A DNA stretch of 46,009 nt from Campylobacterota bacterium (lineage in GTDB: Bacteria; Campylobacterota; Campylobacteria; Campylobacterales; Sulfurovaceae), in assembly GCA_003252535.1 (NCBI GenBank), contig QKDN01000028.1, forward strand, positions 1 to 46,009. The letters run 5' to 3'. This document shows positions 1-46,009 of the stretch, in pieces (positions within the stretch are counted from its first letter, which is position 1; each line of letters begins with the position of its first letter). Below the pieces are notes generated by a model that was not told where the DNA came from, searched no databases, and worked only from the letters and a program-made list of their open reading frames with translations. The translations under genes were made by a program, and so were the position numbers.

Positions 1-132
1 GTGAAATTTCACGGAATGGATAAAGAGAACTTCAATTTACATCTTAAAGAGTGCGAGTTCAGGTTCAATAATAGAGGTGAAGATTTGTATAAACTGCTAC
101 TCAGAATCTTCAGGAATGAACCTCTAAACTAG
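1..132 (+). CDS. IS1595-family (ISXO2-like) transposase, C-terminal fragment
   Basis: An open frame enters from the left edge and stops at 130-132 (TAG). The 43 visible residues contain HLKECEFRFNNR followed by LYKLLLRIF, a pattern I associate with the end of DDE transposases of the IS1595/ISXO2 group. The catalytic residues lie outside the window, so it cannot be said whether the element is intact. The inverted repeat at its right end was not recognised. The DNA is AT-rich like the next gene, which fits an accessory region. Confidence 0.7.
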   Translation: MKFHGMDKENFNLHLKECEFRFNNRGEDLYKLLLRIFRNEPLN

Positions 133-300
133 TCAAGCCCCATTAATAATATAGAAGTTCCAATTACAAAAAGAGAAATAGAAAATGCAGTAGATGATGT
201 TGTTGGTTCATATCATACGGTCATGCTGGAAGGGATAGATAATTCAGACTTAATAACATTACTGAAACTTGCAGCGAAAGTAAAACAAAATAATGACTAA
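133..300 (+). pseudogene. 5'-truncated reading frame upstream of the membrane protein
   Basis: Directly after the transposase stop the same frame stays open for 55 codons and ends at TAA 298-300. The only ATG is at 223, leaving 25 codons, so this is probably the end of a gene whose front was lost, with the IS the obvious suspect. The tail is acidic then helical (LITLLKLAAKVKQ). The next gene starts at 293 inside this frame, the arrangement of translationally coupled operon partners. The first part of this stretch may belong to the IS end. The family is not recognised. Confidence 0.4.
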
Positions 301-1048
301 TGAACAGGCTGTTATGATTGCAGAAAAGCAGAGTGAAACTTTAAAACAAAAATACATTAGTTATATAACCCCAATAGTATTACGAATTCATAATACAGGT
401 GAATTACCAACATTGAAAGAACTGCTTAAATGTCAGCAATTAGGGAATGAATATTTTAATTATGTTGAAAGTTTTGTAGGTACAAGTGGGCTTTTGGGAG
501 CACATGCAAATGGTAAATGGGTGACCGGATTTGCTGAAACATGCCACAGTATTTTAGAAGCGTATGTCGAACATATGAAGTTTTTAAGAGCTTATTCTAA
601 TATACTTGATAACTCAATTATCAAACCGAATGATAATGCTTATGCCAATATGCAAAGAATGACTAAAGAGTATTTACAAAAAAAACAGTGGGAATCATTG
701 GAGCAAGTTTTTATTGCCAATACTTTACCTGTTACAGGTTTCAATTATCAAGGAGCAAACGATATGACTACAACACCAAAATGGCAATTAATTGCAGGAT
801 TAATTATAGGAACTATTTTTGCAATTGTTATTCTGATATTAGCTGTTTTGATTCCAAGCCCTACACCATCTCAAATGTTCATTTTTAGAGGTGTGTTTGC
901 AATTGCTTTAGCTGCTATTGCAGCAATTATTCCAGGATTATTAGATGTACAATCAAGATTTAATAAATTTTCTATTCGAGCTACAGGAGCTATTGCAGTT
1001 TTTGTAATAGTATGGTTTATGAATCCTCCAGCTTTGATCGGGAACTAA
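293..1048 (+). CDS. Membrane protein with helical N-terminus and three C-terminal TM helices; function unknown
   Basis: 251 aa. Residues 1-160 look soluble and helical with no motif I can name. Residues 164-187, 195-217 and 227-246 are three strong membrane segments, the last ending in a WFMNPPALI tail only a few residues from the C-terminus. The FIFRGVFAIALAAIAAIIPG and RATGAIAVFVIVWFMNP patterns resemble a membrane module I associate with predicted bacterial conflict or immunity proteins that add a sensor domain such as pYEATS; here no such domain follows. The ATG at 293 overlaps the end of the preceding broken frame. An internal AAGGAG at 750-755 sits eight bases before ATG 764 (Met158), exactly where the membrane part begins, so a 94-aa short form is possible. 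AT-rich and next to an IS tail, so probably acquired. The immunity link is inference. Confidence 0.6.
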   Translation: MTNEQAVMIAEKQSETLKQKYISYITPIVLRIHNTGELPTLKELLKCQQLGNEYFNYVESFVGTSGLLGAHANGKWVTGFAETCHSILEAYVEHMKFLRAYSNILDNSIIKPNDNAYANMQRMTKEYLQKKQWESLEQVFIANTLPVTGFNYQGANDMTTTPKWQLIAGLIIGTIFAIVILILAVLIPSPTPSQMFIFRGVFAIALAAIAAIIPGLLDVQSRFNKFSIRATGAIAVFVIVWFMNPPALIGN

Positions 1049-1072
1049 ATTACTTAATAAAAACTTTCGCCT

Positions 1073-1261
1073 CGTTCCCATCGTCTCTCGATGGGAACGC
1101 ATATGAGAATTGCAGCGTATAACTGTATCAACCTGCAAGCATTCACTTCCAACTAACATTCGATTGTGAGTCTACTAAACTTCAAATCGAAGTATGCATG
1201 CCCAAGCTGAGCTTGGGCACGAGGTAAAACTTTTTATTAATCAAGGGTGGATACAATCCAC
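1073..1261. repeat. Cluster of three REP-like palindromes
   Basis: 1073-1099 has 11-base arms (cgttcccatcg and its complement) around a 5-base loop. 1200-1218 has 9-base arms (gcccaagct and its complement) around one base. 1247-1261 has 6-base arms (gtggat/atccac). The first two share flanking bases when the second is read in reverse: cctcgt before the stem and gcata after it, so they form an inverted pair of one repeat type. A related pair lies at 45332-45406. The region between 1049 and 1285 shows no gene. Confidence 0.65.
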
Positions 1262-1285
1262 TAAGTGGTACAGCATGAATGAGAG

Positions 1286-1822
1286 TCATGTTGATTTTTG
1301 AAACAAATGATGGATTTCATCAACCCTACAAGACAGGCAACTCCACTTCTCAAGCCACACTATCTGCTCCTGTGTATCGGGCACGGATGTACCGCGGCAG
1401 CGGGTTATATCGTCGAATATCTCTCGGACAGGTCTCTGGTGGATACGGCTCAAGAGAGCGGCGGCGATGAGAGAGCTCCTACCGATCCCCTGCCTGCAAT
1501 GGATGAGGATGTTTTGCCCACGGACAAGCTCCAGGGTCAGTCTGTCGACCAATGGAGTGAAGGAATGATGGGAGCCGGGAACATTGCGATCTTCGATCGG
1601 ATAGGATAGATATCGGATACCGTGGAGAGTGCAATAGTACTCCTCCCGCTCCAAATGCAGTTCACTGTTCTCAGAAGCAATCAAAGCCGAGACGACGATG
1701 TCGATACCCTGCGTTCGGAATGAGATGATCTCATCTTCGAGCCAGTCGTCACCTCTGGGTCTGGGTGTAATAGCCAATTGACCATGATGTTTGAGCTCAT
1801 GTAAGAAAAATATTTTTGTCAT
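1286..1822 (-). CDS. Dual-specificity/tyrosine-type protein phosphatase
   Basis: 178 aa, cytoplasmic. The signature HC(X)5R(S) is clear: H108, C109 (nucleophile) and R115 in LIHCRQGIGRSSL. Asp78 in PIEDRNVP fits the general acid on the preceding loop. Overall it resembles small DSP/CDKN3-like phosphatases, which hydrolyse phosphate monoesters on Tyr or Ser/Thr; the substrate is unknown. No kinase gene is near. It begins about 45 bases beyond the last tRNA of the minus-strand array and could be reached by read-through. It lies between palindromic repeats and tRNAs, in a region that looks accessory. Confidence 0.8.
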   Translation of the reverse strand: MTKIFFLHELKHHGQLAITPRPRGDDWLEDEIISFRTQGIDIVVSALIASENSELHLEREEYYCTLHGIRYLSYPIEDRNVPGSHHSFTPLVDRLTLELVRGQNILIHCRQGIGRSSLIAAALLSRIHQRPVREIFDDITRCRGTSVPDTQEQIVWLEKWSCLSCRVDEIHHLFQKST

Positions 1823-1867
1823 AGATTATATTTATGATAATGAAGATTTTGTGATTGAAAAAAGAAG

Positions 1868-1944
1868 TGGCGCGGCGGACGGGGCTCGAACCCGCGACCC
1901 CCTGCGTGACAGGCAGGTATTCTAACCAACTGAACTACCGCCGC
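1868..1944 (-). tRNA. tRNA-Asp(GTC), copy 2
   Basis: Cloverleaf with acceptor GCGGCGG/CCGCCGC, anticodon loop CTGTCAC (anticodon GTC), a T-arm GGTTCGAGCC and an encoded CCA (1868-1870 on this strand). It looks identical to the copy at 2277-2353. It is the last gene of the array. Confidence 0.95.
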
Positions 1945-2000
1945 ACCGTTAAAAGTGTCACTGTTTCAGCTTTTTTCGTCTGCTGAGGACGTTGTATACG

Positions 2001-2076
2001 TGGTGGTCGCTACAAGACTCGAACTTGTGACATCTACCTTGTAAGGGTAGCGCTCTACCAACTGAGCTAAGCGACC
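2001..2076 (-). tRNA. tRNA-Val(TAC), copy 2
   Basis: Acceptor GGTCGCT/AGCGACC, anticodon stem CTACC/GGTAG with loop CTTACAA (anticodon TAC), T-loop TTCGAGT, encoded CCA at 2001-2003. Same sequence as 2367-2442. Confidence 0.95.
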
Positions 2077-2093
2077 TTTTTGACCTGTGTCAA

Positions 2094-2169
2094 TGGCGAC
2101 CCTTAGAGGATTTGAACCTCTGTATCTGTGCGGAAAACACAGCATCCTTGGCCACTAGATGAAAGGGTC
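2094..2169 (-). tRNA. tRNA-Glu(TTC)
   Basis: Acceptor GACCCTT/AAGGGTC, anticodon stem CTGTG/CACAG with loop TTTTCCG (anticodon TTC), T-loop TTCAAAT, encoded CCA at 2094-2096. It is the only single-copy tRNA in the array and lies inside the second block. Confidence 0.93.
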
Positions 2170-2196
2170 ATCTAGCCCATTAAGTCATATAGATAA

Positions 2197-2272
2197 TGGT
2201 GATCCATCATGGACTCGAACCATGGGCCCATTCATTAAAAGTGAATTGCTCTACCAACTGAGCTAATGGATC
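2197..2272 (-). tRNA. tRNA-Lys(TTT), copy 2
   Basis: Acceptor GATCCAT/ATGGATC, anticodon stem ATTCA/TGAAT with loop CTTTTAA (anticodon TTT), encoded CCA at 2197-2199. Same sequence as 2495-2570. Confidence 0.95.
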
Positions 2273-2276
2273 AAAG

Positions 2277-2353
2277 TGGCGCGGCGGACGGGGCTCGAAC
2301 CCGCGACCCCCTGCGTGACAGGCAGGTATTCTAACCAACTGAACTACCGCCGC
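2277..2353 (-). tRNA. tRNA-Asp(GTC), copy 1
   Basis: 77 bases with CCA (2277-2279), anticodon GTC. Apparently identical to 1868-1944. Only 4 bases separate it from the following tRNA-Lys, so the precursor must be cut between them. Confidence 0.95.
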
Positions 2354-2366
2354 ACCGAAAATGTCA

Positions 2367-2442
2367 TGGTGGTCGCTACAAGACTCGAACTTGTGACATC
2401 TACCTTGTAAGGGTAGCGCTCTACCAACTGAGCTAAGCGACC
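2367..2442 (-). tRNA. tRNA-Val(TAC), copy 1
   Basis: 76 bases with CCA (2367-2369), anticodon TAC in loop CTTACAA. Apparently identical to 2001-2076. Second gene in transcription order. Confidence 0.95.
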
Positions 2443-2494
2443 TGATGTTTAAAGCAACAAAGTTGCGTGAGCTGTCTGCTGAAGACTGCTTTGG

Positions 2495-2570
2495 TGGTGA
2501 TCCATCATGGACTCGAACCATGGGCCCATTCATTAAAAGTGAATTGCTCTACCAACTGAGCTAATGGATC
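2495..2570 (-). tRNA. tRNA-Lys(TTT), copy 1
   Basis: 76 bases with CCA (2495-2497), anticodon TTT. Apparently identical to 2197-2272. It is the first gene of the array and lies just downstream of the promoter at 2606-2634. Confidence 0.95.
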
Positions 2571-2605
2571 ACACTCACTGTTGAGTTTTTCAACAAGTGG
2601 ACGGA

Positions 2606-2634
2606 ATTATAGCTTATCACAGCTTGAAAGTCAA
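2606..2634 (-). promoter_or_regulatory. Strong sigma-70 promoter of the tRNA array
   Basis: Read on the minus strand: TTGACT (2634-2629), a spacer of exactly 17 bases, then TATAAT (2611-2606). This is nearly consensus, and transcription would start about 30 bases before the first tRNA-Lys. It sits between pncC and the tRNAs. Confidence 0.8.
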
Positions 2635-2662
2635 GAGTTTTTTGAAAAAAATGGAAAATTTC

Positions 2663-3139
2663 TCAGAACAGCTCTTCCCGAACCATTTTCAAAGCCTCGA
2701 GAGTCGACTGCTCCTGCACCTCTCCCCTCTCCCCGGCGAAGAGAAAATGCTCCACTTTTTTCCCCTTTGGAGTGGCTACCCCTATATAGACCGTCCCCAC
2801 CGGTTTGGTCGGCGTGCCGCCAGTGGGGCCGGCGATACCGCTGACGGCTATGGCGACATCGGCCTGTGCCATCTCCAGGATACCGTCGAGCATCTCCCCC
2901 ACGCATTGGCTGCTCACTGCGCCGTATGTTTCGAGCGTATCGTCGGAGACCCCCAGCCACCTGTGCTTGATCTCGTTGGAGTAGGTGACGCACGAGCCGT
3001 TGACGACCGCCGAGGCTCCGGAGATAGCAGTGAAAGCCGCCGCGATCCGCCCGCCCGTGCAGCTCTCGGCGAAAGTGATGGAGTAGCCGCGCTCCACGAG
3101 AGTATCGATGATGTTTTGAGTCAATTGTTCTTTGTTCAT
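2663..3139 (-). CDS. pncC: CinA C-terminal-type nicotinamide-nucleotide amidase
   Basis: 158 aa, the size of a stand-alone CinA C-terminal domain with no molybdopterin-binding-like N-terminal part. ESCTGG (residues 25-30) and [18 protein letters not shown] are the family hallmarks. Known members deamidate nicotinamide mononucleotide to nicotinate mononucleotide, returning the product of NAD-dependent DNA ligase to NAD synthesis. It diverges from ileS across about 110 bases and ends 28 bases before the tRNA promoter. Confidence 0.9.
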
Positions 3140-3207
3140 GGAGAGTATTTTAGCATGGCAACTTTTAATATCGCCCCTTCCAAACCGACTTCAAATAGAG
3201 TTTTCGC

Positions 3208-3213
3208 TATACT
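3208..3213 (+). promoter_or_regulatory. Possible -10 element for ileS
   Basis: TATACT lies 35 bases before the chosen ileS ATG. Seventeen bases upstream is only a weak -35 (ccgact). Plausible by position, otherwise weak. Confidence 0.3.
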
Positions 3214-3248
3214 CACGCCAATATATAGTAGAGAAGGTTAAAACAATT

Positions 3249-5999
3249 ATGGATTATAAAGATACACTGTTGCTTCCCAAGACCGATTTCCCGATGAGGG
3301 GGAATCTCCCTGCCAACGAGCCGCTGCGCTACAAGAAGTGGTTTGAGAGCGATGTCTACGGACAGATGAAGACTAAAAGAGAGGGCGCCGAGCTCTTCAC
3401 TCTCCACGACGGCCCACCGTACGCCAACGGAGAGATCCACATCGGTCACGCGCTCAACAAGATCCTCAAAGATATCATCCTCAAGTACAACTACTTCCAG
3501 GGCAAAGGTGTCCGTATGACCCCGGGCTGGGACTGCCACGGCCTCCCTATCGAGCAGAAGGTAGAGGAGAAGATCGGCAAGGAGAAAAAAGAGGCGATGC
3601 CCACCGCGCAGTTCCGCCAGCTCTGCCGTGACCATGCCGACAAGTTCATCAACATCCAGAGAGACGGCTTCAAATCGCTCGGCTGTATCGCCGACTGGGA
3701 CAACCCCTACATCACGATGGACTTCAAGTTCGAGGCGAATATCTACAGAACCCTCTGCGAAGTAGCCAGAAAAGGGCTCCTCGTCGAGAGACACAAGCCG
3801 ATCTTCTGGTCATGGGCGGCGCAGACGGCGCTCGCAGATGCAGAAGTGGAGTACGAGAACAAAGAGGACTACTCCATCTATGTCCACTTCGAGCTCAGTG
3901 ACCTCGCCAAGGAGAAGCTCGGCGTCGAAGGGAAAGCGGGCGTCGTGATCTGGACGACCACACCGTGGACACTCCCTGCCAACACAGGTATCGCCCTCAA
4001 CCCAGAGGAGATGTATGTACTCACAACAGATGGGCATATCGTAGCCGAGGCGAGATACGACACGATGATCGCCGAGGGTGTCGTGAGCGGTCACTCGTCT
4101 CGCAAGCTCACCGCGACCGAGATGGAGCACCTCCTAGCCATCAACCCGCTCAACGGCCGCACTTCCCACATCGTACTGGGCGACCATGTCACGATGGACG
4201 GCGGTACGGGGTGTGTCCATACCGCTCCGGGACACGGTGAGGACGACTACCGCGTAGGTCTCAAGTACGGTCTTGAAGTGGTCATGCCGGTCGATGAGAG
4301 AGGGTGCTACGACGAGTCTGTCGTGGGGCTCCACCTTCTCCCGAACCCAGGAGAGTTCGTCGGGATGCATATCTTCAAAGCGAACGAACCGATCCTCGAG
4401 CTCCTCGGCGAAAATCTGCTCAAAGTCAGCAAGTTCGTCCACTCCTACCCGCACTGCTGGAGGACGAAGAAGCCGCTGATCTACAGGGCGACCAACCAGT
4501 GGTTCATCGCGATGGACGAGAACCTCGAGGGTGAGGAGAAGAACCTCCGTGAGATCGCGGTCGATGCGATCGAAGGTGTGGAGTTCCACCCTGCCAGCTC
4601 GCGCAACAGGCTCCGCCCAATGATCGAGGGGAGACCCGACTGGTGTATCTCGCGCCAGAGATCGTGGGGGGTTCCTATCGCGTTCTTCCGCCACAAGTCG
4701 ACCAAGAAGGTGATCCTCGATGAGAAGGTGCTCAACTTCGTCGCGATGATCTTCGACCAGTACGGCGCCGACGCATGGTACGACATGCCGATCGAGCAGC
4801 TCCTCTACCCGGGCTCAGGCTACCGGGCGGATGAGCTTGAGAAGATCAACGATATCCTCGATGTATGGTTCGACAGCGGTTCGACATGGAACTCTGTGAT
4901 CAAGAGCCGCAACTACGACGCGGGCGAGTACCCTGCGAGCATCTACCTCGAAGGAAGCGACCAGCACAGGGGATGGTTCCAGTCGTCCCTGCTGCTCAGC
5001 GCAGCGGTCAACCATGTCGCACCGTACAAGATCATCCTCACCCACGGCTTCACCGTCGACGAAAAAGGCGAGAAGATGAGCAAATCCAAGGGGAATGTCG
5101 TCGCTCCGGATAAAGTGATCAAGGAGTTCGGCTCCGAGATACTCAGGCTGTGGGTAGCACTGAGCGACTACCAGGCAGACCTCAAGATATCGGACAATAT
5201 CCTCAAGCAGACGGCTGAGCAGTACAGGAAGATGAGAAACACCTTCCGCTTCCTCCTCGCCAATGTCGACGACCTCGATGCTATCGTGGAGCCGGGTGCA
5301 TACGGCGAGCTCGACCGCTGGATACTTGCCAAGGCGAAAGAGGTGCTCGGTGAGGTAAAAGAGCACTTCGACAGGTACGAATACCTCAGGGGCTTCTCGA
5401 TCCTCAACCACTTCATCACCAACGAGCTGAGCGGTATCTATATGGATATCACCAAGGACAGGCTCTACTGTGATGCGAAGGAGAGTACGACCAGACGTGC
5501 GACCCAGTCGGCGATGGCGCTCATCTCCAAGAGTATGCTCGGCCTCATCGCCCCGGTACTCACCTACACGGCAGACGAGATACTCGACTACGCCCCTGCG
5601 ATCTTCAAAGGGGACATGGAGAGCGTCTTCGACCTCGTCTACGAGGAGCTGCCTGATGTAGAAGCGAGCTTCGACGGCGAGCTGATGATAGAAGCGAGAG
5701 AGAAGTTCTCGGAGGCTATCGACAAGCTCAAGAAGGATAAGACCATCAAAGCGACCCTCGAGCTCGAGATCAGCGGCGATATCGATACCTTCCCGATCAA
5801 GTCGGCAAAAGACCTCGAAGACTGGTTCGTCATCTCCGCCCTCGCCACGAGCTCGACAGCTGAAACGCTTGCCAGCTTCACGGTAGAAGGAAAAACATTC
5901 TCGATCCACAAGGCATCCAAAGCCAAATGCCCGAGATGCTGGAGATTCGCTTCCGAGAACGAAGAGAGCCTCTGCCCAAGATGCGCCGGGGTACTCTAA
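3249..5999 (+). CDS. ileS: Isoleucyl-tRNA synthetase
   Basis: 916 aa from ATG 3249, close to the usual length of about 940. The frame is open 39 codons further up, but that stretch lies in the promoter region, and [18 protein letters not shown] is the normal start of bacterial IleS; an AGAAGG precedes it. Class I signatures are present: HIGH at residues 64-67 and KMSKS at 609-613. The editing domain lies between them ([11 protein letters not shown]). The C-terminal zinc knuckle is intact, with CPRCW followed by CPRC near the end. The enzyme charges tRNA-Ile in the cytoplasm and edits misactivated valine. A 39-aa gene starts on the base after its stop codon. Confidence 0.98.
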
Positions 6000-6119
6000 A
6001 TGTACGACCTCTCACAGCCCGTCCCCATCGAGGTGATCATTGGCTCCATCGCCTTCATCTTCGCACTTACGGGTGTCGGAGTGGGGCTCGTGGTCTACTA
6101 CAAAAAGAAAATGCAATAA
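6000..6119 (+). CDS. 39-aa single-pass membrane protein downstream of ileS
   Basis: The ileS stop is followed at once by ATG (TAAATG, start at 6000), giving 39 codons. The protein has an acidic short N-terminus, one hydrophobic helix over about residues 11-34 (IEVIIGSIAFIFALTGVGVG) and a KKKMQ tail, so N-out/C-in is likely. It is probably translated by ribosomes ending ileS, since no separate ribosome site is needed at zero distance. Function unknown. Confidence 0.6.
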   Translation: MYDLSQPVPIEVIIGSIAFIFALTGVGVGLVVYYKKKMQ

Positions 6120-6258
6120 TACGTCTCACCGGACGTTCCCATCTTCCGTGTTTCATAAATATCATCAAATAATAAATTATTGAAAACACTTATAAATTAA
6201 TCCCCTCTTTGTGATCCATATCGAACTATTTACGCTATAATCAGGCAAAGGATCTGTC

Positions 6259-7743
6259 ATGATGAGAAAAGAGATCAAATCACTCAAATGGCGATATTTT
6301 GCTGTCGCCTCCTTTGTCATCGCTATCTCTGTCATAATGCGTATATACTACGATGCCGTACACTACGATAAAATGCTGGAAGACAAGGTCAAAACCCTCG
6401 CAGAAAACATCATCCGGAACTTCGATCAGCAGATATATTTCCTCAACTACAAATACCATGCACTGAGCAGCTTCTACCAGAACCAGCGGCCAGACATCAT
6501 ACAGCTCGTGGCTGAAAAACGCAGAGAGAAGCTCTATGAAGCCCTGAAAGGGGATTATGAACTCTTCAGATCGATCGATCCCTACCTCTATGTCATGCAT
6601 TTCCACGACACCAACACCACCACGATCCTCCGTATGCACAAATCCCAGAGCTATGGCGACTACCTCGGTGATGTCCGACCCATAATAGCCTATGTCAATC
6701 ATACAGGCACCCCATCGAACGGCTTCGAGGCAGGCAAGAACGGTGTTTCCTACCGTGTTGCAACGCCGCTCTTCCTCGACGGGAAACAGGTCGGTGCACT
6801 GGAGTTCGGGACACGTCTTGACTACTTCATCCACAATCTCAAACAAAGCTTCGATATCCAGGCCCAGATCATGGTCAAAAGTGCAGCGCTCGGCGTGCTC
6901 CTCAAAAAAGGTCTGTACAAACACCAGGGTGCATACTCCCTGATCTATCAGGACGATTTTTTCAGGAACAGCACCGGAAGCCTCGATCCAACACAGAAGA
7001 TGAAGGTCGTCAGACAAAATGCCAGGAGCTATCTGATACTCGGCAATCTTGATTTCAAAAGCTTTGACGGTCTGACGATAGCCAAGATCATCGTAGCCTC
7101 GGATATCACCTCTTTTGTCGGGGAGTACAGCAGAGCACTCGTACGGCTCAATATGCTCAATGTACTGATGCTCTTTGTCGCGCTGCTCATCCTCTATGTA
7201 CTGATGAAACTCTACACCGATACGATCATCGAAAGTTTCAACAAGATCGACCAGCTCAACATCAAAGTACGGACCGATGGTCTGACCAAAGTCTATAACA
7301 AAGCATTTTTCGACAGTGCAATGCACGCCTTCATGCAAGGCGACAGGAAAGGTGCCATACTTTTCTTTGATATCGACCATTTCAAAGATATAAACGACAC
7401 TTACGGCCATCTCACCGGTGACCAGGTACTCATACAGCTGGCTATGATCGCCAAGACCCACCTTCGGGGTGACGATATCCTGGCACGGTGGGGAGGGGAA
7501 GAGTTCATCATCCTCCTCATCGATACCGGTCTGAAGGATGCGATCTCCAAGGCGGACGAACTGCGCCGGAGGGTCGAAGAGAGTATCTTTGCCGAGAATA
7601 TCCGCCTGACGATCAGCATAGGTGTCAGGGAAGTCGACAGAGAGATCACGGCAGGAGAACTTATCGAACAGGCAGACAAACTGCTCTACCAGGCCAAACA
7701 CAAAGGGCGCAACAAGGTCTGCCATGATCTCACTGCTCTTTAG
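6259..7743 (+). CDS. Membrane diguanylate cyclase with periplasmic Cache-like sensor
   Basis: 494 aa. A TM helix at about 13-30, a periplasmic region of about 260 residues with a Cache-like look, a second TM at about 297-316, then a GGDEF domain. The active site is GGEEF at 412-416. The inhibitory RxxD site (R403 to D406) lies exactly five residues before it, so product feedback is expected. It makes c-di-GMP from two GTP in response to an unknown periplasmic ligand. An AAAGGA lies about seven bases before the first of two ATGs. The next gene combines GGDEF and EAL, so both probably act in one signalling cluster. Confidence 0.88.
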   Translation: MMRKEIKSLKWRYFAVASFVIAISVIMRIYYDAVHYDKMLEDKVKTLAENIIRNFDQQIYFLNYKYHALSSFYQNQRPDIIQLVAEKRREKLYEALKGDYELFRSIDPYLYVMHFHDTNTTTILRMHKSQSYGDYLGDVRPIIAYVNHTGTPSNGFEAGKNGVSYRVATPLFLDGKQVGALEFGTRLDYFIHNLKQSFDIQAQIMVKSAALGVLLKKGLYKHQGAYSLIYQDDFFRNSTGSLDPTQKMKVVRQNARSYLILGNLDFKSFDGLTIAKIIVASDITSFVGEYSRALVRLNMLNVLMLFVALLILYVLMKLYTDTIIESFNKIDQLNIKVRTDGLTKVYNKAFFDSAMHAFMQGDRKGAILFFDIDHFKDINDTYGHLTGDQVLIQLAMIAKTHLRGDDILARWGGEEFIILLIDTGLKDAISKADELRRRVEESIFAENIRLTISIGVREVDREITAGELIEQADKLLYQAKHKGRNKVCHDLTAL

Positions 7744-7883
7744 CAAGCCTCTGAAACCCCGTTCGAGAAGTGCCATGCCTCTATATAGTGTTGTGAAACG
7801 TCGATTTTAATGATCTTTTCTATATACTATGTTTCTATGTTTGAAGCACTGATTGAAAATACCAGCCTCTAGGAATTCATTTG

Positions 7884-10118
7884 ATGTATAACCGCCATTC
7901 AGATCCTTTTTTCGAAGCGCTTGTCAAACTTACTACCAGCTTTGCGGCGCTGAGGGGGAGTGAGTACTATGAAGCGATCTGCCGCTATGTATGCGATCAC
8001 TTCGGTCTCTACGGCTGCTATGTAGGCAGGCTGGACGAAAAGAAGAAAGAGGTCGATGTCCTCGCCGGATGGATCGGTCACGCATCAGCGGAACCATTTT
8101 GCTACAATCTGGCAGGCACCCCCTGTATGAATGTTACCAGGGAGGATTTTGCTATCTATGCAAAAGATGTCCGGAGACTCTTCGAAGATGACAAACTGCT
8201 GCTTGAGCATGAGATCGAAGCCTATGCGGGCGCTTCGCTGCTCAACAGGGAACAGGACACAGTCGGTATTTTCGTCGTACTCTCCAAAAAACCTTTTGAA
8301 GACCCGAAACTGATCGAAAATATCCTCAAGCTCTATGTCGGCAGTCTCAGTGCAGAGCTCGTACGGTTCAGCGCTGAAGAGTGCGAACTCGACCTCAGAC
8401 ATATCGCCTACTACGATCCCCTCACCAAGCTCCCCAACAGGCTCCTGATCACCGACCGTATACAGAGGGCGATCAAGAGCCAGAATGGAGAGAAAGATAT
8501 CGTAGCGATCTGTATGATGGACCTCGACGGGTTCAAGGAGGTCAACGATACCCAGGGGCATGAAGCAGGCGACCAGGTCCTCATCGATGTCGCGCGCAGG
8601 ATCGAATCCCTCATCCGCCCCCATGACACCGTGGCAAGACTCGGCGGGGACGAGTTCGTACTGGTACTGAGCCATATGGAATCCCCGGAGGATGTCGGGA
8701 GGATACTCATGAAGATACTGAGTCTCCTCTCGAAGCCCTATGCCTACAAGGATCAGAGCATCGACAGCATCTCGGCGAGTGTCGGTGTAGCGCTCTATCC
8801 CGATGACAATGTAGACGACGACACGCTCCTCCGCCATGCTGACCAGGCGATGTACAAGGCCAAGGAGAACGGCAAGAACCAGTTCTATTTCTTCGATGCC
8901 GGCGAACACAAAAAGGTCAAAGCGAACTTCAAAGCGCTCAAGAAGATCAAACGGGCCATTGCCAACGGGGAGTTCGAGCTCTATTTCCAGCCCAAGCTCA
9001 ATGCCCACAACCTCAGGATAGAGAGCGCCGAAGTGCTCACAAGGTGGAACCATCCCATCCTCGAAACGCTCTCCCCGAGCGAATTCCTCCCCCTCATCGA
9101 ACACGATGAAGTGGTCTATGATTTTGACGAATGGGTCATCAGGGAGTCCCTGCTCGCCCTCAAACGTCTCAGGGACGAGGGGCGCAACATCAATCTCTCG
9201 GTCAATATCTCTCCCAAGCAGTTCAGGCAGCGGACCTTTGTCAGCAAAGTAAGGGATATCATCGACAAACTGGGGCTCGACCACTCATATCTCAAATCGA
9301 TAGAGTTCGAGATCGTCGAGAGCAACGCGCTCGAGAGCATCAACTATACCAACGATATGATCAGGGAGCTCAAGGAGATCGGTGTGAGCTTCGCGCTCGA
9401 TGATTTCGGTACGGGTTACTCGTCGCTCACCCACCTCAAAGAGCTCAAGATCGACACCATCAAGATCGACAGGAGCTTCATCACCGAAATGCTCCAGAAT
9501 ACCCAGGATATGGCGATCGTGACCGCGATCATTTCTCTCTCGAAGGTATTCCATATCGAAGTGGTCGCCGAGGGGGTAGAGACCATCGAACAGATACTCA
9601 TGCTCCTCGACCTCGGCTGTGACACGATCCAGGGATACCTGCTGAACAAACCTATGGGATATGACAAATTCACCGCCTATCTCGACCGCTATGTCCCCGA
9701 CCCGAGGTGGAGCGTCTCGTTCCATCATCTGCCGCGCCGTGCCGAATTCGAACTTCTCATTGCCCAGAGCAACCACAAGCGGTGGATCGAACTGGTCATC
9801 GAAGCGCTCAAAAACAAGGACCATGAAGCTCTTCCGCAGCTCTCGCACAACGGATGCAGACTCGGTAAATGGATCAAAGGGAGAGGGAAAAGCTATTTCT
9901 CTGAACTTGCCAGCTACAACGAGCTGCGTATCCTTCACAAAAAGATACACTCCGAAGTCAGCATGCTGATCCGCAACCTTGAAAATACAGGGGGCGATCT
10001 CTCAAATGAGGATATACAAAGCATACTCGTCATGAGGAACGAAATGCTCCTGATCATGCAGAGGCTCAAAGAAGAATACAAACTCTCCACATTAAAGAAA
10101 GGAATCAACTATGGCTGA
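7884..10118 (+). CDS. GAF-GGDEF-EAL-CZB c-di-GMP signalling protein
   Basis: 744 aa from ATG 7884, chosen over TTG 7881 because AGGAA sits eight bases ahead. No membrane segment. Residues 1-150 resemble a GAF domain. The GGDEF domain has an intact GGDEF and the RPHD inhibitory site five residues earlier. The EAL domain reads EVL instead of EAL but keeps NISPKQF, DDFGTGYSSL, the lysine in IKID, AEGVE and QGYLLNKP, so phosphodiesterase activity is likely. The C-terminus is a chemoreceptor zinc-binding domain: HxxW, then CRLGKW 23 residues on, then HKKIH 21 residues later, matching the CZB pattern. Zinc, or oxidation of the zinc-Cys site, may therefore tune c-di-GMP level. The stop overlaps the hemerythrin start by 8 bases. 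Confidence 0.9.
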   Translation: MYNRHSDPFFEALVKLTTSFAALRGSEYYEAICRYVCDHFGLYGCYVGRLDEKKKEVDVLAGWIGHASAEPFCYNLAGTPCMNVTREDFAIYAKDVRRLFEDDKLLLEHEIEAYAGASLLNREQDTVGIFVVLSKKPFEDPKLIENILKLYVGSLSAELVRFSAEECELDLRHIAYYDPLTKLPNRLLITDRIQRAIKSQNGEKDIVAICMMDLDGFKEVNDTQGHEAGDQVLIDVARRIESLIRPHDTVARLGGDEFVLVLSHMESPEDVGRILMKILSLLSKPYAYKDQSIDSISASVGVALYPDDNVDDDTLLRHADQAMYKAKENGKNQFYFFDAGEHKKVKANFKALKKIKRAIANGEFELYFQPKLNAHNLRIESAEVLTRWNHPILETLSPSEFLPLIEHDEVVYDFDEWVIRESLLALKRLRDEGRNINLSVNISPKQFRQRTFVSKVRDIIDKLGLDHSYLKSIEFEIVESNALESINYTNDMIRELKEIGVSFALDDFGTGYSSLTHLKELKIDTIKIDRSFITEMLQNTQDMAIVTAIISLSKVFHIEVVAEGVETIEQILMLLDLGCDTIQGYLLNKPMGYDKFTAYLDRYVPDPRWSVSFHHLPRRAEFELLIAQSNHKRWIELVIEALKNKDHEALPQLSHNGCRLGKWIKGRGKSYFSELASYNELRILHKKIHSEVSMLIRNLENTGGDLSNEDIQSILVMRNEMLLIMQRLKEEYKLSTLKKGINYG

Positions 10119-10545
10119 TGCACTAGATGAAATAAAATGGAATACCGATTATGAAACAGGTGTCGAGGAGATAGACGAGCAGCACCAGATACTCGTCAAT
10201 ACCCTCAATGAAGCCAACAAGCTCCTTGCTAAAGAGTGTACACTGGAAAACCTCCAGAACATCACCAAGGACCTTCTGAGCTATGCCCTCTATCACTTCG
10301 AGACCGAAGAGGAGCTCATGCAGGATTATAACTATGAAGATGCACACCCTACGGATTTCAACAACCATATGAAGCAGCACAGGGTTTTTTCGGCCAAAGT
10401 GGTCGAGGTGCGCGACTCGCTCAAGGCCGGCAACCTCATAGAACGTGAAGAGCTCATCAGCTTCCTGCTCAACTGGCTCATCAACCATATCAATAAAACA
10501 GACAAGAAGCTCGGTATCTTCCTGCAATCTAAAAATGTCAAATAA
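10111..10545 (+). CDS. Bacteriohemerythrin
   Basis: 144 aa single-domain hemerythrin with all seven di-iron ligands: H25, H62, E66, H86, H90, H126 and D131, with normal spacing (HxxxE, HxxxH, HxxxxD). Family members bind O2 reversibly or sense oxygen or redox state in the cytoplasm. It overlaps the end of the EAL-CZB gene by 8 bases and has GAAAGGAA just upstream, so the two are co-translated. This suggests oxygen supply or sensing linked to c-di-GMP. Confidence 0.93.
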   Translation: MADALDEIKWNTDYETGVEEIDEQHQILVNTLNEANKLLAKECTLENLQNITKDLLSYALYHFETEEELMQDYNYEDAHPTDFNNHMKQHRVFSAKVVEVRDSLKAGNLIEREELISFLLNWLINHINKTDKKLGIFLQSKNVK

Positions 10546-10557
10546 AGGAGCATAAAC

Positions 10558-10842
10558 ATGACGATCACAAAAGAAGTAACTTTCGTAGCGAAAGAAGAGA
10601 CGATAGAGGAGCTCAAAGCGCTCCTTGCCACAATGGTGGAAACCTCACGTGCCGAGGACGGCTGTCTCTTCTACTATATCCACCAGATGATCGATCGGCC
10701 GACCACATTCGTCGTCCTCGAGAGCTGGAGGGACGAAGCGGCGCTTGAGGGGCACAAGAACTCACCCCACTACCTCCACTACAAGGCGAATTTCGAGCCG
10801 TTCACCGCAGACAAATCCTCCTGGGAACTCCAGGCGATCTAG
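10558..10842 (+). CDS. ABM-fold (YgiN-like) putative monooxygenase
   Basis: 94 aa, the size of antibiotic-biosynthesis-monooxygenase (ABM) dimeric ferredoxin-like proteins. Typical features are EDGCLFYYIHQ, FVVLESWRDEAALEGH and HKNSPHY. Family members include quinol monooxygenases and haem degraders, so the substrate is open. AGGAG lies seven bases before ATG, and it starts 12 bases after hemerythrin in the same operon. Its TAG stop shares CTAG with the stop of the convergent patatin gene. Confidence 0.8.
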   Translation: MTITKEVTFVAKEETIEELKALLATMVETSRAEDGCLFYYIHQMIDRPTTFVVLESWRDEAALEGHKNSPHYLHYKANFEPFTADKSSWELQAI

Positions 10843-11699
10843 CCAAGCACCTCTCCTGCCCTGCGGTATCCCAGGGTGATCATCTCATCAGCCCTGTCAA
10901 AGTCCAGAGTTCCACAGGCATTCCTGTGTATCTCTATCGTAAAGTCCGGCGGGTATGCAGCCAGCTTTTGCCTGGCGATAGTGCTCTGCATCGCATCGAG
11001 CGACTGGTTGGCAATGTCGTAGAATCCCGGATCGACCCCGTTCCCCGGGAGGAGCGAGCTCCTGAGCTTCTCTATGTAGTTCCCGATCTTCTCCCGAAAA
11101 TCCCTGTCGCTTTTGCTATCCGAGCGCTTTGGCTTCTCTCCATCCTGCGGTTTCGGCCGACCGCCCAGGTTGACCGCTATGGTCAGATCGCTTTCGTCGC
11201 CGAACGTAGGGGCTATGGGGACGGGATTGAGGACACCGCCGTCTATAAGTGGACGTCCGTTGTATCTGTAGGGCGTGAAGAACATCGGCATAGATATCGA
11301 CGCTCGGATCGCATCGAAGAGCCTGCCGCTGTTGATCCATACCTCTTTCTCCTGTTGCAGATCGGTCGCTACAGCGGTGAATCGTATCGGCAGCTCCTCG
11401 ATATGCTGCTCTCCCACAAGGTCTATAAGTGTCTCGATGATCTTATCCCCTTTGACAAGACCGCTTTTATTCCATGAGAGATCGAGGAGGGTCATGATAT
11501 CGAGCTTGTCGATCGCCCGTACCCACCTCTCATATTCATCGAGTTTGCCCGCAGCATAGATACCCCCTACAAGCGCACCCATCGAACTGCCTGATATCGA
11601 TACGATCCTGTAACCGTTCTCTTCGAGCCAGCGGATCACCCCTATATGTGCCAGACCTCTGGCCCCGCCGCTGCCCAGTACCAACGATATGCTCTTCAT
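10839..11699 (-). CDS. Patatin-like phospholipase (RssA/YchK-like)
   Basis: 286 aa from ATG 11699, where AAGGAG sits just upstream; a longer start at 11729 lacks this. The oxyanion loop GSGGARG (residues 9-15), the GxSxG motif with Ser39 and the DGG motif with Asp153 give the Ser-Asp dyad. No signal peptide, so it is probably a cytoplasmic acyl-ester hydrolase of membrane lipids. It ends tail-to-tail with the ABM gene, sharing four bases. Confidence 0.88.
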   Translation of the reverse strand: MKSISLVLGSGGARGLAHIGVIRWLEENGYRIVSISGSSMGALVGGIYAAGKLDEYERWVRAIDKLDIMTLLDLSWNKSGLVKGDKIIETLIDLVGEQHIEELPIRFTAVATDLQQEKEVWINSGRLFDAIRASISMPMFFTPYRYNGRPLIDGGVLNPVPIAPTFGDESDLTIAVNLGGRPKPQDGEKPKRSDSKSDRDFREKIGNYIEKLRSSLLPGNGVDPGFYDIANQSLDAMQSTIARQKLAAYPPDFTIEIHRNACGTLDFDRADEMITLGYRRAGEVLG

Positions 11700-11777
11700 A
11701 GTGCTCCTTTGTCCAAGAGTCTGCACCATTATAGCCTGTATGAATAAGTAAAAAGATGAAAAGAATGTATGAGGAAA

Positions 11778-11807
11778 GAAAAAATGCCGCCCGGAAGCCC
11801 GGACAGC
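11778..11807 (-). terminator. Rho-independent terminator of glnA
   Basis: On the minus strand a 9-pair stem (GCTGTCCGG with CCGGGCGGC, two G-U pairs) closes a GCTT loop, followed by a T-rich run. It starts seven bases after the glnA stop and separates glnA from the patatin gene. Confidence 0.8.
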
Positions 11808-11813
11808 GGGAGA

Positions 11814-13247
11814 TTAGCAAGAGTAAGTTGAGATATACTCGTATGCAGTCGGTCTACCTTCTACCGGAGTTACGTGTCTTCCGAACTGGTAGCTGACATA
11901 AGTGCTGACAAACTCTTCATTCATGATAGGAGCAAGGAACTCGTGATCGTTCTCAAGACCTTCAAGCGCTTCTCTGAATGAGTTTGGAAGCTCAGGGATT
12001 CTTCTCTCTTTGAGCTCTTCTCTTGTGAGTTCGAAAAGGTCTTCGTTGAATGGACCTACGAGCTCATAACCGCCTTTTTTGATACCGTCGATACCTGCCA
12101 TCATAAGAACAGCGAAGCAGAGGTATGGGTTGGATGTTGAATCTGGGAATCTTGTTTCGATTCTTGTCGATTTCTCACCTGCACCGTATGGGATACGGCA
12201 AGCAGCCGATCTGTTCTGGCTTGAGTAAGTGAGGATTCTTGGAGCTTCGAAGCCCGGGAGAAGTCTCTTGTATGAGTTTGTAGAAGCGTTCGTGAATGCT
12301 GCTACTGCATCTTTGTGTGCGAAGATACCGCTGAGGTAGTCAAGCGCCATTTTAGAAAGATTTGCATATTCGCCTTCTTTGTAGAAGAGGTTTTTGCCGT
12401 CTTTCCAGATAGACTGGTGTACGTGCTGACCGTTACCGTTGTCGTTGTAGATCGGTTTTGGCATGAATGTAGCTGTTTTACCGTTGAGGTGTGCTACCAT
12501 TTTGACTACATACTTGTACTTCTGGACATTGTCCGCAGCAGTGATCATGTCGCCGAATACAACACCGATCTCACCCTGTGCCTGTGCAACTTCGTGGTGA
12601 CCGAGAACTACTTCGAGACCTACGTCTTCAAGGATCTGCATCATTTCAGCTCTGAGGTCTACCTGTGAGTCTGTTGGCATTACCGGGAAGTAACCACCCT
12701 TGATTCTTGGTCTGTGACCTGTGTTGCCGATCTCAGGGTTGTTGTGAGCATCTGCCCAGTGACCTTCGTCTGACTCGACTCTGAACATCTGAGTATTGTC
12801 TTTGTCTTCGATTACAACGCTGTCAAATACGAAGAATTCGTTTTCAGGACCGAAGTAAGCGACATCGCCGATACCCTGTGCATCAAGATATGCAAGTGCT
12901 TTCTTGGCGATCGATCTTGGACATTTTGCATAAAGCTCGTTCTTGTAAATGTCGTAAACATCACAGATGACGATTACTGTGCTGTCTGCTGTGAACGGAT
13001 CGAGGAACGCAGTCGGTACATCAGGCTTGAGAAGCATATCCGACTGGTTGATCGGCTGCCAGTTCTCGATAGATGATCCGTCAAAAGGTACGCCTGCTTC
13101 AAGCATTTCAGCGCTTACCGCTTTAAGCATATATGTGACATGATGCCATGCACCCTTGATATCTGAAAATCTGAAGTCTACAAACTGAACTTCATTTGCC
13201 TCACAGAACTGATAGAATTCTTCGATACTATTGACGAATTTACCCAT
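11814..13247 (-). CDS. glnA: Glutamine synthetase type I
   Basis: 477 aa, full length. It makes glutamine from glutamate, ammonia and ATP as a cytoplasmic dodecamer. Typical blocks include FDGSSIENW, the catalytic-loop region with GPENEFFVFD, NGNGQHVHQS and NRSAACRIPY. At the place of the adenylylated tyrosine (E. coli NLYDLP) it reads DLFELT, with Phe at residue 405, so GlnE-type control cannot work; the same Phe variant is known from Helicobacter. GGAG lies six bases before ATG. The 5' region has a TATACT-like -10 at 13281-13286 (minus strand) and no sigma-54 motif. Codon choice differs from neighbours (more TCT, GCT, GTT), as expected for high expression. Confidence 0.97.
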   Translation of the reverse strand: MGKFVNSIEEFYQFCEANEVQFVDFRFSDIKGAWHHVTYMLKAVSAEMLEAGVPFDGSSIENWQPINQSDMLLKPDVPTAFLDPFTADSTVIVICDVYDIYKNELYAKCPRSIAKKALAYLDAQGIGDVAYFGPENEFFVFDSVVIEDKDNTQMFRVESDEGHWADAHNNPEIGNTGHRPRIKGGYFPVMPTDSQVDLRAEMMQILEDVGLEVVLGHHEVAQAQGEIGVVFGDMITAADNVQKYKYVVKMVAHLNGKTATFMPKPIYNDNGNGQHVHQSIWKDGKNLFYKEGEYANLSKMALDYLSGIFAHKDAVAAFTNASTNSYKRLLPGFEAPRILTYSSQNRSAACRIPYGAGEKSTRIETRFPDSTSNPYLCFAVLMMAGIDGIKKGGYELVGPFNEDLFELTREELKERRIPELPNSFREALEGLENDHEFLAPIMNEEFVSTYVSYQFGRHVTPVEGRPTAYEYISTYSC

Positions 13248-13320
13248 GTAATCTCCTAACTATATTTTTTGTTAATCAACAGTATATCTGTTTTTTTAAA
13301 AAACTATCTTTGAATGTTGC

Positions 13321-14100
13321 CTAAAAATTCACCAATTCTCTCTGCCGATTTCGAAATACGGCTGCTTTGCCGAAACCGACCGCTTTGGCGAGGCTGACAG
13401 CCTCTTCGTAGGCGAATCCCACCTGCTCCACGCTGTGGGCATCGGAGCCGAACGTGATCCCTATACCCATATCGTACGCCTCTTCCAGAAGCATCTTCGA
13501 CGGGTAGAGCTCCCCTATCGGTTTGCGCAGCCCTGCGGCATTGATCTCGAGTGCCATGCCGCTCTTTTTGATCGCTTGCAGCGCATCCCTTGCAAGGAGC
13601 CTGATGTCCCCTTTTGGCAGGTATTTGAAGACCTTGATGAGATCGAGGTGCCCGACGATATCGAACTTCCCGCTCAGCGCCATCGCTTCCACCGCCTCGA
13701 AATAGGCCTGCCACACCTCATCGACATCCCGCTCTTTCCAGCCCCCGAGGAACTCCGGGTTGTCGAAGCTCCACTTGTCGATGAAATGGACAGAGCCGAT
13801 CAGGTAGTCGACATCGGCGCCCAGCACCCGCTCGTCCATATGCCCCGGCAGCCAGTCCACCTCGTAGCCGAGCACTATCTCGATATCATCCTTATACTGT
13901 GCTTTCGCTGCCAGTATCTGTGCTTCATACTCCTGCATCTGCCCGAACTCCAGACGGTACTTCGGGTCGAAATCCATCGGCGCGTGTTCGCTGAAGCCGT
14001 AGAGATCGATCCCCAGCTCTATCGCCCTCTCAATATACTCGCCGACGCTCCCCTCGGCATGGTTGCACAGGGTGGTGTGGTTGTGGATATCTACACGCAT
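13321..14100 (-). CDS. hisK: PHP-family histidinol-phosphatase
   Basis: 259 aa, the length of HisK/HisJ PHP phosphatases. Metal-binding motifs are HxH (H6, H8), a following FSEHAP, GYEVDW, the GSVH motif and GSDAH near the end. It removes phosphate from histidinol phosphate in histidine synthesis. It starts three bases after the pyk stop with GAAGGAG inside the pyk end, so the two are co-transcribed. No other his gene is in the window; other PHP phosphoesterase activities cannot be excluded. Confidence 0.82.
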   Translation of the reverse strand: MRVDIHNHTTLCNHAEGSVGEYIERAIELGIDLYGFSEHAPMDFDPKYRLEFGQMQEYEAQILAAKAQYKDDIEIVLGYEVDWLPGHMDERVLGADVDYLIGSVHFIDKWSFDNPEFLGGWKERDVDEVWQAYFEAVEAMALSGKFDIVGHLDLIKVFKYLPKGDIRLLARDALQAIKKSGMALEINAAGLRKPIGELYPSKMLLEEAYDMGIGITFGSDAHSVEQVGFAYEEAVSLAKAVGFGKAAVFRNRQRELVNF

Positions 14101-14103
14101 CGT

Positions 14104-15564
14104 CTACTCCTTCCTCCCATATTTTTCCTGGTAGCCCGGCATCTCGTTCGGGGTGATCACTTTGATCATATTGGTCCTCCCCGATACCCCGACACAGTCG
14201 CCGGCGGTGAGGATATAGCTCTTCTCCTCCCCGAAAACACCCCTCTCAAGCCCCTCGTCGATCACCTCTTCTATCATTGCCGTAAGGTCTTTCTCCTTGT
14301 CCAGGGTGAAGGCGGGGACAACGCCCCATACCAGCGTGAGCCTCGACGCGATACGTTTATCATGAGTGACGGCGTAGATGGTATGGCTCGGACGGTAGCG
14401 CGCCTTTTTCCTCGCCGATGCGCCCGAAGATGTCACCGCAATGATCCCGGCACACTCGATGGTCTGTGAAAGTCTGACGGCAGACTCGTCGAGATGGTCT
14501 CCCGCATCGAAGTAGTCGTAGTGCCAGTACCTGTGGTATTTGAAATAGCGTTCGGCACCCTGGATCGTCTTGACCATCGTCTCCACGGCAAGGACAGGAT
14601 TGTGCCCCACGGCGCTCTCCTCGGAGAGCATCACCGCGTCGGTACCGTCATGGACCGCATTGGCGATATCGGATATCTCTGCCCTGGTCGCGCTCTCCTT
14701 GGTTGTCATCGAGAGGAGCATCTGGGTGGCGGTGATGACGGGCTTGTGTGCGTTGTTGGCTTTCTGGATCAGCATCTTCTGGGTATTTGGCACCTCGTAG
14801 TAGGGTATCTCGATCCCCAGGTCGCCACGCGCCACCATCAGTCCGTCGCTCTCCGCGAGGATATCGTCGATTGCCTCGATGGCATCGAACTTCTCGATCT
14901 TGGCTATGAGCTGCGTATCGCCGCCGAGCGATTCGACCAGCTTCCTCGCCCGACGCATATCGTCCGCGCTCTGGACGAAAGAGATCGCCATATAGTCCAC
15001 CCCGTTCTTCACGCCCCATTCGATATCTTTTCGATCCTTCGGAGTGAGGACATCGATGCCGAGCCGGGTATTGGGGAAGTTGACCCCCTTGCGCGACGAG
15101 AGGAGTCCTTCGTTCTCCACTTCGACCCTGACACCCTCGCCGGTGATCTCGCTCACTACCGCCCTGATCGCCCCGTCGCAGAGGTAGATCGCATCACCCA
15201 GTCTGAGCTGATCCAGTATAGAGGGCTGTGAGATCGTCAGGGTGTAGTTCCCCTCAGAGACCTTCTCCCCGATCATCTCATCCCTGACGAAGAGCATAGT
15301 GTCGCCGCTTCGGAGGACGAAATCATCCTCCAGCTTCCCCACCCTGATCTTGGGACCGCTGATATCCTGCAACACCCCCGTGATAAGCCCCGTATCGCTG
15401 ACAGCCTGCCGGATACGGCCGAGCACTTCAGAGTGATATTCATGAGAGCCGTGGCTGAAATTGAGTCTGAAGAGATTGACCCCTGCACGGATCAGCGCAG
15501 TGATCATTTCGAGCGAATCTGATGCAGGTCCGAGAGTAGCGACGATCTTGGTTCGTTTTTTCAT
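14104..15564 (-). CDS. pyk: Pyruvate kinase
   Basis: 486 aa, normal length. Signatures are TKIVATLGPASD at the start, NFSHGSHEYH, QDISGPKIRVG, the active-site lysine segment LIAKIEKFDAIE, MVARGDLGIEIP and ITATQMLLSM. It converts phosphoenolpyruvate and ADP to pyruvate and ATP. GGTGGAGAAACT precedes ATG. First gene of a pyk-hisK operon. Confidence 0.97.
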   Translation of the reverse strand: MKKRTKIVATLGPASDSLEMITALIRAGVNLFRLNFSHGSHEYHSEVLGRIRQAVSDTGLITGVLQDISGPKIRVGKLEDDFVLRSGDTMLFVRDEMIGEKVSEGNYTLTISQPSILDQLRLGDAIYLCDGAIRAVVSEITGEGVRVEVENEGLLSSRKGVNFPNTRLGIDVLTPKDRKDIEWGVKNGVDYMAISFVQSADDMRRARKLVESLGGDTQLIAKIEKFDAIEAIDDILAESDGLMVARGDLGIEIPYYEVPNTQKMLIQKANNAHKPVITATQMLLSMTTKESATRAEISDIANAVHDGTDAVMLSEESAVGHNPVLAVETMVKTIQGAERYFKYHRYWHYDYFDAGDHLDESAVRLSQTIECAGIIAVTSSGASARKKARYRPSHTIYAVTHDKRIASRLTLVWGVVPAFTLDKEKDLTAMIEEVIDEGLERGVFGEEKSYILTAGDCVGVSGRTNMIKVITPNEMPGYQEKYGRKE

Positions 15565-15652
15565 AGTTTCTCCACCTAAAGTATTAGGGGAATTCTAGCA
15601 GAAAAATCTCTCAAATCGTGCAATCTCCCGATGAAAAATGAGGCGATTGACC

Positions 15653-16099
15653 TTACGGCAGCTTTCCGCCCCTCACACAGCGTACATTCATACTCAGGCT
15701 CTTTGTGCCGGTGGCATCTCCTCCGTAATCGTACTTGACAAGCCATGCTTTCGTCTTGTCCGAAGCGTATGTCGTAGAGCTCCAGTAGTGCATGCTCTGG
15801 GAGTTGTAAACGAATACGCTGCTCAGTGCCGGGTTGTATACGCTCCTGTCGGCAAGATAGTAGAGCTCACTGATATTGGGGAGCCTCCAGTCGTCATACC
15901 CATCGAGGGGAAGCAATGTACAGTAGTCGATCGCCCCCTCCCATGTCGTCACGGTAGTATTCGCCTCCTCATTGTCCTGCCATTGCAACCCGGTCAGTTT
16001 GTCAGTGACGATCTTGGCCACATTGTCCCTCTCATACCTTGCGCCCGCAGCCTCTGCCAACCCGCTGAGCACGCAAAGCAGTATCACTATATGTTTCAT
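15653..16099 (-). CDS. Secreted DUF1566-domain protein
   Basis: 148 aa with a signal peptide (residues 1-18, cut near AEA-AGA) and one DUF1566 domain: LTGLQWQD, WEGAIDYC, DWRLPNISELYYLAD, YWSSTTYA and MNVRCVRGG. The domain is common in exported proteins of aquatic bacteria, with a C-type-lectin-like look; its ligand is unknown. It lies 12 bases after the larger DUF1566 lipoprotein and ends with a similar VRCVR(S/G)G tail, so the two are probably co-expressed relatives. Confidence 0.8.
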   Translation of the reverse strand: MKHIVILLCVLSGLAEAAGARYERDNVAKIVTDKLTGLQWQDNEEANTTVTTWEGAIDYCTLLPLDGYDDWRLPNISELYYLADRSVYNPALSSVFVYNSQSMHYWSSTTYASDKTKAWLVKYDYGGDATGTKSLSMNVRCVRGGKLP

Positions 16100-16111
16100 A
16101 TTCCCCTCCTT

Positions 16112-17857
16112 CTACTGTCCGCTTCTGACGCAGCGGACATTCAATGCAAAGTTCTTGTTAATCGTACTGTCATTACCGTAACCGAAATCTATCACCCATG
16201 CATATAATGCACCCCATGCGCTCGGAGTTACGCTCCAGTAACTGACCGGAGCGACATTGACAAATGGTGCCGTGATCGCAGGGTTATTCCTGCTCCTGTC
16301 AAGGATCGATACCAGCTCTTCGATGGTCGGCACTCTCCAGTCAGTGTAGCCTCCCAGTGTCAGCCCGCTGCAATAGGTCGCTGCGGTATCGCCACTCGTA
16401 TCGGTGTAGTTGCCGAGATCGTAGTTCTCCTGCGTGACCCATGGTTTGGTCACCGACGATGCATTGCTATCATCTGCCCACTGAAGGTTGGTCAGGTGAT
16501 CGGTGACGATCATAGCAGTGGTGTTTCTTGTGAAGTTTGGTGTCTCACCGGCCCGGTAGTATCCGTCATCCTTGAGCGTGCCGTCCGTGATCTCCGTTCC
16601 GTTTGTATCGTAGCTGCTGCTCTGTCCCGTCTGTCTGAGACCCAATGCAGTGATCGTCATCCTCTTCGCTTCGCTCTCAGCCGTCCCGTCGCTGACGACG
16701 AGCTCCATCTCGTACGAACCGACCGTATCGAGTGTCACTGTCGGATCAGCTACATTCGGATCGCTGATATCAGGAGCCGAACCGCCAGGCTGGACCGCGA
16801 AGCTCCACGCATAGCTGATCGTATCACCTTCGATATCGCTCCCTGCACCGGCAAGCGTGAGGATCGGATCGAAGAGCGGCGAACAGTTCCTGTCATCGCC
16901 TGCATCTGCCACGGGGATATCATTGACGCTCGTGACTGTGATGGAGACTTTGGCTGCCGCACTCGCTACCGTACCGTCATGGACAGTATATGTGAAACTG
17001 TCGCTGCCGTGATAGTTGGCCACGGGCGTATAGGTGAGCGCCGGGGCAGTCCCACCGAGCGTCCCGTGTGAAGGCTGGGTCATCAGTGTATAGGTGAGAG
17101 TATCACTGTCGCTGTCACTGCCGCTCAGCGTAATGGCGTTATTGACACTGTCCTCTCCGACCGTGACGCTCTTCGCTGCCGCGCTCGGCGCATCATTGAC
17201 ACCGGTCACGCTGATCGAGACGGTCGCCGCCGAACTCTCGTCGGTGCCGTCACTCACTTTGAAAGTGAAACTGTCGCTGCCGAAATAGTCCTTCTGCGGT
17301 GTATAAAGCAGATTCGGTGCCGTTCCCCCGAGCGTCCCGTGTGAAGGCTGGGTCACCAGTGCATAGGTGAGCGTATCACCTTCGATATCGCTGCCGCTCA
17401 GTGTAATGGCATTGCCGGAGCTGTCCTCACCGACCGTGATACTCTTCGCTGTAGCGCTCGGTGCATCGTTGATACTGGTCACACTGATCGAGACGGTCGC
17501 CACCGCACTCTCGTCGGTGCCGTCACTCACTTTGAAAGTGAAACTGTCGCTGCCGAAATAATCCTTCTGCGGCGTATAGAACAGATTTGGGGCAGTCCCG
17601 CCAAGTGTCCCGTGCGAGGGCTGGGTCACGAGCATGTAGGTGAGCACATCACCGTCGCTGTCGCTGCCGCCAAGCGTGATGGTATTGTTCACGCTGTCCT
17701 CCCCGACCGTGACGCTCTGTGCTGTTGCGTCCGGTGCATTATTGTCCGCCGTATTGTTGACATCCGGCGAAGAACCGCCGCCACCCCCACCGCATCCGAC
17801 CATGACCGACACTGTCAGTCCCAAGAGTAAACGATGCACGAAAACCTCTGTTTTCAT
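16112..17857 (-). CDS. Lipoprotein with three cadherin-like repeats, a PKD-like domain and DUF1566
   Basis: 581 aa. An N-terminal hydrophobic stretch ends in VGC (Cys22) then polyglycine and a Ser/Asn-rich spacer, fitting a surface lipoprotein, although the lipobox is loose. Residues 40-312 are three 91-residue cadherin/VCBS-like repeats, each with DAPSATAKS, VTVGEDS and QPSHGTLGGTAP, rich in Asp and likely calcium-binding. A PKD-like domain (VADAGDDRNC to VVSDGTAES) follows, then a DUF1566 domain with DWRVPTIEELVSILDR. The layout suggests a stalk displaying a binding head. AGGAG precedes ATG 17857. First gene of a two-gene unit. Confidence 0.85.
   Translation of the reverse strand: MKTEVFVHRLLLGLTVSVMVGCGGGGGGSSPDVNNTADNNAPDATAQSVTVGEDSVNNTITLGGSDSDGDVLTYMLVTQPSHGTLGGTAPNLFYTPQKDYFGSDSFTFKVSDGTDESAVATVSISVTSINDAPSATAKSITVGEDSSGNAITLSGSDIEGDTLTYALVTQPSHGTLGGTAPNLLYTPQKDYFGSDSFTFKVSDGTDESSAATVSISVTGVNDAPSAAAKSVTVGEDSVNNAITLSGSDSDSDTLTYTLMTQPSHGTLGGTAPALTYTPVANYHGSDSFTYTVHDGTVASAAAKVSITVTSVNDIPVADAGDDRNCSPLFDPILTLAGAGSDIEGDTISYAWSFAVQPGGSAPDISDPNVADPTVTLDTVGSYEMELVVSDGTAESEAKRMTITALGLRQTGQSSSYDTNGTEITDGTLKDDGYYRAGETPNFTRNTTAMIVTDHLTNLQWADDSNASSVTKPWVTQENYDLGNYTDTSGDTAATYCSGLTLGGYTDWRVPTIEELVSILDRSRNNPAITAPFVNVAPVSYWSVTPSAWGALYAWVIDFGYGNDSTINKNFALNVRCVRSGQ
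16922..17740 (-). repeat. Three tandem 273-bp coding repeats
   Basis: The lipoprotein repeats are conserved at DNA level. The same string (gtcccgtg) recurs at 17061, 17334 and 17607, exactly 273 bases apart. Each unit codes for 91 residues, so copy number can change without a frameshift. Confidence 0.85.
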
Positions 17858-17988
17858 AACATATGCTCCTTGTATGAATTATAGTAAAATCATAGCATTT
17901 TATCAGGGCAAATGTGTATACAAAAACCGGGGATCTTTCTTCAATATCCACGATATCCAAAACAATATCGGAAGATAAAGCAGTGGGA

Positions 17989-20673
17989 TCATCTCTGAAG
18001 CAAACTGCTTTCCATCCTCTTCAGTCGCAAATACTTATACGACTCATGGAGCACCAGTACGATGATCGGGAACGGTACCAGTATCCACAAGTCGGCCAGC
18101 GGCACATGGGCGGTGTTGAAGACCTTCTGGACGGGTTCGACATTGAGGAGCATCCATATCCATGTGAGCACCGCCGCCATCGCGAAGAGGAGAGTTTTGT
18201 TCGAGTGCCAGGACATCGTCCAGATATTGAAATCCCAGCTTCGCATCGTCCATGCGTTCGCCAGCTGGGTCGTGATCGCCCCCAGCAGCGTCATCGTCAT
18301 CGCCTGTGCCGCGAAGACAGGATCGCCGAGATCGACCTGCCCATACTGCCACCCGTGGCTCAGGAGGAACGTGACGAATGCGAACATCGCCGCGCTCGCC
18401 TCGACCACCCCGATGAAAAAGTACCCCCTTTTGAAAACCTCGAAATCGAGTATCTTCTCATCCTTGCCGACAGGGGCCCGTTTCATGATGTTCTTCTCGG
18501 GCTTCTCACTGCCGAGCGCGAGGCCGGGGAGCATATCGGAGCCCAGGTCAATGGAGAGTATCTGGATGACCGAGAGTGGATTGGGTATCTTGAGGAAGAA
18601 CGACAGGATATAGGGGACGATCTCGGGGACGTTCGAGGAGAGGATATAGGTGACGAACTTCTTGATATTGAAATAGACCGTCCTCCCCTCCTCTATCGCC
18701 GATACGATGGAATTGAAATTGTCATCGAGGAGGATCATATCGCTCGCCTCTTTCGCCACATCCGTACCGCTCCCCATCGAGATGCCGATATCGGCCTTTT
18801 TGAGCGATGGGGCATCGTTGACGCCGTCGCCCGTCATGGCGATCACCTCGCCGTTGCTCTGCAAAGCGTCTGCGATCTTGAGCTTCTGGTTGCTTGCCAT
18901 CCTCGCGAAGATATATGTCTTTTCCTTCAGCATCTCCCGGAGCTCCTCGTCGCTGAGCTTCGCGACATCATTCCCGTTGAGAACACCGTCGAAACGGAGC
19001 CCGATATCCCTCCCGATGGCGGCGGCGGTCTTTTCGTTGTCACCCGTGATCATGATGGTCCGTATCCCTGCGGTGTAGCATTTGGCCAGAGCCTCCCCCA
19101 CCTCCACTCTCGGGATATCCATGATGGCGACAAGCCCCAGGAGCGTCAGGCTCTCCTCCTCATCCCTGTCGTGTATCGCGATCGCCAGTACTCTGAAAGC
19201 CCGCTCCTCGAACTTCTCCGACTCTGCTTCCATCCGCGTTCTGGCATCCCCGTCGAACTCCCTGATCCCGTCACTTGTGCGGTAATACTTCGTCCTCGCA
19301 AGGATCGTCTCGGGAGCCCCCTTGAGGAGCAGTACCTCTTTGCCATCGAGTCTCCCGAAGGTAGACATCATCTTCCTCTCGCTGCTGAAGGGGTTTTCTT
19401 TGAGTTTTTCGAACGGGTCGTCCACGCCGTACTTCTTCGCGGCTGCGACGATCGCCAGTTCAGTGGGATCGCCGATGATCCTCCTGCCGTCTATACTTGC
19501 GCGGCAGTTGTAGAGACCGGCCCGCAGAAGCTCTCCCAGACGGCTCTGCGAACCCTCATCTGCATTATCGAACGAGAACTCTCCGTGCAGGTCGTACCCG
19601 CCGCCGCTGATGCTCACCCTCTCGCCACTGCAAAGGTATATCTCTTTGAGAGACATTTCGTTCTTTGTCAGCGTTCCCGTTTTGTCGGTGCAGATGGTGG
19701 TGACGCTTCCGAGGGTCTGTACCGATGCGAGGTTCTTGATGAGGGCGTTCCTTTTGGCCATCCTCTGCGAGGCGAGTGAGAGGGAGAGGGTAATGGTGGG
19801 GAGGAGCCCCTCGGGGACATTGGCGACGATCAGCGAGAGGGCGAAGATCGCGGCGATGAGCGCCCCCTTGCCCGAGAAATATCCGAGCACGAAGAACACC
19901 ACGCCCGCCACCAGCGCAAGGATGGTCAGTGTCCTGGTCATACCGATGATCTCTTTTTCGAGTGGGGTGAGCCCTTTTTCGATATTGCCCGTGAGGGTGG
20001 CTATCTTCCCGAACTCCGTCGCCATCCCGGTCGCCACGACGACCGCTTCACCGCTGCCACTGACCACAGCCGTACCTGCGTAGACCATGTTCTTCGCATC
20101 GATGCTCCTCTCAGCCCCCTCGCTCTCAAGACCCCTTTTGGCAGGTCTTGACTCCCCGTTGAGCGACGAGGTGTTGATATAGAGCTCGTTCGATTCGAGG
20201 AGGACGGCGTCTGCGGCGATCTTGTTCCCCTCCTCAAGGACGATGATATCCCCGGGGACCAGCTCGCTCGCGTCCACCTCCGTGACGGTATCCTCCCTTT
20301 TGACCTTCACGATCGTCGGGATGAGCTTGAGCAGCGCCTCCATCGCTTTGTCCGCCTTGAAGTTCTGCCAGAAAGTGAAGCTCGCATTGATGACGACCGC
20401 CCCGAAGATCGCATACCCCAGGATATCGTTCCCCTGTCCCGGCTGATAGACCTCCGCCACGAAAGCGAGTATCCCGGCGATCTCAAGGAGGATCGGGAAG
20501 AACTGTATGTACTGGAGGAAATACTCTTTGAGGTAGTTCTTTTTGGCTTTCTGCTCGATGATATTCGCCCCGAACTCCGCCTGCCTCCTCCGTACATCGT
20601 CGCTCCCCAGCCCCGACTCCTCTGTCCTGAATGCCTGTAAAAGCTTTGCTTTTTCGAGTTCGAACGGTTTCAT
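17989..20673 (-). CDS. P2-type cation ATPase resembling the Na,K-ATPase alpha subunit (P2C)
   Basis: 894 aa. Phosphorylation site CTDKTGTLTKNEM with Asp330, actuator motif SSLNGES (TGES variant), hinge TGDGVNDAPSLKKADIG. Membrane signatures match the Na,K/H,K-ATPase branch: IVANVPEGLLP in TM4, SSNVPEIVPY in TM5, and ILSIDLGSDMLPGLALGSEK in TM6 followed by NIMKR. The ion is therefore probably Na+ or K+, with Ca2+ or H+ less likely. No beta-subunit gene is visible. Its ATG overlaps the stop of a universal-stress-type gene (ATGA), implying coupled translation, perhaps for ion homeostasis under stress. Confidence 0.88.
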   Translation of the reverse strand: MKPFELEKAKLLQAFRTEESGLGSDDVRRRQAEFGANIIEQKAKKNYLKEYFLQYIQFFPILLEIAGILAFVAEVYQPGQGNDILGYAIFGAVVINASFTFWQNFKADKAMEALLKLIPTIVKVKREDTVTEVDASELVPGDIIVLEEGNKIAADAVLLESNELYINTSSLNGESRPAKRGLESEGAERSIDAKNMVYAGTAVVSGSGEAVVVATGMATEFGKIATLTGNIEKGLTPLEKEIIGMTRTLTILALVAGVVFFVLGYFSGKGALIAAIFALSLIVANVPEGLLPTITLSLSLASQRMAKRNALIKNLASVQTLGSVTTICTDKTGTLTKNEMSLKEIYLCSGERVSISGGGYDLHGEFSFDNADEGSQSRLGELLRAGLYNCRASIDGRRIIGDPTELAIVAAAKKYGVDDPFEKLKENPFSSERKMMSTFGRLDGKEVLLLKGAPETILARTKYYRTSDGIREFDGDARTRMEAESEKFEERAFRVLAIAIHDRDEEESLTLLGLVAIMDIPRVEVGEALAKCYTAGIRTIMITGDNEKTAAAIGRDIGLRFDGVLNGNDVAKLSDEELREMLKEKTYIFARMASNQKLKIADALQSNGEVIAMTGDGVNDAPSLKKADIGISMGSGTDVAKEASDMILLDDNFNSIVSAIEEGRTVYFNIKKFVTYILSSNVPEIVPYILSFFLKIPNPLSVIQILSIDLGSDMLPGLALGSEKPEKNIMKRAPVGKDEKILDFEVFKRGYFFIGVVEASAAMFAFVTFLLSHGWQYGQVDLGDPVFAAQAMTMTLLGAITTQLANAWTMRSWDFNIWTMSWHSNKTLLFAMAAVLTWIWMLLNVEPVQKVFNTAHVPLADLWILVPFPIIVLVLHESYKYLRLKRMESSLLQR

Positions 20674-21476
20674 CGGTTCTCTTCGCAGGGGATAAAATAG
20701 AGCGTATTGACGATCGGCGTCTCAAAAAGGATATCGATCGGATGGTGTCCGAAGAGACTTTTCTCATGATGAGCCCCGACGATCGCGAGATCGTAACCGT
20801 GCTGCGCGATATGGGTCTTGACCCTTTCCCCTTCGGCGAGGGTATAGTCATGTTTGAGCTGCAGCCTGAAATCCATCGCGGCAGCTATCCTGAAATAGTG
20901 CCGGAAAGCAAATATCAGCTCTTTGAGCCTGTTCGTGGTATCGCTGCTCTCTACTTTTGCCAGTTCCGTTTTGCTCAGTTTGTCGATGGAATATATCTCG
21001 GCTTTCGCATCGTATGCCAGGGCGAAGGTGTAGAAGAGGGTGAATTTCTTGACCGAGAGCTTGGAGCCTCGTATGGGGAGGATGATGTTTTCGACGCTGT
21101 TCGCCCTGTGGAGTTTGACGATCTTCAGAATGGCGATATCTACCGACAGACCCATCTTGACGACTGACTGGGCAAAGGACTTTTCGAATATGGTATGGTT
21201 GTGCCGTGAGGAGCAGAAGAGCATATCTATATTTCTGGACTTGACGAACTCTTTGAACTCCCTGAGGTTTTCAAAGAGTAGCAGTTCTGTATCCACTTCA
21301 AGGAGTTCTGCCGTATGTTTGATATGTGCGTAGCTTTGATCGAGGTCCCTGGAGTAGACAGCCTCTTTGATATAGATGAGACTGAGCCTGTAGGAGAGTT
21401 TTTTCGCATAATGGAGCGCATAGACCGAAGTGGTCTCGGAACTCAGAGAACCGTTGATCATACTGATTACCCGCAT
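20670..21476 (-). CDS. Tandem universal stress protein
   Basis: 268 aa from ATG 21476, chosen because AAGGGG lies seven bases upstream; the frame is open to 21539 without a ribosome site. It resembles a two-domain UspA fold: MRVISMINGS at the start, and ILPIRGSKLSVKK and DLAIVGAHHEKSLFGHHP (a GxxH(x)nS-like nucleotide loop) in the second half. Usp proteins bind ATP or other nucleotides and act in stress adaptation. The last four bases overlap the P-type ATPase start, so they form an operon. Confidence 0.72.
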   Translation of the reverse strand: MRVISMINGSLSSETTSVYALHYAKKLSYRLSLIYIKEAVYSRDLDQSYAHIKHTAELLEVDTELLLFENLREFKEFVKSRNIDMLFCSSRHNHTIFEKSFAQSVVKMGLSVDIAILKIVKLHRANSVENIILPIRGSKLSVKKFTLFYTFALAYDAKAEIYSIDKLSKTELAKVESSDTTNRLKELIFAFRHYFRIAAAMDFRLQLKHDYTLAEGERVKTHIAQHGYDLAIVGAHHEKSLFGHHPIDILFETPIVNTLYFIPCEENR

Positions 21477-21537
21477 ATTTACCCCTTGATGTGGAAATGG
21501 ATGCTGATCGAACTTTTTGAAGGGTATAGATGGGATC

Positions 21538-21567
21538 ATTATAGCGAAATTTTATACAGGATTGTAA
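21538..21567 (-). promoter_or_regulatory. Likely promoter of the usp-ATPase operon
   Basis: Minus strand: TTACAA (21567-21562), 18-base spacer, TATAAT (21543-21538). It lies 62 bases before the usp start codon. Confidence 0.5.
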
Positions 21568-21602
21568 TCATCGAATGACAGACGAGAGCAAGAAATCCGC
21601 TG

Positions 21603-22046
21603 TCAGTAGATAAAATCCTTTGCAAATATCCTGATGTATATATATTTGAGCAAATTGACGATCAACAAGATTAGCTGGAGCAGAAAAAATACGGATATCA
21701 TGATCACTGCTCCCAAAATGATCTTATCGGTGAGTGTCGAATATTTGCTGAAGAGTTGCGGATTGAAGTAGAACAAAACTGCCAGAACAATAAAAAGTAC
21801 CGTTATATAGGTCACATGATGGATAACAAGGGCAGCGATATATCGGCTGTGGCGCATCCCCCTGACAGGTACCGGTGTCGTATTCCTGAACAAAAAAAGC
21901 AAAAAGCTGTTTTCCGGATACTTCCGCTTGTAATACCACAGTACCATCAGCAGCAGATCGAAGACAGCCGAAGTGAATTTGCCGTAATAGAGACTTGCAA
22001 GACAAATGCACAACAGCACAAAAAAGAGTGCGAACTGAAACATCAT
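21603..22046 (-). CDS. Small integral membrane protein, unknown
   Basis: 147 aa with about four hydrophobic segments (roughly 3-20, 26-40, 75-95, 106-132) and a basic middle loop (YYKRKYPENS, RGMRHSRY). No domain recognised. It starts 73 bases after the prfB stop on the same strand with only a weak ribosome site (GAAAG), and a stem-loop lies between them. Confidence 0.6.
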   Translation of the reverse strand: MMFQFALFFVLLCICLASLYYGKFTSAVFDLLLMVLWYYKRKYPENSFLLFLFRNTTPVPVRGMRHSRYIAALVIHHVTYITVLFIVLAVLFYFNPQLFSKYSTLTDKIILGAVIMISVFFLLQLILLIVNLLKYIYIRIFAKDFIY

Positions 22047-22085
22047 ACTACTTTCACATCTCGGACAAACCCTGCTCTTCTCCTG

Positions 22086-22107
22086 TGATACAGAAGCCTC
22101 TGTATCA
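22086..22107 (-). other. Perfect stem-loop after prfB
   Basis: 9-base arms (TGATACAGA and its complement) around a 4-base loop, 12 bases past the prfB stop. No T-run follows, so it may be a weak terminator, a stabiliser of the prfB 3' end or a repeat. Confidence 0.45.
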
Positions 22108-22119
22108 TAATCTCTGCTG

Positions 22120-23214
22120 CTACCTCGCCTGGGCGATCAGTACCCCTTCGAGCATCTTGTCGATATCGCCGTCGAGGATCGCTTCGACGTTGCTGAACGC
22201 CTGGTTGCTGCGGGAGTCCTTGACCTGCTGGTAGGGCTGGAGGACATAGGAGCGTATCTGATGCCCCCACCCTATCTCGCTTTTCTCGACACCGTCCACC
22301 TCGGCCTGTTTTTTGGCGAGTTCGAACTCATAGAGACGCGATTTGAGCATCTTGATCGCCGAAGCTTTGTTCTTGTGCTGGCTTCGGTCGTTCTGGCACT
22401 GGACGACGATATTGGTCGGGATGTGGGTGATACGGATCGCCGATTCGGTCTTGTTGACATGCTGTCCCCCTGCTCCCGAGGCGCGGTAGGTGTCGATACG
22501 GATATCCTTGTCCTCGATGACGATATCGATATCATCGTCAATCTCCGGGGAGACCATCACCGAGCTGAAGCTCGTATGGCGCTTGGCGTTGCTGTCGAAG
22601 GGAGAGATACGCACCAGCCTGTGGATACCGTTCTCGACCTTGAGATAGCCGTAGGCGTTCTCTCCCCTGATGATGAAGGAGACATCCTTGATCCCCGCCT
22701 CTTCGCCGGGCTGGTAGTCGAGCACCTCGACCTTGAATCCGTGTCTCTCCGCCCAACGCAGGTACATACGGTAGAGGATGCTCGCCCAGTCCTGGCTCTC
22801 TGTACCGCCCGCACCCGGGTGGATCGTCACGATGGCATTGGCTCCGTCGTGGTCGCCGGAGAGCATGATCTGCACTTCGAGCGCTTCGATCTTCTGCTTG
22901 AGGTTGGGAGCCTCTTCGTAGAGGAGTTCGAGGGTCTCGTCGTCGTTCTCGGCCTTGGAGAGCTCGAAATACTCGTTCGCATCGTCTACCGACGCCTGTG
23001 CCGCATCGTACTTCTCAAGGGTACGCTCGATCCTGGTCTTCTCCTGCGATACCTTCCCCGCGTTCGCCGCATCGTTCCAGAACGCCGGGTCCTGCTGCAC
23101 CTCTTCGATCTCTGCCAGTCTCTCCCTGAGCTGATCCGGTTTGACGATATTGCAGATATTCCCCATCTTGATCGTCAGTGATTTGAGTAGTTCACCGTAT
23201 TCGTATGCATCCAT
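22120..23214 (-). CDS. prfB: Peptide chain release factor 2
   Basis: 364 aa. GGQ at residues 249-251 is the peptidyl-tRNA hydrolysis motif, and SPF at 204-206 is the RF2 anticodon-like tripeptide that reads UGA and UAA. The frame is continuous from ATG, so there is no programmed +1 frameshift with in-frame UGA near codon 25 as in E. coli; autoregulation by that route is absent. The zero-frame start [13 protein letters not shown] fits family N-termini. Confidence 0.96.
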
Positions 23215-23376
23215 TCTCTGTACTCTTTTTTTATTTTAATTTTACCCAAATGTTGGTGAGAGTGAGGTGACAGGAGGGAGGAATAGACGTGCAGGGAGGC
23301 GAAGAGCATGGTATGGCCTCTCTATCCGGATTCGGACAGGTTCATACTGGATCATTCTGATCTATCGTCTCTTCGT

Positions 23377-24612
23377 TCAATCCTTGTCACAGTAAAATAC
23401 TTCCAGACGGTTTCTGCCTTCGTTTTTGGCAACATAGAGCGCTTTGTCCGCCATAGTGATGACATCGTTGATATCATCGTCATACCAGCCTGTCGCGATC
23501 CCTATGGATACTGTGATGTTGATTTCTTTTTTCGCATATTTGACAGTTGTCTCTTCTATCCTTTTTCTGACTTCATCGAACTTTTTTACCGCTGCGTCTA
23601 CTGTGGTATTGTAGACGATCACCAGGAACTCCTCCCCGCCATACCGTATCGCGATCTCATTTTCGCCGATGAGAGTATGGAGGGTTTTTGCAAATTGTCT
23701 CAACACCTCATCACCGGTATCATGCCCGTAGGTATCGTTGATCTGTTTGAAATGATCGATATCCAGAAATGCGACAGCGAACATTTTTTCCGGACTGTTG
23801 AAATACTCGTGGTGTCGTCCGAACTGTTCTAGAAAGTGCCTGTTATACAGATTGGTCAGATTGTCTTTCAGGGAAATATCTTCAGCATTTTTTTCTATAT
23901 ACCGTACATGCGTTGAAACTTTTCGGAACAGGAAAAACATAGCCATGAATATCAGGACAAGCATGATAAGTGCGATAATGATCTCCTGAATGACAAACTC
24001 ATAAATCTGGTCGTCGATATTGTCAACAGGTATTTTGACACTGACAATACCTCTTAATTCGCCTGTTTTGTAGTCGTACGCGGCGTCATAGTTCTTTTGG
24101 ATCGAGGGGAGCGCCTCCTCACGTTTGCCATGACATGCCAGACAATACGATTCGATATAGATAGGGGATGCGTACTGAATGTATGTGGTTTTGTTTTGCA
24201 GGTACTCCTTCGCCTGCCTGTTCTGTCGAAAATAACCGATAGCCTCCATTTCGCTATCATCTGCAAGATTGCGCGGATTTCTCGGTCTGTCTGAGACATT
24301 TCTGATATAGTATCCGCCCTCTTTTTTCTCGATGAACTCGTCAGAGATCAATGATGAGGCATGTGCAGGCAGGAATCCCAGTGTATGGTCGTTGAGCTCT
24401 ATCCCGCTTTGCAGAAACTGTTGATGATAGACTTTCCTCATGGACATCATATAGTTTTGCAGCAGGTGGGCCTCTTTCTGCGCATCCCTGAGGACAGTTT
24501 CTTTGATATTGGTGTAATATATCAGTATACGAACCATTATGATGATGGATATGATGACGAAAATCAGCGAAAAAAGGATTTTTAACTTCTTACTGCTTTG
24601 AATTAAATGCAT
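23377..24612 (-). CDS. Diguanylate cyclase with periplasmic c-type haem (DUF3365/Tll0287-like) sensor
   Basis: 411 aa. TM helices at about 12-32 and 206-230 enclose a periplasmic domain with a CxxCH haem-attachment motif (C157, C160, H161) and an RNPRN motif typical of Tll0287-like domains. A GGDEF domain follows, with the active site GGEEF at 325-329. The RxxD inhibitory site is missing: residues 316-319 are GENE, so product feedback is probably lost. It likely reports redox state or a gas ligand at the haem by making c-di-GMP. It stands alone between prfB and the xer cluster. Confidence 0.87.
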   Translation of the reverse strand: MHLIQSSKKLKILFSLIFVIISIIIMVRILIYYTNIKETVLRDAQKEAHLLQNYMMSMRKVYHQQFLQSGIELNDHTLGFLPAHASSLISDEFIEKKEGGYYIRNVSDRPRNPRNLADDSEMEAIGYFRQNRQAKEYLQNKTTYIQYASPIYIESYCLACHGKREEALPSIQKNYDAAYDYKTGELRGIVSVKIPVDNIDDQIYEFVIQEIIIALIMLVLIFMAMFFLFRKVSTHVRYIEKNAEDISLKDNLTNLYNRHFLEQFGRHHEYFNSPEKMFAVAFLDIDHFKQINDTYGHDTGDEVLRQFAKTLHTLIGENEIAIRYGGEEFLVIVYNTTVDAAVKKFDEVRKRIEETTVKYAKKEINITVSIGIATGWYDDDINDVITMADKALYVAKNEGRNRLEVFYCDKD

Positions 24613-24654
24613 GGTGATCTTACTCTGTTTTATTCTCTTGTTTCAAGAGCCGCT

Positions 24655-24990
24655 TCAGCTCTCTGATTCGTTCCACACGACCCACCCGTTCTCTTCGAAC
24701 ATCGTTTTTGCCTTCGAGCAGAGCGGCGCGTCTATGCGGATATAGCATTTTTTGATCTTTGTGTCCCTGTACTCTTCGATCCGTTTATGAAGGTCGAGGA
24801 GTTCTCCCGCCTCTTTGCGGAGCACCCTGCTCTTTTTGGAGAGGTGCATGACGAGACAGTAGTACCCCTTGAGATCGACGCCGACGAATATCCCGACTTT
24901 CTTGCGGGTCCCCAGCTCTTTGGGTACGATCTCCCTGAGGGTTTTGCATATTATCTTTCTGGCTGCGAGGTATTCGACCAGCTCTTTCAT
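24655..24990 (-). CDS. Small basic protein coupled to the Xer recombinase; unknown
   Basis: 111 aa from ATG 24990. Its first ATG overlaps the TGA of the recombinase (ATGA), so it is translationally coupled. A longer open frame upstream is antisense-like sequence inside xer and was not used. It is rich in Lys and Arg ([25 protein letters not shown]), with a possible beta core ([19 protein letters not shown]) and three to four cysteines. No known family recognised; nucleic-acid binding is only a guess from charge and position. Confidence 0.6.
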
Positions 24991-25814
24991 CTTTGTTCCT
25001 TGTAGAGGGGGTGGTGTGTCATGGTCTGTGCCAGGTTCTCCCGCTGGATATGGGTGTATATCTGCGTCGTCACCAGGGAGCTGTGCCCGAGGAGCTCCTG
25101 TACCACACGCAGGTCTGCCCCGCCGAGGATCAGTGAAGTAGCGAAAGAGTGGCGAAGGACATGGGGTGAGCATCCGAGATACTTCCTGACGATCTTGAAC
25201 GCAGATATGCGGCTGAGTCTCTCCCCTTTGTAGTTGAGCCAGACATCGCTGCTCGTTATCCCCGCCATCTCGAGGTAGTGTGCCAGTGCTTCGAGGGCTG
25301 CGGGTGCGAGCGGCACCATCCGCTCCTTCTCCCCCTTGGCGAACCTGATCTTGAACCACCCACCGCTGATATCCTCCCTCCTGGCATGAAGCGCTTCGGA
25401 GATGCGGCAGCCGCTGGCATAGAGGAAGAGGATCAGCGCATAGTCCCGCGCTCCGAGCAATGTCGAACGGTCGATCATCGAGACACCGCGCATGATCTCA
25501 TCGCTGCCGAGGTATTTTGGGAGATTCTGCGGGAGCTTCGCCATCGGTATCCTGATGGACGACCCGCCGCTCTCCTGCTCATGGCAGAACCTGTAGAAAC
25601 TGTTGATCGAGGAGAGTTTGCGGTTGAGGGTGCGTTTGTTGTGAAACTGCGAGAGGAAGAGGAGTATATCGCCTGTCTCCAGCGAGAGGAGAGGCTTTTG
25701 GAGATGTTCACCAAGCTGTGTGATATCTCCGATGTAGGAAGAGACCGTCTCTTCTGCCAGCGCTTTGTGTACGCTGAGATAGAGACGGTAGGCTTCGAGT
25801 ATATCGGCGGGCAA
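24987..25814 (-). CDS. Xer-type tyrosine recombinase
   Basis: 275 aa, near XerC/XerD length and shorter than Helicobacter XerH. All catalytic residues are present: R137 (GCRISEAL), K160, H218 and R221 (HVLRH), H244 (LLGHSS) and Y253 (QIYTH). An N-terminal SAM-like core-binding domain precedes. Its likely job is chromosome dimer resolution, but the region is also consistent with an integrase. The start is TTG 25814, directly after the TAA of the preceding lipoprotein gene, with only a weak ribosome site, so expression may depend on coupling. No dif-like site was recognised. Confidence 0.85.
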
Positions 25815-26819
25815 TTAAAGCCTGTCGAGGTTGATGATGGTACCGTCGGTGTATATCCTGCCACCGCTGACGAATGCGTAGTCGTCTGTCTCACCGACAT
25901 CGTATATTCTCTGGTTCTTGAACGCTGTATCCATCACGACAAGAGGCCCTTTGTGGTCAAGTGCATATATCTTGCCGTTGCGTATCGCCGCGGCGCTGAA
26001 GTGGGCGAACTTGAACTTGGTCCTGGAGACCTCCTCGAGCGAAGAGTTGAGTCTGATGACCTCGCCGTTCTTTGTGAATACATAGATATCGCCGCCGTAA
26101 GGGACCACTTCGCTGATCCCCTGGTCGAACTCACCCTCGGCGCTCCCGATCGTCATGACACGGTTCGGCGTAGCTGCGATGAGGAGGTTGCCGATACGTG
26201 AAAGGTGGATGATGTTGTTGAGACTTGTTTCCGAGCTGATATAGATCACCTTTGCATTGTCGGGCGCGTTCATGTCCATGACGATGAGCTTGCCGTCAAG
26301 CGTCGGGACGACCGCAAGGTTGTCTACGAACATCGGCGTGGCGATACGCGTATCGACCGCGTAAGCATCCGGAGCCTTGTTCTCCATGATCTTCGTGCTG
26401 CTTGCGAGCTTGTAGAGACCGAAAGTATTGTCCTGGAGGAGATAGACGAGGATACCGTTCTTGGCCGCGACCGATACGATCGGCACCTGGAACTCTACGG
26501 TCTGTACCGTCGCGCCTGTAGATCTGTTGAGGATGAAGAGCTTGCCTGCCCTGTCAGTCGCATAGACTCTCGCGCTGTCTTCACTGAGGTATACCTGACC
26601 GGCTGGAAGCCTGATCGACCCCACACCGTTCTTCGTCACATAGCTCTGATCCGTGAAAGTGATACCGTCCCTGGTCTGGTAGAGCGCCTTGCCGCCGTGA
26701 GAGCTGACAGCCGCTGATGCGCTGAGGGTATTCGGCGGGTCGAAGTATTTCTTGCCGCTGCATCCGGCCATGACCAACAGTGCCGCAGCGCCGAGTGCGA
26801 GGGTGAGCTTTTTCATCAT
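25815..26819 (-). CDS. BamB-like beta-propeller outer-membrane lipoprotein
   Basis: 334 aa. Signal peptide with lipobox VMAGC (Cys20). The rest is a series of short beta-blade units with alternating GKLFILNR, GKLIVMDM, GEVIRLNS and GKIYALDH motifs, as in PQQ-type propellers. In E. coli bamB follows yfgM. Here the upstream gene is YfgM-like and overlaps by four bases, which supports a role in outer-membrane protein assembly. AAAGGG precedes the start. Confidence 0.7.
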   Translation of the reverse strand: MMKKLTLALGAAALLVMAGCSGKKYFDPPNTLSASAAVSSHGGKALYQTRDGITFTDQSYVTKNGVGSIRLPAGQVYLSEDSARVYATDRAGKLFILNRSTGATVQTVEFQVPIVSVAAKNGILVYLLQDNTFGLYKLASSTKIMENKAPDAYAVDTRIATPMFVDNLAVVPTLDGKLIVMDMNAPDNAKVIYISSETSLNNIIHLSRIGNLLIAATPNRVMTIGSAEGEFDQGISEVVPYGGDIYVFTKNGEVIRLNSSLEEVSRTKFKFAHFSAAAIRNGKIYALDHKGPLVVMDTAFKNQRIYDVGETDDYAFVSGGRIYTDGTIINLDRL

Positions 26820-27394
26820 TTGCCCTTTATAGTGTAGTGTCTGAGGAGTGTAGCCGTCGTAGCAAGCGGTGACTGCTCGCCTATCATGTCAAGCTTCTCT
26901 TTTGCCTTGTTGATGTCGGCATTTTTGATCGCTTCGTAGGCTTCGGTGATATTGGCCATATCGGCATAGTATTTCGAATCAACGCTCTTGTTCTCTGCGA
27001 TCGCGCTGTGATACCTGCTCATATCCGCGATGATCTCGTTGCTGCTTTTACTGAGTGCGGCAAGCGTCTGCTTGTCTCCGTTCCTGACTGCCTGGGAATA
27101 GGTATAGAGCTCATAGAGAGCCGGGTTCTTCTCCTTGAGGACTCCCAGTGCAGCGCTGTCCTTGCTGTCTTTCTGGAGCGTCAGGTATGCCTGGTTGGCT
27201 TCGAGAAGTTTCTGATCTTCGAACGACTGGGCGACGCTCTTGCCTGCGAAGGCAACAATCGCTGCAACCACTACACCCCATATCAGAACCTTGTTCTTTT
27301 TGTAAAGGGTCTCTATCTTCAGTGCGCTCTCAAGCACCTTTTCATCGGCACTTAGCTCACTCTTGACATAATTGATATCGCTTTGAATACTCAC
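26816..27394 (-). CDS. YfgM-like single-pass membrane protein with TPR-like periplasmic region
   Basis: 192 aa from a GTG start (27392-27394) with GAGGAG six bases upstream. A cytoplasmic N-terminal helix of about 33 residues is followed by one TM helix (about 36-53), then helical repeats with many Ala, Leu and Lys residues as in tetratricopeptide-like YfgM. YfgM in E. coli associates with the Sec translocon and periplasmic chaperones. The ATGA overlap with the BamB-like gene is the main context support. Confidence 0.65.
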   Translation of the reverse strand: MSIQSDINYVKSELSADEKVLESALKIETLYKKNKVLIWGVVVAAIVAFAGKSVAQSFEDQKLLEANQAYLTLQKDSKDSAALGVLKEKNPALYELYTYSQAVRNGDKQTLAALSKSSNEIIADMSRYHSAIAENKSVDSKYYADMANITEAYEAIKNADINKAKEKLDMIGEQSPLATTATLLRHYTIKGK

Positions 27395-27426
27395 TCGCTC
27401 TCCTCGCTGTACACTTTTTGGGGTAA

Positions 27427-27432
27427 ATTATA
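27427..27432 (-). promoter_or_regulatory. Possible -10 for the yfgM-bamB-xer run
   Basis: TATAAT on the minus strand, 33 bases before the GTG start. No convincing -35 element. Confidence 0.4.
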
Positions 27433-27578
27433 CCCATTAACACTTGAAAATGAAATTATCGTCTTTCGTTATGGTATGTTTTGGCCGTGATCCGGAAGCA
27501 GCGGGACGATCTCACAATTTCAACCGGAGCTGGGTCGTGCAGGAAATCTCTCTTTTGTTACCATTAGTGATCTATCTC

Positions 27579-27587
27579 TGATATAAT
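27579..27587 (+). promoter_or_regulatory. Extended -10 promoter for the RMD1-like gene
   Basis: TGATATAAT (TG-N-TATAAT) lies 29 bases before the ATG. No clear -35, as usual for extended -10 promoters. Confidence 0.5.
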
Positions 27588-27616
27588 ATACTCTATCATC
27601 TCCAAGGAGCGTATCG

Positions 27617-28396
27617 ATGAAAAAAAGTATCATGAGCTATCTCGTCTGCGACAGCTTCCATAAGAATCTCTTCGAAGTGATCGGGGACAAATATACCGTA
27701 AGTATGAAAAAAGATACCATCGTCGTCGATATCGACGAAGGACAGGAGATCATCATCTTCAGGTTCGGTGTCTTCGTCTGCTGGAACGTCAGCAGTGAGA
27801 ATATCCGTCTCTTCCGGGAGTTCATCTCCCCTTTGCAGGTGGAGAGCTACGATACCGTACTCAGTGAAGAGCTTGCATACGAGATCGGATCGGAATTCAA
27901 GATCGAATACGACAATATCACACTGGATGAAGACTCGCAGCTGGCAAAGATCGCCATATCCAATTCACTGGCGCAGAACATCAAGCTCCAGCAGTTCGAA
28001 GAGTATATCATCGCAACCATCGATGAGAACGCTTACATCCCCAGACAGCTTGCCCAGAGCGGCAAGATCGCACTGGGCAAAAAAGACATAGCCAAAAAGA
28101 TCGGCGAGCTCTTCATCGTCAAGAACAAGATCAATCTCCGGTACGATCTCCTCGATACCCCCGATTTCTTCTGGTACTTCCCAGAGTACGAAGGGTACTA
28201 CGAAAAGATCAGCAAATACCTCGAGATCAAACAAAGGGTCGATGTCCTCAACAAAAAGACCGAGGTGATCCACGAGCTCCTCTATATGCTCAGCAACGAG
28301 CAGAATCACCGATACTCGGCATTCCTCGAGTGGATCATCATCATCCTCATCGCCGTGGAGATCGTCATGGGTCTCTACGGGCACATCGTGAAGTAG
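27617..28396 (+). CDS. RMD1/DUF155-family protein
   Basis: 259 aa. The central region (IIIFRFGVFVCWNV, LAKIAISNSLAQNIKLQQFE, LRYDLLDTPDFFWYFPEYE, KYLEIKQRVDVLNKK) matches my memory of DUF155/RMD1 proteins, known from yeast mitochondria and many bacteria, function unclear. One C-terminal TM helix (about 238-256) anchors it by the tail. AAGGAG precedes the ATG, and it is alone on the plus strand. Confidence 0.8.
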   Translation: MKKSIMSYLVCDSFHKNLFEVIGDKYTVSMKKDTIVVDIDEGQEIIIFRFGVFVCWNVSSENIRLFREFISPLQVESYDTVLSEELAYEIGSEFKIEYDNITLDEDSQLAKIAISNSLAQNIKLQQFEEYIIATIDENAYIPRQLAQSGKIALGKKDIAKKIGELFIVKNKINLRYDLLDTPDFFWYFPEYEGYYEKISKYLEIKQRVDVLNKKTEVIHELLYMLSNEQNHRYSAFLEWIIIILIAVEIVMGLYGHIVK

Positions 28397-28408
28397 CGGA
28401 TCACCCCG

Positions 28409-28615
28409 CTACCAGTGAAACTCATGATCGCATTCGGTGCATACTACCCTCACCTCTTTTGAGCCGGTGATCTCGGTATCGAACCGCCCTTCGTTGCACA
28501 CCACACTTCGATCCGACCGACGCATGAACTCATAATCGTTTTCCGATACCGACAACCTGCCAAGCTGTGTACAGTTTGGGCATTTGATGGATACATCATA
28601 ACTCTCTCTTGCCAT
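28409..28615 (-). CDS. 68-aa zinc-ribbon-like protein
   Basis: CPNC near residue 12 and CTEC near residue 59 frame a ribbon, with another Cys (VVCNEG) between, so one zinc ion is likely. GGAGGT lies six bases before the ATG. It faces the RMD1-like gene end to end. Function unknown; such proteins often bind nucleic acid or act as accessory subunits. Confidence 0.6.
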   Translation of the reverse strand: MARESYDVSIKCPNCTQLGRLSVSENDYEFMRRSDRSVVCNEGRFDTEITGSKEVRVVCTECDHEFHW

Positions 28616-28882
28616 TTTCGACCTCCATGTGATGATTTTAGTAAATATTTAATACATCATTATACAGGTATATTGAAAAAATGTCAAAATATGTGAAGGA
28701 AAGATCAGACTATCCAAGAGCAACTTCTACCTGATACAGTCACTCTGAATAACCGACAGAGTGATAAACAATCCTGTGTCCAGCATTATAAAGGAAATAT
28801 CATAGCCTCGAAATATCATCTTTGACTGTGGGTAGAGTAGTTATTGTCAGTTTATCTCCTGAAACAAGTCAGGTCAAACCCT
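28616..28882. other. 267-base intergenic region with a stem-loop
   Basis: AT-rich, no gene recognised. An 8-base inverted repeat (tcactctg and its complement) spans 28740-28764 around a 9-base loop, without a T-run. It may end the transcript from 28883 or be a repeat. Confidence 0.35.
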
Positions 28883-29380
28883 TCAAATCACCAAATCAAT
28901 ATCATAAAACCGTAGAATCTCATGCAAAGACTCTTTGGATATCGTATTGCCCCATACCCTGCCGGACGGATTGTTGTACCTCACGAGGATTGTATGATCC
29001 GGGGCATCTATGCCGTAGCGGGTCAATATATCTATACAATGATGTGTAAAGTCGAATGGCAAATCGGTATTGTCACCATACATATCGACAATACCGATCT
29101 CTATGACATATTCGATAAGTATAGTAAAAGTATCCATTAACTCTTCAGGGATTATCGAGACGATATCCCCCGGCAATCCATCACCTCTGCCCGTGATGGT
29201 TATTTGCACCCCTGCCTGTTCCCAATCAGGCAGACTCTTAACGATACATATTGAAACCAAATGAGATAACAGGGTATCAATATCCTTATGCCGTATATCG
29301 AAAACCTTGCAGAATTTCCACAAGCAGATTGCACCGTATACTTGTAATAGTCGTGTATTCAACTCATTCAGGGCTATCAT
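28883..29380 (-). CDS. 165-aa protein of unknown function coupled to the hydrolase
   Basis: Its ATG overlaps the stop of the alpha/beta-hydrolase gene (ATGA). It has no signal peptide or TM segment and is acidic, with mixed strand and helix. The second half contains FDFTHHCIDILTRYGIDAPDHT. No family recognised. Base composition is lower in GC than the housekeeping genes around it, which with the hydrolase may indicate acquired DNA. Confidence 0.55.
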   Translation of the reverse strand: MIALNELNTRLLQVYGAICLWKFCKVFDIRHKDIDTLLSHLVSICIVKSLPDWEQAGVQITITGRGDGLPGDIVSIIPEELMDTFTILIEYVIEIGIVDMYGDNTDLPFDFTHHCIDILTRYGIDAPDHTILVRYNNPSGRVWGNTISKESLHEILRFYDIDLVI

Positions 29381-30360
29381 TTCCCCAATACCCTCATAAA
29401 GAACAAACCGCTTTGTGCGTAGAACTGTTGCTTGGTGATAAAGATAGTCTGATGGTCGGCATCTTTATCCTCGTTGAAGTACTTGCGAGGAGAGGCAAAC
29501 CGATCGAACAGACTCTTGCCACGCCGGATGGCTATGAGCGGGTCATGGGAGCCGTGGGTGAAGAAGACGGGTATCCGGATACTCTTTGCCAATGTTACCG
29601 AAGAAGCCTTGGTGATATCCAGATCATAAAATACCTTCATACTTTTCTCAAATATCCTGTAGATAGGTACACCGATAAGATCGCCGAAGATACTTTTGGA
29701 TTTATCCTCCAGTATACCATCCAAAGCATCGAAGGTCGCAACCAGAACCATCGCTTTGAAATCATACTTTGAAGTATAGGCGCTGCGTACGGCAAAGGCA
29801 CCTCCGAGCGAATATCCCCATAAAAGAAGTCTGCCGGTATTGACCGAATGATGCAGCGCGGCATCTTCGATCACCCTGTCGACATACTCCTGCTCATGCA
29901 CTTTGGTACCGTAATAGAGCCGATGCAGCGCGCTTTCTCCATGCGCAGGGATATCGATCAGTATACAGTCGAAGCCCAGAGCAGTGTAACGCTCAGCCAT
30001 AGGAAGAAGGTCTTCCTTGCGACCGTTTTTGCCATGCAGCATCACTATCGTAGCATCTCTGGTGGAGAAATCGACTCTGCCTTCCATCGCGCTCACCTCC
30101 CTCCTCACTTTCTGCGCTCTGTCTGAAAGTCCCCGTGTATCGTCCAGTGAAACAAAAAGGTAGGGGATGCGCTCTTTCTGTGTAGAGTGGTGGGTGATAC
30201 GCATACTGAACTTCCGGGGATCGTCCAGTCTGATCCGGTGATAGTTCTCAAGCGGTTTTCTCTCAGGGGAGACCACACGCTCCTGGGCGTAGAAAAACAG
30301 TACGAGAGGTAAAAAAAGGAGAAAAATGAAGATGATTTTTTTGACTGGAGGCCTCTGCAT
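29377..30360 (-). CDS. Membrane-anchored alpha/beta hydrolase
   Basis: 327 aa from ATG 30360 (a GTG lies one codon earlier). N-terminal TM or uncleaved signal (about 8-24) then a periplasmic-facing hydrolase fold: VMLHGKNG oxyanion strand, nucleophile S184 in GYSLGG, D273 in HGSHDPL and H303 in DADHQT form the triad. It resembles YqkD/Bem46-type lipases or esterases; the substrate is unknown. It overlaps the downstream 165-aa gene by four bases. Confidence 0.85.
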   Translation of the reverse strand: MQRPPVKKIIFIFLLFLPLVLFFYAQERVVSPERKPLENYHRIRLDDPRKFSMRITHHSTQKERIPYLFVSLDDTRGLSDRAQKVRREVSAMEGRVDFSTRDATIVMLHGKNGRKEDLLPMAERYTALGFDCILIDIPAHGESALHRLYYGTKVHEQEYVDRVIEDAALHHSVNTGRLLLWGYSLGGAFAVRSAYTSKYDFKAMVLVATFDALDGILEDKSKSIFGDLIGVPIYRIFEKSMKVFYDLDITKASSVTLAKSIRIPVFFTHGSHDPLIAIRRGKSLFDRFASPRKYFNEDKDADHQTIFITKQQFYAQSGLFFMRVLGK

Positions 30361-30400
30361 CACATGACCCTGCCGATGTGATACAGCCCCGGCAACGGTA

Positions 30401-32506
30401 TCACCCGCAGGCGATCTGCCCGTCTACAGGCATCACCGTCACCTTGAGCGACTTGAATCGGGCGGTCATGATGAGCTCGTCGTGTTCGTCGCCGAATATC
30501 GCGTTGATGCGCGACTTGCTGTGGTGGAAGGTACAGAAGAGGGTGCGCGGTCTGATCTTGTCGGTGTAGATGACACGCAGCGGGTTGGTCTCGCCGTGGA
30601 TCGTGCGGAGCATGGCGAACTCTCCGAGCTTCCCTTCATCCTCCAGTGGAGCGAGGAGGATATCCTCGTCGTACTTGGTATCGAGCTTCTTGCTCCGCTT
30701 GGTCTGCGCCGCGTTGTTGTAGTGGGCGAGGGTACGGCCTGTCGTGAGGTAGTAGCCATCGAGCGAATCGTGGTAGAAGCTCTTGTCAAGGATCTCCTGC
30801 ACCATCCCGCGCGGCTCATACTGATGGTAGTGGTACTCGCCCAGACCGTCGGGGGTACGGAAGTCGAGGAGGTGGAGCACAGGCGTATCCTCATGGTGGA
30901 TAGGCCACTGCATCCCTCTTTTCCTATGCCGTTCGAGCCTGTAGTAGTCCGCCCCGCTGAATCTCTTCGGTGCGACCTTCTGCACCTCTTCCCACACCTG
31001 CTGCGAGCTCCCGAAGCCGAAGTCCCTGCCGAGCTTCTCGCTCATCATGGAGAGCACTTCCCAGTCGTCGGGGAGGTCGCTGTGGACGAGGGGCTGTGAG
31101 AGGTGGAGGCGGCGCATGGCGTTGATATAGACCCCGGTCTTCTCATAGGCGCTCTTGACACCGATGACGATATCTGCCTGAGCTGCGATATCGGTCATGA
31201 AGAGCTCCTGCACCATGATGAACTCCAGCTTGTCGAGAGCCTTTTTGATCTTGTTGATATTGGGGTGGATGTGGAGGATATCTTCGCCCATATTGAGCAG
31301 CGCTTTGATGCGGCCGCCCAGCATTGCGTCGATGAGCTGCGGGGTCATCAGACCCTCGACTTTGGGAGCCTGGTAGTCAGGAAGGTAGTATGGGAGACAT
31401 CCCATGTCACAGGCGCCCTGGACATTGTTCTGCCCCCGCAGCGGCATGAGACCTGCGCCGACCTTGCCGATATTGCCCGTCATGATCGCGAGATGGGTGA
31501 TCGCCATGACAGCGTAGGAGCCGTCGAGGTGCTCTGTGATCCCCAGACCCCAGAGGATCATCGATTTCTTGACCGCATACTCGCGGGCGATATTGGGGAT
31601 CATCTTGGCGAGGTTCTCGTACCCCTCGATATTTTTCATGAAGTTCGGGTTGGCATAGGGGTCGTTCAGTATCTTCTCTTTGAACTCCTCGAACCCTTTG
31701 GTACGGCTGGCGATGAAGCTCGGGTCATAGAGCTCCTCGTCGATGATGACATAGGCCATCATATTGAGGATCAGGAGGTTCGCCTCGTAGGGGATGATGC
31801 AGTTGTATTTCGCAAGCTTCGCCATCTTGGTCTCTCTCACATCGATGACGGCGAGGTTGTGATGGGTCTTGGCCATCTCGACGACACGGTTGGAGATGAT
31901 GGGGTGGGCTTCCATGATGTTCGAGCCGATGAGCACCATGAACTCCGCTTCGTAGATATCATTGTAGGGGTTGGTCGCCGCCCCTTCGCCGATGGTGGTG
32001 CGCATCCCCTTGAGCGACGGGGAGTGGCAGACGCGCGCGCAGTTGTCGACATGGGGTGAGTCCATCGTCTCGCGGCAGAACTTCTGGAAGGTATAGGCGC
32101 TCTCGCACGAGGTACGCGCCCCGCCGATGGCACAGAAGCTGTCGCCGCCGTGCGCCGCTTTGATCTCTCCGAGCTTCATCGCCGCTATCGAGGTGGCGGT
32201 ATCGACATCGCAGGTCATATAGTCGCCGTCGAAGGGGCTCAGTCTGCTCGCGAAAGCCTCACGGATATGGGGATTGCGATCAAGGAAGCTCCGTTTGATG
32301 CGGGGTTCCCTGATCCTGTCCTCCGCCTCTACAAAGTCATACCCATACTTCCCCTTGATACAGAGCTTCCCCTGGGAGACGACGCCGTCCTGCTGGGCAT
32401 AGACCTTGACGATCCTGTTGTCCTCGACCACTCCGGTGATATCGCACCCTACACCGCAGTAGGTACAGACGCTCTCTATCTCTTTGACACTTTTTGTTTT
32501 GATCAT
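30401..32506 (-). CDS. Molybdopterin formate dehydrogenase catalytic subunit (FdhF-like)
   Basis: 701 aa from ATG 32506, preceded by AAGGG; the open frame extends 15 codons more without support. A [4Fe-4S] site C14, C17, C21, C49 opens the protein, and NCARVCHSP places Cys160-His161 where FDH-H has Sec-His. MTGNIGKVGAGLMPLRGQNNVQGACDMG and the C-terminal molybdopterin domain (DGYYLTTGRTLAHYNN) are typical. It oxidises formate to CO2 or the reverse. It has no twin-arginine signal, so it is cytoplasmic, and no electron-transfer or membrane subunit lies beside it. Confidence 0.88.
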   Translation of the reverse strand: MIKTKSVKEIESVCTYCGVGCDITGVVEDNRIVKVYAQQDGVVSQGKLCIKGKYGYDFVEAEDRIREPRIKRSFLDRNPHIREAFASRLSPFDGDYMTCDVDTATSIAAMKLGEIKAAHGGDSFCAIGGARTSCESAYTFQKFCRETMDSPHVDNCARVCHSPSLKGMRTTIGEGAATNPYNDIYEAEFMVLIGSNIMEAHPIISNRVVEMAKTHHNLAVIDVRETKMAKLAKYNCIIPYEANLLILNMMAYVIIDEELYDPSFIASRTKGFEEFKEKILNDPYANPNFMKNIEGYENLAKMIPNIAREYAVKKSMILWGLGITEHLDGSYAVMAITHLAIMTGNIGKVGAGLMPLRGQNNVQGACDMGCLPYYLPDYQAPKVEGLMTPQLIDAMLGGRIKALLNMGEDILHIHPNINKIKKALDKLEFIMVQELFMTDIAAQADIVIGVKSAYEKTGVYINAMRRLHLSQPLVHSDLPDDWEVLSMMSEKLGRDFGFGSSQQVWEEVQKVAPKRFSGADYYRLERHRKRGMQWPIHHEDTPVLHLLDFRTPDGLGEYHYHQYEPRGMVQEILDKSFYHDSLDGYYLTTGRTLAHYNNAAQTKRSKKLDTKYDEDILLAPLEDEGKLGEFAMLRTIHGETNPLRVIYTDKIRPRTLFCTFHHSKSRINAIFGDEHDELIMTARFKSLKVTVMPVDGQIACG

Positions 32507-32621
32507 ATCGAAACCCTTTTGCTTGTTGGACCTCCTGAGCGAGTTTGGCAAGAGGTCTGTCGGAACTTTGGAACGGTAGTTTTAACCTATTTTTGCTTAA
32601 AGCTCTTTATGGGTATATATC

Positions 32622-33029
32622 TTATTTAATAAGCTTGACGACTTCTAATTTTACCTTTCCGATACCCATATTGACGAGTGATATTTCCTTGGCAGCAGCA
32701 TAGGAGAGATCGATGATCCTCCCCCTGACATGAGGTCCCCTGTCGTTGATACGGACGACGACACTCTTGCCGGTACACAGCGAAGTGACCTTGACCATAG
32801 TCCCGAATGGAAGGGTACGGTGTGCAGCGGTAAAAGCATGGGGATTGTACTTCTCACCGTTGGCCGTCCGTCGGCCGCAGAAACAGTTGGAGTAATACGA
32901 CGCGTTGCTTGTGCCGCAGTATTTGCCTACTGCATATTTGTTCTTACTAGTGAGCATCGGATCACGTTTACATCCGTTCGTCAGGAACATCAACGCCCCG
33001 AGCAGGACCAGAAGGATCACTTTTTTCAT
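32622..33029 (-). CDS. RlpA-like septal-ring lytic transglycosylase lipoprotein
   Basis: 135 aa with lipobox LTNGC (Cys20). A double-psi beta-barrel follows, with [29 protein letters not shown] and [19 protein letters not shown]. RlpA cleaves glycan strands lacking stem peptides at the division site. There is no SPOR domain, so it is a short version. It starts four bases after the cvfB-like stop, implying co-translation. Confidence 0.88.
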
Positions 33030-33033
33030 TTTG

Positions 33034-33894
33034 TCACCTCAGTGAGATAGTATTGTCATTGAGTTCGATCTTCCCGGTTTCGAGAAGTTCGGTCAAGGCC
33101 TTCTTGAAACTCTTTCTGCTCAGACCGAACGTCTCTTTGATCGCTTCGGGATCACTCTTGTAGCCAAAGGGCATCGTGCCGCCCGCCTGGGAGAGCTTCT
33201 CCAGCACACATTTCTGGGCTTCGTCGACCTTCGCTTTCCTGCCGATGGGCTGCAGTGTGAGATCGAGCTTGCCGTCGTTCCTGATGGTCTTGACATACCC
33301 TTTTTTGCGTTCCCCTTTGGCAACGGGTTCGAATATCTCATTATCGAAGAGCATCCCTTCGTATTTACTGTCGACCAATACTTTGTAGCCCAGCGGGGTC
33401 TTGCCCAGTACGAGCATATCGACCTCCTGCCCTTTCTGGAGGGCGCTCAGATCGCGTACGAAGAACCTGCCGATCTTCTGGGTGCCGTAGAGCCTCCCGG
33501 TCTGCTCATCCTGGCAGATTCTCAGGATATAGTACTTGTCGATGTTGAAGTACTCTTTCTGCTGTGAGAGGGGGACGAAGAGGTCCTTGGGGAGTCCCCA
33601 GTCAACGAAAGCACCGTAGGATTTGTAATCGACTACTTTGAAATAGCCGTATTCGTCGAGCATCGCATAGGGTCTTTTGGTCGTCGCTACGGGACGGTCT
33701 TCGGAGTCCGTGTAGACGAATACCTCCACCACTGAACCTGGTTTCATGGTCTTTTCATCGACATAGGAGTTGGGGAGGAGCACTTCGGCACCGTCCGCAG
33801 CGCGGAGATAGAGACCGAAGTCGCTGTCACGCGCCACCTCGAGATGATTGAGCCGTCCTATCCCGATATGGGGACTTGCTGTATTTTCAGGCAT
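33034..33894 (-). CDS. CvfB-family S1-like RNA-binding protein
   Basis: 286 aa. Several S1/OB-like units ([64 protein letters not shown]) and a C-terminal winged helix ([24 protein letters not shown]) make up the CvfB layout. CvfB binds RNA and affects virulence genes in staphylococci; its role here is unknown. It sits between a lipoprotein gene and rlpA, with 12- and 4-base gaps. Confidence 0.82.
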
Positions 33895-33906
33895 CAGGCA
33901 CGTTTC

Positions 33907-34326
33907 TTAGAAGAAGAAGACACATTGATCATCAGCCTCATAGTAGAAGCTGCCGTCACTCTGGGTCGTGCTGGCTCCGAAGAGTTCGCAGTCGTAGCCG
34001 ATGTTTCCTTTGCCGTCATTGATATCGTCGACGATATAGACGATGTCATCCTCGAAGATATCACCGTTGAGGTTCCCACCAAGACTGGTGAAGTCGAATT
34101 CGCATTTCTCGCCGGGATAGAACGAGAACTCGCCGTTGTCAAGTGTATACCCGAGATACTGCATCGATTCGCATTTGTAGGGAACGCCGGCGAGGGAGTA
34201 ACCGTTCTTGTCTACGAGGAAGAGGGTCGTAAGACCGTCGTTGTAATTGTCATCGTCACAGCAGCCGCATCCTGCGAACATCACTGCCGCTGTGAGGGAG
34301 AGTAAAAGTGTCTTCAGTATTTTCAT
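33907..34326 (-). CDS. Cysteine-rich acidic lipoprotein, unknown
   Basis: 139 aa, lipobox MFAGC then GCCDDDNYND, so a tethered acidic protein. Six further Cys/aromatic-rich positions include YKCESM, GEKCEFDF, YDCELF and DQCVFFF. The middle may be a small beta sandwich (SLAGVPYKC, GEFSFYPGE), like carboxypeptidase-regulatory folds; this is a guess. AAGGAAAT precedes the ATG. It lies upstream of cvfB in the same direction. Confidence 0.65.
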   Translation of the reverse strand: MKILKTLLLSLTAAVMFAGCGCCDDDNYNDGLTTLFLVDKNGYSLAGVPYKCESMQYLGYTLDNGEFSFYPGEKCEFDFTSLGGNLNGDIFEDDIVYIVDDINDGKGNIGYDCELFGASTTQSDGSFYYEADDQCVFFF

Positions 34327-34385
34327 TTTTATTTCCTTCCGTGTTATTATTTATTCTAATAGTTTAATCATAATGGACTTAAAGA

Positions 34386-35402
34386 CTACTTTGACGCAGC
34401 TTCGCGCAGGAGGAGAGCGATCTCTCCAGCGCCGTCGCTTTTGACCGATCCTATCAGTCCCCTGCTCTGCTGTCCGACCGATCCGTCGATGATCCCGAGG
34501 ACTTTTTCCATATCGATCTCCCCTTCGCGCATCATCCATCCCAGTCCGTTGTCAACGAGGAACTTCGCATTGTAGTACTGGTGGTCTCCTGCCGCGTATG
34601 GGTAAGGGATATAGACCGCCGGGAGTCCCATCGCCGAAAGCTCCCACAGTGTCGATGCCCCGGCCCTGGCGATGGCGAGGTCGGCCCGTCTCATATACCC
34701 TGCCGGATCGGAGGTGAAGGGGAAAAGCTCGGCCTCTATCCCCATCGACTCATAAGCGTTCTGCACTCTCTCGTAGTCCTTCTCGCCGCTCTGGTGGATG
34801 ATCGATATCCCTTTCTCCCGCAGTAGCGGCGCAAGCGAAATGGCGAGATCGTTGATCGCTTTCGCCCCCTGCGAACCGCCGAGGAAGATCACCGTCGTGA
34901 CCTTGTCGCGAAGTCTCCTCTCCTCGAAGAATATCTTTTTGATCGGGTAGGAGCTGACCGGGCTCTCTTCGATGTACGAGGAGATGAACGCCCGCGCAAA
35001 TGGTCTCAGGAGGCGGTTGAGCGAACCTATCGCGGCGTTCTGCTCGTGGATGACGAGGGGAATACGCCTGAGGATCGCCGCCAGTGAAGTCGGCGCAGCT
35101 GAGAACCCCCCGACGCAGAAGACCGCTTTCGCATCGTGTTTTTTGAGAAGGCTCGAGGCTTCAAGGGTCGCTTTGAGAAGCATGAAGAGCGACCTGAACT
35201 TCCCGATGATCCCCTGGTTGACCACCCCGCGGGTGTCGAGGAAGTATTTCGCCGCGAAATCCCCGTCTTCGCCAAACCATTTCTGATCCTGCCCTTTGGT
35301 CGAGCCGATGTAGACGAGCTCCTCACCCCGGAGCTCCTCCTTGACGGCCTTGATGATCACAAGGTGTCCGCCGGTACCCCCGCCGGTCATAACGATACTC
35401 AT
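34386..35402 (-). CDS. murG: UDP-GlcNAc:lipid I transferase (MurG)
   Basis: 338 aa from ATG 35402, which overlaps the ftsW stop (ATGA) and has AAGGAG upstream inside ftsW. GGGTGGH at residues 7-13 is the lipid I-binding glycine loop; HEQNAAIGSLNR and GGSQGAKAIND are further family blocks. It adds GlcNAc to undecaprenyl-PP-MurNAc-pentapeptide at the inner face of the membrane, making lipid II. Confidence 0.95.
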   Translation of the reverse strand: MSIVMTGGGTGGHLVIIKAVKEELRGEELVYIGSTKGQDQKWFGEDGDFAAKYFLDTRGVVNQGIIGKFRSLFMLLKATLEASSLLKKHDAKAVFCVGGFSAAPTSLAAILRRIPLVIHEQNAAIGSLNRLLRPFARAFISSYIEESPVSSYPIKKIFFEERRLRDKVTTVIFLGGSQGAKAINDLAISLAPLLREKGISIIHQSGEKDYERVQNAYESMGIEAELFPFTSDPAGYMRRADLAIARAGASTLWELSAMGLPAVYIPYPYAAGDHQYYNAKFLVDNGLGWMMREGEIDMEKVLGIIDGSVGQQSRGLIGSVKSDGAGEIALLLREAASK

Positions 35403-36586
35403 TTCTTCTCCTTCTTTGGCTTCGACCATCGCCCCATCTTCTTGGATATCATCAACACCATCCCTATCGCTATCGAATTGGCCACGATCTGCGATCCCCC
35501 GTAGCTGAGGAACGGTACTGCGATCCCTTTGATAGGGGTGATACCGCTGATACCGAAGGTATTGATCACCAGCGAGAGGGAGATGAGGAGCGCAACCCCC
35601 ACGCTGAAGAGATAGTAATGGGGCTCGAGGAGATCCCCGGCGATCTTGTTGAGCCTGAAGATCAACACCATGAAGAGCGCTATCACGATCCCCACGCCGA
35701 TGAAGCCAAGCTCCTCTGCGATCCCGGCGAAAACGAAGTCGGTGTGCACCTCTGAGACATACCCCAGCTTGAACTGCCCGTTGCCGAGCCCCTGCCCCCA
35801 GATGCCGCCGTTATGGATGGCATTGAGGGAGTTGGATATCTGGTAGGGCTCTTTGACCGCCTCGACATGGAGCGATTTGATCGACTCGAACGGGAGGAAC
35901 GAAAGGATGGAATCCTGCACCGTCGTCCACCAGCTCATGATCCTCTTGATACGATGTTCGCTCATCATGATGAGCGCCACGAACGCCATGAACCCGAGAC
36001 TCATCAGCACCATGAAGAACTTCATGCTACGCCCGGCAAAAACGAAAAGGATCGAGAGTGTCCCCGCAAGCACCACCACCTGCCCGAGGTCTTTCTGGAA
36101 GATGGCGATGAGGATCACCGCGAAGCCGAAGAGGAACGCATAGGGGAGGAAGAGCATGAACTCCTCGTAGAGGCTCATCTTGCCCCTGTCACGCAGTTTT
36201 CGTGCGAAGCTCCAGGAGAGGAAGAATACGAATCCCACCTTGAAGAACTCCACCGGGGCTATCGAGATGGGACCGATCTGCAGCCACCTGGTCGCACCAC
36301 CGGCGGTATTGACCATCGACGAGGGCATCACCTGCATCGCGATGATCGCCGCGAACGAAAAGAAGAAGAGGAGAAAGCCGAAGCGTGTGAACCACTTGTC
36401 GGGGTCGAACTTGCTGAGGATCAATATGATGACCATCCCCACGCCCACCGCCGCCGCCTGCCTGATGACGAAGTGGAACTCGCTGTAGTGGAAGTGGACC
36501 ACCGCATAGGCCGCGAGGGAATAGCTCATGATCACCGAGACGGTGAGCAGAATAACGGTCGTCAAAAAGAGTTTTGTATCTATCAT
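35399..36586 (-). CDS. ftsW: SEDS glycosyltransferase FtsW
   Basis: 395 aa from ATG 36586 (the frame is open to 36802, but that part crosses the ftsI promoter). About ten TM helices; QISNSLNAIHNGGIWGQGLGNGQFKLGYVSEVHTDFVFA and GIAVPFLSYGGSQIVANSI are SEDS signatures. FtsW polymerises lipid II at the septum with its class B PBP. It diverges from the ftsI-type gene by 105 bases and is coupled to murG. It is FtsW rather than RodA by this context. Confidence 0.92.
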   Translation of the reverse strand: MIDTKLFLTTVILLTVSVIMSYSLAAYAVVHFHYSEFHFVIRQAAAVGVGMVIILILSKFDPDKWFTRFGFLLFFFSFAAIIAMQVMPSSMVNTAGGATRWLQIGPISIAPVEFFKVGFVFFLSWSFARKLRDRGKMSLYEEFMLFLPYAFLFGFAVILIAIFQKDLGQVVVLAGTLSILFVFAGRSMKFFMVLMSLGFMAFVALIMMSEHRIKRIMSWWTTVQDSILSFLPFESIKSLHVEAVKEPYQISNSLNAIHNGGIWGQGLGNGQFKLGYVSEVHTDFVFAGIAEELGFIGVGIVIALFMVLIFRLNKIAGDLLEPHYYLFSVGVALLISLSLVINTFGISGITPIKGIAVPFLSYGGSQIVANSIAIGMVLMISKKMGRWSKPKKEKK

Positions 36587-36660
36587 TGCACGGCTTCTTC
36601 CCAATCTTTTTCGTTTTGATCTCGATATAGAATCAGATTTTAACCTAAATCTTGTTAATA

Positions 36661-36678
36661 TTATATTATATAATATAA
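36661..36678. promoter_or_regulatory. AT-only palindrome, likely shared -10 of ftsW and ftsI
   Basis: An 18-base perfect palindrome of A and T only (9-base arms, ttatattat). Each strand contains TATAAT (plus strand at 36669-36674), so one site may serve both divergent genes. The ftsI ATG is only 18 bases beyond it. Confidence 0.5.
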
Positions 36679-36691
36679 GATTGAGGTACCG

Positions 36692-38731
36692 ATGAAGGAG
36701 TTTCGAACACAAAGAGAGAAGTATGTGCTGCGCAGCCGCAAGCTTCTTATTCTTTATATTTTGCTCATTGTCCTCATCGGCGTCTTCCTCTTCAAGATGC
36801 ATTGGATCTCCGAATCGGAGCGGGAGATGCCTTCGAGCAATACCGTCATCAACGACCGTTCTCTCCGCGGCAAGATATATTCACAGGACAAGTTCATCAT
36901 TAGTTCCAGCTCCAAGCGCTACGAGGCTTCGGTCAGGGCGCCGAGCATCATCCCCGAGAAGAAGCAGCTCTTTATCGAGCTTTTCAGTATCTACAGCGGC
37001 ATCGATCCCGGGACCATCGAGGAGAAGTTCTTCGACAGGGGCGGCAAACCCAAGAGCAATATCGTCGTCCTCTCGAGGGATATCGACGCCAAACACGCCG
37101 TAGGGCTCGAGAACCTTTCGCAGAAGCTCCGCAACCTCGGAGTCTTCAGACACCTCAAGAGCGGCGTCCTCTATGCCCTCGATATCATAGAGAGCGGCGA
37201 GGTGAGGAACTTCCCGCTCGATGACTGTCTCACCCCGGTCGTGGGCTATGTCAAGGACACCATCGAGGACCGCTACCTCTACTCCGTGGGGATGAACGGA
37301 CTGGAGAAATACGCCCAGCGCCACCTCTCCACACGCAAGGACGGTATCACGGAAGGGGAGCGGGATGCCGTGGGCTCGATCATCCGCAATGCCAACACCG
37401 TCAAGACGCTCCGCAGCGACGGTCTCGATATGTACCTCAATATCCCGCTCCGTCTCCAGAGAAGCGTCGAAAAGCGTCTCGATATCATGCGCGAAGAGAC
37501 CGGCGCACAGGAGATCATCGCAGCGATCATGGAGAGCGAGACGGGTAAGGTGCTCTCGATCGCCTCTACCAAACGCTACAACCCCAACAAGATCACCCCG
37601 CAGGATATGGAGGCGCTCAACGGCAAGTTCGCTACCTACCCCCATGAGCCCGGCTCCGTCCTCAAGCCTGTCACGATGGGGATCGCCCTCGATCACGGTG
37701 TCGTGAGCCCCCAGACGATCATCCCCACGTTCAACGGACGGCTCAATATCAGCGCCAGGCACGCCATCACCGATGACGATCCCTTCCCGCAGCTCAGCTG
37801 CGCCGAGATCATCATCCACTCCTCCAATGTCGGTATCTCGCAGGTCTCATGGAAGCTCACAGGAAAGGAGTTCCGCGATGGCCTGCTAAGGTTCGGCTTC
37901 TCCAAACCTTCGGGTATCGACCTTGCGAGAGAGCTCCCCGGCAAGATCAAATCGGTAAAACTGCTCAACAGCAAGATGCACCGGGCCAACCAGTCCTACG
38001 GATACGGCCTCCATGCGACCTTCATCCAGCTCTTCAAGGCCTACAGCGCGTTCAATAACGGCGGTATGGCCATGACCCCGCGTATCATCGACTATTTCCA
38101 GGACGAGAAGGGGATGCGCTACAGGCTCGACCCGCCCGAGCCCGACCTCAGGGCGATCTCCCCAAAGGCAGCCGAGCAGATGCACGAGATACTCATACGG
38201 GTCGTCCAGGAGGGGACGGGTGTAGCCGCCAAGTATATGGGACTAGAGGTCGGAGGGAAGACCGGTACAGCACACATAGCCGCAGCCGGTGGCTACAGCA
38301 ACCAGTACCACAGCAGCTTCTACGGCTTCGTCAACGACAAGTCGGGGCATAAGTACACCGTAGGGGTACTCGTCATCCGCCCCGACAAGAGCAAACGGGG
38401 GCACTTCGCCTCACAGACGGCGGTACCGACCTTCAAAAAGCTCGTAGATGCCCTCGTGGAGCTCGACTACCTCAAACCGGAATACACCAGAGAGGAGCAG
38501 GAGATCATCGCGGCGAAGATCAAAAAAGAGAGGGAAAAAGAGACACCGTATATCCAGTATACACAACCGTCCACTGTAGAACGAAGCTATACTCCTGCGA
38601 GGAAGCAGCCGACACCGACCTACAGCAGACCGAAAGCGCAGCCGACACCGACCGCCCCGGCAGCTCCTGTCAGGGCACCGAAACCGTCACCCAGGAGCGA
38701 AGAGCTCTTCAACGACCTGGATATGTTCTGA
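36692..38731 (+). CDS. ftsI: Class B penicillin-binding protein FtsI (PBP3)
   Basis: 679 aa. One TM helix (about 18-36), a pedestal domain, then a transpeptidase with S322xxK325 (EPGSVLKP), SxN at 377-379 and KTG at 523-525. EPGSxxKP and SSNVG are typical of FtsI rather than the elongation PBP2. It cross-links septal peptidoglycan as the partner of FtsW. The last 80 residues are a Pro/Thr-rich basic tail that many homologues lack. GAGG precedes the ATG. Confidence 0.9.
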   Translation: MKEFRTQREKYVLRSRKLLILYILLIVLIGVFLFKMHWISESEREMPSSNTVINDRSLRGKIYSQDKFIISSSSKRYEASVRAPSIIPEKKQLFIELFSIYSGIDPGTIEEKFFDRGGKPKSNIVVLSRDIDAKHAVGLENLSQKLRNLGVFRHLKSGVLYALDIIESGEVRNFPLDDCLTPVVGYVKDTIEDRYLYSVGMNGLEKYAQRHLSTRKDGITEGERDAVGSIIRNANTVKTLRSDGLDMYLNIPLRLQRSVEKRLDIMREETGAQEIIAAIMESETGKVLSIASTKRYNPNKITPQDMEALNGKFATYPHEPGSVLKPVTMGIALDHGVVSPQTIIPTFNGRLNISARHAITDDDPFPQLSCAEIIIHSSNVGISQVSWKLTGKEFRDGLLRFGFSKPSGIDLARELPGKIKSVKLLNSKMHRANQSYGYGLHATFIQLFKAYSAFNNGGMAMTPRIIDYFQDEKGMRYRLDPPEPDLRAISPKAAEQMHEILIRVVQEGTGVAAKYMGLEVGGKTGTAHIAAAGGYSNQYHSSFYGFVNDKSGHKYTVGVLVIRPDKSKRGHFASQTAVPTFKKLVDALVELDYLKPEYTREEQEIIAAKIKKEREKETPYIQYTQPSTVERSYTPARKQPTPTYSRPKAQPTPTAPAAPVRAPKPSPRSEELFNDLDMF

Positions 38732-38763
38732 TTAGCTGGGCAAAGAGCGAGAGAAGGGTATCT

Positions 38764-38992
38764 GTAGGTTCGATTTCATCGAACGAATGTTGCAGAGGTC
38801 GGAATAATATCCCTTGATGATGGAATAATGTTCGATGAAATCGAACCTACGCATAATAAAACACTCCGACTGTCCGTAGGATGGATGCAATCCACCATCT
38901 GCTTCAGATATCTGTACCGTTGCTGCCGATTGGAACAAATGGTGGAATCCTTCCACCCATTCCAAAACAGTCATTCCCGTGAAAACGGGAAT
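38764..38992. repeat. Cluster of palindromic repeats between ftsI and panC
   Basis: 38764-38784 and 38830-38850 are exact 21-base inverted copies 45 bases apart, each partly self-complementary (ttcgat..atcgaa). 38879-38896 carries ggatggatgcaatccacc, related to 1247-1261. 38941-38957 has ggtggaa/ttccacc arms. 38973-38992 has 8-base arms attcccgt/acgggaat with a GAAA loop. The block 38732-38997 holds no gene and looks like a landing zone for REP-type repeats; the last hairpin lies just past the panC stop and may also end its transcript. Confidence 0.65.
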
Positions 38993-38997
38993 CCCAT

Positions 38998-39822
38998 TTA
39001 TATCCACAGATTGTCTATAAGCCTTGTCGTCCCTACCCATGCGGCGACGAGGATGATGGTATTGCCGATCTCCACCTCCTCCAGGGGTCTGAACGCGCGG
39101 TCGACGATCTCCACATACTCTATATCGGTCTCGTTCTCGAGTATTTCCCGCATCACCGCTTCGATCTTCTGCGAACTTCTCTCGCCGGTCATCACCATCT
39201 TCGTAGCGCGTTTGAGCGAGCGGGAGAGGCTGAGGGCTCTTTGTTTTTCTTCGGGGGAGAGGTAGACATTGCGGCTGCTGAGCGCGAGTCCCGAGCCGTC
39301 GCGGACGATCTCGCACGGCACGATGCGGCAGCGGAGGAAATAGGTGCGCGCCATCTGCATGATGAGGGCGAGCTGCTGGGCATCCTTCTTGCCGAAATAG
39401 GCGGCGGTAGGGTTGGCGAGGTTGAGGAGCTTCATCACTACCTGGAGCATCCCGTCGAAGTGTCCCGGTCTCCTGTTCCCCTCGAGTATGTACCCCATCG
39501 TCGCAGGCGCCATGACGGCGAGCTCGTCCCTCTCGTACATGATCCCGGGGGTCGGCATGAAGAGGATATCGACCCCGGCGCGCTTGCATATCTGCATATC
39601 GGCTTCGATCTTGCGGGGGTATTTGTCGAGGTCTTCCCCTTCGAGGAACTGTGTGGGATTGACGAATATCGAGACGATGACGAACCCGTTCTCCTCTTTG
39701 GCCCTGCGGATAAGCGACAGGTGCCCTTCGTGGAGCGCCCCCATCGTGGGGACGAACCCGACGCTCCCTGCTATCCCGTCTCTGGCCGCCATGAGCTCCG
39801 CTGTGGTCTCTATTACCCTCAT
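38998..39822 (-). CDS. panC: Pantothenate synthetase
   Basis: 274 aa from ATG 39822 (GAGAGAGGAT upstream); an ATG six codons earlier lacks a ribosome site. GFVPTMGALHEGH holds the HIGH-type motif (31-34); NPTQFLEGEDLDKYPR, FGKKDAQQL and LALSSRNVYLS complete the family set. It joins pantoate and beta-alanine using ATP on the way to coenzyme A. No panB or panD is adjacent. Confidence 0.95.
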   Translation of the reverse strand: MRVIETTAELMAARDGIAGSVGFVPTMGALHEGHLSLIRRAKEENGFVIVSIFVNPTQFLEGEDLDKYPRKIEADMQICKRAGVDILFMPTPGIMYERDELAVMAPATMGYILEGNRRPGHFDGMLQVVMKLLNLANPTAAYFGKKDAQQLALIMQMARTYFLRCRIVPCEIVRDGSGLALSSRNVYLSPEEKQRALSLSRSLKRATKMVMTGERSSQKIEAVMREILENETDIEYVEIVDRAFRPLEEVEIGNTIILVAAWVGTTRLIDNLWI

Positions 39823-39988
39823 CACTATCCTCTCTCTCATGATTTTTGGGTATAATAGTATCCAATTTAATCAAAAATATCACCTACATAGATTCGAGTT
39901 AAACCAAATCTTTAAGTGCAATAATAAATCGCTATTTTATTTTTTCTATCGCACAATGCGGGTGTAAACTACGAGGGAAGAGAGAGAC

Positions 39989-42900
39989 ATGAAACAACAC
40001 TACGCGCTTGGGATCGATATCGGCTCGACGACGGTCAAATATGTCGTCTGTGACAGTGAGTTCAATATCATAGCCAAAGAGTACACGCCGCACGATACCA
40101 AACAGGCAGAGACCCTGCTAAGACTCCTCGAAAAGCTTGAAGCCGAACACCCCGAGATATACAACAACATCGAAAAAGCCTACATCACAGGTTCCGGCGC
40201 CACCCGCATCGCCCCGCGCATCAATGCCCGCTTCGTCCAGGAGGTCAACGCCGTCGTCCTCGCGGTCGAGCATCATCACCCCGATGTCAACGCCGTCATC
40301 GAGCTCGGCGGACAGGACGCCAAGATCATCCACTTCAAAGAGGGTGAGGACGGCAAGAAGACCGCCCAGACCTCGATGAACGACAAGTGCGCCTCGGGTA
40401 CGGGTGCGACCATCGAGAAGTGTACGATGAAAGTGGGTCTGGAGAGCGCGGATGTCCAGAACCTCAAGTTCGAGACCGACAAGCTCCACCATGTCGCCGC
40501 CAAGTGCGGGGTCTTCGCCGAGACCGATATCGTCAACCTCGTCAAGACCTCCGTCCCCTCCAACGAGATCATGAACTCCCTCGCCGACGCGATCGTCATG
40601 CAGAACCTCACCGTCCTCACCCGAGGCAATACCCTCATGCCCAAGGTACTCCTCCTCGGCGGTCCCAATACCTACCTCCCGTTCCTCCAGGACTGCTGGC
40701 GTATGCGTATCAGCGAGCTGTGGGATGAGAGAGGGGTAGAGTACGACAAAGAGCAGCTCTCAGAGCTCGTCCTCGTCCCTCAGAACTCCCAGTACTACGC
40801 GGCGTTCGGCGCAGTGGTATTCGGCGAGGGGGAAGCGAACAACGACCAGAAGTTCAAAGGGAGCCTTGAGCTCAAGACCATGATCCGCTCCGGCGCGGTA
40901 CACAACGACTCCAGCAAGGATACGCCGCTCGTGGCGAGCGCCGAGGAGCTCGAAGCATTCAAGTCAAAATACTCCATCCCTCCGTTCGTCCCAGCCAAAC
41001 TCACCGAAAAGACCGAGTGCTACCTCGGGATCGACGGGGGCTCCACCAGCTCCAAGGCGGTCGTCGTCGACAGGGACGGCAACCTCCTCCTCAAGGTCTA
41101 CCAGCTCTCCAAAGGGAACCCGATCCAGGATACCAAGGAGATGCTCGAGAAGATCGCCGCATACGACAAGGACGGTTTCCTCGATATCAGGGGTCTGGGG
41201 ACGACCGGGTATGCCGCCGATGTACTCGAAGGGGCGCTCAAGGCCGATGCCAACATCATCGAGACCATCGCCCACATGAAGAGCGCGCAGGCGGTCTTCG
41301 GCGAGAGTATCGATATCATCTGTGATATCGGCGGACAGGATATCAAGGTGCTCTTCATGGAGAACGGCATGATGAAGAACTTCCGTCTCTCCAACCAGTG
41401 CTCGGCGGGCAACGGTACGCTGCTCCAGAGTATGTCCAAGCAGTTCGGCGTCACGGTCGAGGAGTATGCCGATGTCGCTTTCGATGCGACCCAGGCGCCG
41501 AAGTTCAACTACGGCTGCGCCGTCTTCCTCGATACCGACAGGGTCAACTTCCAGAAAGAGGGGTATACCAAAGAGGAGCTCTTCGCAGGGATCGCCAAGG
41601 TACTTCCCAAGAATGTCTGGCAGTATGTCGTCCAGGCTCCCAACCTCGCGGCATTCGGCAACCACTTCGTCCTCCAGGGAGGGACACAGTACAACCTTGC
41701 AGCCCTCAAAGCACAGGTCGACTATATCAAAGAGCTCGTCCCCGGTGCGACAGTCGATGTCCACCCGTACCCCGGTGAAGCGGGAGCCTACGGCGCGGCG
41801 ATCGAGGCGAGGGATGTGGTCGCGGCGCGCGGCTACCATTCGTTCGTAGGGATGGAGGAGGCTCTGGGGCTCTCCTACACCTCACTCACCGACGAATCGA
41901 CCAGATGTAATTTCTGCCCGATCCTCTGTTCGCGTACCTTTATCGATACCAAGACGCCCAATTCCGAATCGGTGCGCTACATCGCCGGGTTCGCCTGTGA
42001 GAGCGGTACGGTGGAGTCCCCCGAAGCCCTCAAAGCCCTCCAGAAAGAACGGCTCTCCCTCCAGAACGAGACCCCGAACCTCGTCAAGAAGGAGGCCAAA
42101 GAGCTCTTCGCCCACGGCTACGATCTCCCCGCCGCTCCTACTGCCGATACACTCATCACCCGTCAGCAGGTCAAGATGACCCTCGGCGGCTGGGGGCCGA
42201 CCATCCGCAAGAAGGTGATCAGACCTTTCGAGACGAGCTCGCAGGAGGCAAAAGAGCGCAGAAGCAAGCTCATCGTCGGTATCCCCAAAGTGCTCAATAT
42301 CTACTCCGTCGCGCCGTTCCTCCGCACCTATCTCGAAGCGCTGGGGATCGATCCGAAGAACATCAAATTCTCGGGTTACTCCAACGAAGATATGTTCCTC
42401 GAGGGGGCGCGCTACGGTTCGGTCGACTCATGCTACCCCGCAAAAGTAGCGCAGTCGCATGTCTACTCGCTCCTCTACGGCAAGAAGTTCCACAAGATGC
42501 ATTTCGACTACCTGTGGTTCCCGTCGACCCTCTCGCTCCCTGCGTTCATCGTCAAGTCGATGGGGCAGACCGCCTGCCCGATCATCACCGGGACACCGCG
42601 CGTCGTCTACTCCGCCTTCACCAAAGAACAGGATCTCTTCACGAAGAAAGGGATCGAGTATATCGACGATTCGCTCCCCTTTGCCAACAAACTCCTCCTT
42701 GAAAAGGAGCTCTTCGGCACATGGGGCGAAAGACTCGGCATCACTGCGGATGAGAACCGCTGGGCGGTAGAGCAGGGGTGGAAGGCGCTCGAAGCGAACG
42801 AGAAGGAGATCATGGCAGAAGGGCGCGCGATACTCGACAGCGCTGTCGCCAACGACGAGATCGTGATCCTACTGCTCGGCAGACCCTACCACTCCGATCC

Positions 42901-43378
42901 GGGGATCAACCACGAAGTGCTCGACGAGTTCCAGTCGCTCGGGTTCAAGACCATCTCGATGCGCTCCATCCCCAAGGACAAAGAGTATCTCGACCGGTTC
43001 TTCGGCGATGAGCTGCGTGATGGATATATCGAGGACTACTTCGATATCCGCGATGTGTGGCCCGAGAACTATTCGGTCAACTCGTCGCAGAAGGTATGGG
43101 CGGCGAAGTTCGCAGCGCGCCACCCCAATGTCGCCGTGCTCGACCTCTCGAGCTTCAAATGCGGGCATGATGCCCCTACCTACTCGATCATCGACAAGAT
43201 ACTCGGCGCCAGCCGTACGCCGCACCTGACGCTGCACGATATCGATGCGAACAAGCCGGGCGGCTCGATCAAGATCAGGGTCAAGACCTTCGCCTACACC
43301 CTCGATCAATACAGGGAGACGCTGATCAAAGAGAAGCAGCTCCAGCAGCAGAACAGTCTCAATGAAGCAACAGCATAG
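39989..43378 (+). CDS. Double-ASKHA acyl-CoA dehydratase activase fused to a DUF2229/HgdB-like region
   Basis: 1129 aa. Residues 5-270 and 343-620 are two BadF/HgdC-type ATPase domains, each starting with GID(I/G)GS(T/T)S or similar and each with the two cysteines that hold the bridging [4Fe-4S] cluster in HgdC: C134 and C173, then C471 and C510. Both domains keep GGQD. The fusion thus could form the activase dimer within one chain. A CxxCxxxC motif (C640, C643, C647) follows, then a long DUF2229-type region with YSNEDMFLEGARYGSVDSCYPAK, TACPII and SSFKCGHD. Such activases use ATP to push an electron to very low potential. Next gene 12 bases on is the likely target. Substrate unknown. Confidence 0.85.
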   Translation: MKQHYALGIDIGSTTVKYVVCDSEFNIIAKEYTPHDTKQAETLLRLLEKLEAEHPEIYNNIEKAYITGSGATRIAPRINARFVQEVNAVVLAVEHHHPDVNAVIELGGQDAKIIHFKEGEDGKKTAQTSMNDKCASGTGATIEKCTMKVGLESADVQNLKFETDKLHHVAAKCGVFAETDIVNLVKTSVPSNEIMNSLADAIVMQNLTVLTRGNTLMPKVLLLGGPNTYLPFLQDCWRMRISELWDERGVEYDKEQLSELVLVPQNSQYYAAFGAVVFGEGEANNDQKFKGSLELKTMIRSGAVHNDSSKDTPLVASAEELEAFKSKYSIPPFVPAKLTEKTECYLGIDGGSTSSKAVVVDRDGNLLLKVYQLSKGNPIQDTKEMLEKIAAYDKDGFLDIRGLGTTGYAADVLEGALKADANIIETIAHMKSAQAVFGESIDIICDIGGQDIKVLFMENGMMKNFRLSNQCSAGNGTLLQSMSKQFGVTVEEYADVAFDATQAPKFNYGCAVFLDTDRVNFQKEGYTKEELFAGIAKVLPKNVWQYVVQAPNLAAFGNHFVLQGGTQYNLAALKAQVDYIKELVPGATVDVHPYPGEAGAYGAAIEARDVVAARGYHSFVGMEEALGLSYTSLTDESTRCNFCPILCSRTFIDTKTPNSESVRYIAGFACESGTVESPEALKALQKERLSLQNETPNLVKKEAKELFAHGYDLPAAPTADTLITRQQVKMTLGGWGPTIRKKVIRPFETSSQEAKERRSKLIVGIPKVLNIYSVAPFLRTYLEALGIDPKNIKFSGYSNEDMFLEGARYGSVDSCYPAKVAQSHVYSLLYGKKFHKMHFDYLWFPSTLSLPAFIVKSMGQTACPIITGTPRVVYSAFTKEQDLFTKKGIEYIDDSLPFANKLLLEKELFGTWGERLGITADENRWAVEQGWKALEANEKEIMAEGRAILDSAVANDEIVILLLGRPYHSDPGINHEVLDEFQSLGFKTISMRSIPKDKEYLDRFFGDELRDGYIEDYFDIRDVWPENYSVNSSQKVWAAKFAARHPNVAVLDLSSFKCGHDAPTYSIIDKILGASRTPHLTLHDIDANKPGGSIKIRVKTFAYTLDQYRETLIKEKQLQQQNSLNEATA

Positions 43379-43390
43379 GAGGAGAAGACC

Positions 43391-44899
43391 ATGAGCCAGT
43401 GCAACAGTATCAAACCACAGGAGAGCAACGGAAGTCTGAGCTATCTCCATCAGGACAAGATGCAGTGGAGAGACACTGCCAACAAACGCTACAACAAAGC
43501 TGACAAGGAGAACACGACCCTCCTCATCGGCGGTCTGACGATCCTCCAGGACAAGCTGATGATGGCTTCGCTCCAGTCGCTCGGCGAGAAGTATATCGCC
43601 CTGCCCAACCCCGATTTCGATTCGTTCCGCAAGGGGAAGATATACGGCAACAGGGGACAGTGTAACCCGACCTACTTCACGGTGGGCAACCTCGTGAAGT
43701 ATCTCCAGGATCTCCGCGCAGAGACCGGGATGAGCTCGCAGGAGATCGTCGACAAGTACGCCTATGTCACCGCCGGCGGATGCGGGCCGTGCAGGTTCGG
43801 GATGTATATCACCGAGTACCGCAAGGCGCTCAAGGATGCGGGATTTGACGGCTTCAGGGTCTTCAGTTTCCAGCACAACGAGGGGATATTCCAGGCCGAG
43901 GACGGCGAGGGGGAGAGCCTGAAGTTCTCTCCGATGTTCTTCATCACCCTGATCAAAGCGGTCATCATCGGTGATATCATCAACCTCCTCACCTACAAGA
44001 TGCGACCGTACGAAGTGGTCAAAGGGGCGACCGATGAAGCAGTAGCCGAGTGCTACGAGATCATCGCCGATGCTTTCAAAGAGCACAGGAACCTCACATA
44101 CGCTATGTACAAGTGCCGCAAAGTGCTCGAAAAAGTAGATCTCGACAGGCTCCAGCCCAAGGCGAAGGTGATGATCATGGGAGAGTTCTGGGCGGCGATG
44201 ACAGAGGGTGAGGGGAACTACAACCTCCACAGATTCCTCGAGTCCGAAGGGGCGGAGTGTATCCCGCAGCCGATCATCAACCGTCTCATGCTCACGATCT
44301 GGGAAGCGGAGTATATCGACAACAAAGTAGCCGACCTCGAGGTGGACGAGAGCGTGAAGCGGTTCGACTTCACCCACGCAAAAGGGAAGCTCAATATGGC
44401 TCTGGCGCGTGTCGCGATCAAGTTCTACTTCAACCTCTACGCCAAAGCGATCGGTCTCAATGACTACGATGTCCCCGATATCGAGAAGCTCTCCAAGCTC
44501 AGCCGCGTCTACTACCCGCTCGATGCGGAGGGGGGCGAAGGGCACCTCGAGGTAGCCCACCTTCTGGAAAGTATCAAGCACAAGCTCGCCCACCTCGTCA
44601 TCTCGGTCAAGCCGTTCGGCTGTATGCCTTCATCGGCAGTATCGGACGGCATCCAGCCCCTCATCACCGCCCGCTATCCCTCGGCGAACTTCCTCTCGAT
44701 AGAGACTTCGGGCGAAGGCGCGGCGAACTTCTACTCCCGCGTCCAGATGGCGCTCTTCAAGGCGAAGCAGGCCGCCAAGGAGGAGTTCGACGTCCTCAAA
44801 ATACCCGAGCATATCCCCGCCAGGGTCAACGACTACAAGTTCCAGCCAAGGCATGGTGCGACCGGTACAGCGGCGAGACTGGTGGAGAGTATTTCGTAA
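43391..44899 (+). CDS. HgdB-like 2-hydroxyacyl-CoA dehydratase-family protein
   Basis: 502 aa with GGAGGAG before the ATG, in operon with the activase fusion. It carries conserved cysteines in GQCNPTY (C91), GGCGPCRFGMY (C131, C134) and KPFGCMPSSAVSDG (C411), as in 2-hydroxyacyl-CoA dehydratase/benzoyl-CoA reductase-type subunits that hold [4Fe-4S] or double-cubane clusters. Members receive electrons from an ATP-driven activase and reduce a difficult substrate. There is only one such subunit and no CoA-transferase, dehydrogenase or benzoate gene nearby, so it may be closer to the double-cubane reductases than to a fermentative dehydratase; that is inference. Confidence 0.78.
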   Translation: MSQCNSIKPQESNGSLSYLHQDKMQWRDTANKRYNKADKENTTLLIGGLTILQDKLMMASLQSLGEKYIALPNPDFDSFRKGKIYGNRGQCNPTYFTVGNLVKYLQDLRAETGMSSQEIVDKYAYVTAGGCGPCRFGMYITEYRKALKDAGFDGFRVFSFQHNEGIFQAEDGEGESLKFSPMFFITLIKAVIIGDIINLLTYKMRPYEVVKGATDEAVAECYEIIADAFKEHRNLTYAMYKCRKVLEKVDLDRLQPKAKVMIMGEFWAAMTEGEGNYNLHRFLESEGAECIPQPIINRLMLTIWEAEYIDNKVADLEVDESVKRFDFTHAKGKLNMALARVAIKFYFNLYAKAIGLNDYDVPDIEKLSKLSRVYYPLDAEGGEGHLEVAHLLESIKHKLAHLVISVKPFGCMPSSAVSDGIQPLITARYPSANFLSIETSGEGAANFYSRVQMALFKAKQAAKEEFDVLKIPEHIPARVNDYKFQPRHGATGTAARLVESIS

Positions 44900-44922
44900 T
44901 CTCTCCATTCCCCACCTCGTCA

Positions 44923-44939
44923 TCCCGACCTGATCGGGA
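44923..44939. repeat. Short palindrome after the dehydratase-like gene
   Basis: tcccga and tcggga arms around 5 bases, in the context gtcatcccgacctgatcggg, a common REP-like form. No T-run, so termination is doubtful. Confidence 0.45.
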
Positions 44940-44964
44940 ATCTCACTGCAAATCGTATGAAATA

Positions 44965-44973
44965 TGTTATACT
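44965..44973 (+). promoter_or_regulatory. Extended -10 promoter for the antitoxin gene
   Basis: TGTTATACT (TG-N-TATACT) 27 bases before ATG 45001. Confidence 0.4.
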
Positions 44974-45000
44974 CTCTTTAGTAACAAAAAGAAGTTTTCT

Positions 45001-45309
45001 ATGTATACCTTGACGATCAATGTCAAAGACAGCGTTGTTGACAATATACTCTATATACTCAAAAATCTCTCCGATGTCAAAATAGTGGATCAAAAGAAAG
45101 TGGACGAACAGACCAAGCTCGACCAGGTAAAAGGGATACTTAAAGGGAGGATCAAAGATCCCGTAGAGTATCAAAGAGAACTGCGTAATGAATGGGAACA
45201 CAGGACAGAATGGCATCAAGAAATTCTTGATGAGAGAAGAGAATACTACGAAGATGGCAAAATCAATGTCCTAAGCTTTGATGAGTTCAAAGCTTCACTT
45301 GGAAAGTGA
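45001..45309 (+). CDS. Orphan antitoxin-like protein
   Basis: 102 aa. An N-terminal MYTLTINVKDSVVDNILYILKNL resembles a ribbon-helix-helix or RelB/ParD-type start, followed by a charged helical tail (EYQRELRNEWEHRTEWHQ), as in type II antitoxins that bind DNA and wrap a toxin. Its TGA overlaps a GTG (GTGA), the usual antitoxin-toxin junction, but the toxin frame stops after six codons. The weak ribosome site AAGAAG lies upstream. Confidence 0.55.
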   Translation: MYTLTINVKDSVVDNILYILKNLSDVKIVDQKKVDEQTKLDQVKGILKGRIKDPVEYQRELRNEWEHRTEWHQEILDERREYYEDGKINVLSFDEFKASLGK

Positions 45310-45326
45310 AAGTCTACACACTTTAA
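45306..45326 (+). pseudogene. Six-codon remnant of a RelE-like toxin start
   Basis: GTG at 45306 overlaps the antitoxin stop and reads M-K-V-Y-T-L then TAA. MKVY-type starts are typical of RelE/ParE toxins. A palindromic repeat begins six bases later (45332), and no continuation of a toxin was found before the next gene, so the toxin seems lost. Confidence 0.4.
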
Positions 45327-45331
45327 ATTCG

Positions 45332-45406
45332 TTCCGACGATATCGTCGGAATGCATACGAGATTGACAATACAATTTCAATCTGCACTCCCACAAAATCA
45401 TGGGAG
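45332..45406. repeat. Paired REP-like palindromes
   Basis: 45332-45351 is a perfect 20-base palindrome with 10-base arms (ttccgacgat). It is flanked by cg before and tgcatacgag after, matching the flanks at 1073-1110 while the stem differs. 45387-45406 has arms ctccca/tgggag and an 8-base loop. Confidence 0.6.
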
Positions 45407-45423
45407 CGCAAAAAATCCTATCC

Positions 45424-45681
45424 CTACCTCTCCTCAGTAAAGTCCTGATAGATCATCTGCAAGAGCTGAAAAAACCTCTCTTTGATCTCTATACCGACGA
45501 GCATACCCAACAGCGCTCCGTAGATACTCCATCCGTCGCTGATAGAGTCACCGACAGCATACCCCACACCGGCGAAGAACATCATAGAGATCAGCAGCCT
45601 GACACTCACCTCTCTCCCTCGCAGGAGGAGTGCGAAGAACCAAACTATGATCGTGAACAGCAAAATGACTCTCCATATCAT
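45424..45681 (-). CDS. Small membrane protein, unknown
   Basis: 85 aa with three hydrophobic segments (about 3-20, 28-45 and 50-64) and a charged C-terminus (IKERFFQLLQMIYQDFTEER). The Gly-rich middle (FFAGVGYAVGD, GALLGMLVG) suggests helix packing. AAGGAG lies seven bases before the ATG. No family recognised. Confidence 0.6.
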   Translation of the reverse strand: MIWRVILLFTIIVWFFALLLRGREVSVRLLISMMFFAGVGYAVGDSISDGWSIYGALLGMLVGIEIKERFFQLLQMIYQDFTEER

Positions 45682-45778
45682 GAGTTACTCCTTCATCGTT
45701 CTTCATCCCCGGTGGGAAAGGTGAGACTATGGCTTTTATCACTCACTGTTCTTATCGAGACGATGAATGCGAATTAAA

Positions 45779-46009
45779 TTATTCCTTTTTATAATCATAT
45801 ATATCCATATACATAATTCCCTCTTGACTTAACTTGCCATCTATCGTGACTTTTTTATTGAGGTATGGATGCAACTGGGGGTCTTCCTGCCACAATTCAA
45901 CCTGCTTTTTTACTACACTTTCAGTATAGTCGAAATATTGCAAAATATATTCAGGACCTTCTGATTTACTGTCAATATTAGCAAGTTTAGAAAATAGATA
46001 TCCGTCAAA
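45779..46009 (-). CDS. C-terminal part of an unknown protein, cut by the window edge
   Basis: A minus-strand frame runs in from 46009 and ends at TAA (45779-45781), giving 76 residues. It contains YFDYTESVVKKQVELWQ and HPYLNKKVTIDGKL, then an acidic-aromatic tail with DIYDYKKE. AT-rich codon use fits the accessory end of the window. Family not recognised. Confidence 0.55.
   Translation of the reverse strand, partial: FDGYLFSKLANIDSKSEGPEYILQYFDYTESVVKKQVELWQEDPQLHPYLNKKVTIDGKLSQEGIMYMDIYDYKKE

Follow-up and report, generated by a model that had tools for sequence, protein, structure and literature searches.

Examining the window, a stretch of 46,009 nucleotides from a member of the Sulfurovaceae, we found two adjacent genes, ORF A followed by ORF B, on the same strand and separated by a gap of 12 bp. 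Both open reading frames lie where the first-pass annotation of this DNA had placed them, and the features discussed below are collected in Table 1.

Table 1. Genes, domains and candidate cluster sites of the ORF A-ORF B locus (window positions; residue numbers refer to chain A or chain B).
Feature	Position	Strand	Remarks
panC, CoA-precursor gene, divergent neighbour of ORF A	38998-39840	minus	
ORF A, PlsA-like, 1129 aa	39989..43378	+	domain order Act1-Act2-(4-Cys motif)-Red1
Act1, first ASKHA activase domain, ~A 5-300	40001..40888	+	MbdP/MbdQ matches at A 5-225; second PF01869 stretch
Act2, second ASKHA activase domain, ~A 346-607	41024..41809	+	best PF01869 stretch, 346-607
Four-cysteine motif C640-x2-C643-x3-C647 ... 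C670, candidate [4Fe-4S] site between Act2 and Red1	41906..41998	+	invariant in 24/24
Red1, DUF2229 reductase half, A 755-1112	42251..43324	+	PF09989; C815, C863 and C1058 invariant; hhalign match to B
ORF B, PlsR-like Red2 subunit, 502 aa	43391..44899	+	invariant C91, C134 and C411; predicted HadC/DCCP/MbdN/BzdN-type fold

Exploring the chain A sequence, we found that it carries two stretches of BcrAD_BadFG (Pfam, E 1.2e-69), a CoA_E_activ match at residues 346-605 (NCBIfam) and a DUF2229 domain at residues 763-993 (Pfam, E 3.4e-42). For chain A, Foldseek and VIA-align listed ASKHA proteins throughout; Act2 (residues 342-615) matched HgdC-, HadI- and MbdQ-type activators, among them activators of 2-hydroxyacyl-CoA dehydratases, at Z ~20 (VIA-align), and Act1 matched MbdP and MbdQ by sequence. 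The model of the whole chain (pTM 0.62) was weaker than that of chain B. The first-pass annotation had described a one-chain activase in which each of two ASKHA domains keeps both cluster cysteines (C134/C173 and C471/C510), and which brings along its own CxxCxxxC motif and a DUF2229 region. This description holds, as all four activase cysteines are invariant in 24/24 sequences and both the C640/C643/C647 motif and PF09989 are present.

Chain B gave no Pfam match even at E 10 and no NCBIfam match. Its AlphaFold2 model (pTM 0.82) nevertheless resembled known reductases: all ten of its best structural matches were members of the 2-hydroxyacyl-CoA dehydratase / benzoyl-CoA reductase / DCCP family, with Z 9.2-10.5 for the top eight, whereas the first unrelated match scored 6.4. 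The predicted fold of B is thus HgdB/DCCP-like, in line with the HgdB-like partner proposed earlier. Comparison of the DUF2229 and B profiles by hhalign gave a probability of 92.5 (E 4.8e-7) and aligned A815 beside B91, and the surroundings of the cysteines look alike in relatives of the two chains ('TVCYPAKLxH' at A815 and 'CYPALLVI' at B91; 'SFGCGIDAIT' at A1058 and 'QPFGCLPNHI' at B411). Among 23 B-type sequences, 18 were matched by DUF2229 (best E 1.8e-6) and three by HGD-D (best E 1.7e-5). These sequence comparisons support the view that the DUF2229 part of A and chain B are homologous halves of a reductase. Against solved structures neither the B nor the DUF2229 sequence profile gave a significant match, BzdN reaching E 0.38 with DUF2229.

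A family-wide alignment of the window pair with split and fused relatives, comprising 24 sequences for A and 23 for B, contained exactly 14 invariant cysteines, 11 in A (134, 173, 471, 510, 640, 643, 647, 670, 815, 863 and 1058) and three in B (91, 134 and 411, each in 23/23 diverse relatives). All 14 candidate cluster cysteines are common to the Sulfurovaceae pair, the Listeria-type proteins and the split pairs of Fusobacterium and Campylobacterota. C131 of B, which had been listed with C91, C134 and C411 as a cysteine of the partner, is indeed present in the window protein but recurs in only 7/23 diverse relatives; like C221 and C242 it is conserved in close relatives and not across the wider family. 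With the exception of C131, the cluster cysteines named by the first-pass annotation are therefore conserved in homologues.

The distribution of cysteines bears directly on whether the pair might be a double-cubane-cluster protein or a benzoyl-CoA reductase-like enzyme reducing small molecules or aromatic compounds, reactions of this kind having been named at the outset for known relatives. Class I benzoyl-CoA reductase and double-cubane-cluster protein share with the pair an ATP-driven ASKHA activase pair and a related reductase fold; the Act domains match MbdP/MbdQ and DCCP-R, and the predicted B fold matches DCCP and the BzdN/MbdN type about as well as it matches HadC. However, an [8Fe-9S] cluster needs six cysteines in one subunit, as exemplified by Cys36/73/100/263/293/327 of BzdN (PMC11971306), whereas Red1 and B hold three family-invariant cysteines each and the additional cysteines C131, C221 and C242 of B are absent from the wider family. 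Given that a six-cysteine site is not conserved family-wide in either half, double-cubane chemistry is unlikely and we give this reading hardly any weight.

To describe the distribution of the pair, we analyzed related loci and genomes. ORF A lies upstream of ORF B at nearly all of 56 related loci (identity 58-80%), and the close relatives of the pair are found almost wholly in Sulfurovum and related Campylobacterota, which fits the chemolithotroph-type host suggested before, here a Sulfurovum-like sulfur oxidiser. The phylogenetic profile proposed in the first-pass annotation showed B-like and DUF2229 proteins to share one set of 28 genomes among 298 Campylobacterota. The conserved order and this co-occurrence together indicate that the pairing of A and B is not due to chance. 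The same order of genes is seen in split pairs of other groups, and ORF B is homologous to the C-terminus of relatives encoded by a single fused gene. Neither a second BcrAD_BadFG protein nor a canonical HGD-D protein turned up in searches of the host genome, so the A-B pair looks self-sufficient.

Relatives of these proteins are automatically annotated as 2-hydroxyacyl-CoA dehydratase or acyl-CoA dehydratase activase, and a dehydratase in a branch of amino-acid fermentation would share several features with the pair. The HadI/HadBC and HgdC/HgdAB systems combine an ASKHA activase and its bridging cluster with a core whose two homologous halves each hold a three-cysteine cluster, corresponding to the three-cysteine sites of both halves here, and the predicted fold of B matches HadC, with a Z of 10.5 for this class of enzyme. 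Unlike the pair, however, these systems have an activase that is a homodimer separate from the dehydratase, a CoA substrate pocket and subunits of the HGD-D family; the activase of the window is fused to DUF2229, B has no PF06050 match and the host genome, as noted, encodes no canonical HGD-D. Furthermore, no CoA-ester pathway genes were found among the window neighbours examined, no fermentation or aromatic pathway was found alongside the pair, and outside Sulfurovaceae no neighbour was conserved in other Campylobacterota, Fusobacterium or Listeria-type loci. The claim that no CoA pathway gene is nearby is thus correct for CoA-ester catabolism, but panC, a gene for a CoA precursor, adjoins ORF A. 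We regard a role of the pair as a fermentative dehydratase as very improbable.

A closer counterpart is plasmalogen synthase (PMC12838417). It consists of activation domains Act1 and Act2 and reduction/dehydration domains Red1 and Red2; Clostridium perfringens encodes it in a plsA-plsR operon, whereas E. faecalis, L. cremoris and B. longum have a single gene for it, and E. coli expressing it forms plasmalogens. PlsA-PlsR of C. perfringens (CPE1194/CPE1195) has the same Act1-Act2-Red1 and Red2 chains in the same order of two adjacent genes, and PlsA is a single gene in Enterococcus, Lactococcus and Bifidobacterium where the window has a split pair. The two systems are alike in DUF2229, in the two BcrAD_BadFG domains and, as judged on Listeria-type relatives, in the same 14 cysteines. 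Ger of Thermotoga maritima (Tmari_0479) and Desulfatibacillum alkenivorans is PlsA-like and makes alkyl ethers (PMC11150832, PMC8788747, PMC13274423). Compared by description only, it shares the architecture with two activation domains and reduces esters to ethers anaerobically in published expression tests, and it is one large protein (~150-160 kDa in D. alkenivorans) as against two genes in the window. Ger and PlsA are reported not to be distinguishable from sequence alone (PMC13274423, PMC11868695). Whether a protein has one activation domain or two was considered as a marker to separate them and rejected, because every relative tested, the Listeria type included, has two.

The presence of two BcrAD_BadFG domains and DUF2229 in one chain, of Red2 as the adjacent downstream gene and of conserved Fe-S cysteines in both activation and reductase domains places the pair in the broad PlsA-PlsR/Ger-like family. 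The combination of the three domains in one chain is also found in Listeria, Fusobacterium and Campylobacterota relatives, DUF2229 was detected in the control genomes of T. maritima and Lactococcus lactis as well, and a fused Listeria homologue aligns over the whole length of A (E 6.6e-95, 27% identity). According to a review, Listeria has plsA/plsR orthologues and makes plasmalogens (PMC9702350); lmo0788, a BadFG-like gene of Listeria regulated by PrfA (PMC2679221), is probably the same gene. The link from the window pair to PlsA thus runs through Listeria-type relatives and the literature rather than through verified PlsA or Ger sequences. On these grounds we propose, with a probability of about 0.7, that A and B form a PlsA-PlsR/Ger-like enzyme of a divergent Sulfurovaceae type, that is, an ATP-driven Fe-S radical reductase converting phospholipid esters into vinyl or alkyl ethers. 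Its lipid substrate, ester-to-ether reaction and electron path are assigned by analogy with the published relatives. The first-pass annotation had regarded the two-gene arrangement as a candidate for an undescribed reductase and its reaction as open; the architecture had in fact already been published, for PlsA-PlsR in PMC12838417 and for the related Ger in PMC11150832 and PMC13274423, and the open reaction gives way largely to the ester-to-ether conversion of these enzymes, so that it has probably been named already.

By this analogy, Act1 and Act2 of chain A would bind ATP as the two halves of one activase, bridged by a single [4Fe-4S] cluster that the fold, the sequence and the invariant cysteines suggest is held by C134, C173, C471 and C510. 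Electrons may enter at a second cluster bound by C640/643/647/670, and ATP hydrolysis would drive them singly, at low potential, into the reductase core. This core is envisaged as a pseudo-heterodimer of Red1 (C815/863/1058 of A) and Red2 (C91/134/411 of B), each half carrying, as in 2-hydroxyacyl-CoA dehydratase, a putative site-differentiated cluster with three cysteine ligands. As proposed from published relatives, the acyl ester of a glycerophospholipid, at sn-1 or sn-2, would there undergo radical reduction of the ketyl type, and loss of water or further reduction would follow, yielding either a plasmalogen with its vinyl ether or an alkyl ether lipid. The 4 + 4 + 3 + 3 map of cysteines offers a concrete four-cluster model for the whole PlsA-like family. 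If the proposed assignment is correct, Sulfurovum-type sulfur oxidisers, which occur in abundance at vents and seeps, would be expected to produce plasmalogens or alkyl ether lipids; we found no report of ether lipids in Sulfurovum or Sulfurovaceae in the literature searched. Bacterial ether-lipid biosynthesis would then extend to a clade missed by screens at >30% identity, with consequences for how environmental ether-lipid biomarkers are interpreted. The assignment further suggests that proteins of this architecture annotated as '2-hydroxyacyl-CoA dehydratase' or 'acyl-CoA dehydratase activase' are better seen as candidate lipid reductases.

The pair is nonetheless distant from the known clades. 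Its identity to PlsA-like clades is 26-28%, whereas that inside most of the large PlsA-like clade is 44-54%, and with ~26% identity to Listeria-type PlsA it falls below the cut of >30% applied in published Ger screens (PMC13274423). A maximum-likelihood tree resolved three groups: a large PlsA-like group with Listeria, Collinsella copy 1, Acetoanaerobium, Fusobacterium and most other Campylobacterota; a second with Haliovirga, Collinsella copy 2 and one Campylobacterota genome; and, outside the PlsA-like clades, a Sulfurovaceae clade, limited here to this family and close relatives, on a long branch of 4.47 (support 100/100), a position to be read with the tool's warning that long branches meet. 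The pair thus belongs to the broad family and lies outside the canonical, Listeria-type PlsA clade. Both chains are also longer than in PlsA-like relatives (A, 1129 vs ~980-1030 aa; B, 502 vs ~405-460 aa). The long branch, the low identity and the longer chains would fit a Sulfurovaceae clade that has left lipid chemistry and forms a separate BCR/HAD-type ATP-driven reductase with another substrate, as would the existence of related DUF2229 proteins without PlsA architecture, namely a three-gene set of Monoglobus and a protein of Paraclostridium. Against such a change of substrate, the pair retains the complete Act1-Act2-4Cys-Red1-Red2 architecture together with each of the 14 cysteines, like the PlsA-like proteins, and the Sulfurovaceae and canonical types occur together in 0 of 298 Campylobacterota genomes, as expected if both do the same job, which argues weakly for a shared function. 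The gene neighbourhood described below points to phospholipid as well. We consider a different substrate possible, yet unlikely.

In contrast to C. perfringens plsA-plsR, the pair often follows lgt (PF01790): this gene directly precedes it in the same orientation at 37 of the 40 Sulfurovaceae loci whose sequence extended far enough (gaps -19 to 145 bp), and it is the sole lgt of complete genomes (G263, G221 and G225, among others). Where this layout occurs, lgt-A-B is a probable operon. The genome of the window itself carries lgt elsewhere and not beside the pair. Lgt uses phosphatidylglycerol, so the adjacency fits a role of A and B in phospholipid metabolism; lgt is also a housekeeping gene, and its neighbourhood may therefore be incidental. 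A further variant, which we hold to be rather doubtful, is that the pair forms a functionally separate PlsA/Ger-like branch coupled to Lgt through the operon; it might, for instance, provide the ether-linked phosphatidylglycerol used in modifying lipoproteins, or have a different ester as its substrate. Two other neighbourhood links were considered and set aside. A link to pantothenate/CoA was judged incidental, with panC in the window and panB at other loci on the opposite strand. A link to molybdate transport was suggested by modABC-like genes downstream of the pair in a minority of Sulfurovaceae loci; these are on the opposite strand and hence are not operon partners.

Examining the loci that carry relatives of ORF A (PlsA-like) and ORF B (PlsR-like), we found that the immediate upstream neighbour of A is lgt in 37 of 40 Sulfurovaceae loci (L004-L057), overlapping the start of A in some of them. 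lgt, A and B likely form one operon in these loci; the lgt-A-B layout is absent from the window's own genome. Molybdate transport genes (modABC/modE-like) lie downstream of the pair, convergent to it, in a minority of Sulfurovaceae loci. In one compared genome, G244 (L109 and L110), the A-like gene is split into two overlapping pieces (714 and 359 aa) and its B-like counterpart lies on a different contig, indicating that this pair is unlinked or disrupted.

Other Campylobacterota genomes carry split PlsA-PlsR-like pairs (L099-L104, L108, L111-L113, L118) that share 44-48% identity with the fused protein of Listeria; no conserved neighbours were found around them. These pairs are nearer to canonical PlsA than is the pair in the window, and they suggest that the genomes carrying them are capable of making plasmalogens. 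Fused versions also occur in Campylobacterota (L105 and L106).

DUF2229-type relatives with other architectures were a three-gene set in Monoglobus, adjoining a TSCPD gene, and a single Paraclostridium protein lacking the Red2 cysteines. The separate dehydratase-like set on a Sulfurovum mangrovi plasmid is flanked by TonB-receptor and RND transporter genes.

Coordinates of features in the window and at the compared loci
Feature	Location	Strand/orientation	Detail
tRNA cluster	window 1868-2570	minus	Asp, Val, Glu, Lys, Asp, Val, Lys
Alpha/beta hydrolase	window 29377-30363		
Molybdopterin oxidoreductase	window 30401-32551	minus	716 aa
Small ORF	window 45001-45309	plus	
lgt upstream of A	L047:3801-4610		
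lgt upstream of A	L114:4174-4974		
modABC/modE-like	L115:12108-15603	convergent to pair	
Paraclostridium relative	L121:5001-8849		1282 aa
Monoglobus relative	L122:4995-8212		DUF2229-like, dehydratase-like, single activase
S. mangrovi plasmid set	L123:3729-6798		2-hydroxyacyl-CoA dehydratase-like, own activase, 4Fe-4S proteins

Elsewhere in the window, the small ORF matches PF09720 (putative addiction-module component) weakly, below the cut-off (E 0.00038), and the hydrolase gene adjoins that of the molybdopterin oxidoreductase. The seven-gene tRNA cluster holds two copies each of Asp, Val and Lys.
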